NCBI GenBank assembly: GCA_013334865.1
Contig: JAAXWS010000001.1
Coordinates: 155,830 to 219,829, forward strand
DNA length: 64,000 bases
From: Chlorobiaceae bacterium
GTDB taxonomy: Bacteria; Bacteroidota; Chlorobiia; Chlorobiales; Chlorobiaceae
Direction of reading: 5' to 3'
Shown here: piece after piece, positions 1-64,000 of the stretch
Layout of the letters: every line of letters begins with the position of its first letter
Position numbering within the stretch: position 1 is the first letter of the stretch
Position numbers and translations under genes: made by a program
Notes under the pieces: model-generated
What the model was told of the DNA's origin: nothing
Databases searched by the model: none
What the model saw: only the letters and a program-made list of their open reading frames with translations

Positions 1-747
1 GGAACCGATATCGGCGATCTTGGTGAAGATACCTCCGGCGATACGAAGCACCGATGCGCCCAGGGACTCACCGATGGCAAAGCCGATGAAGCAGGGGCCG
101 GCATAGTCGACCGGAACGAAGAGCAGGATGCAGAGCATCACGAACAGCTCGATGCTGATCAGGAGCATGCCGATGCTCATGCCGGCGCGAAGGGGAATTG
201 CGTAAGTCGGGAAGGGTTTGCCGCCGAGGCTGGCGAATGCGGTCCTTGAGTTGGCGAAGGTGTTGATCCTCATGCCGAACCAGGCGACGATGTAGCTGCC
301 ACCGATGCCAAGCAGGCTGCAGGCGAGGATGAAGGCAACCTTGGTTGTCTCAAGACCACTGAGGACGCTGAAGTAGTACACGATAATGGCACCCACAAGC
401 GCCCAGAGAACGAGGATGAACTTGCCCTGGGTAATCAGATAGGTCTTGCAGGTCTCGTAGATCAGCTCGCTGATCTCCTTCATGGCGCTGTGCACCGGAA
501 GGTTCTGAATCGCCTTGTACTGGATCAGACCGAATACCATGCCGAAAAGGCATACTGCAAGGCCGTACATCAACAACGTGTGTCCCGGGATTCCGCCCAG
601 AAAGCTCACTGAGCTTAAATCCGGCAATACGAGATCGGCCTCGCTTGCATACGCTTGTGACGAGTGCAGCAAGACCCCTAGGCCCGCCAGCGCCGATCCG
701 GCCCTGACGAACCACGTTACATTGCTTGGTTGTTTCATTGCTCTCAT
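1..747 (-). CDS. hppA: Membrane-bound proton/sodium-translocating pyrophosphatase, N-terminal part
   Basis: This is the first 249 codons of a gene that runs off the left edge of the window. The family hydrolyses pyrophosphate in the cytoplasmic membrane and pumps H+ or Na+. The translation shows a hydrophobic N-terminal region, the stretch LIYETCKTYLITQGKFIL followed by a membrane helix, and at the edge GGIFTKIADIGS, which is the conserved GGIFTKxADxGxD region ahead of the pyrophosphate-binding DVxD site (outside the window). The start could be the ATG at 745-747 or the in-frame ATG at 736-738; I chose the first. The gene is divergent from pth across about 245 bases. Whether it pumps H+ or Na+, and whether it depends on K+, cannot be told from this part. 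Confidence 0.9.
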   Translation of the reverse strand, partial: MRAMKQPSNVTWFVRAGSALAGLGVLLHSSQAYASEADLVLPDLSSVSFLGGIPGHTLLMYGLAVCLFGMVFGLIQYKAIQNLPVHSAMKEISELIYETCKTYLITQGKFILVLWALVGAIIVYYFSVLSGLETTKVAFILACSLLGIGGSYIVAWFGMRINTFANSRTAFASLGGKPFPTYAIPLRAGMSIGMLLISIELFVMLCILLFVPVDYAGPCFIGFAIGESLGASVLRIAGGIFTKIADIGS

Positions 748-992
748 TTTCTCTGTTTACGTGATTACAGAAAGACTGCTGACTGCAGGAGCATCATGTG
801 ACTGAGAAAGAACGGCCCTGCTGGAAAACAGGATTTTCAAAAGTAGCAACTTTTTCCCGTAACTCATCAAGAAAAAATAAAAAAGGGATTTGGCGCCGTT
901 AACAATGGCGCAAATTTTTCTTTGCATCCCTTGCCTTTTGATGGCCACGCGCTGCTATATTCCCGTGCTGTCAACAACGAAATTCCAGCCCA

Positions 993-1562
993 ATGAAACT
1001 CATCGTCGGACTCGGCAACCCCGAGGCGAAATACGCAGGAACCAGGCACAACATCGGCTTTGACGTCGTCGACCACCTTGCCATGAGACATGGCGGTTCG
1101 TTCGCCTCCGGCCGGGGCAACTACCAGTTCGCGAAGATCGCCTGCCCGGGCGGCCCACTGCTGCTGGTCAAGCCGATGACCTACATGAACCTCTCCGGTC
1201 AGGCCGTCGTGGCTGCCATGAACTTCTACAAGTTCACCCGGGAGCAGCTGCTCGTGGTCTGCGACGACGTCAACATTCCCCTGGGCTCGATCCGCATCAG
1301 GGCGAAGGGGTCGGCCGGCGGCCAGAACGGATTGAAGAACATCATCCTCAACCTTGGCAGCGAGGAGTTCGCCCGCCTGAGGGTCGGGGTGGGACAGGAG
1401 CGGATGCCTGCATCACTCTCATCTTTCGTGCTCTCGAAGTTCGGCGAGGAGGAGACACCGACGGTCGAACGGGTGGTATCGGTGTGCCAAGACGCGGTAC
1501 TGGCGTTCGCATCAAAGGGCGTGGAGTACGCCATGACGACCTTCAACAAGGCGGAAATATAG
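993..1562 (+). CDS. pth: Peptidyl-tRNA hydrolase
   Basis: This 189-residue cytoplasmic enzyme releases peptides from peptidyl-tRNA that has dropped off the ribosome. The full family length is present. It opens with KLIVGLGNPEAKYAGTRHN, carrying the substrate-binding Asn9 and catalytic His19 (His20 in E. coli). The TYMNLSG segment and the CDDVNIPLG loop with its conserved Asp follow. The start ATG at 993 has no clear Shine-Dalgarno sequence, but it gives the expected N-terminus. A weak TTGCCT/TATATT pair (931-961, 19-base spacer) lies upstream and may be a promoter; I do not list it separately. The gene stands alone, divergent from hppA. Confidence 0.96.
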   Translation: MKLIVGLGNPEAKYAGTRHNIGFDVVDHLAMRHGGSFASGRGNYQFAKIACPGGPLLLVKPMTYMNLSGQAVVAAMNFYKFTREQLLVVCDDVNIPLGSIRIRAKGSAGGQNGLKNIILNLGSEEFARLRVGVGQERMPASLSSFVLSKFGEEETPTVERVVSVCQDAVLAFASKGVEYAMTTFNKAEI

Positions 1563-1620
1563 GGAAGAAGTGACGAGTGGAAAGATAATACCGTAGCGGG
1601 TGGTTTCTCGTCCTCACCCA

Positions 1621-1656
1621 TAGGTCTCATAGGTCCCATACGACCCATTGGACCCA
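1621..1656. repeat. Degenerate 9-bp tandem repeat, intergenic
   Basis: Four 9-base units follow each other (TAGGTCTCA, TAGGTCCCA, TACGACCCA, TTGGACCCA), with degenerate flanks on both sides. They lie between the ends of the convergent genes pth and the alpha/beta hydrolase. A similar 9-base array is found at 37808-37843. The unit length and GGNCC-rich composition suggest one family of intergenic minisatellites. No function is apparent. Confidence 0.7.
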
Positions 1657-1720
1657 TCAGGCCTAATCTTTCGAGTGATGAAGTTCGGATTACGTGTCAC
1701 GTGTTACGCGTCACGCCTGT

Positions 1721-2515
1721 TCACGCCGCGGCGGGAGCGAGCTCCTTGAGGAACCGGATCGCCCTGGAATTGAACTCTTTCGGCTGGTCGATATTGCAGA
1801 CGTGCCCTGAGTTCCGGATAACCTGCAGGTAGGAGTTGGTGTGGCGGGTGACGATGAACTCGACTGCGGGAAGGAACATGTAATCCTCCTCCCCCATCAG
1901 GTAGAGGGTCGGTATGCCTGTATCCTTCTCTTCGAAATACTTCAGCAGGGGATTGATCTCGTAGGTGAGCTTGAACCAGCGCATGAACTCCTTCTGTGCG
2001 ACCTTCTTGGCTTCGTTCACGAAAAGCATCCGGGAGTGGCGATGCCTGGCCTTCGGCATGATGATCCAGGCGAAGAAGCTGTAGAGCCACATGTAGGGGA
2101 CCATCCGCTTGAACATGTTGCCGACCGTCACGAGCACCTTTGCCCTTACGTTCAGCCTGATGATAGCGCCTCCCATGATCATGGATTCGACGCGTTCGGG
2201 AGCGAGCTCGCTGAGGTTCCTGATCAGGATGGTACCGAGGGAAATGCCGACGAAATGCGCCTTTTCGATGCGAAGTTCGTCCATCACCTCAAGAATATCC
2301 CTGGTGATGTCCTCGAAATTATAGTGGCGCTCGTCCTTGCCGCTGACGATCTGCTTGGATTTGCCGTGCCCTCGGAGATCGACGAGCAGGATGTTGAAAT
2401 GCCTGACGAACTCCTTGATCTGCATGAACCAGATCGATGAGCTGCCGCCTGCACCATGTACAAAGACCACCCACGGGGCATCTTCCGAGACTTGATGTGT
2501 CTTGTAATGGAGCAT
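1721..2515 (-). CDS. Alpha/beta hydrolase
   Basis: This 264-residue protein has the alpha/beta hydrolase fold. An HGAGGSSS oxyanion loop lies near residue 20. The nucleophile elbow is GISLG with Ser92. An acid loop (GEEDYMFLP) and the histidine in NSGHVCNIDQP complete the triad. The cap region between about 125 and 190 is hydrophobic and rich in Trp and Phe. There is no signal peptide, so it is probably cytoplasmic. The substrate is unknown; carboxylesterase and C-C hydrolase roles both fit. The gene ends converging on pth, and the SpoU methyltransferase gene lies upstream on the same strand with about 65 bases between. Confidence 0.85.
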   Translation of the reverse strand: MLHYKTHQVSEDAPWVVFVHGAGGSSSIWFMQIKEFVRHFNILLVDLRGHGKSKQIVSGKDERHYNFEDITRDILEVMDELRIEKAHFVGISLGTILIRNLSELAPERVESMIMGGAIIRLNVRAKVLVTVGNMFKRMVPYMWLYSFFAWIIMPKARHRHSRMLFVNEAKKVAQKEFMRWFKLTYEINPLLKYFEEKDTGIPTLYLMGEEDYMFLPAVEFIVTRHTNSYLQVIRNSGHVCNIDQPKEFNSRAIRFLKELAPAAA

Positions 2516-2582
2516 GGTACTTCGTTTTTTCTCTAAGAAGGAACATAATATAAGAATATAAACCGGATCTGAACAGTAAAGT

Positions 2583-3125
2583 TCACCCGTTCGCCCGAAA
2601 CGCCCTGACGCACTCGAACATGGCGATGCCGGCAGCGACAGCGACGTTCAGGGAGTGCTTGGTACCGTACTGCGGGATTTCAAGCACGCCGTCGCACAGG
2701 GAGAGGAGTTCGTCACCGATCCCCTCGACTTCGTTGCCTACGATGATCGCCGCGGGGAAATCCGCGGAACCGAGCCCGTCGTATGGCCGGCTGTTCTCGG
2801 TGATCTCGAGACCGAACACCCGCAGTCCGTCACGCTTCAGCCCCATCACCGCCTCGACAGGATCGGCGCAGTGCTCCCAGGCAACCGTCTCCTGCGCGCC
2901 GAGCGCAACCTTGTCGATCTCCTTCCTGGGCGGTGTGGCCGTGTAGCCGGTGATGACGATCTTTTCGATCCCGGCGGCGTCGGCGCTCCTGAACATCGCC
3001 CCGACGTTCCACATGCTCCGGATATTGTGCAGCACGAGCGTGACCGGGTGCCTCCGGGCGCCGGAGTACTCCTCGATGCTCAACCGCCCCATCTCGTCGC
3101 CTGCGAGCTGCCGGAAACGGGACAT
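2583..3125 (-). CDS. SpoU/TrmH-family RNA 2'-O-methyltransferase
   Basis: The protein is a SPOUT-class, SAM-dependent RNA ribose methyltransferase of about 180 residues. The three TrmH motifs are visible: HNIRSMWNVGAMFRSADA (motif 1), IIVGNEVEGI (motif 2) and the C-terminal knot IPQYGTKHSLNVAVAAGI (motif 3). I start at ATG 3123-3125. It has GGAAG upstream and directly follows the hisC stop, whereas the longer in-frame start would lie inside hisC. It is a short, catalytic-domain-only member with no RNA-binding N-terminal domain, so it could act on tRNA or rRNA. Translational coupling to hisC is likely. Confidence 0.9.
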   Translation of the reverse strand: MSRFRQLAGDEMGRLSIEEYSGARRHPVTLVLHNIRSMWNVGAMFRSADAAGIEKIVITGYTATPPRKEIDKVALGAQETVAWEHCADPVEAVMGLKRDGLRVFGLEITENSRPYDGLGSADFPAAIIVGNEVEGIGDELLSLCDGVLEIPQYGTKHSLNVAVAAGIAMFECVRAFRANG

Positions 3126-3126
3126 T

Positions 3127-4194
3127 TCAGAGCTTCCGAAGCAGTTCAAGGAGCCGGTCGTTCTCCTCCCGGAGCCCGACGTTGAAGCGGAGGCAGTTCT
3201 CCATGAGCGGGTATCCCGAGACGTTCCTGACGAGCACTCCCGCGTCCTTCAGGCTCGAGAACACCTTCGAAGCGTCGCCGACCCTGATGATGAGGAAGTT
3301 CGTGTCGCTTTCGAACGCCCTGACACCATCAATGGCCGCAAGCTCCTGCTGAAGCCTCCTGCGTTCGCCGAGGATGAATTCCACGGCCTCGGTGACCAGC
3401 GAATAGTTCTCCAGGACGTTGATCAGGGTGATCTCCGCCAGGCGACCGGAAGCGAAGGGGATCTTCGGCTTGGTGATCTCCGCCATGAGCGCCGGGTTCG
3501 AGATGGCGAAGCCGATGCGCATGCCGGCCAGGGCGAGTGCCTTGGACATGGTTCGCAGCACGATGAGGTTCGGATAGCGTCCGATCAGGCCGAGGGCCGA
3601 CTCCTCCCTGGAAAACTCGATATAGGCCTCATCCACCAGCACGATGGCATCCACGGCATCGAGGATGCGCTCGACATCGGCACGGGACAGCGACTTGCCC
3701 GTCGGGTTGTTCGGCGTCGAAAGCACGATGAAATCGACCTTCTCGCTCGTGGCGGCCGCGATCACGGCGTCGACGTCGAAATCGAGTTCGGGAAGCATCG
3801 GCACCTCGACCACCTCGGCCTGGAGCAGGAGGGCGATCTTTTCGTAGAGCGAGAACGACGGCTGGGGAATGAGCACCTTGCTTCCGGCTCCCAGGCAGGC
3901 GAGGAAGATGGTGTAGAGCATCTCGTTGGAGCCGTTGCTCATGACGACCGAATCGGGGGTGACGCCGAGAAACGAAGCGTAGGCCTCCATGCCCCGGTAG
4001 GGCAGGATATCGGGGTAACGGTTCCAGGGTTCGTCCCTGAACTCCCCGAGGATCTTCTCCTTGAGCCACAGGGGCAGATCGAACGGGCTTTCGTTCTGGT
4101 TCAGCTTCACCTCGGCCTCCTGGCCCCCCTCGACCTTGTAGACGCCGATCTGCTGCAGGGCAGGATTGAGAAGGTCTCGGTAATCTCTCTTCAT
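3127..4194 (-). CDS. hisC: Histidinol-phosphate aminotransferase
   Basis: This 355-residue PLP-dependent class I/II aminotransferase converts imidazole-acetol phosphate to histidinol phosphate in histidine synthesis. It has LNQNESPFDLP near the N-terminus, MSNGSNEM in the cofactor site, STPNNPTGK, DEAYIEFS, and the Schiff-base lysine in TMSKALALAGMRIGF. The length is typical of HisC. It is the first gene of a two-gene unit with the SpoU methyltransferase, whose ATG lies one base beyond the hisC stop. No other his genes lie nearby. Broad-specificity relatives that act on aromatic amino acids cannot be excluded by eye. Confidence 0.93.
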   Translation of the reverse strand: MKRDYRDLLNPALQQIGVYKVEGGQEAEVKLNQNESPFDLPLWLKEKILGEFRDEPWNRYPDILPYRGMEAYASFLGVTPDSVVMSNGSNEMLYTIFLACLGAGSKVLIPQPSFSLYEKIALLLQAEVVEVPMLPELDFDVDAVIAAATSEKVDFIVLSTPNNPTGKSLSRADVERILDAVDAIVLVDEAYIEFSREESALGLIGRYPNLIVLRTMSKALALAGMRIGFAISNPALMAEITKPKIPFASGRLAEITLINVLENYSLVTEAVEFILGERRRLQQELAAIDGVRAFESDTNFLIIRVGDASKVFSSLKDAGVLVRNVSGYPLMENCLRFNVGLREENDRLLELLRKL

Positions 4195-4298
4195 GGTACT
4201 GGGAACTCAGGATTGACAATGTTTGCAATGCAGAACGGCCTCCCGGGGCGATCGGGAAGAAGTAAGAAACATTTTTTTCAAAAATTCATAAAAAAAAC

Positions 4299-4327
4299 TG
4301 GACAGGTCCCCTTTTTTTGCCTACATT
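4299..4327 (+). promoter_or_regulatory. Probable sigma-70-type promoter of the ECF-sigma-like gene
   Basis: A TGGACA (-35, 4299-4304) and TACATT (-10, 4322-4327) are separated by 17 bases, including a T-tract. The start codon at 4366 follows about 40 bases later, with an AGGAGG ribosome site at 4355-4360. The call rests on sequence match only. Confidence 0.5.
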
Positions 4328-4365
4328 TAAACAGGACAAAAATTATCCAAATTAAGGAGGCACTC

Positions 4366-4785
4366 ATGATACAGATCAAGAAAACACCGATCGATCTCAT
4401 CGATGACATATACAGCCTGGCTTACTGGATGACCGGCAGCGAGAAGGCTTCAGAAGAGCTGGTGAACTGCACCTATCTCAACACGTATGTAGAAGCGCCC
4501 GAAACGGAGATCATCAGGACATTCCGCGAGTGCTACATAGACACTTACGGCCAGCAGGCCGAGCTCGAGGTGACTGAACCTGCCGGAAGTTCGCGAGGCA
4601 TGTTCGATTCATTCCGGGCCTGGGCTGCCGACATCAAGCTTTCGGTACTCCTTTCAGACCTTACGGGCCTCAAGCATGGACAGATCGCCGAAGTGATCGG
4701 CAAGCCGATCGACACCATTCGCCTCTGGCTGTTCTGGGGAAGGAAGTTCATGATGAACGACCATCTCCTCAAGGCCTCAGCCTGA
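4366..4785 (+). CDS. Small ECF-sigma-like protein
   Basis: This 139-residue protein starts at ATG 4366 behind a good AGGAGG site. An N-terminal DLIDDIYSLAYWMTG segment recalls sigma region 2, where LVQDTFLKAY-like helices sit. The C-terminal LTGLKHGQIAEVIGKPIDTI looks like the helix-turn-helix of sigma region 4.2, with the usual pattern of LxGLxxxEIAExLGxxxxTV. The linker is short and acidic, and the region 2 core is reduced. It is probably a degenerate ECF sigma factor or a regulator derived from one; promoter recognition is not shown. No anti-sigma gene lies next to it. It has its own promoter and terminator, so it is a one-gene unit. Confidence 0.6.
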   Translation: MIQIKKTPIDLIDDIYSLAYWMTGSEKASEELVNCTYLNTYVEAPETEIIRTFRECYIDTYGQQAELEVTEPAGSSRGMFDSFRAWAADIKLSVLLSDLTGLKHGQIAEVIGKPIDTIRLWLFWGRKFMMNDHLLKASA

Positions 4786-4814
4786 TTTTCGCCTCATCTC
4801 TCCTCTTGATACGG

Positions 4815-4849
4815 AAGGCCGGTTCAGTATGGACCGGCCTTTTGCTTTT
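4815..4849 (+). terminator. Rho-independent terminator after the sigma-like gene
   Basis: A perfect 9-bp inverted repeat, AAGGCCGGT (4815-4823) and ACCGGCCTT (4833-4841), has a 9-base loop and is followed by a T-rich run. It lies 30 bases after the stop codon. Confidence 0.8.
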
Positions 4850-4901
4850 CCTGCGGCCCGGGTGTATATTTTTTCCTGTCTGCAACTTAGACCCAGCATT
4901 C

Positions 4902-5924
4902 ATGATCATCATCACCGGCGGGGCCGGGTTCATCGGAAGCGCCATGCTCTGGGAGCTCAACCGCCACGGCATCGAAGATGCGCTCGTTGTCGATGACCTT
5001 GGCCAGGCATCGGAAGGTAAATGGCTCAACCTCAGGGGCCTTCGTTTCGCCGATTTCATCCACAAGGACGACCTGCCGGCCCTGCTTGCGCACGACCGGA
5101 TCCCCGGCGTCGATGCCGTGATCCACATGGGGGCCATCAGTGCCACGACGGAGCAGGACGCCACCCTCCTGATGAGGAACAATTTCGAATACTCGAAAAT
5201 GCTCGCCTCATGGTGCGCCGGCAACTCGGTCCGATTCATCTACGCATCGAGCGCCGCGACGTTCGGCGACGGCTCGAACGGCTACTCCGACGGCACCGAA
5301 GCCGTCGACCGGCTGAGGCCCCTGAACATGTACGGATACTCCAAGCAGCTCTTCGACCAGTGGGCCCTCCGGCACGGCATCCTCGAGCATGCAGCCGGCC
5401 TCAAGTTCTACAACGTCTACGGCCCGAACGAATACCACAAGGAGGATATGACGAGCGTGGTGTTCAAGGCCTTCAACCAGATCCGCGAGAACGGCACGGT
5501 CAAGCTGTTCAGGTCGCACCGGCCGGAATACCGGGACGGGGAGCAGCTGCGCGACTTCGTGTACGTGAAAGACTGCACCCGGATCATGAAGTGGCTGCTC
5601 GAAACCCCGTCTGCAACCGGGCTGTTCAATATCGGGACCGGCCGCGCCAGGAGCTTCAGGGACCTGGTCGGCGCGACATTCGCCGCAATGGGTCTTCCCG
5701 AATCGATCACCTACATCCCAATGCCCGAAGCCATCAGGGACAAATACCAGTACTACACCTGCGCCGACTGCGACCACCTGCGCAAGGCCGGCTACTCCGC
5801 TCCGATGACCGGCCTCGAGGATGGTGTGCTCGACTACGTGCGCCAGCACCTTGCGACGGAGACGCCGCACCTGGACAGCACCGGACTGCCCAGGCAAACC
5901 ATTAACCGGGAGCAGGCAGGGTGA
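4902..5924 (+). CDS. hldD: ADP-L-glycero-D-manno-heptose 6-epimerase
   Basis: This 340-residue extended short-chain dehydrogenase makes ADP-L,D-heptose for the lipopolysaccharide core. It begins MIIITGGAGFIGS, the NAD(P)-binding Rossmann loop. It then shows IHMGAISATTE, ASSAATFGDG, the catalytic MYGYSK (YxxxK) and the HldD-typical NEYHKEDMTSVVFKAF. I start at ATG 4902; the open frame extends upstream without homology and runs through the terminator hairpin. The stop overlaps the GTG start of phoH as GTGA, so the two are translationally coupled. The ADP-heptose it makes could also feed the GT9-type module encoded at 42973-45567 (inference). Confidence 0.92.
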   Translation: MIIITGGAGFIGSAMLWELNRHGIEDALVVDDLGQASEGKWLNLRGLRFADFIHKDDLPALLAHDRIPGVDAVIHMGAISATTEQDATLLMRNNFEYSKMLASWCAGNSVRFIYASSAATFGDGSNGYSDGTEAVDRLRPLNMYGYSKQLFDQWALRHGILEHAAGLKFYNVYGPNEYHKEDMTSVVFKAFNQIRENGTVKLFRSHRPEYRDGEQLRDFVYVKDCTRIMKWLLETPSATGLFNIGTGRARSFRDLVGATFAAMGLPESITYIPMPEAIRDKYQYYTCADCDHLRKAGYSAPMTGLEDGVLDYVRQHLATETPHLDSTGLPRQTINREQAG

Positions 5925-6928
5925 GCGAAAAAACGATCGAGTTCCAGGGCGTCGAGCCAGTCATCATCTTCGGGCCGTTCGACAGCAATATCAGGAAACT
6001 CCGCGACGCCTTCCCGGAAATCAATATCAGCGCCCGCGGCACAAAAATAACCCTGAAGGGCGACGAGCCGGACATCACGGCTGTGGAGAAGATTTTCAAG
6101 GAGATGCTTTTCCTGGCCGACCAGCACGGCGAAGTCCTGGAGAACGACGTGAACGCGCTGGTCAGCCTGGCGCTCTCCCCTGCCTCGCGCCCCTCTGCAG
6201 CACTGTCGGGCGACAAGGACGTCATCGTGGAAACCAAGGATTACGTCGTCAAGGCGAAAACCGACGGCCAGCGGAGGATGGTTGCCGAAGCGAGGACCAA
6301 CGACATCGTTTTCGCTATCGGGCCCGCAGGCACCGGCAAGACCTACACGGCGGTAGCAATCGCGGTGGCGGCATGGAAGGCCAAGACGATCAAGCGCATC
6401 GTGCTTGCCCGGCCTGCGGTCGAGGCCGGCGAAAGCCTCGGCTTCCTCCCCGGCGACCTGGCGCAGAAAATCGACCCCTATCTGCGGCCGCTCTACGACG
6501 CACTGCAGGACATGCTCACCGCCGAGAAGCTCAAGTTCCTGACCGAAAGGCGGGTGATCGAGATCGTCCCCCTGGCCTACATGCGCGGCAGGACGCTGAA
6601 CAACTCCTTCATCATCCTCGACGAGGCCCAGAACGCCTCCAGCAAGCAGATGATGATGTGCCTCACCAGGCTCGGGGTCAACTCGAAAGCCATCATCACC
6701 GGCGACGTGACCCAGGTCGACCTTCCGAAGGAGATGGAGTCCGGGCTCTCCAACGCCCAGCAGATCCTCAAGGGGATCAAGGGAATCAGCTTCGTCTTCC
6801 TCGACAAGTCGGATGTGGTGCGGCACCGGCTGGTCAAGGACATCATCGACGCCTACGAGCACCACGAGGAGGAGCACCGGAAGCCTTCCCGTCCAGGAAC
6901 TTTGCCCCCGGTGCCCAGGGTTGATTGA
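5921..6928 (+). CDS. phoH: PhoH-like ATPase
   Basis: The 335-residue cytoplasmic protein has a small N-terminal KH/RNA-binding-like region (about 1-100) and a PhoH ATPase domain. Walker A is GPAGTGKT, and Walker B is [10 protein letters not shown]. The family signatures [16 protein letters not shown] and [19 protein letters not shown] are intact. It starts with GTG inside the hldD stop (GTGA). Relatives act in RNA metabolism and in ribosome or YbeY-linked RNA processing; the cellular substrate here is not known. The gene is followed after 57 bases by the first ferredoxin gene. Confidence 0.92.
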
Positions 6929-6985
6929 ATGCCGGAGCTTCCGGCTCATATCCAACCATTTCAGCAATATCAACTGGAGCGTTTC

Positions 6986-7174
6986 ATGGCACACCGTATA
7001 ACCGAAGACTGCACCTACTGCGGAGCCTGCGAGCCCGAGTGCCCTGTCCAGGCGATCACGCCCGGAGACAGCATTTACGTCATCGACGAGAACACCTGCG
7101 TCGACTGCGTCGGCTACCATGACGAAGCCGCCTGCGCCGCCATCTGTCCGGTCGACTGCATCTTCAAGGTATAG
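6986..7174 (+). CDS. 2[4Fe-4S] ferredoxin (Alvin type)
   Basis: This 62-residue ferredoxin carries electrons at low potential. In green sulfur bacteria such proteins accept electrons from the reaction centre and serve the reductive TCA cycle. The first cluster motif is CTYCGACEPECP. The second is CVDCVGYHDEAACAAICP, with eight residues between the second and third Cys instead of two. That insertion is the mark of the Allochromatium/Chlorobium type. The start ATG at 6986 has CTGGAGC upstream; the longer open frame adds 19 unrelated residues. A second, very similar gene follows at 7353. Confidence 0.94.
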   Translation: MAHRITEDCTYCGACEPECPVQAITPGDSIYVIDENTCVDCVGYHDEAACAAICPVDCIFKV

Positions 7175-7263
7175 GCTTCCTTTGCCACGACCCGACGCCG
7201 AAAAGCCCCGGGCCGCCGTCAAGCTTTTTCCGCTGCGAGGGGGGAGGGATAATTGCGGGCCGC

Positions 7264-7292
7264 TTGTTTGGGGCTCGAAAAAAAGATTATAT
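7264..7292 (+). promoter_or_regulatory. Possible promoter of the second ferredoxin gene
   Basis: TTGTTT (7264-7269) and TTATAT (7287-7292) are spaced by 17 bases, including an A-tract, and lie about 60 bases before the ATG at 7353. The match is moderate, and a shifted TATATT would also fit. A separate promoter would let the two ferredoxins be expressed at different levels. Confidence 0.4.
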
Positions 7293-7352
7293 TATCCCGA
7301 CTCCATCGCAATTGTTCTTTCTTTTTTAAAACACTCAAAGCACGTCCTCAAA

Positions 7353-7541
7353 ATGGCACTGTATATCACCGAAGAATGCACCTACTGCGGTGCTTGCGAA
7401 CCCGAATGCCCGGTCAGCTGCATCACCGCCGGTAACGACATCTACGTTATCGACGCTGCTGCTTGCACCGAGTGCTCCGGCTATGCCGATGCTCCGGCCT
7501 GCGTAGCTGTCTGCCCTGCAGAGTGCATCGTTCAGGCTTAA
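7353..7541 (+). CDS. 2[4Fe-4S] ferredoxin (Alvin type), second copy
   Basis: This 62-residue paralogue of the protein at 6986 has the same length and the same eight cysteines: CTYCGACEPECP and CTECSGYADAPACVAVCP. It differs mainly between the clusters and in the insertion loop. It replaces VQAITPGDS with VSCITAGND, which adds a ninth Cys. The pair probably arose by duplication. With its own candidate promoter upstream and a strong terminator downstream it can form a single-gene transcript. It is expected to be one of the abundant photosynthetic ferredoxins. Confidence 0.94.
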   Translation: MALYITEECTYCGACEPECPVSCITAGNDIYVIDAAACTECSGYADAPACVAVCPAECIVQA

Positions 7542-7561
7542 TCCTGATACTGCATTTCCAT

Positions 7562-7597
7562 AAAAAAGAGGCCCGTCACAAGCGGGCCTCTTTTTTT
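7562..7597 (+). terminator. Strong Rho-independent terminator after the ferredoxin genes
   Basis: GAGGCCCG (7568-7575) and CGGGCCTC (7583-7590) form a perfect 8-bp stem with a 7-base loop. It is flanked by six A upstream and seven T downstream, so it could stop transcription from either side. Confidence 0.9.
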
Positions 7598-7671
7598 AAT
7601 GGACAATAGACAGTTGACAATGGATAATTGAAAGCCCATACGGCATTTTCAGCGTTCACCCCCTCCTCTTC

Positions 7672-7720
7672 CCACTATCCACTATCCACTATCCACTATC
7701 CACTATCCATTATCCATTCA
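7672..7720. repeat. 7-bp tandem repeat abutting a stop codon
   Basis: Five exact CCACTAT units (7672-7706) are followed by CCATTAT and CCATTCA. The last unit ends directly before the stop codon of the minus-strand Dabb gene (stop at 7721-7723). A second array of 7-base units flanks the other end of the same gene (8023-8050). The tract could vary in copy number by slippage. Confidence 0.85.
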
Positions 7721-8020
7721 TCATTCGTAATCCACCAGCCTGCGCTCTGATGCCGCATCGCCGATGAACGGCTTCATGGCTTCGTGTTCGGGATGAGACT
7801 GGTAGCCCTCCAAAGCATTCCTGTCGACAAACTCAGAATAAAGGACGACATCCGCAGAACTGCCGGTCCGGCTGAAATCGATGCCGACTTCGATCGAGAC
7901 CAGGCCGGAGATCCTGCTCCGGAGGCCTTCGAGCTTCTCCTTGATGAGGCGGGCGTTGACCTCGGCGGTGTTTCCGTGGGCACTCTCCTTGAGGCGCCAC
8001 ATGACGATATGCTTGACCAT
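7721..8020 (-). CDS. Dabb (stress-responsive alpha/beta barrel) family protein
   Basis: The 99-residue protein begins MVKHIVMWRLKESAHG, typical of small dimeric alpha/beta ferredoxin-like barrels of the Dabb family. It continues with a helix rich in Lys and Leu, VSIEVGIDFSRTGSSADVVLYSEF, and YQSHPEHEAMKPFI. Members include stress proteins and enzymes of polyketide cyclisation; the reaction here is unknown. I start at the ATG at 8018-8020. The longer open frame would encode HHSSLIIHH from the adjacent 7-base repeats, which is not credible as protein. Both ends of the gene are bounded by such repeats. Confidence 0.85.
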   Translation of the reverse strand: MVKHIVMWRLKESAHGNTAEVNARLIKEKLEGLRSRISGLVSIEVGIDFSRTGSSADVVLYSEFVDRNALEGYQSHPEHEAMKPFIGDAASERRLVDYE

Positions 8021-8022
8021 AT

Positions 8023-8050
8023 GATGAATGATGAGTGACGAGTGATGAAT
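8023..8050. repeat. 7-bp tandem repeat upstream of the Dabb gene
   Basis: Four units, GATGAAT, GATGAGT, GACGAGT and GATGAAT, sit immediately upstream of the Dabb start codon (minus strand) and 27 bases from the end of the next gene. The unit length equals that of the array at 7672-7720, though the unit sequence differs. Confidence 0.75.
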
Positions 8051-8076
8051 AATCAAAGCGCCAGCGGACGCATCGT

Positions 8077-8529
8077 TCAGGCGGAACCGGCCTCAAGCAT
8101 TCGCAGGGCCTCGCCTTCGTCAGGAACGAGGTCGAACGCAGCGATGAATGCCTCAGGCACCCGTTTCGGGCGGCCGGTATCGGGATCGACGCAGATCCAG
8201 AGCGTTTCGGCCCTGGCAATGGCAGTCCGCTCGCCAGCCCTTGTGAAGAGGTACTGCCGCCGGGACTGGCAGTCGCGGACCGAAGCGATCCACGTATGGA
8301 GTTCGAGAAGATCACCGGCAAATGAAGGCCGGAGGTAGTCGATCCTATGGGTGCGGGCCACCCATGCGGCGCGGTTCTCCCGGTATTGTTCGAGCGACCA
8401 CCCCTCGGATGCGGTATGCGCCGTGGCGGCATCCTGCATCCATCGGACATATTCGATGTTGCTGACATGACCGTTCACGTCGATCGCGGACTCGGGCACG
8501 CTGAATGCATGGGTGTAGACCGATCTCAT
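8077..8529 (-). CDS. Acyl-CoA thioesterase, 4HBT hot-dog fold
   Basis: The 150-residue protein is a single hot-dog domain. The N-terminal AIDVNGHVSNIEYVRWMQDA is the 4-hydroxybenzoyl-CoA thioesterase/YbgC motif, where the Asp is expected to be catalytic. The tail has LWICVDPDTGRPKRVPE, usual for FatA/YbgC relatives. Such enzymes hydrolyse acyl-CoA or acyl-ACP thioesters; the chain length cannot be read from sequence. It lies 8 bases from the end of the D,D-carboxypeptidase gene upstream on the same strand, so the two are probably cotranscribed. Confidence 0.87.
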   Translation of the reverse strand: MRSVYTHAFSVPESAIDVNGHVSNIEYVRWMQDAATAHTASEGWSLEQYRENRAAWVARTHRIDYLRPSFAGDLLELHTWIASVRDCQSRRQYLFTRAGERTAIARAETLWICVDPDTGRPKRVPEAFIAAFDLVPDEGEALRMLEAGSA

Positions 8530-8537
8530 CGCAGGCC

Positions 8538-9980
8538 TCAGCTCATTGCCGATCCGGAAGCCGCCGGTCCGGCGTACGACAGGGCATCCTTGCGGTGCTT
8601 CTGCTTCGAGGCCCTGGTCACTTCGGCGCCTTTCTTCTTCTGGTTCAGGGCTGCACGGCTGTCGCCTTTCCCCTTCCTGCCGGCTTTCGCCGCAGCAGGC
8701 CGTGCGCTTGCGCCTTTGTTCGACTTCAGGGCAAGTCGTCTGTCGTCCTGTGCCTTGCGGCCGTGCCGCAGGGAGGAACCGGCGTCCCGCGACGCCTTCA
8801 TGGCGAGCTTCCTGTCAGATGCCGAGAGCTTCTTCATCCTGAGCTCCCGTTTCGCATCGGCAATGCGCTTCTGCCCGGAGGCGTGCACCTTCCTTCCATC
8901 CTGGCCGGAGGCCTTCTCCGCCCTGATGCCCGTAGCGGCCTCGGCACGGCCATGTCCGGCGACCTGTACCCTCACCTTGAGGGCCTTCTCGCGATTCAGG
9001 GCGACCTGGCGGGAAGAGGCCGGCGTTGCTTTTCCGGAATCCTTACGGACCGCAGCCGTCACAGGAACCCGGTCGCCGGGGCCGATGCCAAGCCCCTGGT
9101 CGAACATGTCGGAGGCCATCCCCCAGCGATCCCCCTTCGCATTGAGCATCACCACGAGTACATCCTTCCGCTCCCGGACCGCCCTGGCGATCAGGCATTT
9201 GCCGGCACGGTTGGTGAAGCCGGTCTTGATGCCGACCGTGTAGGGGTACACATCGAACATCTTGTTGTGGGTCTTCAGGAAGAAGGCCCTGCCGGTGGAA
9301 AGTTCCTTGAAGTTGACCTTTTCGAGCCTTGCAATGGCGTTGAATTCGGGGTTGCGGACCGCATGCTCGGTCAGCACCATGAGATCCCTTGCGGTCGTCC
9401 GGTTCCCGACCCAGGGCCCGACGTCGAAACCGGCAGGGTTGGTGAATTGCGAATTGGACATGCCGAGGCTCCTCGCCCTGGCGTTCATAGAGCGCACGAA
9501 CGACTCGACGCTGCCGCCGAGATGGATGGCTATGGAGAACGCCGCATCGTTGCTGGAGTTGACCATGGCCGCCTTGACCAGGTCGCGGAGCGGTATCCGG
9601 TCCCCCTCCCTGAGTCCTGCCTTGGTGGGCTCGACCATCGTCGCCTCCCTCGTGATCACCACCTCGTCGTCCATACGGCCGCTTTCGATGGCCATGATGC
9701 TGGTCAGAACCTTCGTCAGGCTGGCCGGAGAAACCTGGAGATCGATATCCTTGGACATGAGGACGTTCGAGCTGCCGGTCTCCTTGACGAAATAGGAGGT
9801 CACGGAGTCGTACTGGGCCGCATCAGCTCGCCCGTTCGAGCCCATCAGGGCCCCCCCCGCACAGAGAAGGACGAGCAATGCCTTCAGTCCGGCAAACAGG
9901 TTTCCGAACAGGCGGTTCCGGTTGCCGTCGATCCTGCCGCCGGGCATGTGGTCCGAGGATTTCAGGACGGTGTCTGACAT
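8538..9980 (-). CDS. D-alanyl-D-alanine carboxypeptidase (S11) with a long basic tail
   Basis: This 480-residue penicillin-binding protein trims the terminal D-Ala of peptidoglycan stem peptides in the periplasm. An N-terminal membrane segment (LFAGLKALLVLLCAGGALMG, about 29-48) acts as signal or anchor. The S11 motifs are SPASLTK (SxxK), SSN (SxN) and KTG in GIKTGFTNRAG. After about residue 290 the usual C-terminal beta domain is not recognisable. Instead about 190 residues rich in Lys, Arg, Ala and Ser follow (for example KAGRKGKGDSR), with few acidic residues. The tail may bind anionic cell-wall polymers or nucleic acid (inference). The gene lies downstream of the orphan antitoxin. Confidence 0.9.
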   Translation of the reverse strand: MSDTVLKSSDHMPGGRIDGNRNRLFGNLFAGLKALLVLLCAGGALMGSNGRADAAQYDSVTSYFVKETGSSNVLMSKDIDLQVSPASLTKVLTSIMAIESGRMDDEVVITREATMVEPTKAGLREGDRIPLRDLVKAAMVNSSNDAAFSIAIHLGGSVESFVRSMNARARSLGMSNSQFTNPAGFDVGPWVGNRTTARDLMVLTEHAVRNPEFNAIARLEKVNFKELSTGRAFFLKTHNKMFDVYPYTVGIKTGFTNRAGKCLIARAVRERKDVLVVMLNAKGDRWGMASDMFDQGLGIGPGDRVPVTAAVRKDSGKATPASSRQVALNREKALKVRVQVAGHGRAEAATGIRAEKASGQDGRKVHASGQKRIADAKRELRMKKLSASDRKLAMKASRDAGSSLRHGRKAQDDRRLALKSNKGASARPAAAKAGRKGKGDSRAALNQKKKGAEVTRASKQKHRKDALSYAGPAASGSAMS

Positions 9981-10066
9981 AGTTGATGATTCGTTTGAGG
10001 TCTGTTCTGAATAAAAGAAAGCTTAGCTGAAAAACCTTGAAAAAAACTCGTAAACGAGGCGCCGTT

Positions 10067-10291
10067 TCAACCCTGGCCCGCATCTCCACCCTCTGCTTCC
10101 AGGAAATCGACATCCCTTGACGAGAGCAAAGACTGGTAATGGCGGACGTCGAGCAGCACCACCGAACTCTTCCCGTGCTGGGTCAGGACGATCGGGCGGC
10201 CGGTCTTCTTCACCTGCCTGACCATCGAAGCCGTATTTGCACGGAACTCCGACAGCGGGCGAATATCGTTCTCAAGATCGATCCCTTTCAT
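10067..10291 (-). CDS. Phd/YefM-family antitoxin, apparently orphan
   Basis: The 74-residue protein has the antitoxin pattern: DIRPLSEFRANTASMVRQVKKTGRPIVLTQHGK, then VVLLDVRHYQSL. This is the N-terminal DNA-binding dimer fold of Phd/YefM. The C-terminal neutralising tail is short (about 15 residues). A palindrome of YefM type lies 48-70 bases upstream of the start (10340-10361). No RelE, ParE or Doc gene follows. Only 86 bases separate it from the carboxypeptidase, and a frame opening inside its last codons (MRARVETAPRL) decays into unrelated sequence. It may be a solitary regulator or the remnant of a toxin-antitoxin pair. Confidence 0.85.
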   Translation of the reverse strand: MKGIDLENDIRPLSEFRANTASMVRQVKKTGRPIVLTQHGKSSVVLLDVRHYQSLLSSRDVDFLEAEGGDAGQG

Positions 10292-10339
10292 GCAGTACGC
10301 AGGATGGTATTGTTTTCTGTGCTGAATTACACACTATTG

Positions 10340-10361
10340 ATTGTACGTTATTCCGTACAAT
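10340..10361. promoter_or_regulatory. Palindromic operator upstream of the antitoxin gene
   Basis: ATTGTACG (10340-10347) and CGTACAAT (10354-10361) are perfect inverted 8-mers with a 6-base spacer. The half-site resembles the TGTACA core known for YefM-type operators. It is placed correctly for autorepression of the gene starting at 10291. Binding is inferred. Confidence 0.65.
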
Positions 10362-10433
10362 TTTCAAACAAAAACAGACCGGGCGGCATGCACGGCGGCA
10401 TGCGATGTCATGAACAGGTGAAAACGGGCAGTA

Positions 10434-11561
10434 TCAGGAGTCGCTTTCAGGAGCGCTCAGTGTCCCGGCTTCCGATATCTTCGGCTTCGGGGTCTGCAAA
10501 TAGGTGGCGTCCATCTGCTTGACCTGCATGACAAGCTTCAGGGTGTTGGTCACCAGTTCCCTGATCGAGCGCTTCACGTAGCGGCTTCGCGCGAAGCGCT
10601 GGTAATTGTGCTCGGTATCTTCGGCGATCCAGCCCCGGCTCCAGCCGACGAAGTTGAAGGGCGGAAAGGTGAATCCGAGGTCGGTAAAGAAGGAGTTCAG
10701 CTGTCCCACGACCCCCTGGACGTTGTCCTGACCGCCGGTGACGATGAATGAGGCGACCTTGTTCCTGATGAGCACACGGTCGTTCAGGGTGATCTGGTTC
10801 TGGACCGTGTTGAGGCGTTCGGCCATCTTGTAGTAGAGCGACGAGGCATTGCCCCACCTGATCGGCGTGGCGAGGATCACCGCGTCGGCCCAGAGCACCA
10901 TCGCCCGGTAGATTTCGTTCATGCCGTCGCCGGAATCCATCTCCGAGATCGAGCACGGCCAGGTGCAGGCCTGCTCATGCCGGCTGTAATAGCCTTCGCA
11001 ATGACGGAAGTCGAGGTCCCGGATGCGGATCATCCGGACCGACGCCCCGAACTCCGAAGCGGCAAAATCGAGGGCGGCCTGCAGGGCGCTCTCGGAGGTG
11101 GAGGGGCGGGGCAGATCGCGGTTCATGTTGGTGGCCGATATGCCGAGCACGTTGAGCGACGAAGGGGTCACCCGGTATTCGAGGTTCCGCAGGTCGGTAA
11201 GCGGGTCTTCGTCGTGGAGCGCCCTGAAGGCCGGAACAACCGGCTCTTCGGAGACGCAGATCATGCCCTCCTCGATCCTGACTCCGTAGACGGCCTGGCG
11301 GTCCTGGTATGCGCCGGGTGCCTTGCCGGTCCTGAGGTGGTACTGCCAGCCGTGCCATGGGCAGACCACGTACAGATCGCCGTCATCGAGGCGCTGGACG
11401 CGCCCATCCCCGAGGTCTCCTCCCCTGTGCAGGCAGGAGTGCGCAAGGGCGGTCACGACGCCTTCATAGTTGAACAGCGCGATGCTGCGCCCGCCGGAAC
11501 TGACCGTGCGATGGCTGTTGTCGGGAAGCTCCGAAAGCGGAATCAGCGGCTGGTAATCCAT
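10434..11561 (-). CDS. Rieske [2Fe-2S] domain fused to an NAD(P)H:FMN-reductase/flavodoxin-like domain
   Basis: The 375-residue protein joins two redox modules. Residues 1-105 form a Rieske ferredoxin-type domain with cluster ligands Cys43, His45 (SCLHRG), Cys67 and His70 (CPWHGW). Residues 130-345 form a flavodoxin-like NADPH-dependent FMN reductase domain. That part holds LNVLGISATNM, a Cys-rich stretch around HCEGYYSRHEQACTWPCS, and ILATPIRWGNASSLYYKMAERL, the flavin-binding loop. There is no signal peptide. Electron transfer between the two cofactors within one chain is likely, but donor and acceptor are unknown. It is followed on the same strand by a short gap to the antitoxin and is preceded 11 bases away by the LysE gene. 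Confidence 0.85.
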   Translation of the reverse strand: MDYQPLIPLSELPDNSHRTVSSGGRSIALFNYEGVVTALAHSCLHRGGDLGDGRVQRLDDGDLYVVCPWHGWQYHLRTGKAPGAYQDRQAVYGVRIEEGMICVSEEPVVPAFRALHDEDPLTDLRNLEYRVTPSSLNVLGISATNMNRDLPRPSTSESALQAALDFAASEFGASVRMIRIRDLDFRHCEGYYSRHEQACTWPCSISEMDSGDGMNEIYRAMVLWADAVILATPIRWGNASSLYYKMAERLNTVQNQITLNDRVLIRNKVASFIVTGGQDNVQGVVGQLNSFFTDLGFTFPPFNFVGWSRGWIAEDTEHNYQRFARSRYVKRSIRELVTNTLKLVMQVKQMDATYLQTPKPKISEAGTLSAPESDS

Positions 11562-11572
11562 ATTCGCCCGGT

Positions 11573-12199
11573 TCAGCGTTCAGAAACGGCAAGCTTGAGC
11601 GCCAGCCCGACAAAAACGGTCGCCGCAGCACGGTTGACGGTCTTGAGGGCCGACGGGGAGCGCCTGAAGCGTTCGCCGAGCCCACCCGCCAGCAGGCTGA
11701 TGAGCCCGAACACGATCATCGTGGCGATGATGAAGACCCCGCCGAGCTCGAAGAACTGCATGATCATCGATCCGTGACGAGGGTCGGCGAACTGCGGCAG
11801 GAAGGCGAGGAAGAAGAGCGTGACCTTGGGGTTGGTGAGGTTCATGACGATGCCGCGCCGGTAGAGGGTGGGGCCGGAAAGCTCCGGGGCCTGGAGATCG
11901 TCACCGGACGAGCCTCCTGCGCGCCAGGCCTGCCAGGCGAGGTAGAGGAGGTAGATCGCCCCGGCGCCCTTGAGCACGGTGAACGCCAGCGCGGAAGCAC
12001 GCACGATCGCCGCGAGGCCGAACGCCACGGCGAGCGTATGGCCGATCAGGCCGGTGCAGAGGCCGAGCGTCACGGCAAGTCCGGCAGCCCGTCCGTGCTG
12101 TGCCGACTGCGCTATCACGAACAGGTTGTCGGGGCCGGGCGAAAGGGCAAGCAGCATGGCTGTCGAAAAGAAGGCAATGAGCGTCTGGATGTCGATCAT
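11573..12199 (-). CDS. LysE/RhtB-family amino-acid exporter
   Basis: This 208-residue inner-membrane protein has about six hydrophobic segments. The hallmark MLLALSPGPDNLFVIAQSAQHGRAAGL lies near residues 15-40, and MNLTNPKVTLFFLAFLPQF in the middle; both are signatures of the RhtB branch. It is expected to export an amino acid or homoserine-lactone-like molecule driven by the proton gradient. The substrate cannot be assigned. The GNAT gene ends 15 bases upstream of its start, and the Rieske-flavodoxin gene follows after 11 bases, which suggests one operon. Confidence 0.88.
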   Translation of the reverse strand: MIDIQTLIAFFSTAMLLALSPGPDNLFVIAQSAQHGRAAGLAVTLGLCTGLIGHTLAVAFGLAAIVRASALAFTVLKGAGAIYLLYLAWQAWRAGGSSGDDLQAPELSGPTLYRRGIVMNLTNPKVTLFFLAFLPQFADPRHGSMIMQFFELGGVFIIATMIVFGLISLLAGGLGERFRRSPSALKTVNRAAATVFVGLALKLAVSER

Positions 12200-12214
12200 G
12201 GCGATGGAATCGGT

Positions 12215-12709
12215 TCATTGAAGCGTTTTCTGCAAAAAGACCACGTCGAAAGGAACGCCCCGCCTAAGGCCGACCTGACGGAGGCGGCCGGTTTCCGTGA
12301 AGCCTTGGGCGGCATGGAAACGGATGCTCCCATCGTTCAGCGAAGAGACCGTGGCGACGATCGTCCGGAGCCCGATAGTGCGGGCTCCGGCTTCGAGGCT
12401 ACCGATGATGGCCGCACCTATCCCCTGCCCGGTGAACTCCGGCCCGATGAAACAGGTCAGCTCGGCAGTACCGCAGAAAGCCGGAATCGAACTGTAGGGC
12501 CGCAACAGGCCGAACCCCGCGACCGAACCGTCGCCGGAGCGGGCGGTCACGGACGGCCAGCCATGGCAGAAGGACATGAGCGCCTCGAAACGTTCCTTTC
12601 CCACCGGCTCTTCGGTGTAGGTCGCAACGCTGTTTTCGACATAGTAGTTGAAAATGGCGAGCATCCCTTCAAGGTCCTCCTGCGCGGAGTCGAAAAGCGC
12701 GATATCCAT
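12215..12709 (-). CDS. GNAT-family N-acetyltransferase
   Basis: The 164-residue protein transfers an acetyl group from acetyl-CoA to an amine. Typical features are YYVENSVATYTEEP near the N-terminus, as in phosphinothricin acetyltransferase relatives (Pat/Bar, YncA), and the CoA loop FTGQGIGAAIIGSLE. Later segments are VSSLNDGSIRFHAAQGF and VFLQKTL. I start at MDIALFDS (ATG 12707-12709), which overlaps the stop of the upstream membrane protein by one base. The longer open frame adds 35 residues with no homology. The physiological amine is unknown; a methionine sulfone or sulfoximine-type substrate is possible for this subgroup. Confidence 0.85.
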   Translation of the reverse strand: MDIALFDSAQEDLEGMLAIFNYYVENSVATYTEEPVGKERFEALMSFCHGWPSVTARSGDGSVAGFGLLRPYSSIPAFCGTAELTCFIGPEFTGQGIGAAIIGSLEAGARTIGLRTIVATVSSLNDGSIRFHAAQGFTETGRLRQVGLRRGVPFDVVFLQKTLQ

Positions 12710-13170
12710 CACCGGAACTTCTCCTGCCGCTGTCCGGCGGAAAGCTTGCCTCCATAATGACCCAAGAGCACCACGACAGGCAGCATTGCCAGGATTATCA
12801 GGAGATATGCCCAATGCAGGAGGCCTTCACCGGAGAGCGCCCCCGGGCAGGCCAACCGTATCGATACCGCACACACGGCAAGAATGCAAAGTGTGACGGC
12901 GAGCCGTATCTTCATCATGAACACCGGAGCCTTGGCGCCATTGTACTTCTTTTTCCAGTCGAGTATACCCGAGACGAAAGACACCGGCACGGCCAGAAGC
13001 ACAATCACAAGCAGGTGGAGCACCGTACGCTCGAAGAACGGATCGGCCGCCGGCAGGGCCAGCAGCAGGTAGAGCACCGCGACCGGGATCAGCCCATTGC
13101 TGAAGTGGGCGGAAATCGCGTGGAGGAAGAAGGTCCTCCTCATCTCGTCGAGAAACTTGCCGATAGGCAT
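12709..13170 (-). CDS. DUF2231-like small membrane protein
   Basis: The protein has about 153 residues with four hydrophobic helices. HAISAHFSNGLIPVAVLYLLL is near the start, SGILDWKKKYNGAKAP follows helix 2, and LGHYGGKLSAG lies at the C-terminal end. This order (H-x-x-x-x-H-F, GxxDW, GHxGGxL) resembles DUF2231-type proteins, some of which have histidines suited to heme or metal binding. The start is uncertain: I chose MPIGKFLDE at 13170, but an ATG at 13203 and a GTG at 13209 are in frame. It overlaps the GNAT gene by one base. Confidence 0.65.
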   Translation of the reverse strand: MPIGKFLDEMRRTFFLHAISAHFSNGLIPVAVLYLLLALPAADPFFERTVLHLLVIVLLAVPVSFVSGILDWKKKYNGAKAPVFMMKIRLAVTLCILAVCAVSIRLACPGALSGEGLLHWAYLLIILAMLPVVVLLGHYGGKLSAGQRQEKFR

Positions 13171-13351
13171 GGCAGCAGTTATGGTTGGTGACGGTCCGCG
13201 CATCGGCACGGAAGGGGGAATCCCTGAAATTTACACTCTGCGACGACAGCGTCCAAGGGAGACAGGCGTCGCCCCCCGCATTCAACGGCCGATCGGCGAT
13301 TATTTGCCGCAAGAGTTTCATTCCTTGGATTAGCATGTTATTTTTCATGCC

Positions 13352-14380
13352 GTGAGTTTCGACCAATCCAACCACTTGCAGGTGAACGACTTTCCTCCAG
13401 ACCGGCATGCCGGCAACAGGCCTGACGATAACGCCGGGAACGACGGCATAGGTCGACGGAAACCGGTCGTGCAGGGACGGCGCCCCTCCGAGCGGCTATC
13501 GAAGCTGGGACTGATCGTCAGGTTCCTCAAACCGGTCACCTGGATACCGGTCATGTGGAGTTTCCTCTGCGGCGCTGTCGCCTCCGGCTCGTTTGGCTGG
13601 GAAGGGCTCGCGGGAACGAAATTCCTGCTTGCCATGCTTCTCACCGGCCCACTGGCGACCGGCACCTGCCAGATGCTCAACGACTACTTCGACCGCGACC
13701 TCGACGAGATCAACGAACCCTCACGGCCGATCCCCGGCGGAGCGATCTCCCTTCGGGACGCCACCATGCTCATCGCCCTCTGGTCCGTCCTTTCGGTGAT
13801 CGCAGGCTACCTGATCCACCCGCTCATCGGCCTCTACGTGGTGGTCGGCATCGTCAACGCGCACCTCTACAGCGCGAACCCCATCAAGCTCAAAAAACGC
13901 CTCTGGGCTGGCAACATCATCGTGTCGGTCTCGTATCTGATCATCCCTTGGATCGCCGGCGAGATCGCCTACCGGCCGTCGTTTTCGATCCACAGCCTCA
14001 CCCCGTCGCTGATCGTCGCCGGGCTCTACACCCTGTCGAGCACCGGGACGATGACCATCAACGACTTCAAGTCGATCGAAGGCGACCGCCAGGTCGGCAT
14101 CCACACCCTTCCCGCCGTGTTCGGCGAGCGCAGGGCGGCCATCATCGCCTCGGTGCTGATCAACCTCGGCCAGGTGCTGGCGGCCGGATACATGCTCATG
14201 CTTGGCCTGCAATGGTTCGCCGTCGTCGTCGGGGCCCTCGTCCTGCCCCAGTTCCTGCTGCAGTTCGGGCTCGTCCGCTCCCCGAGGACCATGGACGTCC
14301 GCTACAACGCCGTCGCGCAGAACTTCCTGGTCGCCGGCATGCTGGTCTGCGCCTTCGCCATCAGGACCACGAACCCATGA
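13352..14380 (+). CDS. bchG: Bacteriochlorophyll a synthase (UbiA prenyltransferase family)
   Basis: The 342-residue membrane enzyme esterifies bacteriochlorophyllide a with its isoprenoid tail (phytyl or geranylgeranyl diphosphate). It has about eight or nine hydrophobic segments. The signature NDYFDRDLDEINEPSRPIPG holds the diphosphate-binding Asp motif typical of ChlG/BchG. The second Asp region is TINDFKSIEGDRQVGIHTLP. Relatives in green sulfur bacteria include BchK (bacteriochlorophyll c) and ChlG; the SRPIPGGAIS context favours BchG, but the paralogues are close. The GTG start at 13352 gives a hydrophilic 45-residue leader, so a later start is possible. The stop overlaps the next gene as ATGA. 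Confidence 0.85.
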   Translation: MSFDQSNHLQVNDFPPDRHAGNRPDDNAGNDGIGRRKPVVQGRRPSERLSKLGLIVRFLKPVTWIPVMWSFLCGAVASGSFGWEGLAGTKFLLAMLLTGPLATGTCQMLNDYFDRDLDEINEPSRPIPGGAISLRDATMLIALWSVLSVIAGYLIHPLIGLYVVVGIVNAHLYSANPIKLKKRLWAGNIIVSVSYLIIPWIAGEIAYRPSFSIHSLTPSLIVAGLYTLSSTGTMTINDFKSIEGDRQVGIHTLPAVFGERRAAIIASVLINLGQVLAAGYMLMLGLQWFAVVVGALVLPQFLLQFGLVRSPRTMDVRYNAVAQNFLVAGMLVCAFAIRTTNP

Positions 14381-15021
14381 CCGACGCCGGGAGCCCGCTG
14401 GTTTCGGTCGTCATGGCCACCTTCAACCGCGCGGCACTGCTCGACAGGGCCATCGGAAGCGTCCTGGAACAGACTATCGGGTCGTGGGAACTGATCGTCG
14501 TGGACGACGGCAGCGCCGACGAAACCTTCAGCGTCGTGGACAGGCACCTGCAACGCCACGGCAATATCCGCTACATGAAGCACCGAAACCGGAAGCCGGC
14601 CCTCTCGAGGAACGCCGGCATCCAGGCCTCGTTCGGGCGATATGTCACCTTTCTGGACAGCGATGACCGCTACCTTCCGGAGCACCTTGAATCGCGGTTG
14701 ACGCTGCTCGAATCGATGCCGGAGGTCGACCTGCTCGCAGGCGGCTTCTCCTTGACGGGCGATCCATGGGTCAGGGACAGGAACGATCCCGAAAAGCTGG
14801 TCCACGTCAGCGATTGCATCCTCTGCGGCACGCTCTTCGGCCGCAGGGAGCTCTTCACTGATCTCGGTGGCTTCAGGGATATCGACTACGCCGAGGACAC
14901 CGACCTCTGGGAACGGGCCGCCATGAAGCACCATATCCTCAGGATCGACGGGCCGGAGAGCTACATCTATCAGCGCTCGGAAGAGAGCATCACCGCAACA
15001 TGGAAGAGAAACAATACATGA
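14377..15021 (+). CDS. Family 2 glycosyltransferase
   Basis: The 214-residue protein is a single GT-A domain: PLVSVVMATFNRAALLDRAI, ELIVVDDGS and YVTFLDSDDRY with the metal-binding DxD. A GGFRDIDYAEDTDLWERA segment carries the ED pair of the acceptor site. There is no membrane helix. It is likely to add a sugar to an envelope glycolipid, but donor and acceptor are unknown. It starts at ATG 14377 inside the bchG stop and its own stop overlaps the following ATG, so the three genes are translationally coupled. A link to pigment or chlorosome glycolipid synthesis is only suggested by that coupling. Confidence 0.9.
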   Translation: MTDAGSPLVSVVMATFNRAALLDRAIGSVLEQTIGSWELIVVDDGSADETFSVVDRHLQRHGNIRYMKHRNRKPALSRNAGIQASFGRYVTFLDSDDRYLPEHLESRLTLLESMPEVDLLAGGFSLTGDPWVRDRNDPEKLVHVSDCILCGTLFGRRELFTDLGGFRDIDYAEDTDLWERAAMKHHILRIDGPESYIYQRSEESITATWKRNNT

Positions 15022-15584
15022 TCTCCTCGGTCACCGTCTACTGCAGTTCGAGCGGCCAGGCGCCGCAGCCATACTTCGACGAAGCCACGCTTCTCGGCAA
15101 AGGGCTTGCCGAACGGAACATCGGGCTGGTTTTCGGTGGGGGCCACGTCGGCCTGATGGGCCGCACGGCCGATGCCGTCATGCAGGGGGGAGGCACCGTA
15201 AAGGGGATCATCCCCCGGTTCCTCGAGGAGCGGGAGGTCGCCCACTACGGCATCAGCGAGCTGCACGTGGTCGAGACGATGCACGAGCGGAAGATGCTGC
15301 TCACCGGGTGGGCCGACGCATTCGTCATCCTCCCCGGCGGCTTCGGAACCCTCGACGAGCTCATGGAGATCCTCACCTGGAAACACCTCGGCCACCACGA
15401 CAAGCCGATCATCCTGCTCAACGTCGGCGGATTCTGGGACCAGCTCCTCGGGTTCTTCGGACGCATCGCCGCCGACCGAATGGTCAAGCCCGGCTATGAG
15501 GCCTATTACGACCTCTGCAGTTCGGCGGACGAAGCCCTCGCCCTGATCGACCGGATCAACAGGCGACAAGCAAGCCCGGCATAG
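15018..15584 (+). CDS. LOG-family (TIGR00730) nucleoside monophosphate phosphoribohydrolase
   Basis: The 188-residue protein has the LOG fold: VYCSSSGQ at the start, LVFGGGHVGLMG, ETMHERKMLLTGWADAFVILPGGFGTLDELMEILTW. The PGGxGTxxE motif and the MxxRK-like helix define the active site. The family cleaves nucleoside monophosphates, including cytokinin ribotides, to base plus ribose 5-phosphate, and in bacteria it may act in nucleotide salvage. I choose ATG 15018, which overlaps the preceding stop as ATGA and has GGAAGAGA in front; an upstream ATG at 15000 is in frame. It ends at a compact hairpin. Confidence 0.88.
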   Translation: MISSVTVYCSSSGQAPQPYFDEATLLGKGLAERNIGLVFGGGHVGLMGRTADAVMQGGGTVKGIIPRFLEEREVAHYGISELHVVETMHERKMLLTGWADAFVILPGGFGTLDELMEILTWKHLGHHDKPIILLNVGGFWDQLLGFFGRIAADRMVKPGYEAYYDLCSSADEALALIDRINRRQASPA

Positions 15585-15595
15585 CCGGGCTTTGA
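15572..15595 (+). terminator. Hairpin at the end of the bchG operon
   Basis: AAGCCCGGC (15572-15580) and GCCGGGCTT (15584-15592) form a 9-bp stem with a 3-base loop. It overlaps the stop codon of the LOG gene. The T-tract is short, so termination may be partial. The convergent hydrolase gene ends 12 bases further on. Confidence 0.6.
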
Positions 15596-15606
15596 GTTCG
15601 TCCTGG

Positions 15607-16866
15607 TCAGCCCGTCACAGGCTTTACCCAGTCGACATAACGGCCGGTGCCGAAGGGGACCAGACTAACCCTGCCGTCGGGACACTCGTTGTCGAGCCAG
15701 GAGACGAAGCTGCTACGGGCCCAGTCGTCGAAGCTTCCCGGGAACCCATCGCCGTCGGGATAGATGGAGATCATCTCCCTGAGCACGCTGGTCGTGAACG
15801 CCGCCTCGTCACCGGCCGGACCGTATTTGTCGACGCCGGGGCAGCGGAGGCATGCCGACTGGCCGTCAGCCATGCTGCAGAGGGGACTCCTGTCGGTCAG
15901 GTAGCCGCAGTGGCTCCCCTTTTCGACACACGCCACGACGGCCCAGGAACCCTTGTCCGGCGGTGAGAGCTGGGTGAACTGCGTGACATCGGCCTGGTTG
16001 TCCGACCATGCCGGAGGCTTGGAGTTCTTCTCCTCGAGGCAGGCGCAGTCGCACTTGCCGACAAGCATCGCCACAGGCATCTTCCGCCCGGCAAGCACCT
16101 CCCGGTATCTCTCCATGCCGGGCATGAGGAACGGAACCTTCTGATCGACAGGCGAAAGTTGCAGGAGTCCGACGGGATTGGCCAGCTCGGAGGAATCCCA
16201 ACAGGACATCCGCCCGGTGCAGGCCGGCACGAACTCACGGTCGAAAACCACCGGATCGAACAGGCGCCCGCTCTTCCTCCCGAGTTCATTCAGGGTTTCG
16301 AACCCGCACGCCGCGGCCTGGGCATGGGCGGCCCCCACCGAGTGGCCGGCGAAAACGACGTTGTTGGAGACCATGAACTTCGACCTCCCGGCAAGGGCGT
16401 CATCGTAGAAACGGAAATTCCTGCCTTTCGGCTCGACCTTGTAGAAGAAGTCGGTGGCACCGTACCTGACGAGATAAGAGGCTGCGGCGTAGGCCTCCTG
16501 GCCGACCCTCGGATTGCCCCCGATATCGGTCCACGGCATCCAGTCCACCTGCGCATGGGACGAGCTGACGAACGCCATCGCCCAGTGCTTCTCAACGATC
16601 GCCTCGCTGTAGTTGTACCAGTTCGAGGGATTCACCCCGAACAGCGGATTTTCGCCAAGAAAAGCCCCCGCGATCTTCTTAGGGTAGAAGAGCAGGTCGT
16701 TGCCAATCAGGAACCCGTGGCTGAACATGACCAGGCCGTTGGCCAGGCGCTCCTTCGGGTAGAAAACCTCGACAACCACCTCGACGAACTCCGGCACGCA
16801 CCAGTGGTACTGCACCCAGAGATGGATCCTGTCAAAGCAGTAGTCGTTGATTCGGATGGGTTTCAT
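15607..16866 (-). CDS. Alpha/beta hydrolase-like protein with a Cys-rich C-terminal half
   Basis: The 419-residue protein has an N-terminal alpha/beta hydrolase core: LVMFSHGFLIGNDLLF and the nucleophile elbow VFAGHSVGAAHAQAAA (GHSVG). The second half holds an unusual number of cysteines: KCDCACLEE, CVEKGSHCGYL, LCSMADGQSACLRCPG. There is no signal peptide. It superficially recalls chlorophyllase and PET-hydrolase-type lipases, which have a GHSxG elbow and a deep pocket. The Cys clusters could bind metal or form disulfides. It converges on the bchG operon but is not part of it, so a pigment role is only a guess. No close family is recognised. Confidence 0.6.
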   Translation of the reverse strand: MKPIRINDYCFDRIHLWVQYHWCVPEFVEVVVEVFYPKERLANGLVMFSHGFLIGNDLLFYPKKIAGAFLGENPLFGVNPSNWYNYSEAIVEKHWAMAFVSSSHAQVDWMPWTDIGGNPRVGQEAYAAASYLVRYGATDFFYKVEPKGRNFRFYDDALAGRSKFMVSNNVVFAGHSVGAAHAQAAACGFETLNELGRKSGRLFDPVVFDREFVPACTGRMSCWDSSELANPVGLLQLSPVDQKVPFLMPGMERYREVLAGRKMPVAMLVGKCDCACLEEKNSKPPAWSDNQADVTQFTQLSPPDKGSWAVVACVEKGSHCGYLTDRSPLCSMADGQSACLRCPGVDKYGPAGDEAAFTTSVLREMISIYPDGDGFPGSFDDWARSSFVSWLDNECPDGRVSLVPFGTGRYVDWVKPVTG

Positions 16867-17233
16867 GGCGATATCATTTGGGGTGTGAGGGAACGAAATG
16901 AGGTGTCAGGAAAAGCCGCCGGGAGTCCGTCGGAATGCAGGCATCAGCACCATGCGTGAAATGCGGGCTCTTCAGGTCCGGACAACGTGGGATCCAGCCG
17001 AAACAAGCAAAGGAATATATCTCATGGGAGAATATACATATATTTTATATCCACAGCATAGAATATGACGACAGCAGGGCACCCGCAAACAGGAAAAAGG
17101 GACCGGCAACCCGGGGTATGGATCGATTCGTAGCGATCAGGCGTTGAGATGATGAAGTTTCGTTCTGCTGAAATCAGCGGCGCCATTCCCGCAACCCGGG
17201 AGGCGACCGGAAACACGAAGGTGGGATAAAGCC
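16867..17233. other. Intergenic region with no clear gene
   Basis: This 367-base stretch separates the divergent hydrolase gene and the small CxxC protein. An AT-rich segment at 17025-17060 (about ATGGGAGAATATACATATATTTTATATCC) may contain promoter elements. The possible plus-strand frame from 16935 has no recognisable features and no ribosome site. A ribosome-binding-like AAGGTGGGA lies just before 17234. Confidence 0.5.
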
Positions 17234-17593
17234 ATGAACACGACCCTGATTTTCGTTTACAATGCCGACAGCGGCCCGATCAGCGGGCTGTTCGACCTCG
17301 GGCACAAGATCCTGAGCCCGTCGACCTACCAGTGCAGCCTCTGCACGCTCACCCATGGACCGTTCACCGAAAAGGAGGCCTGGAAGGAGTTCCGGAAGAG
17401 CGTGGGGGTACCGATGGAGTTCCTCCACCGGGACGAGTTCGAGAAGAAGTACGACCTCAAGTTCGAGTATCCCGTGATCCTCAGGAAGAACAGCAACATC
17501 GAGGTGCTTCTCCCGAAACAGGAAATCGACCTCCTCGAGGATCTGGACGCCCTGATCGCGGCCGTGAAGAAACGCATGGAACCGGAAGAGTGA
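17234..17593 (+). CDS. Conserved small protein with a CxxC motif
   Basis: The 119-residue cytoplasmic protein begins MNTTLIFVYNADSGPISGLFDLGHKIL. A thioredoxin-like or zinc-like CSLC sits at residues 36-39, inside YQCSLCTLTHGPF. The end is helical and acidic (LLEDLDALIAAVKKRMEPEE). The overall pattern, a beta strand start, a CxxC and a helix with WKEFRKSVG, is like a family of uncharacterised small proteins seen beside redox genes. No function can be stated. The start has AAGGTGGGA upstream. MsrBA lies 190 bases downstream on the other strand. Confidence 0.7.
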   Translation: MNTTLIFVYNADSGPISGLFDLGHKILSPSTYQCSLCTLTHGPFTEKEAWKEFRKSVGVPMEFLHRDEFEKKYDLKFEYPVILRKNSNIEVLLPKQEIDLLEDLDALIAAVKKRMEPEE

Positions 17594-17784
17594 CCGCCCG
17601 GGGCGGACGTTTCAGGCATCGGGAACCAGCACGGACGCACCTGTCATGCGCCCGTGGTGAAGATCGGGCAGAACCATTCCCGGCCCGGGGTCTCGAAGCG
17701 GAAGGTCGAGCATCCGGAGCGGCTCGGGGCTAGTGACAAGATCAGCCAAGCCCTCGAGTCGCATGGCCCTCATACCCTATCCCC

Positions 17785-18768
17785 TCAGAACCGTTTCTGG
17801 TAGATATGGCAGTACGGATGGTGACCGGTCTTCTCATAGTAGTCCTGGTGGTACTCCTCGGCAGGCCAGAACTCACCCGCCTTCACGACATCGGTCACCA
17901 CCCTGTAGCCTTTCTCTTCCAGCCTCGCGATCAGCGATTCGGCTACCTTTCTCTGCTCCTCGTCGCAGTAATAGACCGCCGAACGGTACTGCGTGCCGAC
18001 ATCGGGCCCTTGCCGGTTGAACTGCGTCGGGTCGTGGATCTCGAAAAAGAGCTTCGCAAGCTCCTCGTAACTCACGGCCTTCGGGTCGAACTCGATCTCG
18101 ATCGCCTCGGCATGTCCCGTGTTGCCCGTGCAGACCTGCCGGTACGAGGGGTGTCCGGTGGTTCCGCCGGTGTAGCCGACCCTTGTCGACAGCACCCCCT
18201 TGACATGTTTGAAATGGTACTCCACCCCCCAGAAGCAGCCGCCGGCGAAAACCGCCTTCTGCGTCGCAACTGCAGGCCGGTCGGCCGGGTCGAAGGAGAG
18301 GGATATCGAATTCACGCAGTATCGGGCGTTCTTCGAGGTTAACCCCTCGTCGAAAAACACGTGGCCCAGGTGCCCCCCGCACCTGGCGCAGACGATCTCG
18401 GTGCGGCGGCCGTCGGGATCGGTGACCTGCCTCACCGCATCAGGTATGGCATCGTCGAAGCTCGGCCAGCCGGTACCGGACTCGAACTTGTCGCCCGACC
18501 GGAACAGCGGGGCGTCGCATTGCCGGCAAAGGTAGAGCCCCGTCTCCTTGTTGAGGTAGTAACGTCCGGTGAACGGCCGTTCCGTCCCCTTGTCGATGAT
18601 GACTGCGCGCTCTTCGGGTGAAAGGCTCCTGTACGTCATGGGCTCCTCCTTTGGGGTTGTCGTTGTCGTGCCCGAAGCCCCACCGGCCGGAGACTGCGCC
18701 GAACAGGCGGCCATCGCCGAGATGGCCAGCATGTGCAGCATGAGCAGCATTTTCAGGTTCGGTCGCAT
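17785..18768 (-). CDS. Exported MsrB-MsrA fusion, methionine sulfoxide reductase
   Basis: The 327-residue bifunctional enzyme reduces both epimers of methionine sulfoxide. It begins with a signal peptide (about 1-25) ending MAACS, which could be a weak lipobox, so it is likely periplasmic. MsrB (about 42-165) has zinc-binding CRQC and CARC pairs and the catalytic Cys in RYCVNSISL. MsrA (about 170-327) has the catalytic GCFWG and the recycling region HHPYCHIYQKRF. The order MsrB then MsrA differs from the more common A-B fusion. Both catalytic cysteines are present. It is a monocistron next to the small CxxC protein, perhaps protecting the envelope from oxidants. Confidence 0.95.
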   Translation of the reverse strand: MRPNLKMLLMLHMLAISAMAACSAQSPAGGASGTTTTTPKEEPMTYRSLSPEERAVIIDKGTERPFTGRYYLNKETGLYLCRQCDAPLFRSGDKFESGTGWPSFDDAIPDAVRQVTDPDGRRTEIVCARCGGHLGHVFFDEGLTSKNARYCVNSISLSFDPADRPAVATQKAVFAGGCFWGVEYHFKHVKGVLSTRVGYTGGTTGHPSYRQVCTGNTGHAEAIEIEFDPKAVSYEELAKLFFEIHDPTQFNRQGPDVGTQYRSAVYYCDEEQRKVAESLIARLEEKGYRVVTDVVKAGEFWPAEEYHQDYYEKTGHHPYCHIYQKRF

Positions 18769-19053
18769 GGGGTCGGGCTTTATTACGCTCTCGTAAGGAC
18801 TTCAACCCCTTCCGGATTCAGAATGTTTCCTGAATAGCGATCGACAGACCTCACACCGGCGGTTAAAGCACCCGTCTTCCGGAATACGACGGCCGGACGC
18901 ACAAGGGCACAGCAGCCGCCTTCGTCTTATCGGAAGGAAGCTGCCGTGAACCGGCATACGATCCGGTTACCCTTAAAAAATGCCTGAATGCTGAAGCAAG
19001 ATGCTGCGGGAACACCGGCCCCAAACCTTCCGGAGAGTCGGAAGGCGACGGGA

Positions 19054-19287
19054 TCAGCGGATCTCTTCCCTGTCCAGCGGCTTCTTCGGCTGCAGCGGAT
19101 TTTCCATACCGGTAACAGCCCCGACAGCCTTGAATGCCAGGGAGCCTGCGGCAAATATTCCCAGGCCTGCAACGGCAAGTCCTGCAAGCCCATGCACGAT
19201 CGGCATGCCAACCGGTGACAGGAGGGCCGCCCCTCCGACCACGCCGACCGCGGTCTTCACCATGTTATCCTGACCTCCCTTCTCCAT
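19054..19287 (-). CDS. Small glycine-rich membrane protein (paralogue of the protein at 31569)
   Basis: The 77-residue protein, from MEKGGQDNMVKTAVGVV, consists of two short hydrophobic helices rich in Gly and Ala (VGGAALLSPVGMPIVHGLAGLAVAGLGIFAAGSL). A basic tail with ENPLQPKKPLDREEIR follows. The helices resemble those encoded at 31569-31787: both have AA(L/I)xSP, a (P/F)xVHG or VAHG turn followed by (L)AGL, and a loop ending FxAxSL. Its start codon has AGGTCG upstream. A longer in-frame start exists, but the region before ATG 19287 looks like an untranslated leader shared with the paralogue. The function is unknown. Confidence 0.65.
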   Translation of the reverse strand: MEKGGQDNMVKTAVGVVGGAALLSPVGMPIVHGLAGLAVAGLGIFAAGSLAFKAVGAVTGMENPLQPKKPLDREEIR

Positions 19288-19302
19288 ATCGACCTCCGCC
19301 GT

Positions 19303-19328
19303 TTGCTGATGTTGGTGAACGCAATGCA
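19303..19328 (-). promoter_or_regulatory. Conserved leader element, copy 1
   Basis: On the minus strand TGCATTGC (19321-19328) is followed 9 bases later by CATCAGCAA (19303-19311), about 15 bases before the ATG of the small membrane protein. The same two blocks occur before the related gene at 31809-31833 with an 8-base gap. Because the gap differs by one, the match is at the DNA or RNA level rather than a shared peptide. Confidence 0.5.
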
Positions 19329-19455
19329 AAGCCTTTCCGTCAGGCCGTCTTCCCACGGCCTGTACATTAATTGAAGTTAATTCATTTGGGAAATAAAATG
19401 ATCGGCAGGATTGGAAATATGGACTCGATATCATATACTAAGACTTCTTTTTCGA

Positions 19456-19532
19456 GGACAATTAGCTCAGCTGGTTAGAGCGTTCGCTTCACACGCGAGA
19501 GGTCATAGGTTCGAGTCCTATATTGTCCACCA
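19456..19532 (+). tRNA. tRNA-Val (anticodon CAC)
   Basis: A complete cloverleaf folds by eye: acceptor GGACAAT/ATTGTCC, D stem GCTC/GAGC, anticodon stem TTCGC/GCGAG with loop TTCACAC, T stem ATAGG/CCTAT. The anticodon is CAC, reading GUG. The 3' CCA is encoded (19530-19532). Confidence 0.97.
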
Positions 19533-19796
19533 GCATTTCCCTTGTTCATATCCTTAGCTCCTTCAGCCCGAATCGTTTTCCGGGGAATCTGGTTCTCGGC
19601 AATGCTGCTGTTCCGCCCATCCACGGCTCAATTTCTGTCGTCACACCTCCTCCGGACCGCACGTCAGCACTGAACTGCCCTCTCGGGCTATTCCATACCC
19701 TGATGAAGGACTCTTTCTGTAAACCATCGCAGCAACCATACGGACAGATGGCGATGCAAGCCGAAATCCGTAACAAGAAGTGTACAGGAGACCGCA

Positions 19797-20066
19797 ATGA
19801 CCGAAGAGGCAATCCAACAGATCATCCGGCATCTCGAAGCCGAGAAATACCTCAATGCCATCCAGTCCCTTCAGGACGAAATCCTGAAAATAGAGGTAAA
19901 ATCCGGCCCTGCCGATTCGGCGCCGGCTTCAGCCAGGAGACGGATCAGGAACATCTCCGGCGTAATCGAAAAGATCAGCGAAGCGGCGGCATTCGGGGAT
20001 GAGTGGGATGAAGGCCGACGGGCGAAAAAGGCGGCCATCAACCGGTTACACAAAATGGCGCCCTGA
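19797..20066 (+). CDS. Small hypothetical protein
   Basis: The 89-residue protein begins MTEEAIQQIIRHLEAEKYLNAIQSL with an AGGAG site before the start. It is mostly helical, with basic patches ARRRIRNISG and a C-terminal RRAKKAAINRL. No known family is recognised. No signal peptide or membrane helix is visible. A helix-hairpin or adaptor role would fit, but nothing can be assigned. It lies 264 bases after the tRNA and 172 bases before a methyltransferase gene, with no sign of cotranscription. Confidence 0.6.
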   Translation: MTEEAIQQIIRHLEAEKYLNAIQSLQDEILKIEVKSGPADSAPASARRRIRNISGVIEKISEAAAFGDEWDEGRRAKKAAINRLHKMAP

Positions 20067-20238
20067 ATCACGATCCCTCCTTCAGTCTCACGATGTACCT
20101 GCCGGTGAAGCACGACCAGGAATCCGCAACAGGTTATAACCGGATTCGATTGCCCCTCAACGTGATGTTTCCGTATATTTACAACCACGTCGATGATCGG
20201 AATAACTACCCGGCTGCCGGAACCATCAGTAACGATTC

Positions 20239-20754
20239 ATGAGTAAAAAAGCGTTCATCAAAGCCTACCTCAAAAATCCTTCGAGGACCGGCTCCGTACT
20301 CCCCTCGTCCGATCGACTGGGCAAGGCCTTCGCCGATCAGCTCGAACTGCTGCCGGTCCACCGGATCGTCGAACTCGGCCCGGGAACCGGAGCACTGACG
20401 AAGCATATCGCCGGAAGCACCCCGAAGCTGGTCGAGATCGACAACGAACTGTGCCGCGTGCTGAGCAAGCAGTTTCCCGGCTGCGTCATCGAGAACCGGT
20501 GCGCCGTCGAGTTCCTGAAGGAGTGCCCTGAACCGTGTGGCCTGGTCGTCTCGATTCCCCTGATCAACAATCCCGAAAAGCCGAGGATCATCGCGGCGAT
20601 CAGGGAGGCCTACCTGCGTGGGGTGATCTCCTGGTGCATGATCTACACCTATGGACTTGCCGATCCGCTGAAAGAGGTGGGATTCAGGAAGTCGAAAAAG
20701 CTCAGGTCCGTCATCCTGAACGTCCCCCCTGCCCATATCTGGTTCTATGAATAA
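20239..20754 (+). CDS. SAM-dependent methyltransferase (phospholipid methyltransferase-like)
   Basis: The 171-residue protein has the class I SAM-binding motif HRIVELGPGTGALTKHIAG, followed by an acidic strand end LVEIDNEL. The tail SKKLRSVILNVPPAHIWFYE resembles PmtA-like phospholipid N-methyltransferases and the rRNA dimethylase KsgA family. The N-terminal FIKAYLKNPSRTGSVLPSS is a strong hallmark of the PmtA group. It may methylate phosphatidylethanolamine or an envelope lipid. It overlaps the next gene by 8 bases, so the two are probably coupled. That next gene acts on envelope phosphoglycerol or ethanolamine groups, which fits a lipid role. Confidence 0.8.
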   Translation: MSKKAFIKAYLKNPSRTGSVLPSSDRLGKAFADQLELLPVHRIVELGPGTGALTKHIAGSTPKLVEIDNELCRVLSKQFPGCVIENRCAVEFLKECPEPCGLVVSIPLINNPEKPRIIAAIREAYLRGVISWCMIYTYGLADPLKEVGFRKSKKLRSVILNVPPAHIWFYE

Positions 20755-22210
20755 GGCTGTCAGGTTCATCATCTTCTACCTTGCCGGCATCCTCCTGCTG
20801 CTGCCATTCTGGATATTCGGCACGTTCGGCAATGGAGTGACCGTCGAACAGATCATCTTCCACCTGCTCTCCGGACTGGAAGCCGTGGAAGCCACCGACC
20901 GCAGCCTGAAGGTAAGCTTCATGCTGCACAACCTCGCCGCACCGCTGCTTTTCCCGCTCGCCGCGGCGGCCGTCTCGATCATCGGCAGGAGGATTGCAAG
21001 GCAACGGACCGCTTTTGTCGAAAAAGTGGTCACCGGGTCCAGCATCCTCCTGTTGCTGGCAGGATCAGGGGTGTTCATCTACAAGCTCCATATCGCCCAG
21101 TACCTCGTCTCACGCTTCGGACGCGACATCTTTTCTGGCCTGTACGCCGACCCTGCCAGACAGCGCTTCAAGGCCCCCTCACAGAAGAAGAACCTGGTCC
21201 TGATCTACGTCGAGTCGCTCGAAAGCGACCTGGCGGACCTCAGGCCTGGACATGTCAATGCCATCAGGGAGATCGAGGAGCTGCCGGGCCGGAAGGTGAA
21301 GGATTTCTTCCAGGCGCCCGGCACCGGCTGGAGCATCGCAGGCATCGTCTCGAGCCAGACCGGAGTGCCGCTCAAGCCGTTCTACTACAACGAGGAGGGC
21401 AATTTCATGGGGAATTACGACCGGCAGGGATTCTGCCCGAGCCTGGTCACCCTGAGCGACATCCTCGCCAGGCATGGCTACACGCAGTATTTCCTGACCG
21501 GACCCGACCTGAAGTTCGCCGGCATGGACAAGTACTTCCACAGCCACCATTACGACCATTCGATAGGCAGCGTGGAGTGGATGAAACGGGGTGTTCACCA
21601 GAGCCTGTTCACCAGCTGGGGTGGCGGGCTGCAGGACGACACGCTGATCGATGAAGCCTACAGGATCATCCAGGAGGAACGCGCGGGGAAACGACCGTTC
21701 TTCATGTCGATCCTTACCATCGACACGCACTTCCCTGACGGATTCCCTTCGCCGAGAAGCAACGAAGACGAGTCGCACTCGAGCTTCATCGGCGCATTCC
21801 GCTACACCTCGAAGTACCTGGCAGCGATGATCAACAGGCTGATTGCCGAAGGTGCGCTCGAGGATACGGACATCATCATCATGGGAGACCACCTCTTCAT
21901 GGCAAGCGACGAACAGCTCAGGGACAACTTCTCCCACGACAGGAGGGTATACTTCAAGATGATCACCGCCGAAAACCGGATGCCGAACCGCGACAGGATG
22001 ACCCATTTCGACATCGCGCCGACCATCCTCGACCTGCTCGGCATGCGCAAAAATAACGAAGAGCATTTCGGCCTGGGCATCTCGCTCTTTTCGAAGATTC
22101 CGGCCGAAGCGTACGGCCGCCACCTGCAGCAGGTGATGAGCGACGAAATCCTCAGCCCATCGATCGTCTACGACAGGTTCTGGAATACGCGGCAACATGC
22201 CGGGCTTTGA
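20747..22210 (+). CDS. OpgB/LtaS-family phosphoglycerol or phosphoethanolamine transferase
   Basis: This 487-residue membrane protein has about four N-terminal transmembrane helices (to about residue 130), then a periplasmic alkaline-phosphatase-superfamily sulfatase-like domain. Key motifs are LIYVESLESD (metal-binding Glu), GTGWSIAGIVSSQTG with the candidate nucleophile Thr, DTHFPDG, and IIIMGDHL with the Asp/His metal ligands. The GTGWSIAG segment is typical of OpgB/MdoB rather than LtaS. The donor is probably phosphatidylglycerol, and the acceptor could be a periplasmic glucan or glycolipid. It follows the methyltransferase gene with overlapping ends. Confidence 0.87.
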   Translation: MNKAVRFIIFYLAGILLLLPFWIFGTFGNGVTVEQIIFHLLSGLEAVEATDRSLKVSFMLHNLAAPLLFPLAAAAVSIIGRRIARQRTAFVEKVVTGSSILLLLAGSGVFIYKLHIAQYLVSRFGRDIFSGLYADPARQRFKAPSQKKNLVLIYVESLESDLADLRPGHVNAIREIEELPGRKVKDFFQAPGTGWSIAGIVSSQTGVPLKPFYYNEEGNFMGNYDRQGFCPSLVTLSDILARHGYTQYFLTGPDLKFAGMDKYFHSHHYDHSIGSVEWMKRGVHQSLFTSWGGGLQDDTLIDEAYRIIQEERAGKRPFFMSILTIDTHFPDGFPSPRSNEDESHSSFIGAFRYTSKYLAAMINRLIAEGALEDTDIIIMGDHLFMASDEQLRDNFSHDRRVYFKMITAENRMPNRDRMTHFDIAPTILDLLGMRKNNEEHFGLGISLFSKIPAEAYGRHLQQVMSDEILSPSIVYDRFWNTRQHAGL

Positions 22211-22239
22211 GCCGATGCCGGATTCCTGCGGGCATCGGC
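22211..22239. terminator. Terminator-like hairpin between convergent genes
   Basis: GCCGATGCC (22211-22219) and GGCATCGGC (22231-22239) pair perfectly with an 11-base loop between the OpgB-like and pirin genes. No strong T-tract follows, so it may stabilise mRNA ends or act with Rho. Confidence 0.5.
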
Positions 22240-22246
22240 AATGACC

Positions 22247-22945
22247 TCAGGCAAGGTCGAACAGGATAAGTTCCGACAAAGCCCCGCCCACCACCGTCAG
22301 CAGAGGCTCTTCACTCGCCGCCGCCCCGTCACCCGCCTCCAGGGCCAACCCGTTTAACTCGACACTTCCCCTCGCAACCTGAAGCCAGGCATGGCGGCCT
22401 GACGCCAGCGTGAAGGATACCGATTCGCCGGGTTCGAGGATCGCCGAATGGATGGAGGCGTCCTGGTTGATGACGAGGGCGCCTTCCCGCCCGTCACGCG
22501 AGGCGACCAGCCTGAAACGCCCCCGCCGCTCTTCCGCAGGAAAGCGCTTCTGCTCGTAACCTGGCAGCAGCCCGCGCTTTTCCGGCAGGATCCATATCTG
22601 GAAGAAATGGACAGGTTCATGTTCCGAATGGTTGAATTCGCTGTGGGTGACCCCGGAACCTGCGCTCATCCGCTGCACCTCGCCAGGCCGGATCACCGTA
22701 CCGTTGCCCATGCTGTCGCGATGTTCCAGCGCACCCTCGAGTACGTAGGAGATGATCTCCATATCGCGATGCGGATGGGTCCCGAACCCCTGGCCCGGCA
22801 TGACCCGGTCTTCGTTGATCACCCGTAGCGACCTGAAACCCATGTGCGCCGGATCATGGTAGTCCGCGAACGAGAAGGTATGCCGGGTATCGAGCCATCC
22901 GTGCTCCTCATGCCCGCGATCCGACGCTTTCCTGATCGTAATCAT
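22247..22945 (-). CDS. Pirin-family bicupin protein
   Basis: The 232-residue protein has the pirin N-terminal cupin with metal ligands in FGTHPHRDMEIISYVLEGALEHRDSMGN and GVTHSEFNHSE. The start region has TRHTFSFADYHDP, also typical, and a second cupin of lower conservation follows. Pirins bind iron; bacterial ones include quercetinase-type dioxygenases (YhhW). Start at MITIRKAS: the ATG at 22943-22945 overlaps the FMN-reductase stop (ATGA) and has GGGGGAGAGGGG upstream. It is the third gene of a redox or aromatic-degradation-like operon with the FMN reductase and dioxygenase. Confidence 0.9.
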   Translation of the reverse strand: MITIRKASDRGHEEHGWLDTRHTFSFADYHDPAHMGFRSLRVINEDRVMPGQGFGTHPHRDMEIISYVLEGALEHRDSMGNGTVIRPGEVQRMSAGSGVTHSEFNHSEHEPVHFFQIWILPEKRGLLPGYEQKRFPAEERRGRFRLVASRDGREGALVINQDASIHSAILEPGESVSFTLASGRHAWLQVARGSVELNGLALEAGDGAAASEEPLLTVVGGALSELILFDLA

Positions 22946-23520
22946 CCCCTCTCCCCCGTATGCAGCTTTACCCAGGCAGCATACCGGTCCATCCATGCCT
23001 GCATGAACCCCCTGGTCGCGTCGCCGATGCCGCCATCCTCGTCGAACAGCCCCTCTTTTGCCTGGATGTAGACCTCGGGCTGCCCGAGAACAGGGACGTC
23101 AAGGCAGGCAAGGATGTTGCGAAGATGCTGCTGCGCCATCGCGGTACCGGCGGCGCCGACCGATACCCCGACGATTCCTGCCGGTTTGCCGGCCCATACG
23201 TTATGGCCGTACGGCCGCGAACCATGGTCGAGGGCGTTCTTCAGGACCCCGGAAATCGAGCGGTTGTATTCCGGAGTGGCGAACAGGAGGCCGTCCGATC
23301 CCCCGATCTCGCCCTTCAGGCGCCGGACCGGATCAACGGGATGCAGTTCCTCGTCCTGGTTGAAATGCGGCAGGTCCCCGATCTGAACCTGTTTGAAAGA
23401 GAACTCCACAGGTGCGATCCGCACCAGCGCTTCGACGAACTTCCGGTTCAGGGACTCTTTCCGGAGGCTGCCGACGATGACGGCGATCCGATAGGTTTCC
23501 ATGGCGATGGATTGATTCAT
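22942..23520 (-). CDS. NADPH-dependent FMN reductase
   Basis: The 192-residue flavodoxin-fold protein carries VGSLRKESLNRKF (flavin phosphate loop) and LFATPEYNRSISGVLKNALDHGSRP, hallmarks of the ChrR/YieF/AzoR-like NADPH-dependent FMN reductase family. Such enzymes reduce quinones, chromate or azo dyes by two-electron transfer. The chosen start is the ATG at 23518-23520, two bases after the dioxygenase stop; an internal Met (23500-23502) is also possible. It sits between the dioxygenase and the pirin genes with overlapping ends, so the three act together. The partner substrate is unknown. Confidence 0.88.
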   Translation of the reverse strand: MNQSIAMETYRIAVIVGSLRKESLNRKFVEALVRIAPVEFSFKQVQIGDLPHFNQDEELHPVDPVRRLKGEIGGSDGLLFATPEYNRSISGVLKNALDHGSRPYGHNVWAGKPAGIVGVSVGAAGTAMAQQHLRNILACLDVPVLGQPEVYIQAKEGLFDEDGGIGDATRGFMQAWMDRYAAWVKLHTGERG

Positions 23521-23522
23521 GT

Positions 23523-24305
23523 TCAGCCGACTTTCACTGACAGCATGGAGAGGGAACCGCCCTCGATACCCTCGACCGGGAAAGAGACCGGTTCATCCCG
23601 GGCCTGCAGGCCAAGGATGTAGAGCAACGGCAGGAAATGGTCGGGGGTCGGCGAAGCGAGCCGGGCATCCTGGCCCATCTGCAGGTAATCGACGAGCCGT
23701 TCCCCGTTGCCCTCGACCATGATCCGCCGTGCCTCGGCTTCGAAACGGGCAGCCCAGTCGAACGGTGGCCCGGAGGAGCCGTCCCACCGGTATGCCCGGA
23801 GGTTGTGGACAATGTTACCGCTCCCGAGCACGAGTACCCCCTCGTCCCTGAGCGGCCGGAGACACCTGCCGGCCTCGAAATGGAATGACGCCTCCTTCGT
23901 CGAATCGATGCTGAGCTGGACGACCGGGATGCCCGCATCCGGGAACAGGTGGCACAGCAGTGACCAGACGCCGTGGTCGAGGCCCCGGTGGTCGTCGCGC
24001 AGGACATCGTGGGGCTGCAGCAGCTGCCGGACGCGTTCGGCAAGACCGGGGCTGCCGGGAGCCGGATAGGTCACCTCGAAGAGCTCCTGCGGGAAACCGT
24101 AAAAATCGTGGATTGTCTCCGGCAAGGCGCTCCCCGTCACCGAGATGCCCTCTCCGTACCAGTGGGCAGAAATCGCGAGGATGGCGTTCGGTTTCGGCAG
24201 GCTGGAGCCGAGACGCCGCCACCCCTCCGTGAAGTGATTCGACCGAAGCGCATGCATCGGATTTCCATGCCCCATGAACACCGCCGGCATCAGCTCACCC
24301 ATCAC
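23523..24305 (-). CDS. DODA/YgiD-type extradiol ring-cleavage dioxygenase
   Basis: The 260-residue class III extradiol dioxygenase uses non-heme metal. PAVFMGHGNPMHAL near the start holds the first histidine, LAISAHWYGEG the second, and LDHGVWSLLCHLFPDAGIPVVQLSI the third region. GSGNIVHNLRAY completes the signature. E. coli YgiD acts on DOPA and the plant homologue in betalain synthesis, but the substrate here is unknown. It is the first gene of the operon with FMN reductase and pirin. The start is MMGELMPAVF; initiation at MPAVF is also possible. A light- and oxygen-averse phototroph with an oxygen-dependent dioxygenase is notable. Confidence 0.88.
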   Translation of the reverse strand: MMGELMPAVFMGHGNPMHALRSNHFTEGWRRLGSSLPKPNAILAISAHWYGEGISVTGSALPETIHDFYGFPQELFEVTYPAPGSPGLAERVRQLLQPHDVLRDDHRGLDHGVWSLLCHLFPDAGIPVVQLSIDSTKEASFHFEAGRCLRPLRDEGVLVLGSGNIVHNLRAYRWDGSSGPPFDWAARFEAEARRIMVEGNGERLVDYLQMGQDARLASPTPDHFLPLLYILGLQARDEPVSFPVEGIEGGSLSMLSVKVG

Positions 24306-24453
24306 TGCCCCCCAAGATTTTCAGTTAGCCAGGATACTACGCATATCTCGAAACCAACCGCCTTCAGAAGCTTAATGTTCCGAACGCGACCATGCCCGGG
24401 CCAACGAAGCTATCGGTTTGGATAACAAGTTTTTCAAGGTGCAGCAAACTATT

Positions 24454-24481
24454 TTGAGGCAATGCGATGTTTTCTTATCTT
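24454..24481 (+). promoter_or_regulatory. Possible promoter of csmE
   Basis: TTGAGG (24454-24459) and TATCTT (24476-24481) have a 16-base spacer and lie about 45 bases before the ATG at 24524. The match is modest. Confidence 0.35.
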
Positions 24482-24523
24482 TCTTCATAAAGCATTCACT
24501 CAACACCAAGCCGAACCATCATT

Positions 24524-24766
24524 ATGAATATGAACGGAGCATTCGTTCAAGGCGCAGAAGCATACGGAAGGCTTCTTGAAGTTTTCATCGACGGCCACTG
24601 GTGGGTTGTTGGGGATTACCTTGAGAACGTAGGCAAATGCACCAAGCGTCTTGGCGCCAACGCCTATCCGCAGCTCTACGGCGCGAGCGGCATCAGGGGC
24701 GGATCACCCGAGGTTTCGGGTCGTGCCACGCCGAGCAAGGACATCGAGTCGCGATTCAACGACTGA
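24524..24766 (+). CDS. csmE: Chlorosome envelope protein, CsmA/CsmE family
   Basis: The 80-residue protein belongs to the small chlorosome envelope family that forms the baseplate with bacteriochlorophyll a. AYGRLLEVFIDGHWWVVGD aligns with the CsmA core (AAGRIFEVMVEGHWETVG), keeping the His thought to bind pigment. The C-terminal IRGGSPEVSGRATPSKDIE matches the CsmA propeptide region that is cleaved off in the mature protein. The WW pair, the MNMNGAFVQGAE start and the LGANAYPQLYG region are closer to what I recall of CsmE than of CsmA. The gene stands alone between its own promoter and a large terminator, not beside csmC. Confidence 0.85.
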   Translation: MNMNGAFVQGAEAYGRLLEVFIDGHWWVVGDYLENVGKCTKRLGANAYPQLYGASGIRGGSPEVSGRATPSKDIESRFND

Positions 24767-24803
24767 CCGCCGTCCCCTGCGGGGAGCGAAGCCAGTCTGA
24801 CAG

Positions 24804-24850
24804 ACCGGAAACAAAAAAGGAGCTTTACTGGCTCCTTTTTTGTTTCCGGT
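24804..24850. terminator. Strong bidirectional terminator between csmE and the CoA-transferase gene
   Basis: A perfect inverted repeat of 20 bp (24804-24823 and 24831-24850) has a 7-base loop. Its A-rich left arm and T-rich right arm give a run of T on both strands, fitting two convergent genes. Confidence 0.9.
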
Positions 24851-24902
24851 TTTCCATTTCCAACGAGCAGGACCGCCGGCGCGGCCCTGCTCGTCACCAT
24901 GA

Positions 24903-26414
24903 TCACATCCGCCCTTCCCTGAGGTAACGCTGGTGCCAGCTCAGCGCCTCGTCGAGCAGGTGGGGGGTGTGGCGCCCGAGGGCGCCGGCCATCGCCCGCT
25001 GGTGGTAATCGAGCAGCGCCGGCCTGAAATCGGGATGGGCGCAGTTTTCGATGATCACCTTCGCCCTCTGGTTCGGGGAGAGGCCGCGAAGGTCGGCAAG
25101 CCCCTGTTCGGTGACGATGACCTGGACGTCGTGCTCCGTATGGTCGACATGCGAGGCCATCGGCACAATGCAGGAGATACGGCCGTCCTTGGCCTGCGAC
25201 GGGGTCATGAAGATCGAGATGTAGGCGTTGCGCGCAAAATCACCGGAGCCGCCGATGCCGTTCATGATGGAGCTGCCCATCACGTGGGTTGAATTGACGT
25301 TGCCGTAGATGTCGGCCTCGATCATGCCGTTCATGGCGATGACGCCGAGGCGCCTGATGACTTCAGGATGGTTGCTGATCTCCTGGGGGCGCAGGATGAT
25401 CCGCTCCCGGTACATGTCGATGTTGCTGTTGAACTCCTCCAGCCCTGCGTCGCTGAGGGAAAACGCCGTAGCGGAGGCCATGGAGAGCTTTCCGGAACGG
25501 ATCATGTCGAGCATGCCGTCCTGGAGCACTTCTGTGTAGGCGGTCAGGTTGTCGAACGGCCCGCTGTTCAGGCCTGCCATGACGGCGTTGGCGATATTTC
25601 CTACGCCGGACTGGAGCGGAAGCAGGTTCTTCGGAAGGCGCCCCTTCTTCACCTCGTGCTCGAAGAATTCGAGGATATGGCCGGCGATTCGCTGCGAGTT
25701 CCCGTCCGGCGGCGAGAACGGAGAGTTCCGGTCCGGAGCGCCGGTCTCGACGATAGCGATGATCTTGCCCGGATCGCAACGGAGATACTGCTCCCCTATC
25801 CGGTCGTCCGGCTTGACCAGCGGAATCGGCATCCTGTGCGGCGGAAGGCTGGTGCCATAATAGATGTCATGCATCCCTTCAAGCTTTGCGCTCTGCATCG
25901 CATTCACCTCGAGGATCACCTTGTCGGACTGGTCGAGCCATGTCTTGTTGTTTCCCACCGAAGACGATGGCACGAGCCGCCCGTCCTCGAGGATGCCGGA
26001 AACCTCGACAAGGGCGATATCGAGCTTGCCGAGGAAACCGAACCAGACGAACTGTGCCACATGCGACAGATGGATGTCGAGGTACTCCATCTGCCCGGAG
26101 TTGATCCGCTTGCGGCAGGTCGGGTCGGACTGATAGGGCAGGCGCATCTCCACGCCGTCCGCTTCTGCAAGCGCGCCATCGAGTTCCGGAGCCGTCGATG
26201 CGCCCGTCCACACGCCGATCCTGAATTGTTCACCTGCTGCGTGGGCCGCGGCGATGCGCCTGGCCAAGGCAGCAGGCACCGATTTCGGGTATCCTGATCC
26301 GGTAAAACCGCTCATGCCGACATTGACACCATTGGGGATGAGGGCTGCCGCCTCTTCGGCGGACATGATCCTGCCTTGCAGGGACTTGCAGAGGATGCGG
26401 GACTGGCTTTTCAT
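24903..26414 (-). CDS. Acetyl-CoA hydrolase/succinate:CoA-transferase family enzyme
   Basis: The 503-residue cytoplasmic enzyme moves CoA between acyl-CoA and a carboxylate, as in ScpC, AarC or Cat1. It contains GMSGFTGSGYPKSVPAAL at the N-terminus, QSGVGNIANAVMAGL, the active-site region TEVLQDGMLDMI with the catalytic Glu, MGSSIMNGIGGSGDFARNAY, and EQGLADLRGLSPNQRA. The length matches the family. In an organism with a reductive TCA cycle such an enzyme may handle acetate, propionate or succinate; the substrate is not determined. It is monocistronic and converges on csmE. Confidence 0.92.
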   Translation of the reverse strand: MKSQSRILCKSLQGRIMSAEEAAALIPNGVNVGMSGFTGSGYPKSVPAALARRIAAAHAAGEQFRIGVWTGASTAPELDGALAEADGVEMRLPYQSDPTCRKRINSGQMEYLDIHLSHVAQFVWFGFLGKLDIALVEVSGILEDGRLVPSSSVGNNKTWLDQSDKVILEVNAMQSAKLEGMHDIYYGTSLPPHRMPIPLVKPDDRIGEQYLRCDPGKIIAIVETGAPDRNSPFSPPDGNSQRIAGHILEFFEHEVKKGRLPKNLLPLQSGVGNIANAVMAGLNSGPFDNLTAYTEVLQDGMLDMIRSGKLSMASATAFSLSDAGLEEFNSNIDMYRERIILRPQEISNHPEVIRRLGVIAMNGMIEADIYGNVNSTHVMGSSIMNGIGGSGDFARNAYISIFMTPSQAKDGRISCIVPMASHVDHTEHDVQVIVTEQGLADLRGLSPNQRAKVIIENCAHPDFRPALLDYHQRAMAGALGRHTPHLLDEALSWHQRYLREGRM

Positions 26415-26692
26415 GTGCTGTTCGACTGCTTTTCAAGATTGTTGAAAGAGAACGCGCCTGCGCATCGGGCAAGCTTCGAGATGGATGAACATACGATAAT
26501 ATCGGTTTAACTGGCAATCCCACAAAGGTCGCCTGAGTTGCCTTTCCGAAAGATTTCGCGCCAGGATTTTTTTTGAAAGAAAAGATTCTCCCGAACGTAC
26601 TAATACCCGTAACGAGAAGTTGATATGTGCATCCGTACCGGAGTATCCCGGCAATGACTTGTCTTACCTAACACCAATAATTGCCATCAGTC

Positions 26693-28789
26693 ATGTCCTG
26701 CCCTCAACCTGATTCGGTGTCCGTCAAGAAAAACAGATTCGAAATCAAGCTGACGATCGGGTTCCTCGTTTTCACCGTCGTCGCCTATGCCGGTGTGGTC
26801 TACGAACAGGTCCGCTCGATGGCGATCCTCTTCGAGATGCAGGCCTGGTCATTGTTCGTGACCCACATCCTCTTCCTGATCATGATCTCCTTCCTCGTTT
26901 ACGGCGGCGTGCTGTACCACCTGACGAGGATCGGCTATTTCAAGCGTTTCTCGAGGAACAGGAACAACTCCGAGAAGGAGAACGCCCTGACACACAAGCA
27001 GGATGCCCCGCGCCTGACCATCCTGGTCCCTTCGTACAAGGAGGAGCGCAAGGTGATCATGCAGACGCTCCTTTCCGCCGCATTCCAGCTCTACCCGCGC
27101 CGCCGCGTGGTCCTGCTCATCGACGATCCGCAGGTACCCCCGTCCGCCGGCGCCGCCTACCGGCAGCTGACCGAAGCCCGCAATCTGCCCAAGGTCCTCT
27201 CGCAGTACTTCGATACCCACAAGCAACGATTCGCAGAACTTGAAGGCGGCTTCCTGAACCGTACCCGTGACGGCTTCGATACCTCCGACGAGAAATCGCG
27301 CCTGTACATGATCTGGGCGGAAATGGAGAGCTACTTCGCCACAAAGATAGAGACCTACGATATCGAGAACCATGTCGACGAGCTCTTCGTGAAACTGATC
27401 TACGAAAAACTGAAGTCGATCTTCACCGACAAGCTGAAGATGGGGGTCGGGCTCACCCGTGAAGAGATCGCCATGGAGTACCGTTTCCTGGTCATCCTGT
27501 TCGACGTGCAGCTCGACTCCTTCGAACGCAAGCGTTACGTCAACCTGTCCCACGCCTCGAACAAGGCGATGAACCTGAACAGCTACATCGGGCTTACCAA
27601 CGGCTTCTACCGCGAAGAACAGCGTGCAGAGGGCCTCATGCTGGTCAAGTGCGAAGAGCGCGAAGCGCAGCTTGTCGTTCCCGGCACCGACTTCTTCATC
27701 ACCCTCGACGCCGACAGCCTGCTGGTTCCCGAATATTCCACCAGGCTCATCAGCATCATGGAGAGCCCGGAGAACAGCAGCATCGGCATCGCCCAGACGC
27801 CCTACAGCGCCATCCCGGGTGCCGACAACCACATCGAGAGGATCGCCGGCGCGACCACGGACATCCAGTACCTGATCCACCAGGGATTCACCTTCTTCAA
27901 CGCCACCTACTGGGTCGGCGCCAACGCCCTTATCCGCGTGGCTGCGCTCCAGGACATCAGGATCGAAGCCAAGGAGCGGGGTTACGACATCCTGAAGTTC
28001 ATCCAGGACAAGACCGTCATCGAGGATACCGAGTCCAGCATCGACCTTGCCCACAACAAATGGCGCCTCTACAACCACCCCGAAAGGCTCGCCTACAGCG
28101 CGACGCCCCCCGATTTCGGTTCGCTGGTCATCCAGCGCCGCCGCTGGGCCAACGGTGGCCTCCTGATCATGCCGAAGCTCCTGAAGTACCTGTTCAGGGA
28201 GTTTTCGTTCAAGAGCTTCCTTGAAGGGTTCTTCCGCTTCCACTACCTGGTCTCCATCGCGGCCGTGAACATCGGCCTCCTGCTGCTGATGGTCCTGCCC
28301 TTCGGCAAGGAGTTCAACAGCTTCTGGCTTCCGCTGACCTCGCTGACCTACTACATCCTCTATGCCCGCGACCTCAACCAGAACGGGTACCGGATCTCCG
28401 ACGTCTTCAGGGTCTACGCGCTCAACCTGCTGCTGATCCCGGTCAACCTCGGCGGCGTATTCAAGTCCATCGAACAGGCGCTGACGGGCAAGCACATCCC
28501 GTTCAGCCGCACCCCGAAGATCCAGGGCCGCACCGCGGCGAGCCCGCTGTACATCATCGCCTCCTACCTGCTGTTCCTGCAGTTCTTCGCCGGCGGCCTG
28601 TACAGCATCTACAAGGGCTTCGTCTATCCTGGCTGCTTCTCGCTGCTAAACGCCGCGTTCCTCTTCTATGCGATCGTCCGTTACATCGGCCTGAAGGAGA
28701 GCATGGAGGACCTGAAGCACACGCTCGTCGAGAAAATGCCGGCGCTGAAGCTGACCGTTTCGTCACCGCAGTTGTCGAAACAGGCCTGA
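26693..28789 (+). CDS. Processive family 2 glycosyltransferase (cellulose/PNAG synthase-like)
   Basis: This 698-residue inner-membrane enzyme synthesises and probably threads out a polysaccharide. Two N-terminal helices (about 18-38 and 53-73) precede a cytoplasmic GT-A domain, starting LTILVPSYKEERKVIMQTLL. The processive motifs are present: DDP early, TLDADSL (DxD), VIEDTESS (ED acid/base) and QRRRW (QxxRW). Four or five helices follow. There is no PilZ domain. A long insertion (about residues 150-290, between the first and second motif) is unusual. The start is ATG 26693; an in-frame TTG at 26681 is less likely. A deacetylase/hydrolase gene follows 55 bases downstream. Confidence 0.88.
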   Translation: MSCPQPDSVSVKKNRFEIKLTIGFLVFTVVAYAGVVYEQVRSMAILFEMQAWSLFVTHILFLIMISFLVYGGVLYHLTRIGYFKRFSRNRNNSEKENALTHKQDAPRLTILVPSYKEERKVIMQTLLSAAFQLYPRRRVVLLIDDPQVPPSAGAAYRQLTEARNLPKVLSQYFDTHKQRFAELEGGFLNRTRDGFDTSDEKSRLYMIWAEMESYFATKIETYDIENHVDELFVKLIYEKLKSIFTDKLKMGVGLTREEIAMEYRFLVILFDVQLDSFERKRYVNLSHASNKAMNLNSYIGLTNGFYREEQRAEGLMLVKCEEREAQLVVPGTDFFITLDADSLLVPEYSTRLISIMESPENSSIGIAQTPYSAIPGADNHIERIAGATTDIQYLIHQGFTFFNATYWVGANALIRVAALQDIRIEAKERGYDILKFIQDKTVIEDTESSIDLAHNKWRLYNHPERLAYSATPPDFGSLVIQRRRWANGGLLIMPKLLKYLFREFSFKSFLEGFFRFHYLVSIAAVNIGLLLLMVLPFGKEFNSFWLPLTSLTYYILYARDLNQNGYRISDVFRVYALNLLLIPVNLGGVFKSIEQALTGKHIPFSRTPKIQGRTAASPLYIIASYLLFLQFFAGGLYSIYKGFVYPGCFSLLNAAFLFYAIVRYIGLKESMEDLKHTLVEKMPALKLTVSSPQLSKQA

Positions 28790-28844
28790 GACCGACCGCA
28801 CAGCGACGAGGCGGCAGAAACACCCATCCGCTACCGATACGATC

Positions 28845-30596
28845 ATGAAATTCTCTCGTGGCCTCGCGGCAGGGGCAGTACTGCTCCTGTCGCTTTGCCG
28901 GGTAACCCCAGCCGGATCCTCCCCGGTCATGCTCTCGCTCGACGTGGAGGATTCCGGTGACGACAGGGCCCTGCGCAAGCTCGACCTGAGGGTTCCTGCA
29001 ACCTATTTCATCACCGGGGAGTTCGCTGCGGAACACCCGGAGGCCGTTGCTGAGCTTGCCAGGCAGGGCAACACCATCGGCTCCCACTCCTTCAGCCACC
29101 CGCATTTCAACAGCCTGACCCCGGAAGCTGCACGGCAGGAGGTCACCGCATCAAGGAAGCTGCTCGAGTCGATAGCAGGCAAGCCGGTCACCTGGTTCCG
29201 GGCCCCATTCCTCGAGTATGACGACCGTCTGATGCGCACGCTCAGGGATGCCGGCTACCAGGGCGACAGCTCCGACAAGGACTCGTGGGCACGCCAGGAT
29301 ACGTTGTACGAACTGCCCATCTCGAACTACGAGGATTCGAGCCTCATCGCCTCCGACTACGACATGCTCGAGGAGGGGCGGTTCTCCGGGCGGCAGTTCA
29401 CGGATGCCCTCCTGAAGATGTACCGCGAAAAGCAGAAGAGCGGAGAGCCTCTCGTGGTGCTGCTCCACCCGAGCGTCTGTTCGAAAGAGGCCGGCGCACT
29501 GAAAGAGTTCGTCGAGATGGTCGGCAGGGAGGGAGGCCGCTTCTGCACGGTCGAAGAGTATATTGCCGAGTTCCGGCAGCACCGGCCGGCAAGGCGGGCG
29601 GTCTGGATCGACGCCCCGACGAATGCCGGGTCTCCGGAGAAACTAGCCGGGGAGCTGAAGTCACTCGGGGCAACCGACGTCTTCCTTAAAGCGACAGACC
29701 GTGACGGAACCAGGTATTTCGGCCGGAACGGCCGTGCGGACCATTTCGGGAAAACGGTGGCCGCGTGCAAGGCCAAAGGGCTTAAGGTCCATGCATGGAT
29801 ATCGGTCCTGGCTGACCGGGCGGCTGCAGAAAAACATCCGGAATGGGGCATGATCGATAAATACGGCAGGAGGTCGGACAACTGGATCTCTCCGGCCAGC
29901 CCCGAAGCCTTCGCCCATGTGTCGGCTACGATACGCACGCTTGCCTCGACCTACCGGATCGACGGCATCTGCATGGACAACCTCGCCTATCAGGACGCGG
30001 AGTTCGACTACACCCCGGCGATCGTCGAAGCATATGCCAGACAGCGTCACCTCGGTCACGTGCCGAAACTCGGGGAGCTGATGAACGACGAATACACCAC
30101 CTGGTGCCAGTGGCGCTCGACCGTCATCGCCGACCTTGCCGGCCGGGTGCGCAACGTGGCGATGCGTGCCGCGAAACGTCGGGTCGAATGTTCAGCCATC
30201 CTTCCCGGAAATTCGGCCATCAACTACAGGACGCCTGAAACGACGGGCCAGAACGTCGGGCTCCTCTCCCGGCAGATCGACATGGTGGTGGCTGACCTTC
30301 CCCTCACCGGAGAGGAAGGCGGAATCGGCGCCATTCCCCTGCAGGCGCTCGCATTGCATAACCAGGCAGGAGTGAAACCGGTCATTTTCAGGCTGAACGA
30401 AACCTCCGGCACGCAGCCGGTCTCCGACAAGGTGCGCTCGGAGGCCGCGCGTAAACTCGCAACGGGAAGCGACGGCATAAGCCTGCTGCATGCAGGCTCA
30501 TCGGTCAGTGCTGAAAAGGTGCGGCAGGTTTTCGCAGGCGCATCGGGCAGCCATTCGGCGGAGCTGGTCAGGCGATCGGCAGAAAAACGTCAATGA
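28845..30596 (+). CDS. PgaB-like polysaccharide deacetylase fused to a glycoside-hydrolase-like domain
   Basis: The 583-residue protein has a signal peptide (about 1-22) and a NodB-type deacetylase (about 28-245). Its motifs are SHSFSHPH (metal His pair), RAPFLEYD and LLHPSV. The first motif reads LDVEDSGD instead of the usual TFDDG. Residues 250-560 form a domain like the TIM-barrel GHL of PgaB: VWIDAPTNAGSP, VHAWISVLADR, WISPASPEAFAHV and DGICMDNLAYQD. PgaB deacetylates and cleaves poly-N-acetylglucosamine. Lying behind the synthase, it suggests a deacetylated exopolysaccharide. No PgaA or PgaD gene is nearby. The gene end overlaps the convergent GyrI-like gene by 29 bases. Confidence 0.83.
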   Translation: MKFSRGLAAGAVLLLSLCRVTPAGSSPVMLSLDVEDSGDDRALRKLDLRVPATYFITGEFAAEHPEAVAELARQGNTIGSHSFSHPHFNSLTPEAARQEVTASRKLLESIAGKPVTWFRAPFLEYDDRLMRTLRDAGYQGDSSDKDSWARQDTLYELPISNYEDSSLIASDYDMLEEGRFSGRQFTDALLKMYREKQKSGEPLVVLLHPSVCSKEAGALKEFVEMVGREGGRFCTVEEYIAEFRQHRPARRAVWIDAPTNAGSPEKLAGELKSLGATDVFLKATDRDGTRYFGRNGRADHFGKTVAACKAKGLKVHAWISVLADRAAAEKHPEWGMIDKYGRRSDNWISPASPEAFAHVSATIRTLASTYRIDGICMDNLAYQDAEFDYTPAIVEAYARQRHLGHVPKLGELMNDEYTTWCQWRSTVIADLAGRVRNVAMRAAKRRVECSAILPGNSAINYRTPETTGQNVGLLSRQIDMVVADLPLTGEEGGIGAIPLQALALHNQAGVKPVIFRLNETSGTQPVSDKVRSEAARKLATGSDGISLLHAGSSVSAEKVRQVFAGASGSHSAELVRRSAEKRQ

Positions 30597-31068
30597 CCGA
30601 TTCTCCTTCCGGAACTTCGGGGACAAAACGAACCCGCTGAAGGTAGACCGGGAAATCCCTTCGCCGTTCGCCGCTCGCAGGGAACCACCCGGCAACAAGG
30701 CGACGGATGCTCTCACCCAGAGTGTCGTCCGGACCGACATGACGCAGCACCGCGCAACGCCCGGCAGGGATAGTCGTGCAGAGAATCCCGCCCCCGCAAC
30801 ACTCATCTTCACCGGAAACCTCGGCACAAAGGTCGATCCTGTATTTCTCGGGAGGCACTGACGACGGATCGTCGTAAAGGATATTGAAGGTCGCACTCCT
30901 TTCGGGACTCAACCCATGCTCCTTCCGCCACTCCCTGAAGCGCCTCACGGACTCACCGACCAGCGAGGGATCTCCCTGGTGCATGAAAACCGCAACCCTC
31001 GTCTCGGCAAAATAGACGATCCTCACTTCGCAAGGAGACTGGAGCATACTCTCTCGCCGTCCGTTCAC
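30568..31068 (-). CDS. GyrI-like small-molecule-binding domain protein
   Basis: The 166-residue protein is a single SHS2/GyrI-like effector-binding domain. Features are RIVYFAETRVAVFMHQGDPSLVGESVRRFREW, YDDPSSVPPEKYRIDLCAEV, IPAGRCAVLRHVGPDDTLGESIRRLVAGWFPASG and PVYLQRVRFVPEVPEGESVIDVFLPIA. This is the C-terminal domain seen in AraC/Rob-type regulators and in gyrase inhibitor GyrI (SbmC). There is no DNA-binding part here. It starts with GTG at 31068, inside the upstream stop (GTGA), behind GGAGG. Ligand and target are unknown. Confidence 0.85.
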   Translation of the reverse strand: MNGRRESMLQSPCEVRIVYFAETRVAVFMHQGDPSLVGESVRRFREWRKEHGLSPERSATFNILYDDPSSVPPEKYRIDLCAEVSGEDECCGGGILCTTIPAGRCAVLRHVGPDDTLGESIRRLVAGWFPASGERRRDFPVYLQRVRFVPEVPEGESVIDVFLPIA

Positions 31069-31520
31069 GACCCCTCCCCCCTCCTGCCGAGAAGGACAAG
31101 GAACCGGATGAACCCGATGCTGATCACGACATCGACCAGGGCCGGCGCGAGCACGAGCGGCATGAGTGCTGCGGTAAGAACGTACCAGCCGACAGCAGCC
31201 GCGAAAAGCAGGCGGCCAATCATGTTGAGCAGTACGATGCCCTTCCGGCGGTCAGGATCCAGTGCGGCGTAAAGCACGAGCGAACCGATGAGCACCAGGT
31301 CTATCCCCGCGGTGTTGATGAGCAGCGAATGGGCAGGATTGAGTGGCCGGACATAGGGCAGGCCACCGAGGTGCAAGGAGGCATTGAGGTCGCTCAGGAA
31401 AAAGAGGTACCGGTCGGCAACACCCGGAATCATGAGCGGAGAGGCCAGCAGGATGTTGAACAGGCCGCTGAAGAGCAACAGGTACCTGAAGCGGCGGATG
31501 GTGTCGGGACGGCGTCTCAT
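31065..31520 (-). CDS. Small four-helix membrane protein
   Basis: The 151-residue protein has four hydrophobic helices (about residues 13-30, 66-85, 95-113 and 120-142), separated by basic loops (DPDRRKG). It begins MRRRPDTIRRFRYLLLFSGLFNILLASPLMIPG. No family is recognised. It ends GRRGEGS with GTGA overlap to the GyrI-like gene, so the two proteins are made together. Perhaps the pair senses and responds to a ligand, but this is inference from proximity only. Confidence 0.65.
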   Translation of the reverse strand: MRRRPDTIRRFRYLLLFSGLFNILLASPLMIPGVADRYLFFLSDLNASLHLGGLPYVRPLNPAHSLLINTAGIDLVLIGSLVLYAALDPDRRKGIVLLNMIGRLLFAAAVGWYVLTAALMPLVLAPALVDVVISIGFIRFLVLLGRRGEGS

Positions 31521-31568
31521 GGGAGATGTTCCGGCATTTTCAGGTTTCGTGAACGACGAACGCCAAGG

Positions 31569-31787
31569 TCACTTCCGCTCCGGCTCGGACTCCGGCTTCT
31601 GGCGGCCTTCGGCGATTTCACCGTTGACCTTCTCCACGGCCGATCCGATCTCCCTTATGAGCGAACTGGCGACGAAAAGCCCCGCATTGCCGACGATCAG
31701 ACCGGCGATGCCGTGGGCAACGAATGGAAAACAGAAGGGGGAGAACATGATCGCCGCACCTGCGGCCCCGGCAGCTTCTTTGAACAT
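31569..31787 (-). CDS. Small glycine-rich membrane protein (paralogue of the protein at 19054)
   Basis: The 72-residue protein begins MFKEAAGAAGAAIMFSPFCFPFVAHGIAGLIVGNAGLFVASSL. The two-helix pattern matches that at 19054-19287 (AAGAAIMFSPF and PFVAHGIAGL against GGAALLSPVGMPIVHGLAGL). The tail is helical and charged (EKVNGEIAEGRQKPESEPERK). It is placed behind the membrane protein gene at 31065, 48 bases away. The same leader motifs as in copy 1 lie before it. The function is unknown. The start at ATG 31787 is supported by the shared helices, not by a longer frame. Confidence 0.65.
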   Translation of the reverse strand: MFKEAAGAAGAAIMFSPFCFPFVAHGIAGLIVGNAGLFVASSLIREIGSAVEKVNGEIAEGRQKPESEPERK

Positions 31788-31808
31788 GGGCGCTCCGTTT
31801 GTTCTGGC

Positions 31809-31833
31809 TTGCTGATGCCCACACTGCAATGCA
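31809..31833 (-). promoter_or_regulatory. Conserved leader element, copy 2
   Basis: TGCATTGC (31826-31833, minus strand) and CATCAGCAA (31809-31817) are separated by 8 bases and lie about 21 bases before the ATG of the second small membrane protein. The two blocks match those at 19303-19328. Confidence 0.5.
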
Positions 31834-31944
31834 CAGGTAAAAGTAGCGAAAAATATCTGTACGGAAAATGCCCGCGTCGAAGCCTGCACCCCCTTCGCGA
31901 AGACAGCTGCCTACCGCCAGGCGTTCGCCCTTATCCCCTGGGAG

Positions 31945-33369
31945 CTACTCCTGCCAGCCTCCGCCGACGGAACGGTAGAGGTCGGCCACGGCAGAAAGCC
32001 GCCTGCGCTGCACGTCGGCAAGGTCGAGCTCGGCCTGCAGGAGGTCGCTCTCGGCGGTGATCACCTCGAGATAGTTAGCCATGCCGCTCTGGAAAAGCAG
32101 ATGCGAACTTCTCGTAGCATGGCGGAGCATCGCTACCCGTCGGGAAGCGAATTGTTCCTGCTCGCCGGTTTTCCGAACCTGTACCAGGGCGTCGGAGACC
32201 TCGCCGACAGCCTTGAGAAGGATCTGCCTGAAGGCAAGCTCGGCCTGGTCACGCCTGATTTCCGACTGCCGGTACTGTGCAGACAGTTCTCCGTGCCTGA
32301 ACACCGGCTGGAGCACCGATCCGCCGACGATGCTGAAGAGCGAGCCCGGTGTGGAGAACCAGTTGTCGGAACGGATCGAATTGAGCCCGCCCTGGGCCGT
32401 GACGGTCAGCGACGGGTAGAGCATCGCCTTGGCGGCCCCCATCGATGCGTGCTGGGACATCAGCGACTCCTCGGCAGCCCGGACATCGGGCCGGTTGCGC
32501 AGCAGTTCGAGCGGCACGCCGGCCCCGAGGGTGTCGGGCACGGCCGAGCGGTCGAGGCCGGGGCTCCGTTTTACCGGCGAACCGGGCATCCTGCCGGCGA
32601 GGATCGACAGGGCGTTCTCCTGCGCGCTCCTCAGGGCCTCGAGCCTCGGGATCGACTGGCTTGCCGCCTGCAGTCTGGCATCCTGCTGCTGGACGGCAAG
32701 GCTGGTCACGTTCCCGGCATCGTACTGCAGGCGCATCATCGTCAGGGTCGAATCGGCGAGGGTGAGGTTGCGCCTCGTGATGTCGATCTGCGAGTCGAGC
32801 ATCTTGAGGTTCCAGTAGCCCTGGGCAACGTCGGAGACGAGTCGGGTACGCACCGCCCTTGCGGCATCGGCGCTCCTGAGGTACTCGGCGAGTGCGGCTT
32901 TCTTCCGGTTGCCGATCTTCGCCCAGACATCGAACTCCCATGAAGCCGAAAGCGAGGCCGAGAAGTCCCTCGTTGAGCTCTGGGCCTTCAGGCTGTTGTC
33001 GGAATATTCGGTCGAGTTCGCCGTCACCTGGAGGTTGACCGCCGGCAGGTTGCCGAGCCTTGCGACGTTGAGTGACTGCTTTGCGTAATCGATGTTCCTG
33101 AGGGCGATCCGGAGATCGTGGTTGCTGACGACCGCGCTGTCGATCAGCGCCCTGAGTTCCGGATCCGCGAAAAAGCTCCTGTAAGGCACGTTGGCGATCG
33201 GCCTGCCCGATACCTCCTGTCCGGGGTATGCCGACGGAAGAGCCACGTCAGGGCGCCGGTACTCCCGCACCGGGCTGCAGGCGGCCAGGGCGACACTGGC
33301 GAAAAGCAACACCGAAAGCGCCGTTCGTCGCGACGTCAAGCTCGCCCGGATATACTGGCTTGCGATCAT
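31945..33369 (-). CDS. RND efflux outer-membrane channel lipoprotein (OprM/NodT family)
   Basis: The 474-residue protein is the TolC-like outer-membrane part of a tripartite pump. The signal peptide ends in lipobox LAAC (about residues 28-31). Two internal repeats of coiled-coil and beta-strand regions are expected; the segments LDSQIDITRRNLTLADSTLTMMRLQYDAGNVTSLAVQQQDARLQ and ADSVGGGWQE-type ends fit NodT. The ATG overlaps the stop of the pump gene as ATGA. The last gene of the operon. Confidence 0.94.
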   Translation of the reverse strand: MIASQYIRASLTSRRTALSVLLFASVALAACSPVREYRRPDVALPSAYPGQEVSGRPIANVPYRSFFADPELRALIDSAVVSNHDLRIALRNIDYAKQSLNVARLGNLPAVNLQVTANSTEYSDNSLKAQSSTRDFSASLSASWEFDVWAKIGNRKKAALAEYLRSADAARAVRTRLVSDVAQGYWNLKMLDSQIDITRRNLTLADSTLTMMRLQYDAGNVTSLAVQQQDARLQAASQSIPRLEALRSAQENALSILAGRMPGSPVKRSPGLDRSAVPDTLGAGVPLELLRNRPDVRAAEESLMSQHASMGAAKAMLYPSLTVTAQGGLNSIRSDNWFSTPGSLFSIVGGSVLQPVFRHGELSAQYRQSEIRRDQAELAFRQILLKAVGEVSDALVQVRKTGEQEQFASRRVAMLRHATRSSHLLFQSGMANYLEVITAESDLLQAELDLADVQRRRLSAVADLYRSVGGGWQE

Positions 33370-36300
33370 GCTTCACCCCCATCCCTCTTCAAATGTTCTT
33401 CCAGAAGCGTCCCTGCCTCGACTATGGCTGCAGCCGGGCCGGTGAACCGCTCCTGCAGGCCCTGGAAAAGGACGAACAGGACCGGCACCACGAGGATCCC
33501 GAGCACCATGCCGAACACCATGCCGCCTATGGCCGCCGCGCCGATGGAGTGGTTGCCCATCGCCGCGGGCCCGGTTACGCGGAGCAGGGGAAGAAGACCG
33601 GCGACAAAGGCAAGCGAAGTCATGAGGATCGGCCGCAGCCTCGACATGGCCCCATCCTTTGCCGCCTCCTCGAGGGAGAAGCCGGCCACCCTGCGCTGCA
33701 GGGCGAACTCCACGATCAGAATGGCGTTCTTGGCGAGCAGGCCGATGAGCATGATGACCGCGACCTGCACGTAGATGTTGTTTTCGATGCCTCCGAGCTT
33801 GATGCCCACGAACACCCCGAGCAGTCCGGTCGGAATGGAGAACATGACTGCCAGCGGCAGCAGGTAGCTCTCGTAGAGCGCGGAAAGCAGGAAATAGACG
33901 AACACCACCGAGAGCATGAAGATGAAGAGCAGGCCGCCTGAAGACTCCAGCTCCTCGCGGCTCTGGCCCTTCCAGTCGTAGGTGTAGCCGTCTGGAAGCA
34001 CGGACTTCGAGACCTCCTCGACCGCCTTGATAGCCTGGCCGGTGCTGAAACCGGGCTTGACGACCGCGTTGACCGAAATGGAGTTGAACAGGTTGAAATG
34101 GTCGACCGCATCCGGCCCGTACACCCTCTTCAGGGTGACGACGGAGGTGACCGGCACCATCTGGCCCGAGGCGTTCTTCACGAAGATGCCGTTCAGGGAT
34201 GAGGGGTCGCGCCGGGTATCGGTCTCGGACTGCATGATGACGCGGTAGTACTTGCCGAAGCGGTTGAAATCAGATGCCTGCATGCTGCCGTAGTATGCCT
34301 GCAGCACCGTCATGAGCTCCCTGACGTTCACGCCCAGCTCCCCCGCCCTGGCATTGTCGACAACCAGTTCGTACTGCGGGTAGGTCGGTTTGAAGGTGGT
34401 GAAGGCGACGGCGATCTCTGGACGCTTCATCAGCTCCCCGATGAACGCTTGGCCGATGTTGCCGAATTTGGTCAGCTCTCCGCCGCTCCGGTCCTCGAGC
34501 ACGAACTCGAGGCCGCTAACCGTGCCGAAGCCCGGCACCGTCGGCATGGAGAGCGCGACAAACGACGCCTCCTTGATCGATGAGAGGCGCCCGGTGATCG
34601 ACCCGAGGATCTGCTTGATGTTCTTCTCCTTCCCGCGTTCGCCCAGGTCCTTGAGCTGCATGAACATGAGGCCGGCCGTCGGTGAGGAGCTCCGGGTCAG
34701 GATGTTGATTCCGGCCACCGAGATCACCTTCCTGATCTGGGGCATGGAGTTCATCATCACCTGCGCCTTGTCGATGGCGGCCTGCGTGCGGGAGAGCGAC
34801 GCGCCGGGCGGCAGCGAAACCGAGACGATCACGAAGCCGTTGTCCTCGTCCGGGATAAAGCCGGTCGGGGTGGCCCTGAACATCCAGAACGACACGGCCG
34901 AAACGGCGGCAAGCACGCCGAACGCCACCTTTCGCTTCCTGAGCAGGTAGACCAGGCTGCCGGCGTAGCGCTGTTTCAGGTTATCGAAGCCGGCGTTGAA
35001 ACCGAGGAAGAATCGCTGGCCGACCCCCTTGAAGCGCTCGTTCCCGCTCTTCTTGTGCTCATGCAGGTCGGTCAGGAAAAGGGCGCAGAGCGCCGGGCTC
35101 AGGGTCAGCGCGTTGACCGCCGAGATCAGGATGGCCGTGGCCAGCGTGAAGGCGAACTGCCGGTAGAACACGCCGGTAGAACCCTGCAGGAAGCCGACGG
35201 GGAGAAACACCGAAGCCATGACAAGCGTGATGGTGACGATGGCCGTGGTGATCTCGCGCATGGTAGCCACGGTGGCCAGCTTGGCCGGCAAGTGCTGCTC
35301 CTCCATCTTGGCATGGACCGCCTCGACCACCACGATGGCATCGTCGACCACGATGCCGATGGCCAGCACCAGGCCGAAAAGCGTCAGCACGTTGATCGAG
35401 AAGCCGAAAAGGTTCATGAAGAAGAATGTGCCGATGATGGCCACCGGTACCGCGATGGCGGGGATGAGCGTCGATCGGAAATCCTGGAGGAAGATGAAGA
35501 CCACGAGGAACACCAGCAGGAACGCCTCGACCAGGGTATGCTGCACCTGCTCAATCGATTCGTCCACCACCTTCTTGGAACTGAAGGGGATCGAATACTC
35601 GACGCCCGAGGGGAAGGAGCGTGACGCCTTTTGGAGCACCTTGCGCAGCTCGGTCTCCACCTTGTTGGCGTTCGAGCCCGGCGACTGGTAGACGGCGAGC
35701 ACCACGCCGGGCTTGCCGTCAGCCTTGGTGTTCACGCCATAGTTGTATGCACCGAACTCGATCCTCGCCACATCCTTCAGGCGCAGCAGTGAACCGTCCG
35801 GATTGGCGCGGACCACGATGTTGCCGTACTCCTCGGGAAGCGCGAACTTGCCCCGGTACTTCATCACGTACTGCATGGGCTCATTGCTCATCAGGCCGAA
35901 CGAACCGGGTGCCGCCTCGAGGTTCTGGCCCTGGATCGCCGCCGAGACCTCCTGCGGGGTCAGGCCGTAAGCGGCCATCTGCTGCGGCCGGAGCCACACC
36001 CGCATCGCGTAGTCCATGTTGCCGTAGACCGAGACCTGGCCGACGCCCGGCACGCGTGACAGATCGTCCACAATGTTGATCTTCGCATAGTTCTGCAGGA
36101 ACTTCGTGTCGAACTCCTTCTCGTTGCTCAGCAGGTTGATCAGCATGATCTGGCTGTTCTGGCGCTTGACCGTAGAGATGCCGATCTGGTTCACCTCGGC
36201 GGGCAGTCGGCTGGTGGCCTGGGCAACGCGGTTCTGCACGTTGACCGCGGCCTGGTCGGGGTTGGTGCCCTGCTTGAAGAAGACGTTGATGGAGAGCGAG

Positions 36301-36557
36301 CCGTCGTTCGATGAGGTCGAGGTCATGTAGGTCATGTTCTCGACGCCGTTGATGGCCTCCTCGAGCGGCGGCGCCACCGTGCGTCCGACCGTCTCGGCGC
36401 TGGCGCCGGGGTAGCTTGCGGATACCGACACGCTCGGCGGTGCGATGTCGGGGAACCGGGTGATCGGAAGCTGGCTCATGCTGACCAGGCCGAGGAGCAC
36501 CAGGATGACCGAAATGACCGTCGCCAGGACAGGGCGGGAGATGAAACGTTCCAGCAT
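33366..36557 (-). CDS. RND multidrug efflux pump, HAE1 (AcrB) family
   Basis: The 1063-residue inner-membrane proton antiporter has twelve helices and two periplasmic porter loops. It begins MLERFISRPVLATVISVILVLLG, typical of AcrB. The essential Asp pair lies in helix 4 (GIVVDDAIVVVE, AcrB Asp407/408). SLPPGASLSRTQAAI and QSREELESSGG are in the porter domain, and FVYFLLSALYESYLLPLAVM lies in the second half. It pumps hydrophobic drugs, detergents or metabolites out through the OprM-like channel. Genes for the adaptor and channel flank it (12-base gap and ATGA overlap). No TetR or other repressor gene lies near. The substrate is unknown. Confidence 0.96.
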   Translation of the reverse strand: MLERFISRPVLATVISVILVLLGLVSMSQLPITRFPDIAPPSVSVSASYPGASAETVGRTVAPPLEEAINGVENMTYMTSTSSNDGSLSINVFFKQGTNPDQAAVNVQNRVAQATSRLPAEVNQIGISTVKRQNSQIMLINLLSNEKEFDTKFLQNYAKINIVDDLSRVPGVGQVSVYGNMDYAMRVWLRPQQMAAYGLTPQEVSAAIQGQNLEAAPGSFGLMSNEPMQYVMKYRGKFALPEEYGNIVVRANPDGSLLRLKDVARIEFGAYNYGVNTKADGKPGVVLAVYQSPGSNANKVETELRKVLQKASRSFPSGVEYSIPFSSKKVVDESIEQVQHTLVEAFLLVFLVVFIFLQDFRSTLIPAIAVPVAIIGTFFFMNLFGFSINVLTLFGLVLAIGIVVDDAIVVVEAVHAKMEEQHLPAKLATVATMREITTAIVTITLVMASVFLPVGFLQGSTGVFYRQFAFTLATAILISAVNALTLSPALCALFLTDLHEHKKSGNERFKGVGQRFFLGFNAGFDNLKQRYAGSLVYLLRKRKVAFGVLAAVSAVSFWMFRATPTGFIPDEDNGFVIVSVSLPPGASLSRTQAAIDKAQVMMNSMPQIRKVISVAGINILTRSSSPTAGLMFMQLKDLGERGKEKNIKQILGSITGRLSSIKEASFVALSMPTVPGFGTVSGLEFVLEDRSGGELTKFGNIGQAFIGELMKRPEIAVAFTTFKPTYPQYELVVDNARAGELGVNVRELMTVLQAYYGSMQASDFNRFGKYYRVIMQSETDTRRDPSSLNGIFVKNASGQMVPVTSVVTLKRVYGPDAVDHFNLFNSISVNAVVKPGFSTGQAIKAVEEVSKSVLPDGYTYDWKGQSREELESSGGLLFIFMLSVVFVYFLLSALYESYLLPLAVMFSIPTGLLGVFVGIKLGGIENNIYVQVAVIMLIGLLAKNAILIVEFALQRRVAGFSLEEAAKDGAMSRLRPILMTSLAFVAGLLPLLRVTGPAAMGNHSIGAAAIGGMVFGMVLGILVVPVLFVLFQGLQERFTGPAAAIVEAGTLLEEHLKRDGGEA

Positions 36558-36569
36558 GGGCCCTGCGGT

Positions 36570-37766
36570 TTAGCGTGCGTTGACCGGAGTGGCGGCGGGA
36601 GCCGGGCCGGCAGCGGGAACAGCCGCCGCAGGCTTGACGACCGCGCCGTCCTTGAGCTTGTCGATACCGGCCGTCACGATGGTGTCACCCGGCCTGATGC
36701 CGGCGGTGACGATATAGTTCGGGCCGCTTTTGCCCGAAACCGAGACGACCTGCTTCTTCACCTTGCTGCCCGGTTGAAGCAGGAACACGAAGATCTTGTC
36801 CTGGAGGTCGACCGTGGCCGTCTGCGGCACGAGCATGATGCCGTTGAACCTTGCCGAAAGGCTCACCGTGCCCGAATTACCGCTCCTGAGCAGCCCGGCT
36901 TCGTTCGGGAACGAGGCCCGCATGCCGATCGATCCGGTCACCCGATCGAATCCCCCGCTGAGGGACTCCAGCTTGCCGGGATGCGGGTAGACCGAGCCGT
37001 CGGACAGCGTAAGGGTCACCGGCGGAACCGAGGCAAGCTTCTCGTTGATGGTGTTGCCGGGATAGATTCCCTTGAACCGCGCGAACTCCAGTTCGCTGAT
37101 GCTGAAAACCGCGTACATCCGGCTGACGTCGGCAAGCGTGGTGAGCGGCTGCGCCTGGTTTTTTGTCACAAGCGTCCCCTGGCGGAAGGGGATGCGCCCG
37201 ACATATCCCGCGAACGGCGCTTTCACCACCGAGTAATCCAGGTTGATGCGTGCGGCCCTGGCCTGCGCGGCAGCCTGCGCGGCGGCAGCCTTGGCAGCCT
37301 GTTCCTGGGCTTTCGCGGTGGTGAGTTGCACGGGTGCCACAACCTTGTTCTCGACAAGGGGCACAAGCTTCTCGGCATTCACCCTGGCCACCGATGCCTG
37401 GGCCTCGGCGGCTTGCCGTGCGGCCACGGCGGTATTGTAAAGCTCGCGGTAGGTCGAATCGTCGATCCTGAACAGAGGCTGTCCTTTCTTGACCAGGTCG
37501 CCCTCCTTGACAAGGATCTCCTGGAGAACACCGTCGACCTGGGGGCGGATCTCGGCGTCGGAACGGCCTTCCAGACGTACCGAGTAGGGTGTCGGGATGT
37601 CGGCGTCACCCGCCTCGACCCTCATGACCGGCAGCGCGGGGATCATTACCTTCTTGTCGTCCTCTTTCCTGCCGCACCCGGCAAGCGCCACAGAGGCGCC
37701 GAACAAGGCTGTCAGGGCAAAGCGGGAAACAATCCGGCGGAGTATTGGAGAAGTGATCCTGCTCAT
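36570..37766 (-). CDS. RND membrane fusion protein (AcrA-type adaptor)
   Basis: The 398-residue lipoprotein joins pump and channel in the periplasm. The signal ends in lipobox LAGC (about 28-31). It holds a lipoyl half (VDGVLQEILVKEGDLVKKGQPLFRID), an alpha-helical hairpin rich in Ala and Gln (about 90-175), a second lipoyl half (SVVKAPFAGYVGRIPFRQGTLV), a beta barrel, and a membrane-proximal region (GIRPGDTIVTAGIDKLKDGAVV). It is the first gene of the efflux operon. About 160 bases separate it from the ogt gene. That gap holds the 9-base repeats. Confidence 0.95.
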   Translation of the reverse strand: MSRITSPILRRIVSRFALTALFGASVALAGCGRKEDDKKVMIPALPVMRVEAGDADIPTPYSVRLEGRSDAEIRPQVDGVLQEILVKEGDLVKKGQPLFRIDDSTYRELYNTAVAARQAAEAQASVARVNAEKLVPLVENKVVAPVQLTTAKAQEQAAKAAAAQAAAQARAARINLDYSVVKAPFAGYVGRIPFRQGTLVTKNQAQPLTTLADVSRMYAVFSISELEFARFKGIYPGNTINEKLASVPPVTLTLSDGSVYPHPGKLESLSGGFDRVTGSIGMRASFPNEAGLLRSGNSGTVSLSARFNGIMLVPQTATVDLQDKIFVFLLQPGSKVKKQVVSVSGKSGPNYIVTAGIRPGDTIVTAGIDKLKDGAVVKPAAAVPAAGPAPAATPVNAR

Positions 37767-37807
37767 CCTCTTGCCTTATGATGATTGATTGCTGGGAGCC
37801 TGCACTC

Positions 37808-37843
37808 GGACCCGTCAAACCCGTCGGGTCAATCGGACCTGTC
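37808..37843. repeat. Degenerate 9-bp tandem repeat, intergenic
   Basis: Four 9-base units, GGACCCGTC, AAACCCGTC, GGGTCAATC and GGACCTGTC, sit in the upstream region of the RND operon. The pattern and unit length resemble the array at 1621-1656. Confidence 0.65.
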
Positions 37844-37927
37844 GTCAGTTTAACTATAAACAATATAAAGGATAATATCCCGCACTTCAGCGGCACATTT
37901 TACATCAATGCCGCAATTTGAACCCTT

Positions 37928-38395
37928 TCAGCCGGAGTGCCGGCGCTCAAAATCCAGAAGCCGGGCCTTGAGCCCGCCCCCTCCCCGATAACCTCCGGGA
38001 GTCCCGTCGCTGCGGACAACCCGGTGGCAGGGAATGAACAGCGGCAGCGGGTTCCTCGCGCAGGCCGTGCCGACAGCGCGGGATGCACCCGCACAACCCA
38101 GCAAGAGCGCGATATCACGGTAGGTCCGGGTCTGGCCGTAGGGAATATCCTTCAGGGCGGCCCAGACCCCCAGCATGAACTCCGTCCCCGCGGGAGCCAG
38201 CGGCAGGGTGAACGACCTGATCTCCCCGTCGAGCCAGGCTTCGAGCTGCCGGAACGCCTCGCCAAGCAGGGGCGTTCCGGGCGAAAGATCCCTCACAGGC
38301 ACCACGGGATCGCCGAAAACGAGTCCGGTCAGGGCTCCGTTGCTCTCCGTTATGCCGACACGGCCTATCGCCGTGAGCCTGAAATCGATCTCCAT
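37928..38395 (-). CDS. ogt: Methylated-DNA-protein cysteine methyltransferase
   Basis: The 155-residue protein repairs O6-alkylguanine by suicidal transfer to a cysteine. It has the N-terminal RNase-H-like region, VWAALKDIPYGQTRTYRDIALLLGCAGASRAVGTACARNPLPLFIPCHRVV, and the acceptor Cys in IPCHRVV. The helix-turn-helix with the Arg finger (ASRAVGTA) is present. It is a single-domain form (Ogt) without the Ada N-terminus. The gene stands alone, divergent from the pentapeptide-repeat gene and downstream of the efflux operon gap. Confidence 0.95.
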   Translation of the reverse strand: MEIDFRLTAIGRVGITESNGALTGLVFGDPVVPVRDLSPGTPLLGEAFRQLEAWLDGEIRSFTLPLAPAGTEFMLGVWAALKDIPYGQTRTYRDIALLLGCAGASRAVGTACARNPLPLFIPCHRVVRSDGTPGGYRGGGGLKARLLDFERRHSG

Positions 38396-38547
38396 CCGTA
38401 CGATACGTTCATTCAGGAAACACCCGCTTCATGATGACAACGATAACCACAGGTTCCGGATACACAAACGTTTCCCTCGCGCCGGAATCGTCTGTGCCGA
38501 TTGTACGAATGATTTCCGGAAAATCACGGCGAATAGTATGTTGACAT

Positions 38548-39129
38548 ATGGAAAATAACCATAGAGAGCCTGAGGTTATCACGCATTTCGAAAAGATCGT
38601 GGCCGCAGACCTCGATCCAGGACGCAGGACATATGAAGACTGCCTGTTCAAGCGATGCGACTTCCAGCGTGCGAAGCTTGACGGCCTGTCCTTCAGGAAC
38701 TGCGTGTTCGAGGCGTGCGACCTGAGCCTTGCGACTCTCAGGGAGACCAGCATCCGGGAGGTCAGGTTCCTGCGTTGCAAACTGCTCGGCATGCAGTTCA
38801 GCGAATGCCGTAAGCTCCTGCTCGAGATGGCTTTCGAGCATTGCGTGATCCGGTTGTCGGCGTTCACCGGGTTGCCCCTGAAGAACACGCTGTTCGAAAG
38901 CTGCGACCTGCAGGAGGCCGACTTCACCACCGCAGACCTGTCCGGGGCAAGCTTCGGGCACTGCGACCTCTCCAGGGCCACCTTCTTCAGGACCAACCTG
39001 GAAAGGACCGACTTCCGGTCGGCTTTCGGTTATTCGTTCGCACCGGAATCGAACCGCATGTTCAAGGCAAGGTTTTCGATGCCGGAAGCGCTCGGGCTGC
39101 TCGACAGCTACGGAATAGAGATAGAGTAA
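38548..39129 (+). CDS. Qnr-like pentapeptide-repeat protein
   Basis: The 193-residue protein is a right-handed beta helix made of pentapeptide repeats. A run of A(N/D)LxF-type units spans about residues 25-170, for example FKRCDFQRAKLDGLSFRNC, EACDLSLATLRE, QEADFTTADLSGASF and CDLSRATFFRTNLERTDF. The end, FSMPEALGLLDSYGIEIE, resembles the C-terminal helix region of Qnr proteins (LLMERLGIAVIG). Qnr binds DNA gyrase and shields it from quinolones. The length (193) is near the usual 214. It is not a mobile resistance gene here: context is chromosomal and codon use looks native. Function unproven. Confidence 0.8.
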   Translation: MENNHREPEVITHFEKIVAADLDPGRRTYEDCLFKRCDFQRAKLDGLSFRNCVFEACDLSLATLRETSIREVRFLRCKLLGMQFSECRKLLLEMAFEHCVIRLSAFTGLPLKNTLFESCDLQEADFTTADLSGASFGHCDLSRATFFRTNLERTDFRSAFGYSFAPESNRMFKARFSMPEALGLLDSYGIEIE

Positions 39130-39176
39130 AGTCGGAAAACCACCCCGGCAGCACACAGCAATCTTATTTTGCGCTC

Positions 39177-42053
39177 ATGAAAACAATCGAGGCGGATCAC
39201 GGCAGCCAAGTGCAGTATGATCCCGGTTTCCAGCGTTCGATGCTGCGGGTTGCCGACGAAGGGTTCTGGGAATGGGACCTTGCCAGCGAACGCTTCTGGC
39301 TGAACCCCTTCTTCAGCAAACTCGCCGGCCTCTACCCACACGAGGCCCTCGTCGATGCGGAGCTCTTCTCCTCGATCATCCATCCTGAAGACCGGCAGGT
39401 TTTCTTCGATGCCGTGCTCGCCGGCGCATCAGACAGGGCAGTCACCACACCGAGCAGGTTCCGGCTGCTTTCCAGGGATGGCAGGACCTACTGGCTCGAG
39501 TCCAAGAGCAGGGCCGTCGATTTCGACGGTAACGGCACCCCCCTCCGCATCATCGGCCACGTTACCGATATTACGGAACGAAGGCCTGCCGAAGAGCAGC
39601 TGAAGAAACTGAACCGTGCGCTGCTTGCGATCAGCAAAGGCAACCAGGCCCTGCTTCGGGCCAGCAACGAAATAGAGTTGCTGAACGACATCTGCAAAAT
39701 CATCGTGGATGTAGGCGGATACCGGATGGCCTGTGTCGGCTATGCCATGGATGATCCCGCCAAAACCGTCAGGACGGTCGCCAAGGCCGGTTCCGACGAA
39801 GGGTACCTCGAACAGGCCAACATCACCTGGGCGGATACCGAACAGGGAAACGGCCCAACAGGTATGTCGATCCGCACAGGCCGCCACTGCGTCGTCCACA
39901 ACATGCATTCCGACCAGGGCTTCGAACCGTGGAAAAAAGAGGCCATCGAACACGGATATGCATCGGCGCTGAGCTGCCCCCTGAAAAACGGGCAACGGGT
40001 ATTCGGAGCCCTGACAATCTACGCCTCGACCCACGATGCCTTTGATGCCGAAGAGTCCGAGCTCCTCTCCTCTCTGGCCGACAACCTCGCCTACGGCATA
40101 TCGATGCTCCAGAACCGCAGTGCGCGGGAACTTGCCGAAGAAGAGCTGCGCCAGAGCGAGGACCGCTACCGACGCCTATTCCAGAACCAGCATATCGTGA
40201 TGCTCATCATCGACCCCGAAAGCGGGGACATCGTCGACGCCAATCCCGCCGCCGTCGGTTATTACGGCTGGAGCCACGACCAGCTCCGTGGGATGAACAT
40301 CAACGAAATCAACACCCTGTCCATCGAAGCGCTCAAGCCTCTGATGCTGGAAGCGACACGTCTCAATTGCAACCGGTTCTCGTTCAGCCATCGTCTCGCC
40401 AGCGGTCTCCACCGTGACGTGGAAGTCGTCAGCGTACCCATCTCCATCGAAGGCAGGACGCTGCTCTACTCGATCATCGCCGACGTCACCGATCAGAAAC
40501 TGGCCGAAAAGCAGCTCATCGAGGGCAACAAGCGCATGCACTATATCCTGGCCACCGCCAACGCAGGGATCTGGGAATACGAGATCGGGTCGAATACCAC
40601 CATATGGTCTGGCGAAGTCTGGAAACTCTACGGTATCGAACAGGAGTGCCATGGCCCCGCGTTCGAGAGCCTGCTGAAAACCGTCATACCGGAAGACCGT
40701 GATGCGGTAAGACGTTCGTCAGAAAATGCCGTGACCAACGGCACCGACTTTTCGGCCATCTGGCGCACGAAAGCTGCCGACGGCACCATTCGCTGGATCA
40801 TGTCTAAGGGAACGCCTTTCAGGGAGGCCGATGGCACCATTTCCCGCTATTTGGGCATCGTCGTGGACATCACCGACAAGAAACAGGAGGAAGAGAAGAA
40901 GCAGCTGCTCGAAACTCAGCTGCGCCAGGCGCAGCGTCTCGAAACCATCGGCACGCTCGCCGGCGGCATCGCACATGATTTCAACAACATCCTCACCCCG
41001 ATCCTCGGCTACTCCGAAATGGGCCTCCTCACTTTCGCCGGCGATGATACCGGACAGGAGTATTTCCATGAAATCATGCTGGCCGCAGACCGGGCAAGGA
41101 ACCTGGTTTCCCAGATCCTCGCCTTCAGCAAGGCGCAGGAGATCACTCCCTCGGTGGTCAGCGTGCCTGCAGTCATCAACGAGGCGCTGAAGCTCCTCAG
41201 GCCTTCGATCCCCGCTTCGATCACGATCGACAAGAAGATCGACCCCGAATGCGGAAACATCCTGGCCGACCCTTCCCAGATCCACCAGGTCGTCGTCAAC
41301 CTCTGCACCAACGCCTACCAGGCGATGGGCGACGCCCCGGGGACCATCAGGATCGCCCTCGAAGAGGTCGTGCCCGACGAGGAGCTCCTGAAATCCCTTC
41401 CCGAACCGCGTGCGGACAAGTACGTGCAGCTCAGCATCGCCGATACCGGCATCGGCATGGACAAGGCGACGATGGATCGGATCTTCGAGCCCTTCTTCAC
41501 CACCAAATCCCCCCAGAAGGGAACCGGCCTCGGCCTCTCCGTGGTGCACGGGATCATCTCCGGCTATAACGGCATGATCTCCGTCAACAGCACGCCGGCA
41601 CAAGGCACAGCATTCCGCATCTACCTTCCGGTCATCGACGGCCATGCGGAGCAGGATGAATCCGAGCCACCTTTGGCGACAGGCAACGCCAGCATCATGT
41701 TCGTCGACGACGAACCTGCCAGCACCAGGATGATATCGATCATGCTCACGAAGCTCGGCTTCAGCATCCGGGCCTTCAATTCACCCCGGGAAGCCCTCGA
41801 CTGCTTCAGGAGGGATCCGTCCGGATTCGACCTGGTGATCACCGACCTGACCATGCCGGTGATGAACGGGGTCGACCTTGCCGCTGAAATACATGATACA
41901 AAGCCAGACCTTCCGATCATCCTGATGACGGGATACGGAAGGAACCTCGAAAACATCAGGTGCGCCAACTGGCACGGTATAAGGAGGTTCCTCAAGAAGC
42001 CGGTCAAGATGGGAGAACTGTCATCGATAATCAACGAGGTCATCGCCGGCTGA
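39177..42053 (+). CDS. Hybrid sensor histidine kinase, PAS-GAF-PAS-PAS-HisKA-HATPase-REC
   Basis: The 958-residue protein lacks transmembrane helices, so it is cytoplasmic. From the N-terminus: PAS with PAC (about 20-140), GAF (about 170-315), PAS (330-445), PAS (450-575), HisKA with the phospho-His in GIAHDFNNILTPILGY, HATPase with N-box NLCTNAYQAMGD and G-boxes DTGIGMD and GTGLGLSVVHG, and a C-terminal receiver (IMFVDDEPAS...FDLVITDLTMPVMNG...KKPVK). The H-box belongs to the class with HDFNN. The receiver keeps the phospho-Asp in VITDLTMP. A cytoplasmic redox or light-sensing role is likely. The start ATG at 39177 lies 47 bases after the pentapeptide gene, which suggests joint transcription. 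Confidence 0.93.
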   Translation: MKTIEADHGSQVQYDPGFQRSMLRVADEGFWEWDLASERFWLNPFFSKLAGLYPHEALVDAELFSSIIHPEDRQVFFDAVLAGASDRAVTTPSRFRLLSRDGRTYWLESKSRAVDFDGNGTPLRIIGHVTDITERRPAEEQLKKLNRALLAISKGNQALLRASNEIELLNDICKIIVDVGGYRMACVGYAMDDPAKTVRTVAKAGSDEGYLEQANITWADTEQGNGPTGMSIRTGRHCVVHNMHSDQGFEPWKKEAIEHGYASALSCPLKNGQRVFGALTIYASTHDAFDAEESELLSSLADNLAYGISMLQNRSARELAEEELRQSEDRYRRLFQNQHIVMLIIDPESGDIVDANPAAVGYYGWSHDQLRGMNINEINTLSIEALKPLMLEATRLNCNRFSFSHRLASGLHRDVEVVSVPISIEGRTLLYSIIADVTDQKLAEKQLIEGNKRMHYILATANAGIWEYEIGSNTTIWSGEVWKLYGIEQECHGPAFESLLKTVIPEDRDAVRRSSENAVTNGTDFSAIWRTKAADGTIRWIMSKGTPFREADGTISRYLGIVVDITDKKQEEEKKQLLETQLRQAQRLETIGTLAGGIAHDFNNILTPILGYSEMGLLTFAGDDTGQEYFHEIMLAADRARNLVSQILAFSKAQEITPSVVSVPAVINEALKLLRPSIPASITIDKKIDPECGNILADPSQIHQVVVNLCTNAYQAMGDAPGTIRIALEEVVPDEELLKSLPEPRADKYVQLSIADTGIGMDKATMDRIFEPFFTTKSPQKGTGLGLSVVHGIISGYNGMISVNSTPAQGTAFRIYLPVIDGHAEQDESEPPLATGNASIMFVDDEPASTRMISIMLTKLGFSIRAFNSPREALDCFRRDPSGFDLVITDLTMPVMNGVDLAAEIHDTKPDLPIILMTGYGRNLENIRCANWHGIRRFLKKPVKMGELSSIINEVIAG

Positions 42054-42251
42054 GGGCCACCGCTGCCCGCCATTTCACGTCAACAAAAGGATTGTCATTC
42101 CGGGCGCGGCGGCGGATATAACCCGACCGGGCATTTCGATCTCATGAAAGGCCGCTCAATCCACCAGGGCTTTCCCGAAGCACTCAAGGCCCCGGAGGCA
42201 GGAGCAAGCCCCAATCATGGGGCGGGTATCGAAAGGGAATAAGTTTTCAGG

Positions 42252-42971
42252 TCATCTGAACCTGACCCAGCATGGGTACGTCGAATCAAGTTCCCCCAGG
42301 GTCACATCTGAAGACAACTCTCCAGAACCACCGGCAAATCCGGTCAGCCGGGGTTTCAGCGCCATTGCCGTTTCCATGGTGTGATTCAGCAGATCGAAAA
42401 CAGTTTGCTCGCACATGATCTCCTTACGCTCATCGGTCTGTACATACGCCGGAATCAGATGATTCACGGCGAAATCTCTGGTCGTGTAATAAAACCTGGT
42501 ATCAGCCCAGGGGCCAAAGAACAGGTCGCTCCTGTAGTATCTCCAGAAAATGCTCGAAAACCTGTTCTGCTGAATCATTCGGAAGATATCCGGAAAGTTT
42601 CGGCAGTAAAATTTTCCTGTACACTTGAAAAACCCCTCGTCAGCCCTCAACAGCACGGAATCATTCAACGCGAAGCCGATAAGCGCCCCCTCGCCGTATC
42701 CCTTCCCTTTTTGTGTGACCAGATGATCGTTCTGCCGATAACAGAGCTGCTCCACCTCGACATTCATCAGGGCAAGATCCGACAGCTCGTCACGACTCAG
42801 CAGCACTGAACCGGTCGCGTCTGCGATGACGATCCTCCTGATCTTCTGGGCAGCCCAGAAGTACACCGAAGCCTTGGCGGCAACCCGCCTGGCGGCACCG
42901 TCCGTCATCTTCAGATAGGGAACCCCTTCAGGCGGATTGCTGGCCGTTGTGATCAAAACCGTCGAATCCAT
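42252..42971 (-). CDS. Unknown protein at the end of the TPS-glycosylation operon
   Basis: The 239-residue protein begins MDSTVLITTASNPPEGVPYLKMTDGAARRVAAKASVYFW, without signal peptide. Motifs include VIADATGSVLLSRDELS, VEQLCYRQNDHLVTQKGKGYGEGALIGFAL and FWRYYRSDLFFGPWAD. The beginning (TTASNPPEGVPYLKMTD, then ADATG) has the layout of a nucleotide-sugar-handling enzyme, but I recognise no family. It starts two bases after the stop of the glycosyltransferase gene, so it belongs to the same transcript. A role in sugar modification or donor supply for the adhesin is an inference from position. Confidence 0.5.
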   Translation of the reverse strand: MDSTVLITTASNPPEGVPYLKMTDGAARRVAAKASVYFWAAQKIRRIVIADATGSVLLSRDELSDLALMNVEVEQLCYRQNDHLVTQKGKGYGEGALIGFALNDSVLLRADEGFFKCTGKFYCRNFPDIFRMIQQNRFSSIFWRYYRSDLFFGPWADTRFYYTTRDFAVNHLIPAYVQTDERKEIMCEQTVFDLLNHTMETAMALKPRLTGFAGGSGELSSDVTLGELDSTYPCWVRFR

Positions 42972-42972
42972 A

Positions 42973-45567
42973 TCACCGTCTTCGTTTTGATTTCATAACC
43001 CCGACCTTCGTATCGCCCCCGTCGCCGATTGAGCTTCCAGGCGCCGGATCGGCACCGCCCCACTCCCGCAAATCGCTGCCGACTTTACAGAACACCCCGG
43101 GCCAATCACCCGCACGATCCTGCCTGTAAAGCCTGGATGCGGGATACCACGGGCTGTCGTCCCTATCAAGCAGCCAGCGCCAGTCCGGAACAAAGGGCAG
43201 GAGCACCCAGGTTTTCTTGCCTAACGCACCGCCCAGGTGAGCCACGCTCGTATCGACGCTGACAATCAGGTCCATCAATTCGCAAAGCGCGGCGGTATCG
43301 CCGAAATCGTGCAGCTGGTCGCTGTAATCCGAGATATGAGGACAGGAACCGAGCAACTGCCGGTCCGCGTCCCTGATCTCCTTTTGCAGGCACACATACT
43401 GAAATCCGGGCGGCAGGTACTCGATCAATTCAGCGAGGCTGGCACTCCGGTTGCGGTCATTCTGATGCTGCGCCTTGCCGCTCCAAGCCAGCCCGACGCG
43501 AGGCTTGCCGTTCCGTCCCAGCAAGTGTTCCCAGTATTCGACCCTTTCCGGATCGGGTTCAAGGTAACGCGGTACGGACGGAACGGTGTCGACCGTCGTC
43601 CCGAACGCCAGAGCCAGGCTCACCAGAGGGCAGTGGAGATCGAATTCAGGCAGCGCCAGCCCCTTGGCCACAAACGCCGACACGCCGGGGATTTTCTGCA
43701 CCAGGGATTGCATCTGCCATTCGGCTTCCAGAACCACACGGGCGCCCCTGGCTGCTACCATGGGGATATACCGGCAGAACTGGATCGTGTCGCCATAACC
43801 CTGCTCGCTGTGCAGCAGAATGGTTTTTCCGGCAATGTCCTCTTTTCCCAGCCACAGCGGTTGGGGAAAGTTTCGCCTTGGCGAGGCGAAATCCTTTTGT
43901 TTCCATCGCCACTCATAACTTGCAAATCCCTCCTCGTACCGCCCCAGGGTGAGCAGTTCGAGCGACTTGTTCCAGTGCACGTCGGCATAACCAGGGTTGA
44001 GCGACAATGCCCTGTCGTAGTTTTCAAGGACTTTGTCCAGCTGCCGGAGTTCACGAAACGCGTTTCCGCGGTTGAAATGGGTCACGGCAATAGCCGAATC
44101 GAGAGCCAGTGCCCTGTCATAACTTTCCAGAGCCTCGTCGATCCGTCCCAGCACCTGCAAGGCAAGGCCGCGGTCAGAATAGGTCGCCGCACGCTTGGGA
44201 TCGACCTCAAGGGCCCTGTTCATCAGTTCGACGGCGGCCTCGTACTCCTTGTGCTCGTAGGCCATCGTACCCAGGGCATGCAGCGCCTCGGCATCACCCG
44301 CCTGCCTGAGCAGCTCCGCCGCAGAATCGTAGCTCGCGTTCGCCTCGGCCATGTTCCCCTGCATCTTCAGGACGTTTCCCCGATTCAGGTGGGTCACGGC
44401 CAGATCGGGATTGATCGCGAGGGCTTTTTCGTAACTCTGCAAAGCGACCTGCAGGAACCCCAGGCATTGCATCGCAAAACCATGGTCAGAGTGGAACGTC
44501 GCATTGGCCGGATCGGTCTCGATGGCTTTTCCGATCAGCTCGGTCGCCTTTTGGTACTGCTCCTGCCTGACGGCAATCGTGCCGAGCAGATGCAGGGCAG
44601 CCCCGTTGTCCGGCTGCGTCCTGATTATCTCCTGCAACAGCGCCCCGGCTTCGGCCAATCGCCCCTGCGTCAGGTGACTTTCCGCATTCTCCATCAGCGC
44701 TCCTGCGTTCGCCCTCCACCGCGCGGGCAACACGACAGGCCGGCTGCCGCCGGATCTCTTTTCGTTGCAATTCCGCAAGCGCACGTCATACATCGAGTCT
44801 TTCGGCTTCAAGACACAAAATGCCGTCGGATTTTGTGTCTCCCCCGGTGTGCTGTGCGCCTGCAAATAGGGATAAACATTATTGCCCGAGTTCATCGCCG
44901 TATCATCCCCGGTCAACGGCTGGCCCCAGAGCCCGATCCAGGGCAAACAGGCAGGTTTGTCGACAAGCAGGCAATTCAGGTCTACATACCCCCCTTGGCT
45001 TGGCGCAAGGATGCCTCTTCCCGGCCCCACGGATTCCCAGTCGTCGATGCATAGCGGCTGCGATGATTCCGGATCGACAAACCATCGTAACGAAAAAGCC
45101 CACGACCGCCCGTCAACGGCCAGCAGCAGATCCTTCAGATGCGTCGGATCCCACCAGTTGTCATCGTCAAGATAAGCGACATACCGGGAGTTCGCCAGAT
45201 AGGTCAGGACCGATCGCAACACACCCCCCTCATCCGCAGGATGCATGCCGCCATGCGTCAGGCTTATCGGATAGCCCGGGTAAAAAAGAGAGGTCGTGAC
45301 ATGCTCCGGAGATGCCTCAAGCAGCGCGATCAACCGTTCAGGATCGCCATCGGTCCTGTCGACGCCCACAAGCAGCTGGATGCGTCCGACCCCTGTCTGG
45401 GCATAGACAGACGCGACCGCGCGGTCGATCTCCCGGAAGCGGACGGCAGGCATGACGACCGCCACATCGAACGGCTTCTGCAGGTCAGCCGTTTTCCCGA
45501 AAACGGTCCATCCCGGAGGTAATGCTTGCATAATCGTGGCGATTGAAAGAATAAAAGACTGCGCCAT
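42973..45567 (-). CDS. GT2-TPR-GT9 glycosyltransferase fusion
   Basis: The 864-residue protein joins three parts. Residues about 30-270 form a GT2 domain: DVAVVMPAVRFREIDRAVASVYAQ and YLDDDNWW with the metal-binding DxD-like motif. Residues about 290-560 hold about eight TPR units of 34 residues (such as GNAFRELRQLDKVLENYDRALSLNPGYADVHWNK). Residues about 565-850 resemble GT9 heptosyltransferases: LLHSEQGYGDTIQFCRYIP, VGLAWSGKAQHQND, and ELMDLIVSVDTSVAHLGGALGKKTWVLLP, which is the nucleotide-binding site of GT-B enzymes. No membrane segment is seen, so it acts in the cytoplasm. Immediately behind the giant adhesin gene (18 bases), it probably glycosylates that protein. Confidence 0.85.
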   Translation of the reverse strand: MAQSFILSIATIMQALPPGWTVFGKTADLQKPFDVAVVMPAVRFREIDRAVASVYAQTGVGRIQLLVGVDRTDGDPERLIALLEASPEHVTTSLFYPGYPISLTHGGMHPADEGGVLRSVLTYLANSRYVAYLDDDNWWDPTHLKDLLLAVDGRSWAFSLRWFVDPESSQPLCIDDWESVGPGRGILAPSQGGYVDLNCLLVDKPACLPWIGLWGQPLTGDDTAMNSGNNVYPYLQAHSTPGETQNPTAFCVLKPKDSMYDVRLRNCNEKRSGGSRPVVLPARWRANAGALMENAESHLTQGRLAEAGALLQEIIRTQPDNGAALHLLGTIAVRQEQYQKATELIGKAIETDPANATFHSDHGFAMQCLGFLQVALQSYEKALAINPDLAVTHLNRGNVLKMQGNMAEANASYDSAAELLRQAGDAEALHALGTMAYEHKEYEAAVELMNRALEVDPKRAATYSDRGLALQVLGRIDEALESYDRALALDSAIAVTHFNRGNAFRELRQLDKVLENYDRALSLNPGYADVHWNKSLELLTLGRYEEGFASYEWRWKQKDFASPRRNFPQPLWLGKEDIAGKTILLHSEQGYGDTIQFCRYIPMVAARGARVVLEAEWQMQSLVQKIPGVSAFVAKGLALPEFDLHCPLVSLALAFGTTVDTVPSVPRYLEPDPERVEYWEHLLGRNGKPRVGLAWSGKAQHQNDRNRSASLAELIEYLPPGFQYVCLQKEIRDADRQLLGSCPHISDYSDQLHDFGDTAALCELMDLIVSVDTSVAHLGGALGKKTWVLLPFVPDWRWLLDRDDSPWYPASRLYRQDRAGDWPGVFCKVGSDLREWGGADPAPGSSIGDGGDTKVGVMKSKRRR

Positions 45568-45585
45568 ACATCCCGGCAGCCATAA

Positions 45586-48500
45586 TCAGCTCTTCCTGCC
45601 GTTGATCGTGAAGAGGAAGAGGCTGAAAAATCCCATCGTCCCAAAAAGGCCGAAATTAAACGAATCTTCCGATGAGTCGTTCGCGGTCGATTTCCCTAAA
45701 GCCGCATGGGTTCGCCGCTTGCCGGACTTGGAACCTCCGTCCGCAAGCGAGGTCCCACCGCCGGAAAGTGAAACTCCGCCCGAAAAAGAGGCATCATTTA
45801 CAAATGTGACTATTTCAGGACGACCGCTTGCCACAAGGGTACTTGCGGCCTGTTCAGTCAAACCGAAATCGAACGCTGATCCCTGCGTGGAGCTTGCCAC
45901 TGCCTGGATGACGGACCCTGCGTCCGGCCGTGTGCCTTTAGATGCAGGATTCAAGCCGGCCTTACCCGCGGATGTGCCGGATGTGCCCGTCTTTGCCGTA
46001 GCTGTGGACGTACTGCTATCCAGGGACTTGCCGCCGGACGCCGTGCTACCCGCCCCTGCCCCGGTGTTCTCATTGCTCGCGATGCCGTTTGAGGTCGTGT
46101 TGCTTCCCGTTGTCGTCGTGCTGCCCGTCTCGGTGCCGCCGGTCTGCGAACCGCTCTCGCTTGCGCCTGTTGCCACGGCAGAGGCTGTGCCGCTGTTGGC
46201 AAGGCTGCCCTCATTTTTTGTTAAACTGCCGGGATTGCCCTGATTGCTTGCCGCACTGACCGCGGAGGACTGTTTAGTCGTTGCCGGCGTCGTCATCACC
46301 CCCGCGATGTTCAGCGAACCGTTCTGGTACCGGATGTCGTAGTTCGACAGACCGCTTCCCGTGGCTCCACTCAGCGCATCGGCATAGGTGCCGGCACCAG
46401 TACCGCTTGCTAGGCCGTTGACACCCGTCACGCTGTCGCTGCCAAGCAGACCACTCGCCGTGTAGGTGTTGATCCGCGCCCCGCCGGTGTAGGTGCTCGT
46501 CGTCGTCGCACCGGTGATCGTCAGCGACGCCTTGTTTACTGTCAGCGAACCGTTCTGGTAGCTGATGTTGTAGTTGTTCGGATTGAACGTCCCTCCCGTA
46601 GCCTGGCTCGGTGTCAGGGCATAACTTCCGTCGGCATTGGCTCCTGCCAACCCGCCGCTATCCGTATCCGTGATCGTGACACTTCCTATCGTCTCCCCGT
46701 TTTGCAACGAGCTCAGTGTAAAAGCTGTCGATCCCGACCCATAGGTTTTCACTTCGCCATAGGTCTTGGCGTCATTTTTTGCTCTTATCGTCAGCGACGC
46801 TGGCTGGATCGCTGCCGACACCGTGCCACCGGTCAGCGTGTAGTTGCTGCTGCTCAAGCTCAGGCTGCTGCTGCTGAAACCCGTGTAGCTGTTCGCGTCC
46901 GCGCTCGACACCAAGGCGCTCCCCGAAACCGTCGGGCTCTCACCGCTGACCTGCCCGCTCAGCGTGAAGCCGCTTGAGAAGCTAGCGCTTCCGTCATAGG
47001 TCTTGCTTACCGTGAGGTTCAGCGGCCGCTGCGTGATCGCATAGTCCGCCGCCGTGTAGCTGATGCTGTAGTTGCCGTTGGACAGTGTGCCCTGGCCGAT
47101 ACCATAGCTCCCAACGTTCTCACCCGTGGCACGGTGCAGGGCGCCGCTGAAGCTGTCGCCGGACACCAACCCTCGGTCAGTCCCGTTCGACTCGATGGTG
47201 TAGGTCAGCCCGGCATCGCTGTTACCGTAGATCTTGCCCTGCCCGCTGGCCGCCGTGATCGTGATCGGCCGCTGCGTGATCGCATAGTCCGCCGCCGTGT
47301 AGCTGATGCTGTAGTTGCCGTTTGCAAGAGTGCCCTGGTCGATCCCATAGCTGCCCACGTTTTCTCCCGTGGCACGGTGCAAGGTTCCGCTGAAGCTGTC
47401 GCCAGACACCAACCCTCGGTCAGTCCCGTTCGACTCGATGGTGTAGGTCAGCCCGGCATCGCTGTTACCGTAGATCTTGCCCTGCCCGCTGGCCGCCGTG
47501 ATCGTGATCGGCCGCTGCGTGATCGTTGCCGACACCGTGCCACCGGTCAGCGTGTAGTTGCTGCTGCTCAAGCTCAGGCTGCTGCTGCTAAATCCCGTGT
47601 AGCTGCTCGCGTCCGCGCTCGACACCGAGGCGCTGCCCGAAACCTTCGGGCTCTCACCGCTAACCTGGCCGCTCAACGTGAATCCACTGCTGAAACCCGC
47701 GCTTCCGTCGTAGACCTTGCTTACCGTGAGGTTCAGCGGCTGCTGCTTGATTTGCAGCGAACCGTTCACATAGCTGATCGTGTAGTTCGTCAACCCGCTT
47801 CCCGTGGCCGAGGTGAGATTGTCGGTATAGGTCGCGACGGTCGTGCCGGTCGCCAGGCCGCTCACGCTGGTCACGCTGTCGCTGCCAAGCAGGCCCGTCG
47901 TCGTGTAGGTGTTGATCAGCGCTCCGCCGCTGTAGGTGCCCGTCGTCGTCGCACCGGTGATCGTCAGCGATCGCGGCTTGATTTGCAGCGAACCGTTCAC
48001 GTAGCTGATCGTGTAGTTCCCCAGACCGCTGCCCGTGGCTCCACTCAGCGTTTCGTTGTAAGTGCCGACGTTCGTGCCGGTCGCCAGGCCGCTCACGCTG
48101 GTCACGCTGTCGCTACCAAGCAGGCCCGTCGTCGTGTAGGTGTTGATCAGCGCTCCGCCGCTGTAGGTGCCCGTCGTCGTCGCACCGGTGATCGTCAGCG
48201 ATGCCGGCGTGATCGTCAGCGAGCCGTTCTGGTAGCTGATCGCGTAGTAGCTCGCATTCGCGCCGTTGACCGTGATGCCACTCAGCGAGTCTGTGTAGGT
48301 GCCGACGTTCGTGCCGGTCGCCTTGCCGCTGACGGAACCCGTCACACTGACGCCGCTCGAGCTATACGTGTACGTCGTGTCGTTGCTCAGGACCCCACCG
48401 GTGTAGGTGCTGGTCGTCGAGCCTCCCGTGATCCTCAGGATTACCGGCGTGACGTTTGTCCATTTACTCTGAGAGCTGATCGAGTAGTTCACCAGACCCC

Positions 48501-51500
48501 CTGCCCCGCTCACACTCGCGTCAACCAACGCACCCGAAGTGATGCTGCCGGTATTATAGCCTAACAGGCCGCCGACAAAGCTGCCTCCGCTCACGCTCCC
48601 GCCACTCACCGTACTTCCGGTGATGCTGCCTGCATTGTACCCCACCAGTCCACCGATATATGTACCACCGCCGCTCACGCTCACGCCACTCACCGTACTC
48701 CCGGTGATGCTGCCTGCATTGTACCCCACCAGTCCGCCAACAATGCCGCTGCCGCTCACGCTCCCGCCGCTTACCGTATTCCCGCTTATGGTGCCGGTAT
48801 TGTACCCCACCAGGCCGCCGACATAGTTGCCGCGCCCGGTCACGCTCATGCCACTCACCGTATTCCCGCTGATGCTTCCGCTGATATTGGACCCCACCAG
48901 ACCGCCGATTTGGGTGTTACCGGTCACACTCCCACCGCTTACCGTATTCCCGCTGATGCTGCCGCCGGTATTGTCCCCCACCAGACCGCCGACATTGTTG
49001 CTGCCGCCGCTCACGCTCACGCCGCTTACCGTATTCCCGCTGATGCTGCCGTAGGTATTGGACCCCACCAGGCCGCCGACATTGTTGCCGACGCCACCGC
49101 TCACACTCACACCACTCACCGTATTCCCGCTGATGCTTCCACCGGTACCGGAGCCTGTTCCATTGCTTGTTACATTGATCCCCACCAGGCCGCCGACATA
49201 GCTGCCTCCGCTCACACTCACGCCGCTTACCGTATTCCCGCTGATGCTGCCGCCGTAATTGTTCCCCACCATACCGCCGACATGGCTGCCGACGCCGCTC
49301 ACGCTCCCGCAGCTTACCGTATTCCCGCTGATACTGCCGTTATTCCACCCCACCAGACCGCCAAAATCGTTGCTGCTGCCGCCACTCACACTCACGCCGC
49401 TCACCGTATTCCCGCTGATGCTGCCGCTATTGCTCCCCGCCAGGCCGCCAACAGAGCCGCCGCCGCTCACACTCACGCCGCTTACCGTATTCCCGCTGAT
49501 GCTGCCGCCGGAAATGCGCCCCACCAGTCCGCCGACATTGCCGCCGCCGCTCACGCTCACGCCGCTTACCGTATTCCCGCTGATGTTAGCGGCAGTTCCG
49601 AGGCTTGTTCCATTGAGCCCCACCAGTCCGCCGACATAGTTGCCGCCGCCGTTCACACTCACGCCGCTTACCGTATTCCCGCTGATAGTGACGCCGCTGC
49701 CTGCATTGTACCCCACCAGTCCGCCGACATTGCTGCCGACGCCGCTCACGCTCCCGCCGCTTACCGTATTCCCGCTGATAGTGACGCCGTTGGCGGAATT
49801 GAACCCCACCAGACCGCCAATAGTGCCGCCGCTGCCGCTTACACTTACGCCGCTTACCGTATTGCCGCTGATGCTAGCGCCAGTGCCGTAATTGTTCCCC
49901 ACCAGTCCGCCGACAGTGCCGCCGCTGCCGCTCACGCTCCCGCTGCTTACCGTATTCCCGCTGATGCTTCCGCCGGTATTGTACCCCACCAGGCCGCCGA
50001 CAGTGTTGCTTCCGCTCACGCTCCCGCTGCTTACCGTATTCCCGCTGATGGTGCCGGCATTTCCCCCCACCAGGCCGCCGACATAGGAGTAGCCGCTCAT
50101 GCTCCCGCTACTTACCGTATTCCCGCTGATGGTGCCGGTATTGTGCCCAACCAGGCCGCCGACATAGGAGAAGAGTGCGCTGCCAATCACACTCACGCCG
50201 CTTACCGTATTCCCGCTGATGGTGCCGGTATTGTACCCAACCAGGCCGCCGATAACGTCATAGCTGTAAGTGTTTGCAATACTTCCGCCACTTAACGTAT
50301 TGCCGAAAATTCGGCCTGTCGATGTGTTTTGAGCCACCAGAGCACCGAAATTGTTATTCCAGCCGCCGATCACGCTGGGAGTGCGCAACACGACGTCTCG
50401 AATGGTTCCGGAGTTGACGCCGAAGAGACCAAACGTCAGCTTCAGATTGCTGATCGTATTGCCAAGCCCTTCGAAAATGCCCGTGAACGGAGATGCGTAG
50501 CCGATCGAGGAGAAGCCCAGATTGGTGTTCCATGTCGATGTCCCCGAGGCATCGAAGCTGCTGCCGAGGGCGTAGTTGCCGGCGAGGTTGCCGTTCATGC
50601 CCTGCAAATCGGTTTTCGTAGTACTTCCGGAACTGCCGAGGCTCGTGATGACGGTGTAGGTTATGAGTGTGCCGTCCGAACCCAGCCTGGTGCTGAAATT
50701 GGTTCCTGCCTGCAGACTGACCGGGGCATTGACGTTGTAGGTCGCCGTATTGCCCGCAGCCACTGCGCCCTGGCCGTATAGAAGCGCCAGCGTCCCGCTG
50801 CTTCCACTCGCTGAAATGGACTGGTTGATGTTGATGTTGCGATAGGCATTGAGCGTCAGCGTGTTGTTTTCGCTCCAGCTCACCGGGTCGTTGACGTTGA
50901 TGTCGCCGTTACCGCTTGCCGATGTATAAAGATTTGCTGCGCTATCGGTTCCTGCCGCGGTCTGAATGGTCACGCTGCTGGAGTTCAGCGCACTGCCCAG
51001 GCCCGTGCCGGTGATATTGCCACCGCTGGCGGCAATGGTGAAGTCGTAGGGGTCAATCAGCCAACGGCCGCCCTGCCCGCCGGTGGCTGCGGTAGTGATG
51101 CTGGCGCTGCCGGTGATATTGACCGCACGCCCGGATGTTTCGATAAATCCGCCGTCGCCGCCGTCGGGGGCGCTGGCGTCGAGGGTGCCGGAAACCGTGG
51201 TCTGGCCGTTGTCCATGTCGGAGAGCAGCAGGATGCGGCCGGCCCTGTTTTGCATGGTGCGGGCCTCTATGACGCCGCTGTTGCTGGTGGTAGCCATTTT
51301 CAGCGCACCGGCCGCCCTGGAGGTCATCACCACCGCCCCGCCATCGGCCTTGATGAGCCCTTTGTTCTCCACGAGGGCGTCGACGGCCCCCTTGTCGACC
51401 GTGTAACTGAGCAGCCCGTCTCCCGTGAAGTCGAGCGACACCTGGTTGCCTGCGGCGAGGAGCACGCCGCCGCCGTTGGCGGTCAGGCTTCCTTCGTTGG

Positions 51501-52116
51501 TGACTTTTGGCGCCATGAGGGCCACGACTCCGCCGTTCGAGGCGTTGATGCTCCCCTGGTTGATGACATATCCGGCAATGCCGTCGTTGGTGAACTTGTA
51601 TTTCCCGGCCAGGAAGTCGCTGTCGAGCATGTTCAGCGACGAGGCGACGAGGCTGCCGACATTGACCTGTGCCGTCTTACCGAAAATGATGCCGGATGGA
51701 TTGATCAGAAAGAGCTGGCCATTGGCTGAAAGCGATCCGAGGATCTGGCTCGGGTTCTGGTCGGTGATGCGGTTGAGCGCCGATGCGGTGGCGCCCGGCT
51801 GGTTGAAACGGACTGTGGCGTCCTGGCCGATATTGAAAGTGATCCAGTTGGCGATCAGCTGCTGGCTCGACTGGTTCACCGTCATCCGGCTGCCTATGGC
51901 GGTGATGCTGCCGCTGCCGGCAGTTATCTGCCCGCCGGTGGGCAAGGCTCCTGAATCAAGCGCATGGGCTGATTTACCCGATCCGAGCAGCATGGTCGCG
52001 ACGGCCAGGCTGAGCAGGGGCGACGAGGGTACTTTGCCGTTGCCTTTGACCCTTTCGGAGACAACGACCCAGCGCTCTTTCGTCTTGGACCAGATGAGGT
52101 TATAGACCTTGTTCAT
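45586..52116 (-). CDS. TpsA-type giant secreted adhesin (filamentous-haemagglutinin-like)
   Basis: The 2176-residue exoprotein starts with an extended signal peptide region (MNKVYNLIWSKTKERWVVVSE) and a hydrophobic signal ending near SAHA. The TPS secretion domain follows (about 50-330), with the NPSGIIFG motif. About 20 GLUG-type repeats (VGGLVGYNTGTISGNTVSG) cover residues about 610-1205. YDG/MBG-type immunoglobulin-like units cover about 1225-1900, and a Ser/Thr/Gly-rich stretch follows. A C-terminal hydrophobic stretch (GLFGTMGFFSLFLFTING) ends in RKS. It should be exported by TpsB (52205-53932) and bind surfaces or cells. The repeats are rich in Ser and Gly, good sites for O-glycosylation. 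The reading frame is intact. Confidence 0.93.
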   Translation of the reverse strand: MNKVYNLIWSKTKERWVVVSERVKGNGKVPSSPLLSLAVATMLLGSGKSAHALDSGALPTGGQITAGSGSITAIGSRMTVNQSSQQLIANWITFNIGQDATVRFNQPGATASALNRITDQNPSQILGSLSANGQLFLINPSGIIFGKTAQVNVGSLVASSLNMLDSDFLAGKYKFTNDGIAGYVINQGSINASNGGVVALMAPKVTNEGSLTANGGGVLLAAGNQVSLDFTGDGLLSYTVDKGAVDALVENKGLIKADGGAVVMTSRAAGALKMATTSNSGVIEARTMQNRAGRILLLSDMDNGQTTVSGTLDASAPDGGDGGFIETSGRAVNITGSASITTAATGGQGGRWLIDPYDFTIAASGGNITGTGLGSALNSSSVTIQTAAGTDSAANLYTSASGNGDINVNDPVSWSENNTLTLNAYRNININQSISASGSSGTLALLYGQGAVAAGNTATYNVNAPVSLQAGTNFSTRLGSDGTLITYTVITSLGSSGSTTKTDLQGMNGNLAGNYALGSSFDASGTSTWNTNLGFSSIGYASPFTGIFEGLGNTISNLKLTFGLFGVNSGTIRDVVLRTPSVIGGWNNNFGALVAQNTSTGRIFGNTLSGGSIANTYSYDVIGGLVGYNTGTISGNTVSGVSVIGSALFSYVGGLVGHNTGTISGNTVSSGSMSGYSYVGGLVGGNAGTISGNTVSSGSVSGSNTVGGLVGYNTGGSISGNTVSSGSVSGSGGTVGGLVGNNYGTGASISGNTVSGVSVSGSGGTIGGLVGFNSANGVTISGNTVSGGSVSGVGSNVGGLVGYNAGSGVTISGNTVSGVSVNGGGNYVGGLVGLNGTSLGTAANISGNTVSGVSVSGGGNVGGLVGRISGGSISGNTVSGVSVSGGGSVGGLAGSNSGSISGNTVSGVSVSGGSSNDFGGLVGWNNGSISGNTVSCGSVSGVGSHVGGMVGNNYGGSISGNTVSGVSVSGGSYVGGLVGINVTSNGTGSGTGGSISGNTVSGVSVSGGVGNNVGGLVGSNTYGSISGNTVSGVSVSGGSNNVGGLVGDNTGGSISGNTVSGGSVTGNTQIGGLVGSNISGSISGNTVSGMSVTGRGNYVGGLVGYNTGTISGNTVSGGSVSGSGIVGGLVGYNAGSITGSTVSGVSVSGGGTYIGGLVGYNAGSITGSTVSGGSVSGGSFVGGLLGYNTGSITSGALVDASVSGAGGLVNYSISSQSKWTNVTPVILRITGGSTTSTYTGGVLSNDTTYTYSSSGVSVTGSVSGKATGTNVGTYTDSLSGITVNGANASYYAISYQNGSLTITPASLTITGATTTGTYSGGALINTYTTTGLLGSDSVTSVSGLATGTNVGTYNETLSGATGSGLGNYTISYVNGSLQIKPRSLTITGATTTGTYSGGALINTYTTTGLLGSDSVTSVSGLATGTTVATYTDNLTSATGSGLTNYTISYVNGSLQIKQQPLNLTVSKVYDGSAGFSSGFTLSGQVSGESPKVSGSASVSSADASSYTGFSSSSLSLSSSNYTLTGGTVSATITQRPITITAASGQGKIYGNSDAGLTYTIESNGTDRGLVSGDSFSGTLHRATGENVGSYGIDQGTLANGNYSISYTAADYAITQRPITITAASGQGKIYGNSDAGLTYTIESNGTDRGLVSGDSFSGALHRATGENVGSYGIGQGTLSNGNYSISYTAADYAITQRPLNLTVSKTYDGSASFSSGFTLSGQVSGESPTVSGSALVSSADANSYTGFSSSSLSLSSSNYTLTGGTVSAAIQPASLTIRAKNDAKTYGEVKTYGSGSTAFTLSSLQNGETIGSVTITDTDSGGLAGANADGSYALTPSQATGGTFNPNNYNISYQNGSLTVNKASLTITGATTTSTYTGGARINTYTASGLLGSDSVTGVNGLASGTGAGTYADALSGATGSGLSNYDIRYQNGSLNIAGVMTTPATTKQSSAVSAASNQGNPGSLTKNEGSLANSGTASAVATGASESGSQTGGTETGSTTTTGSNTTSNGIASNENTGAGAGSTASGGKSLDSSTSTATAKTGTSGTSAGKAGLNPASKGTRPDAGSVIQAVASSTQGSAFDFGLTEQAASTLVASGRPEIVTFVNDASFSGGVSLSGGGTSLADGGSKSGKRRTHAALGKSTANDSSEDSFNFGLFGTMGFFSLFLFTINGRKS
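47023..47508 (-). repeat. Two tandem 243-bp units in the adhesin gene
   Basis: The copies 47023-47265 and 47266-47508 encode 81 residues each and differ at few positions. They encode the MBG-type unit with ITITAASGQGKIYGNSDAGL. The near-identity indicates recent duplication, and copy-number variation between strains is expected. Confidence 0.85.
48500..50280 (-). repeat. Array of about 20 GLUG repeats in the adhesin gene
   Basis: Each unit encodes VGGLVG-Y/x-N followed by ISGNTVSG and SVSG, 25-39 residues long. The plus strand shows the string ACCGTATTCCCGCTGATG again and again. I counted 20 units, beginning near 50250 (unit 1) and ending near 48520 (unit 20). Units 18-20 have drifted (ITGSTVSG and ITSGALV). 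The units are imperfect at the DNA level, so the array is not a CRISPR. Confidence 0.9.
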
Positions 52117-52204
52117 TCGGGTAGTTCAGCTTATGGAAAAAAGTGCTCATGGCTTGCCGTTACGATGACGGGGTTAGGACGGTGCGTCGTCGGGAGTTCC
52201 CGTT

Positions 52205-53932
52205 TCAGAAATACACGACGCCTTGCAGCCAGAATCGGCTTTTGTCGGCCCGGCCGTCGGTGTTGTTGCCGTCGGTGTTGCGCCCGGCGTTTTCGCCGAT
52301 GGCGTGGGCCCAGCTTGCCCGCACGCTGGCCCGGCTCGAAAACCAGCAGTTCAGGCCGATGCCTGCGCCTTGCAGCCAATAGTCGTTGCTATCGGTGGCG
52401 TTGACGACGTCGCCGCTGTACCGGTCGTGGTTGAGCGTGATATGGCCGGCATCGTAAAATCCGCTGAGCTGGATTCGTCCCCATGACGGCGGCAACGGCA
52501 GCGAGTAGCGCAGTTCGGCGCTGAGCAGCTGGCCGTCGTCCCCTGAGGCTTCGCCTACGGGGTAGGCGCGGACTCCGCCGGGGCCGCCGAGCGACATTTT
52601 TTCGCTGGAATCAAGGTTGCCGCCTGCGAACTGGGCGGTACCGGCAATCGTGAGGCTGAGCTGTTCGGTGATGCGCTGGAGACGCGACAGGCCGGCGTTG
52701 TATCGGGCATAGCCGCCTTCGGCGCCGGTCAGGCTTATGTCGGCGATGGATTCATGCAGCCTGCCGGTGGTGACGCCCAGGCTGAAGGTACTATAGCCGC
52801 CTCCGTTGAACCGGTCGTAACGGTCTCCGTTGATGCTGATCGTGGCACTGTTGACCTGTCGGTTGCGGATGTCGATATCCGATTTGCTGTCGACCAGCGA
52901 CCGGTACCCGTAAGCGGCATTTACCGTCAGGTTGGCGGTGCTGCTGCGCACCACCGGGTAACTCACCCCTGCGTCGATGATATTGCCGTTGCCTTTGTAT
53001 TGCAGGTCGGCCAATTCCTGGCCGAGTTCATAGCGCATGCCGGTATACGCCAGGTTTGCCCGTATGCCGTCAAAGCCGATGGGGAAGCTGTATCCGACGC
53101 GCCCTTGGGCAAGACCGGAGGATTCGGTCAGCAGCATGGAGATCTGATCGCCACGATGCAGCGGGTCGTTCACGGAGAGTGTCGCGGTTGCCCGCCATGT
53201 CCCTGTATAGCGATTGCCCTGATTGTCGCCCGTGACCGTGCCGGAAATGACCGGCCCTTCGGCGACATCCACTTCGAGCCCGCTGGCGCCGGCTTGCTTG
53301 CCGGAGACGATCGAGGCTTTTGCGGAGACGCCCGGCAAATCGTTCATGAGCAGAATGGCGCGCCTGAGTTTGCCTTCATTGATCGGTTGACCGGGGTTCA
53401 GGGCCTTGCTGGCGATTCCGCGGAGGAGATCTTCGGAGATCCTGGCAGTCCGGTCACGCCTGACGGTGACCTTGCCATCGCTTTTCACCTGGGTGACAGC
53501 AATATGTATGATTCCGGCGGTGATGTCCTGCGACGGGAGGTAGGCCTTCGCCTGATTGAATCCCTTTGCCCGGAAGGCGGCGGTAACGGTGTCGGCAAGA
53601 CGCTGCAGCTCCCCGAACGAGAGGCTTTTGCCTATGGCCGGGGCAACCATGGCCTTGAGTTCCGCTTCGCTCGCAAGGCCCTCGTAGCCGCTGAACGTGA
53701 AGCCCCTGACACCCACCCTGGTGCCGTCATCGGCGTTGGACGGCGCACCCGTTGCCTCTTCGGGAGGAGCCACGGACTCTCTTGCCCGGGGCATGGCCTG
53801 CTGCTGGTCGCGCAGTATACTGCCCGCATCCGGGACTGCGGCGGCTGAACCCGTAGCGGCAGGAAGGGTGAGCGAGAGAAGCAGCAGGAACCCAGTAAGG
53901 GGAAACGCTTTGATCTTGGGAATATGGGGCAC
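52205..53932 (-). CDS. TpsB outer-membrane secretion pore (ShlB/FhaC family)
   Basis: The 575-residue Omp85-family protein exports the TpsA partner. It has a signal peptide (about 1-32), a periplasmic linker, two POTRA-like domains (about 70-235), and a 16-stranded barrel. The POTRA start has RVGVRGFTFSGYEGLASEAELK. The L6 loop signature is VRAYPVGEASGDDG (VRGY-like), and the C-terminal strand ends WLQGVVYF, an aromatic end typical of barrel proteins. It lies 88 bases upstream of tpsA on the same strand. Both partners needed for two-partner secretion are therefore complete. Substrate specificity is inferred from adjacency. Confidence 0.95.
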   Translation of the reverse strand: MPHIPKIKAFPLTGFLLLLSLTLPAATGSAAAVPDAGSILRDQQQAMPRARESVAPPEEATGAPSNADDGTRVGVRGFTFSGYEGLASEAELKAMVAPAIGKSLSFGELQRLADTVTAAFRAKGFNQAKAYLPSQDITAGIIHIAVTQVKSDGKVTVRRDRTARISEDLLRGIASKALNPGQPINEGKLRRAILLMNDLPGVSAKASIVSGKQAGASGLEVDVAEGPVISGTVTGDNQGNRYTGTWRATATLSVNDPLHRGDQISMLLTESSGLAQGRVGYSFPIGFDGIRANLAYTGMRYELGQELADLQYKGNGNIIDAGVSYPVVRSSTANLTVNAAYGYRSLVDSKSDIDIRNRQVNSATISINGDRYDRFNGGGYSTFSLGVTTGRLHESIADISLTGAEGGYARYNAGLSRLQRITEQLSLTIAGTAQFAGGNLDSSEKMSLGGPGGVRAYPVGEASGDDGQLLSAELRYSLPLPPSWGRIQLSGFYDAGHITLNHDRYSGDVVNATDSNDYWLQGAGIGLNCWFSSRASVRASWAHAIGENAGRNTDGNNTDGRADKSRFWLQGVVYF

Positions 53933-54007
53933 CGGGTAGATGTTTATCGATTATCGGGAATTTCACGTTCGTGTCGTCATCAGGCCAGGCTGCTTCTGGC
54001 AGGCGCT

Positions 54008-54283
54008 TTACGCGCATGGTATCCGGAGCACTGTCCTGCACTGTTCAAGGATATCCTCGCCACCAAGCCCCATCGCCTCCGTGTACGCCCGGAGATAATA
54101 GTAGACGTAGACGTTTGGCAGAAAACTGAAGTCGCACGCTTCGAGCTTCTCCAGATAAGGCTTCTGAATCCTGATGAGCCGGCTTACCTCCTCAACGGAG
54201 AGCTGCTTTGCAAGCCTGCCGGCTTTCAGCTTGTTTGCCAAAAGCTCCAGCGAACTCATGTCCGTTGCGGAACCTGCCATCAC
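54008..54283 (-). CDS. RodZ-like helix-turn-helix protein, HTH domain only
   Basis: The 91-residue protein is a single HTH_25-type domain: LELLANKLKAGRLAKQLSVEEVSRLIRIQKPYLEKLEACDFSFLPNVYVYYYLRAYTEAMGLG. This is the pattern of the N-terminal part of RodZ (GxxLRxxRExxGLSxxExAxxLxIxxxYLxALExxd). The transmembrane and periplasmic parts of RodZ are missing. It is placed 75 bases upstream of tpsB. It could regulate the adhesin operon or interact with MreB (inference). Start codon uncertain: GTG or ATG around 54283, or the Met at 54257-54259. Confidence 0.7.
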   Translation of the reverse strand: MMAGSATDMSSLELLANKLKAGRLAKQLSVEEVSRLIRIQKPYLEKLEACDFSFLPNVYVYYYLRAYTEAMGLGGEDILEQCRTVLRIPCA

Positions 54284-54437
54284 GAACCCGGGTTATCATC
54301 ATGGAACGAAGGCAGAGCCCTCAGCCGGAATGCACGCCCCCCATTTTCCGGGGTGGCCCCATGTTTTGCCGTGCGGCCAAGGGCATGTACTCATCTTCGG
54401 TGCGGCTTCGCCACACTCCTCCTGTTGAGATATGCCA

Positions 54438-54983
54438 TCAATGTTTCTTTTCGCCTTTTGCGTAGGTTATATACAGGGCTCCGGAAATAAGGATAATCCC
54501 GATACACAGGTATAATAGATCCAAGGCCGAACCATAATTATTACTCATGGACCTTTCCAGAAAAGTCACGATCAATATCATCAGGACGACTTTCCCGATA
54601 TTTCCCTTGAGATCATCAAGGGTTTGAATGTTCAGCAAATTCGGACGCGAATCGGACGTTCGGCTAGCGGGATCTATCTTGCTGATGAACAACTCATAAA
54701 TCCCCATGCTGAAAATGAGCAGCACGGTGGCAAAAAGGTAATTGTCGACCGAATTGATCAATAACGGGACGATTCGCTCCACATGATCCGTCTCGACCTT
54801 GCCCAGGTTGTTCAGTTGCTCAAGAAAAATGCGCGTCCCATCCACAATCAGCAGTGTCCCCTTTATGTACATGATGACAGACGCGACCATGGCGCCCAGC
54901 ACCGGAGTCAGGACGATAAATCGCATGTTGAACAACAGCGACTCAAAAGTGTTTTCAATAAAGCCGTCAAATTTCCTGGCCAT
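54438..54983 (-). CDS. YqhA/UPF0114-family membrane protein
   Basis: The 181-residue protein matches the UPF0114 pattern. Three or four hydrophobic helices are present (about residues 20-42, 80-100, 128-145 and 155-175). The segment INSVDNYLFATVLLIFSMGIYELFISKID is close to [27 protein letters not shown] of E. coli YqhA. LDDLKGNIGKVVLMILIVTFLERSM matches the following region. Function unknown. It lies 65 bases downstream of the channel-like gene, and may form an operon with it. Confidence 0.85.
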   Translation of the reverse strand: MARKFDGFIENTFESLLFNMRFIVLTPVLGAMVASVIMYIKGTLLIVDGTRIFLEQLNNLGKVETDHVERIVPLLINSVDNYLFATVLLIFSMGIYELFISKIDPASRTSDSRPNLLNIQTLDDLKGNIGKVVLMILIVTFLERSMSNNYGSALDLLYLCIGIILISGALYITYAKGEKKH

Positions 54984-55048
54984 AAAGCAACGAATGAATT
55001 TTTATATCAAATCAATCAATATCCCCGGGAATCAAGGAGCCTGGCGTT

Positions 55049-57223
55049 TCAATAAAAAGTGATCAGTGTGATCATAAAGAAGATGCAACTGTAGAGCGGC
55101 CAGTATAAGTATCTGAAAAAAATGCCGTGCTTGTGCCTGAAAAGGAATCCTTTTTGTTTCGTAATGAAGATCACCAGTATCACGTTAACCAGCATGGCGA
55201 AATAGATCATAAAATATATTTTCTCGACATAGAGGATGCCTGACGGAGCCAGCTGCGTCCGGACGCTCTGCATCGATATCACCAGGAAGATCGTAAAGGC
55301 CGATCCGATGGCGGTCGCCTCCTTGGCGTCGAAGTTGAACGACTCCCGTGTATCGAGGTCGTTGGTGATCATATAGACGCCGGAATACAGGATTATCAGA
55401 ATGATGAAGATCGGGATCATCACGGAGATGAAAATGGTGATCCAGTCTCGCTCAAGGGTGATTTTCAGGACGAGGTCCTTCATCGTGGCAGCGCCGACGA
55501 GTTCACGGCGCCCATAATCGATCGATTGTGACTGTTCTGAAAAATTGAAGTAGGTATTGATATGATTCCAGCCGGATATGGAGAAATCCGCAGGCACCAT
55601 GGATTTGGCTGAAGGGGCGGTGATTTTGTATGACGCAATATCAGGGATGAGGACTATGGATTCGAACTTCTTCGGTTGACGCATCCTGATCTGGACGGTG
55701 ATCCTGTCGAACGGGTACATGGAGCTCCTGAAATCCTGCTGAAGCCGTGTCGCAAAATTCCATCCGACGACCTTATAACCATTTTCCTCTACGCGGTAGA
55801 TCTCGTACATCTTGGTTTCGATCTGATCGGGAAACAGCACCCCCAGGGCACGAGCGGGATCCGCATCGGAAGGAATCCTCTGCCACAGCGTCCCGTAGAT
55901 GTCTGCCGTTCCATTCGGCTCTGAAACAGAAACAGAATTGACCATGATCCCGGTCTGGATAAACTGAGGGGAGGGGGATTGGGTAAGCTGTGCCTTGCCG
56001 GCCTGATCTTTCTTGTACTGCTCTACCTGGGATGTGGTGGTGATACAATTATCCTCATAGGGGGACACGGTTCCCCTGGTGATCTGGAGCGCCCACATAC
56101 ACATCAGGCCTGATATGAACACCCCGCTCGAGAACCAGGAGAAGAAGCTTAACCTCCTGGGGAAATTAATAGCCGGTGCTGCGGCAAACAGAACGACATA
56201 AAGCCCGGTGATCAAGAGTAAGGCCATCAGGACAGACAACAACAGCATCAGCTGCTGTTTCAGGTACGTGTCCGACAGGGAAAGGTCATCGATCAGCAGC
56301 GACACTCCCGCATACCATCCTGTTGAGGCCACAGGTTCAAAACGGATAACGCTCTTCTGCTTGTTGATCAGGTCTTTCTCACAGATGCTGACCGCGGTTT
56401 TAGCCGTGAATGCGTTCAGGAGGTTATTGCAGTTATCCGACCTATATGTTTTTTTTGCATAATTAAGCAGGTCGAAATTGTTGACGATCAGGTTTTTATC
56501 CGGATGGTCCAGCGTCATGCCGTCACCGTCAACAAGAAATCTGTAGCCGTACTCTCCCAACGCCTTATTATCCGTCGACTTCTGAAAATCATCGGCAGAG
56601 AGCCTCGCCGAAACCACCCCGACCGGCACGCTTTTGCCGGAAGGTGAAATCGCGTAGATCCTCTGTTCATATGCCAGAATCATAGCCTTTTCGCTCTTGT
56701 GCCAGGAGGCTTTCTGCCATCCGTCCTTAAGAGCGGCCGAATCGGCCTGCGGTGATCCGGGCTTGGCATCGGACTTCCCGGGGACGCTCACGTCCATCAT
56801 GCGCGTGATGCGGGCGAAGCCCTGGGGCGACAGGCCCCTGCATACCGCCATGGAATCGGATTTGGAGAAAAATCTGACTGAATAACGGCCCGGAACACCG
56901 GAGGGATTAGTGCTGAGGATATCGATCGCTCTTTTCTCATCCACACCCTTCCCGCCTATGGCAAGGGCAAGCTCCTTGACCGTTCGCTCGATGCCACCGG
57001 CCATTTTGTCGATTTTTCGAGCGTCTGCCATGGCGCCATTGCGCGCCTTTGCATTGATCTCATTATTGTTTGAATAGAGCCGGGTGGCCAGGCTGGCTGA
57101 CAAATAAATCAGCACGGCCAGCAGCACTCCCATCAGCAGGAGAACGACTGATTTTACTTTGTTGTAGAGGGCCTTGTTTTCCTTCGGCAAGGTCGTCCAT
57201 TGCTCTATTTGGTCTAACAACAT
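55049..57223 (-). CDS. Cache sensor domain fused to a pentameric ligand-gated ion channel-like module
   Basis: This 724-residue membrane protein has TM1 (about 24-46), an extracytoplasmic Cache-like domain (about 50-315), two helices (about 324-347 and 356-382), an extracytoplasmic beta domain (about 420-592), and four helices at the C-terminus (594-618, 636-655, 665-688, 700-722). The beta domain shows TGIMVNSVSV at its start, YPFD at 503-506 in the place of the Cys-loop/Pro-loop motif, and SGW near 550. The last four helices have the order, spacing and MIP proline in M1 of GLIC-like channels. The two halves together suggest a ligand sensor that drives a channel. Nothing is known about ion selectivity. 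Confidence 0.6.
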   Translation of the reverse strand: MLLDQIEQWTTLPKENKALYNKVKSVVLLLMGVLLAVLIYLSASLATRLYSNNNEINAKARNGAMADARKIDKMAGGIERTVKELALAIGGKGVDEKRAIDILSTNPSGVPGRYSVRFFSKSDSMAVCRGLSPQGFARITRMMDVSVPGKSDAKPGSPQADSAALKDGWQKASWHKSEKAMILAYEQRIYAISPSGKSVPVGVVSARLSADDFQKSTDNKALGEYGYRFLVDGDGMTLDHPDKNLIVNNFDLLNYAKKTYRSDNCNNLLNAFTAKTAVSICEKDLINKQKSVIRFEPVASTGWYAGVSLLIDDLSLSDTYLKQQLMLLLSVLMALLLITGLYVVLFAAAPAINFPRRLSFFSWFSSGVFISGLMCMWALQITRGTVSPYEDNCITTTSQVEQYKKDQAGKAQLTQSPSPQFIQTGIMVNSVSVSEPNGTADIYGTLWQRIPSDADPARALGVLFPDQIETKMYEIYRVEENGYKVVGWNFATRLQQDFRSSMYPFDRITVQIRMRQPKKFESIVLIPDIASYKITAPSAKSMVPADFSISGWNHINTYFNFSEQSQSIDYGRRELVGAATMKDLVLKITLERDWITIFISVMIPIFIILIILYSGVYMITNDLDTRESFNFDAKEATAIGSAFTIFLVISMQSVRTQLAPSGILYVEKIYFMIYFAMLVNVILVIFITKQKGFLFRHKHGIFFRYLYWPLYSCIFFMITLITFY

Positions 57224-57366
57224 GAGTCGGTACAGATGAACAGCGTTGAATAATGCAATGGCACAACAGTATCATGAATCACGCATTCAGTGCGGGCACT
57301 GCACAATGCGGCAGGCAAGATGGTCGTGGCGGGGAAAATCATGATCACCCCGCCAGGTACGGAACG

Positions 57367-57588
57367 TTAATAGTAATAAAGCCAGGCCTCTACAAGCGTC
57401 CGCAATTCCGGGTCACTGATATGGACAAGGACGGACTCGATTTCTTCCTCGGTACACGTAAAGCCGTGGCTGTTGATAAAGGCCAGCCTCCCGGTGAAAT
57501 CATCCTCCTCAATCTCTATGAGATGATCGCGGAACGATTCGTCCGTTTCCAGCTTTTCAATGAACGCCTTTGCTTGATCTAAAGACAT
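57367..57588 (-). CDS. Nif11-like small protein
   Basis: The 73-residue protein begins MSLDQAKAFIEKLETDESFRDHL, the signature of Nif11 proteins, then LAFINSHGFTCTEEEI. Nif11 domains often serve as leader parts of ribosomally made peptides, but here no double-Gly cleavage site follows; the end is LVEAWLYYY. It is a stand-alone copy with a GGGAGG ribosome site. Its position 143 bases upstream of the channel-like gene on the same strand is notable. No peptide-modifying enzymes are in the window. Confidence 0.8.
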   Translation of the reverse strand: MSLDQAKAFIEKLETDESFRDHLIEIEEDDFTGRLAFINSHGFTCTEEEIESVLVHISDPELRTLVEAWLYYY

Positions 57589-57965
57589 GTCGGGGCCTCC
57601 CGGGATATAGTTTAATAGTAGATGATGGTTTGGTATCTATTGGCAGGGCTACTATCCGATAATGTGGAGCAATAGTTGAACAATCGTCATCTGATATATG
57701 ATTTTATCGGATAACGATTGTTAATGCATATTTAAAGCGATCAAAATAAAGCGACGGAAATAGCCTGACAATATATGCGCGCAACAAGTGTTCAGGATAA
57801 AACGATACCAGCTGCTCTCAAGTGAACGATATTCCTGATTCTGTTCTGACATGATCCGGAGACAACGCGGGAGTCGATCATGGATTCGGTGTAATCTTGT
57901 TATCACTTGTTGCTACCGGGGCAATTCCCCATGTCGGGCGAACCGGTACACGGACTGACGGCGAC
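57589..57965. other. AT-rich intergenic region with interleaved inverted repeats
   Basis: This region of 377 bases between the cytochrome and Nif11 genes holds no gene. TATCCGATAA (57653-57662) pairs with TTATCGGATA (57704-57713), and AACAATCGT (57679-57687) pairs with ACGATTGTT (57714-57722). The two perfect repeats overlap in space, about 65-135 bases upstream of the Nif11 start, as expected of a regulatory site or alternating RNA hairpins. The rest, up to the cytochrome gene, shows nothing recognisable. Confidence 0.5.
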
Positions 57966-58403
57966 CTATTGATACTTCTCGATGGGTTCGCGTCTATCCG
58001 GAGTTGACTCCGAGGCCCTGGCATTCAATTTCGAGATCATATAGGTGATCGCGTTTTTTATCTCACCATCGCTAAGCTCCGGGTTCCCGCCTCTTGGAGG
58101 CATCGTTCCCTTTTTGCCTTCATATCCCTGAGATGCCTTTTCGAATAAAACTCCCGTCCCCGCTGCAGTGAGAGGTTCCCAGGCACTCCTGTCTCCGGGT
58201 CTGGGCGCGCCACCGACCCCGCTGTCGTGGCATCCGGAACAATTGGATTCGTAAACGCTTTGCCCGACTGATTTTTCGACCACAGTGGAATCGGCTGCCC
58301 TCGACTCATGCGGCTCACTGCGCCCGGGAGGTTGTTCGGCGCTACATCCTCCGAGGAGAACAAGAGCGAAAAACACCAGAGGCATGAGGCACTTCAAAAT
58401 CAA
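57966..58403 (-). CDS. Monoheme c-type cytochrome lipoprotein
   Basis: The 145-residue protein has a signal peptide with lipobox LLGGC (about 16-20), a low-complexity linker of about 25 residues, and one heme-binding motif CSGCH (residues 55-59). A distal Met is in GTMPPRGG. The layout is that of class I cytochromes c of the c-555 type. It probably hands electrons between periplasmic donors and the reaction centre or a quinol oxidase-like partner. Its tail, EPIEKYQ, is polar. The gene is a single unit. Confidence 0.87.
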   Translation of the reverse strand: MILKCLMPLVFFALVLLGGCSAEQPPGRSEPHESRAADSTVVEKSVGQSVYESNCSGCHDSGVGGAPRPGDRSAWEPLTAAGTGVLFEKASQGYEGKKGTMPPRGGNPELSDGEIKNAITYMISKLNARASESTPDRREPIEKYQ

Positions 58404-58671
58404 CCCTACAATTTTCGACTTAAGAGTAGCGGTAAGGAGTGGAAAACAGCGTCAAACAACCGGGTTTCGCCCTCACTTTTTGAGGTAATGATACGTATTT
58501 CACGCAGGTCCATTCAAGGCATTAAATGTCATATCTTGGCACATCTATATCACGGAATATGATAACAGGTTGCAATAAAAGTCCCCTGGCCGCCAAATTC
58601 TCATTTGTCGGCTTGATGATCGTTCCGCCATCCAGGACTGTCCCTGGTCTGGCGAGGAGATGAAGTGACAA

Positions 58672-59415
58672 TCAGTCTACAGCGATATCGGCACTGAAGC
58701 TATAGCCGACAGTATGGGCCGTCTTGATGGGATCGAGCAACTGATAGGACACCATTTTGCTCCGCAGGCGATTGATGAGGGATTGCAGCGAATGGTTGCC
58801 GGATTCGTTGTTGATATAGCCGAGTTTCTCCAGCAGTTCGGGACGCGAGACAACTTTCTGCGGGGTAGAAACGAGCAGCACCATAAAATCAAGCTCTTTG
58901 GTGGTGAGTATGATGCTGTCGCCCTGCGGGGTCTGCAGTGTCCATTGCTTGCTGATGAGTCGCCATGTTCCGGTTGACTGCTGCTGCGGCTTTTCGATGG
59001 TGAACTGCCTCGGGGCCGAGGATTCGGCAAGGCGGCGGAGAAGCGAGGCGATGGCGGCGGAGAGCTGGCGAAAATCGACCGGCTTGACCAGGTAGACGTC
59101 AGCACCGGCCTGTTGACCGGCAAGCTGGTCCTCGATGCTAGCAAGTGCCGTAAACATGATGATACGCATGTCGGTGTTCTTCCGGACGTATTCGGTCAGG
59201 ACCATGCCGCTCTGGTCAGGGAGGCCAACGTCCAGTACGGCCACCGCATACGGCTCGGCGAACATGCACTGATAGAACTCGTGAGCCGAGCTTACCCCGG
59301 TGACCTCATATCCCTCAAGCGTCAGGTATTTGACGACGCTGTTACGAAGGGGTTGGTCATCTTCGACGATGATGACCCTTGCGCCTGCTTTTACAGCTTG
59401 ATTCTCCTGTGCCAT
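58672..59415 (-). CDS. OmpR-family response regulator
   Basis: The 247-residue protein has an N-terminal receiver (VIIVEDDQPLRNSVVKYL, phospho-Asp in AVLDVGLPDQSG, FTAL, and the Lys in VYLVKPVDF) and a C-terminal winged helix (SIILTTKELDFMVLLVSTPQKVVSRPELLEKLGY and NRLRSKMV). It binds DNA as a dimer when phosphorylated. The start at MAQENQAV (59413-59415) is preferred; a longer frame runs 27 codons upstream into the kinase gene. The kinase stop lies 4 bases upstream, so the two form a two-component pair. The targets are unknown. Confidence 0.93.
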   Translation of the reverse strand: MAQENQAVKAGARVIIVEDDQPLRNSVVKYLTLEGYEVTGVSSAHEFYQCMFAEPYAVAVLDVGLPDQSGMVLTEYVRKNTDMRIIMFTALASIEDQLAGQQAGADVYLVKPVDFRQLSAAIASLLRRLAESSAPRQFTIEKPQQQSTGTWRLISKQWTLQTPQGDSIILTTKELDFMVLLVSTPQKVVSRPELLEKLGYINNESGNHSLQSLINRLRSKMVSYQLLDPIKTAHTVGYSFSADIAVD

Positions 59416-59419
59416 AAGC

Positions 59420-61528
59420 TTATCTGAGTTGTTCTTCCGGATGAGCTGTCTGCTGATTGCCTGACGGCTGCCGCTCCAGGAGTTCGCCATCGTCATCTGC
59501 GATCGGAAGGCGAACGACCACCTCGATCCGTGATCCCTTTGCGAAAAGGCTTACCGTGCCGTCATGCTGCTCGATGATCTGGCGGACAAGCCACAGTCCT
59601 ATGCCGGCTCCGCTGGTTTCATGGCTGTTGCCACCTCGGGTGTATTTGTCAAACAGAGCATCCCCCGCCCCGAGCAAGAACGGCTCTGACTGGTTTTGTA
59701 TGGTTGTGACCACTGCCCCCTGTTCGATGCGGGTTTCGACCTCGACGGGAGAATCGGGCGGGGAGTATTTCCGGGCGTTGTCGAGCAGATTGAAAATCGC
59801 CGTCTTGAGGTTCTGCCAATCGCAGACAACGTATCCATGGTCGGCGGCCCCGGTATAGATGAAGGTTCGTTGGGGCCACATCGCCTGCATGGTTTCAACC
59901 TGCTGGAAGAGGAAGGGCCCGAATAGCTCGCGCGTCAGTTCCTCATGCAGGCCTGGCTCAAGGAGGCGGCTGCGCTCCAGGGAGACCTCCATGACTTCGA
60001 CCAGCCGGTCTACGGCATGATGCATGGCGGAGAGCTCCTCCTCGTATCCGCCCTGTTTTCCGGATTCCTGGAGGCCGATGATGTCAAGGCTGCCTCTCAC
60101 CACGGCCAGCGGCGTCCGGTATTCGTGCGACAGCATGGAAAAGAACCGCTGCTTCTGCTCGAGCGCGATTCTCTCGGAGGCGAGCGCCACTTCGAGGCGG
60201 GTCTTGCTGTTGCGAAGCTCCAGCGTCATCTCGTTGGCCAGCGCCCGCGCCTTCTGCTCGGTCCCTCTGGAGGCCTCCAGCGCCTGGCAGGCGCTTTCGG
60301 CCGCAGCCTGTTCAGAGATCCGGAGGCGCTCGGAAAGCGCTATGGAGATCAGGACCATATGCAGCAGATTGGCCGGCTGGACGGTATTCACGCCCCACAG
60401 GGAACCCAGCGGCAACAGCCCCATAAGGGTCAGCAGCATGTGGAAATACCCGATCGTGCTGATGGCGAAGGCGACAAGGATGAAGAGCCCGATCCGCGGC
60501 ACCCGGGTACGCATCCTGATGCTCAGCACCATCTGTACCACCACAAGGATCAAGGTGCCGAGAAAGGCGATCGGCGCCATAACCGGATAGAAGCCCAACG
60601 GCACCGCCGCCATGGTCAGCACCCCCACCAGCGACAGGAAGCGCATATATCGAAGGCTCCATGAACCGGCGACAGAAGCAAAGAGTTTTCGTGAGAACTC
60701 GCTGTAGATCAGGATATTCGCCCCGATCCCCCCGTAGATGAGATAATCGGAAACGACATGCACTATCGATGGAAACAGGAGGGTCATATCACCCTCGGCG
60801 GCGAAGTTGTAAACAATGCCGCCTATGATGAAAACGGAAAAGTAGAGGAACAGCGATTCGCGGATAGAAAAGTAAAAGACCAGGTTGATCAGCAGGACGG
60901 CAAAAGCGATGCCGAGAAAGGCCGACTGGATGATGATGTGCAGGTTGGTATAGTCACGCAGTTCCTCCGCGGTATGCATCCTTCCCGCAAGGCTGATGGA
61001 GCTGTTCGAGAAAACCCTGGCGTAGATGACCACCGGCCCGGATGCCGGCAGATCGACCGGGACGACAAAGTCCGGATGGAGTACGGGACGCTGAAGGACC
61101 GGGACATGGTTGCCCAGGAGCACCCTGCGGTAGGAGGAGGGCAACCCTGGATCCTTGCCGGGCATCAGGATATAGAGGGTCAGCTCATTGACGTAATTCG
61201 GCTTCAGCCTGAGCCACCCCCGTTCCGGGAATGCGGCATTTCGCTCGACGGTGAACCGGACCCAGCAGGCCTCCCGCTTGTAGCCGTTATTGAGGTTACC
61301 GTCGATATGACCGAAACGGCCTGCCTCCGAGGCCTTCAGGGCTTCGGGAAATCCCAGGTGGATCGATGGGTCTTTCAGGAGGTCCATATGCCCTGCAAGG
61401 TCATAACCACTGCGCTCGCCAAGACGCAAAGGAGTGGCGCTCGCCCGTGTGGAAAAGAGCAGGACAAGCATGAAGAACAGGCTGCCGCGAAGTGCGCGAA
61501 GAAAAGAACCAGAGGACACGGCATTCAT
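59420..61528 (-). CDS. 7TMR-DISM sensor histidine kinase
   Basis: The 702-residue sensor has a signal peptide (about 1-28), an extracellular 7TMR-DISM sensing domain (about 30-190), seven transmembrane helices (about 200-400), a coiled linker, HisKA with the phospho-His in LSHEYRTPLAVVRG, and HATPase with NLLDNARKY (N-box), and GAGIGLWLVRQII (G-box). Such receptors detect carbohydrate or other extracellular ligands. I start at MNAVSSGSFLRAL (ATG 61526-61528), because it gives a proper signal peptide. A longer frame extends upstream with no such features. It phosphorylates the regulator encoded 4 bases downstream. Confidence 0.92.
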   Translation of the reverse strand: MNAVSSGSFLRALRGSLFFMLVLLFSTRASATPLRLGERSGYDLAGHMDLLKDPSIHLGFPEALKASEAGRFGHIDGNLNNGYKREACWVRFTVERNAAFPERGWLRLKPNYVNELTLYILMPGKDPGLPSSYRRVLLGNHVPVLQRPVLHPDFVVPVDLPASGPVVIYARVFSNSSISLAGRMHTAEELRDYTNLHIIIQSAFLGIAFAVLLINLVFYFSIRESLFLYFSVFIIGGIVYNFAAEGDMTLLFPSIVHVVSDYLIYGGIGANILIYSEFSRKLFASVAGSWSLRYMRFLSLVGVLTMAAVPLGFYPVMAPIAFLGTLILVVVQMVLSIRMRTRVPRIGLFILVAFAISTIGYFHMLLTLMGLLPLGSLWGVNTVQPANLLHMVLISIALSERLRISEQAAAESACQALEASRGTEQKARALANEMTLELRNSKTRLEVALASERIALEQKQRFFSMLSHEYRTPLAVVRGSLDIIGLQESGKQGGYEEELSAMHHAVDRLVEVMEVSLERSRLLEPGLHEELTRELFGPFLFQQVETMQAMWPQRTFIYTGAADHGYVVCDWQNLKTAIFNLLDNARKYSPPDSPVEVETRIEQGAVVTTIQNQSEPFLLGAGDALFDKYTRGGNSHETSGAGIGLWLVRQIIEQHDGTVSLFAKGSRIEVVVRLPIADDDGELLERQPSGNQQTAHPEEQLR

Positions 61529-62058
61529 ATGAGTACGCACTTTGGCTTGGGGTCGTGGTCCGCATAAACGATTGTTAAATATATCAACTACGCCGCCCCC
61601 AAAAAAACCGTAATTATGATTACGAAAAAGCATTCGGGACAGGAGCACCGCAAACAAAAAACTCCCGGTTTCCAGGAAGACGGCGAATGCGCACCGAGGC
61701 GCTATATGCCTTCACAAATAAGACTTACGATTATGAAAAGGCCATTCTGCCCCCCATATTATTAATACCTCCAACTTTTCTCCAGCATCAAACTGCAGCC
61801 ATTTTTCAGAAAAACGGGAAAACCTGAACTGTTGACCATTATCAAGCCCCTGCCGTGCCTGCGGGAGTTTTTGCTTGCGGTTCTTCCCTGTTGAAACCCA
61901 CTCCCCTGCCGATCACCTCAGAAACCGCAATAAACACTCCCGGCAACAGCCGGGAACACCGGCTAACCTGACCTAATCGATGTTATGCAACACGTCGGCG
62001 CAGGAAGTAATGTTTGAGGATGTCCCCGAGTTTTGTTTAGCCTTGAGTTTCGCTGCGC
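61529..62058. other. Intergenic region with a hairpin and a 16-bp repeat copy
   Basis: This stretch of 530 bases separates the kinase gene and the autotransporter-like gene. It contains copy 1 of the repeat AGCACCGCAAACAAAA (61644-61659) and a hairpin TCCCGGC/GCCGGGA (61938-61944 and 61949-61955) without a T-tract. Otherwise I see no gene. Confidence 0.5.
61644..61659 (+). repeat. 16-bp direct repeat, copy 1
   Basis: AGCACCGCAAACAAAA is identical to 63843-63858, about 2.2 kb away. The copies flank the autotransporter-like gene on both sides. Confidence 0.7.
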
Positions 62059-63711
62059 CTACAACCCCCATGCAATACCGGCCCTGAACCCATAAGCGCC
62101 GCACCTCCAGTCACCTTCGTTGCATGCCTCGGCGTAGAGTGACGGGCCATCCTCGAGCAATAACGTTGCACCGATCCCCCCTGCAAGACGATTTCCGTCG
62201 GCATGCCGGGCGGTCACGGTGAAGGTGTCGGGCCATCCGTTCAGTGAAGCCGTCACCTCACGTCGGTCAAGACGTTCACGGAATTCCCATTCAACATGCA
62301 CATATGGGACAACCCGTTCATGACGCCCCACCAGGAAAGGCCTTTCGACCCGAAACCCGGCTAAGGAATGCAAGGTCGTCGCCCGGGATCCCGAAACAAT
62401 CAGGTCAATGCTTTCGGCCCCTGCCTCCCTGAACGCGCCGTAAGACTGGTAAAGGCATCCGGCTTCGACGGCCGGTATGATCAGTAGCTGCTCCGCCTCG
62501 AATTTGGAACCTCCCCTGAAAACGATATCCGCATCCCAACCATGGCCGGACGAGACCGCAAGCCGTGAAACCGGGGATAGCGGCGATATGACCGAACCAT
62601 GTGGTGAAGGTTCGTAGACGGTCCCGATGTCGATCTGGCGGGATACACTTGCCTGCATACTCCCGGCACTCACCATAAACTGAAGAAATTGCGGCTTGCC
62701 GGATATTTCGATGTAAGCCGAACCTCGGTAATGCTCACTCCTCGCCCTGCCGCCTCCGTTCCAGTCAGCGATTCCCCTCAGCCAGGCAACCGAAACACCG
62801 TACACGAGCCGATCTGAAGCCGGTTTGTCGATACCGGCAATCACACCGCCGATATCGTTATCGAAACCGGAATCAGGATACTGACCGCAATCCCTGACAC
62901 CTGCCGCCCAGAATACTCCCCTGGCCTTGCCTGGCCTCAACCGGTCGAGGCGATCGACAACCGTTCTATGGTGCAGCATGGCGGCATCCAACCCGGTTGT
63001 GAACAGGTTGTCGTACCGCTCCGGACCTATGCTGGATAGCGCAGCCTCGAAAAGGGCTTTGCCTGACGGATTGTAAAGTACATCAAGGCTGTTGTAGACC
63101 GTCTCCATGTCCGAGTATGGTGCCGGACTGTGGGCCATGAGGTAGGAGCCGACAACACGTCCGTTCGATGTGCCGGCCAGTTGCGTGTAATCAAGCACGG
63201 ATGCCATTACCGCCTGACCGTTGAAAAAAGAGGTGTACGGTCCGGCCTTCTGTTGAGACTGCTGGCCCCCGCCGTCACCCCAGCCGCTGATAGGACCCGC
63301 AAGGCCGGTATAAAAGGATCCTCCAGTGGTCGTCAGCCCAAGCGTCATCATCGACGGCAGGTTCGGCAACGCGAATTTGTTCCGAACCTGTTCCGGGGTA
63401 AGTCCGCGGACCTCGCTTGCCCGCATCACCCAACTCCCCTCCTGGTTCGAAGGGTTCACAGGAGCCGAGGGATTGTAGAAACGGACGAAGAACTGGCGCG
63501 TCGTGGTCGTGATGCTCGTCACCATCGTGGAGGTTTCCCAGGGCCCCTGACCCGGAGCGTAACCGATATTGATGCCGGATGGATCGATGAGGAACGGGTC
63601 GTTCTCCGTGCCGATCGGCTGGACAAGCGTCCGCCAGTCGGAGGACTCCGCCGGTCTGGAAAAGCCAAGGCAGGAACACAGAAGAAGCGCTGAAATGGCA
63701 CGAACTCTCAT
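62059..63711 (-). CDS. Autotransporter-like outer-membrane protein
   Basis: The 550-residue protein has a signal peptide (about 1-23), a passenger-like region to about residue 250 that is rich in Gly, Ser and Thr, and a C-terminal part that looks like a barrel. GVFWAAGVRDCGQYPDSGFDNDIGGVIAGIDK starts the barrel, followed by alternating strands such as RSEHYRGSAYIEISGKP. The chain ends GFRAGIAWGL, without the terminal Phe usual for barrel proteins, so insertion efficiency may differ. A lipase-type passenger cannot be seen. No secretion partner is near. Overall it is probably an outer-membrane protein of unknown role. Confidence 0.65.
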   Translation of the reverse strand: MRVRAISALLLCSCLGFSRPAESSDWRTLVQPIGTENDPFLIDPSGINIGYAPGQGPWETSTMVTSITTTTRQFFVRFYNPSAPVNPSNQEGSWVMRASEVRGLTPEQVRNKFALPNLPSMMTLGLTTTGGSFYTGLAGPISGWGDGGGQQSQQKAGPYTSFFNGQAVMASVLDYTQLAGTSNGRVVGSYLMAHSPAPYSDMETVYNSLDVLYNPSGKALFEAALSSIGPERYDNLFTTGLDAAMLHHRTVVDRLDRLRPGKARGVFWAAGVRDCGQYPDSGFDNDIGGVIAGIDKPASDRLVYGVSVAWLRGIADWNGGGRARSEHYRGSAYIEISGKPQFLQFMVSAGSMQASVSRQIDIGTVYEPSPHGSVISPLSPVSRLAVSSGHGWDADIVFRGGSKFEAEQLLIIPAVEAGCLYQSYGAFREAGAESIDLIVSGSRATTLHSLAGFRVERPFLVGRHERVVPYVHVEWEFRERLDRREVTASLNGWPDTFTVTARHADGNRLAGGIGATLLLEDGPSLYAEACNEGDWRCGAYGFRAGIAWGL

Positions 63712-63842
63712 AAGCGATATGATTACCCTTTTGACCCTGTGACCACCAATAAATTTATGAGTTTATTTGATCAGATACCTGTGCACACCTGGTGATTTCG
63801 AACCCTCTCGTCGGCGTCTCACCCTTCCCCTTCACAAACCGA

Positions 63843-63858
63843 AGCACCGCAAACAAAA
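63843..63858 (+). repeat. 16-bp direct repeat, copy 2
   Basis: Identical to the copy at 61644-61659. Its last base is the A of the ATG of the truncated AbiEi-like frame at 63858. Confidence 0.7.
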
Positions 63859-64000
63859 TGCTGACGACGCTTCGTCCTAAGGTTATTCAGGAACTCCTTG
63901 AACAATGCCATTCAATAAGGGTCAAGCGGCTTTTCCTCTATCTTTCAGACAAGGCTGGGCATCTCTGGTTCAGCCGGCTTGATCGCTCCCGCATCGATCT
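63858..64000 (+). pseudogene. N-terminally shortened AbiEi-like antitoxin, partial at the right edge
   Basis: The frame from ATG 63858 encodes MLTTLRPKVIQELLEQCHS, then IRVKRLFLYLSDKAGHLWFSRLDRSRID, and leaves the window. This fits the central part of AbiEi-family type IV antitoxins, in which a region like LSPRKVQTLLE...TNRLFLFLADYHHHPWFQRID lies about 160 residues from the N-terminus. Upstream in the same frame there is no HTH part, only 29 codons (63771-63857) after a stop at 63768. So the gene is either an N-terminally truncated remnant or a short variant. Whether the AbiEii toxin gene follows lies outside the window. Confidence 0.45.

What the first reader, a model, noticed from the sequence alone, without database searches (positions are those of the whole stretch)
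55049..57223. Predicted Cache sensor fused to a pentameric ligand-gated channel-like module
Seen: after an N-terminal Cache-like ectodomain and two helices, a second ectodomain carries TGIMVNSVSV, then YPFDRITVQIRM, then SGW, then four helices with a proline in M1 (MIPIFIIL) and a short M4 ending the chain. Known: GLIC-type channels have TGIYL, RRYPFDSQTLHI, TGWDI and the same four-helix layout. Inference: the protein is a pLGIC whose gating is coupled to a Cache sensor. The N-terminal fusion and two extra helices are not part of ordinary pLGICs. In a green sulfur bacterium it may sense an amine or carboxylate.
Basis: partly seen in the sequence, partly recalled or inferred. Interest (0 to 1): 0.88.

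Follow-up and report, generated by a model that had tools for sequence, protein, structure and literature searches.

The report
Membrane-looped Cache sensor on pentameric channel
A bacterium, likely a green sulfur bacterium, carries a gene that joins a Cache domain, a likely chemical sensor, to a distant relative of the ion channels used as receptors by nerve cells, so a chemical outside the cell would likely open or shut a pore; such fusions were reported in 2005, but these ones have a predicted extra membrane loop between the two halves and reached no cut-off of the standard channel-family models tried.

The parts
55049..57223 (-). Cache-pLGIC fusion gene, 724 aa, ATG start, stop included
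57095..57151 (-). TM1 (residues 25-43), start of a long helix 17-89 that enters the Cache domain
   Evidence: hydropathy; model
56273..57076 (-). dCache ectodomain (residues 50-317)
   Evidence: Pfam dCache_1 E 4.3e-4, residues 200-307; family profile vs PDB dCache 3lib E 7.3e-23; model
56186..56272 (-). TM2 (residues 318-346)
   Evidence: model; found in 108 of 108 rows over 640 aa
56075..56164 (-). TM3 (residues 354-383), predicted to bring the chain back to the periplasm
   Evidence: model; hydropathy finds it in 105 of 108 rows (the window protein itself is among the 3 under the threshold)
55448..55981 (-). pLGIC-type beta-sandwich ectodomain (residues 415-592)
55706..55717 (-). Pro-loop YPFD (residues 503-506)
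   Evidence: P504 110/110, D506 109/110 rows
55448..55450 (-). pre-M1 arginine R592
   Evidence: R in 109/110 rows, K in 1
55055..55444 (-). four-helix transmembrane domain M1-M4 (residues 594-723)
   Evidence: within the GLIC structural match 416-724
55250..55327 (-). M2, predicted pore-lining helix (residues 633-658)
   Evidence: columns; register to GLIC uncertain
54438..54983 (-). downstream neighbour: UPF0114 (YqhA-type) membrane protein, 65 bases after the channel gene; role unknown
   Evidence: Pfam E 4.9e-29; also downstream in 7 of 22 related loci examined, 4 of the 12 that I take as distinct
52205..53932 (-). downstream neighbour: TpsB-type outer-membrane secretion protein (ShlB/FhaC family)
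   Evidence: Pfam; also downstream in 11 of 22 related loci examined, 6 of the 12 that I take as distinct

Best explanation
This is a diverged relative of the pentameric ligand-gated ion channels (pLGIC, Pro-loop superfamily) that carries a dCache domain on its N-terminus, and it likely works as a chemically gated ion channel of the inner membrane in which the state of the Cache domain would set the open probability of the pore. Each subunit is predicted to cross the membrane seven times: TM1, periplasmic Cache, TM2, a short cytoplasmic turn, TM3, periplasmic pLGIC beta-sandwich, M1-M4. Shown here: the gene, the motifs, sequence homology of the second half to simple pLGICs, sequence homology of the first half to dCache sensors, the conserved pair of hydrophobic helices between them, and the grouping into one clade. 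Predicted: fold and topology. Inferred: five subunits around an M2-lined pore (by homology), a small periplasmic ligand of the Cache domain, and coupling either directly between the two ectodomains or through the TM2-TM3 hairpin packed against the channel helices. Ion type and ligand are unknown.
Confidence: 0.7

Rival explanations
1. The channel is an ordinary pLGIC whose own ectodomain binds the ligand at subunit interfaces; the Cache module is mainly an anchor or weak modulator.
For: Simple pLGICs, with no added domain, occur in 6 of the 12 matching genomes of the same bacterial family. Acaryochloris has a member of this clade with one N-terminal helix and no Cache, placed inside the Cache clade on the tree with moderate support (85-89).
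Against: A Cache/PDC annotation is kept in 101 of the 120 listed relatives; 16 of the other 19 are under 500 aa, some of them on contigs too short for the full gene. A Cache-region motif, W[YFH]..(2-9)W.[ED]P, persists in 60 of 95 non-chlorobial rows.
Confidence: 0.25
2. The protein keeps the pLGIC fold but no longer conducts; the transmembrane bundle is a signalling or scaffolding element.
For: M1-M4 carry no recognisable sequence similarity on their own; M2 is rich in large hydrophobics, with an invariant Arg near its outer end.
Against: The four helices lie within the GLIC structural match; R655 in M2 and E667 in M3 are invariant in 110 of 110 rows, a sign of a maintained interface (inference); no cytoplasmic output domain is seen in the chain that could carry another signal.
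Confidence: 0.2
3. The similarity to pLGICs is a chance likeness of an unrelated beta-sandwich followed by four helices.
For: No Pfam Neur_chan match.
Against: Structure and sequence tests agree, with clean controls.
Confidence: 0.01
4. The protein is one part of a local system with UPF0114 and two-partner secretion, for instance controlling exoprotein release.
For: UPF0114 and a TpsB gene follow on the same strand in the window; TpsB also in 11 of 22 related loci examined (6 of 12 taken as distinct), UPF0114 in 7 of 22 (4 of 12).
Against: None of the divergent chlorobial loci L011, L013, L014 has either gene within 8 kb, nor has L004; the Vibrio and Acaryochloris loci have other neighbours. 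Shared synteny among close relatives explains it.
Confidence: 0.07

Closest known systems
Cache/MCP-N fusions of prokaryotic ART-LGICs (Tasneem et al. 2005, PMC549065; Methanosarcina, Cytophaga, Microbulbifer)
   Same: Cache-type sensor N-terminal to a pLGIC ectodomain and four-helix domain; the same proposal of multiple ligand-binding domains
   Different: There the text places the extra domains between the signal peptide and the LBD; here TM2 and TM3 lie between Cache and LBD. Whether those proteins belong to this clade was not tested; their Figure 3 is not held.
GLIC (Gloeobacter proton-gated channel)
   Different: About 317 aa in the PDB constructs, no accessory domain and no extra helices; 16% identity in the structural alignment
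DeCLIC (PMC9897478)
   Same: A pLGIC with a large added N-terminal periplasmic domain that affects gating
   Different: Its NTD1/NTD2 are described as beta-rich domains; no transmembrane hairpin is mentioned in the passages read
Simple pLGICs of Bacteroidota-type relatives and Chlorobiaceae with LGIC_1 / TIGR00860 similarity
   Same: Closest sequence relatives found for the channel half
   Different: Single-module proteins of about 310-370 aa, no Cache, no TM2-TM3; the other side of a long branch
dCache chemoreceptors and sensor kinases (PctA/PctB, 3lib)
   Same: N-terminal half: TM1, long helix, dCache
   Different: Here the output is a channel module; no HAMP or cytoplasmic signalling domain is seen

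Membership tests
pLGIC (Cys-loop/Pro-loop receptor) superfamily | Immunoglobulin-like beta-sandwich ectodomain | tested here: met
pLGIC (Cys-loop/Pro-loop receptor) superfamily | Pro-loop [FY]-P-x-D | tested here: met
   P 110/110, D 109/110
pLGIC (Cys-loop/Pro-loop receptor) superfamily | Basic residue at the end of the ectodomain, before M1 | tested here: met
   R592 in 109/110, K in 1; feature named in PMC549065
pLGIC (Cys-loop/Pro-loop receptor) superfamily | Four transmembrane helices, proline in M1, C-terminus after M4 | tested here: met
   Predicted helices 594-723; P604 in 107/110; hydropathy
pLGIC (Cys-loop/Pro-loop receptor) superfamily | Detectable sequence homology to recognised members | tested here: met
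   18 of 19 simple pLGICs, 0 of 114 controls; hhalign 98.7%; GLIC E 0.0013. Curated cut-offs of Pfam and NCBIfam are not reached, nor by most of the six simple pLGICs scanned (one passes PF02931)
pLGIC (Cys-loop/Pro-loop receptor) superfamily | Pentameric assembly around an M2-lined pore | not testable with these tools
   Only a monomer could be folded
pLGIC (Cys-loop/Pro-loop receptor) superfamily | Ligand-gated ion conduction | not testable with these tools
   Needs electrophysiology
dCache sensor domain | Sequence-profile match after a membrane helix | tested here: met
   Family profile vs 3lib E 7.3e-23 over profile positions 35-317; window protein alone dCache_1 20.3 bits, below the cut-off of 45
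dCache_1AA amino-acid sensors | Core YxxxxRxWYxxA motif (recalled from the literature) | tested here: not met
   0 of 95 non-chlorobial rows, searched in residues 101-330; not seen in the window protein on reading
Cache/MCP-N ART-LGIC fusions of Tasneem et al. 2005 | Sensor lies between signal peptide and LBD, no membrane helices in between | tested here: not met
   TM2 in 108/108, TM3 in 105/108 long rows; the 2005 layout is taken from the paper's text, its figure was not seen
DeCLIC-type NTD channels | NTD1/NTD2 beta-rich accessory domains | not tested
   No direct comparison of the two N-terminal domains was made

The most novel reading that the evidence does not exclude
A chemoreceptor-style sensor module, complete with its own membrane return, drives a pentameric channel through the membrane: ligand binding to Cache shifts TM2, and the TM2-TM3 hairpin, packed round the M1-M4 bundle in a 35-helix pentamer, opens or closes the pore. 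This would be a second gating input for pLGICs, independent of the classic interfacial ligand site, and widespread in bacteria.
Probability: 0.3. Interest if true: 0.82.

Novelty: new variant of a known kind. Interest (0 to 1): 0.6.

Why it matters
Bacterial pLGICs are the structural models for nerve receptors, yet what most of them sense and do in the cell is unknown (general knowledge). A large clade in which a well-studied class of chemosensor is wired to a pLGIC gives a direct handle: Cache ligands can be screened on the isolated domain, and the hairpin makes a testable alternative to interfacial-ligand gating. Because the Pfam and NCBIfam models tried do not name these proteins (named database entries call them 'hypothetical' or 'cache domain' proteins), surveys of pLGICs based on those models would likely miss them.

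Tried and rejected
Pfam, NCBIfam and PDB searches with the window protein or its close relatives gave no pLGIC call over a cut-off; the C-terminal profile A2 from chlorobial sequences alone found no PDB pLGIC. First fold from 18 close relatives: unusable (pLDDT 59). Neur_chan_LBD (PF02931) over 148 genomes of the phylum missed the window's gene and matched one genome. Chance likeness rejected on controls. Amino-acid Cache signature rejected. A role tied to UPF0114 or two-partner secretion was set low because divergent loci lack both. Assigning ion selectivity from an acid near M2 -2' (E635: E in 11 and R in 2 of 13 chlorobial rows; D 27, T 24, G 13 of 97 others) was dropped: the register is uncertain and the family is mixed. 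Literature: 10 searches; 'pLGIC' with 'Cache domain' returned nothing, and only PMC549065 was on point. PMC549065: passages plus section 6 read; PMC4795631 and PMC9897478: passages only; other papers: search listings only. No DeCLIC row was among the 50 shown, which says nothing either way.

Full report
OBSERVATION. The frame at 55049-57223 lies on the minus strand and encodes 724 residues from an ATG; the plus strand there is broken by stops. Seventeen database relatives besides the window's own entry match 96-100% of the length at 42-61% identity. One copy is found in the window's genome.

WHAT LIBRARIES SAY. Pfam gives only a sub-threshold dCache_1 match at residues 200-307 (20.3 bits, cut-off 45); no Neur_chan model hits in any of 18 chlorobial members, and none is among the precomputed domains of the 120 relatives listed. 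NCBIfam LGIC_1 gives 13.4 bits (E 0.038) on the full protein and 19 bits (E 7.7e-4) on the C-terminal half, against a cut-off of 500; it matched only the window's protein among 18 members and among 8 C-termini. So the pLGIC reading needed other tests.

THE WIDER CLADE. A C-terminal profile of eight chlorobial sequences found one distant protein, P0021 (26% identity, E 3.3e-54), which aligns with the window protein from residue 200 to the end, through the second half of the Cache domain, both helices, ectodomain and M1-M4. P0021's C-terminal part matches 297 clusters at E <= 0.01; 120 were listed, and by my count 101 of those carry a precomputed Cache or PDC annotation, while 16 of the other 19 are shorter than 500 residues. 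Source names, where given, include Alphaproteobacteria, Rhodospirillaceae, Nitrosomonas, Nitrospirota, Deltaproteobacteria and one MAG labelled Nanoarchaeia. Members also turned up on a Vibrio megaplasmid and, without the Cache part, on an Acaryochloris plasmid.

SEQUENCE HOMOLOGY. I took simple pLGIC candidates found by PF02931 at E <= 0.001 in related genomes; 19 of 22 loci passed my script's filter, and 11 of those 19 pass the PF02931 cut-off. hhalign of the family C-terminus against 13 of them: 98.7%, E 3.7e-16; ectodomain alone 98.3%; against the other six, of the more canonical type, 96.2%; reversed control 0.2%; Cache half 0.1%. The transmembrane part alone gives nothing (0.2-0.3%). An HMM of 12 family C-termini (A4) hits 18 of the 19 (L021 is missed; the five other canonical ones are weak, E 1e-4 to 6e-3) and none of 114 shuffled or reversed copies. 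In 296 genomes of the phylum it finds 11 long frames, all in family f1, plus simple pLGIC-like frames in nine genomes, three of them outside f1. Of six such simple proteins scanned, all carry LGIC_1 or TIGR00860 matches, below cut-off; one passes PF02931. In the PDB the profile reaches GLIC at E 0.0013; the 60 rows shown of 77 are GLIC or GLIC chimeras. The full-length profile A3 hits dCache structures (3lib E 7.3e-23; PctA 3.5e-11) and, weakly, the alpha2delta subunit of animal calcium channels (E 3e-4).

ANATOMY. Of 108 rows over 640 residues, hydropathy finds TM2 in all, TM3 in 105 and TM1 in 94. P504 is invariant; D506 and R592 hold in 109 of 110; P604 in 107; R655 near the end of M2 and E667 at the start of M3 in 110 of 110, which may be a salt bridge (inference). 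On family average the four predicted cytoplasmic segments have more basic than acidic residues and the four predicted periplasmic edges the reverse, as the seven-helix topology asks; the window protein's own M1-M2 loop is an exception (2 basic, 4 acidic).

TREE. In a quick 44-row tree, 26 Cache-type rows plus the Cache-less Acaryochloris protein are split from 17 simple pLGICs by a branch of length 2.1 (SH-aLRT 100); the five chlorobial Cache rows form one sub-clade; Acaryochloris lies inside the Cache rows with support 85-89, so Cache loss is the simpler reading. Some branches are long (the Vibrio row and L059 are flagged), so inner order is unsure. One reading that fits: a whole TM1-Cache-TM2 sensor module was placed before a pLGIC whose signal peptide became TM3 (inference).

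CONTEXT. In the window, UPF0114 follows after 65 bases, then a TpsB gene and a TpsA-like exoprotein gene with MBG repeats. Among 22 related loci TpsB follows in 11 and UPF0114 in 7; taking 12 as distinct, 6 and 4. L003 holds only 831 downstream bases; L004, L011, L013 and L014 have neither within 8 kb, L002 neither within 3.9 kb. In the Vibrio record the gene overlaps the tail of a gene chain headed by an SBP_bac_3 protein. Of the 17 same-genus genomes listed only the window's own has the gene: distribution is patchy.

LIGAND. The amino-acid dCache core (motif recalled) was found in 0 of 95 non-chlorobial rows, and a W[YFH]..(2-9)W.[ED]P pattern in 60 of 95; the four chlorobial rows printed show neither. 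The ligand stays open.

KNOWN OR NEW. Tasneem et al. (PMC549065; passages and section 6 read) already reported Cache and MCP-N fusions of prokaryotic pLGICs and proposed chemoreception. They describe the extra domains as lying between signal peptide and LBD. In Jaiteh et al. (PMC4795631; passages) the word Cache does not occur. In the searches named under Tried and rejected I found no report of the hairpin architecture; many subscription papers are not held. Hence: new variant of a known kind.

CONFIDENCE. Homology and fold of the channel half about 0.97; conduction about 0.75; control by Cache about 0.65; transmission through the hairpin about 0.3.

Noticed in passing
L057, L060, L061, L062, L063, L065: Six genomes of the window's bacterial family also carry a second, simple pLGIC-like protein of 364-369 aa (L065 only 228 aa, cut short), with TIGR00860/LGIC_1 similarity in the two scanned (L057, L060).
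   Followed up: partly
window 54438-54983: UPF0114 (YqhA-type) membrane protein directly after the channel gene; family of unknown function, syntenic in some Chlorobiaceae.
   Followed up: partly
window 45586-53932: Two-partner secretion pair: TpsB (ShlB/POTRA) and a 2176-aa exoprotein with ESPR signal and MBG_2 repeats, plus many GLUG-like repeats seen by eye.
   Followed up: partly
L044:687-4938: Vibrio megaplasmid: solute-binding protein family 3 gene, a membrane gene and the Cache-pLGIC gene overlap by four bases each, an operon-like chain; the record has almost no annotation.
   Followed up: partly
L043:3998-5458: Acaryochloris plasmid protein WP_012166950.1 (hypothetical): Cache-less member of the clade with a C-terminal tail of about 100 residues after M4, by eye.
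   Followed up: partly
L011:6973-7932: A 319-aa predicted membrane-anchored protein ends at 7932, at or overlapping the likely start of the channel frame in Chlorobium sp. N1; no Pfam match.
   Followed up: partly
L012:3-965: Fragment 65% identical to residues 341-576, in a record titled Chloroflexi; the frame ends early, perhaps a mis-binned chlorobial contig.
   Followed up: no
A3 column of residue 651: M2 carries His in 95 of 97 non-chlorobial rows, but Ile, Met or Ser in all 13 chlorobial rows, four residues before the invariant Arg.
   Followed up: no
window 58672-61657: 7TMR-DISM histidine kinase and OmpR-type response regulator pair upstream of the channel gene, same strand, with a small cytochrome c gene (57966-58403) between.
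   Followed up: no
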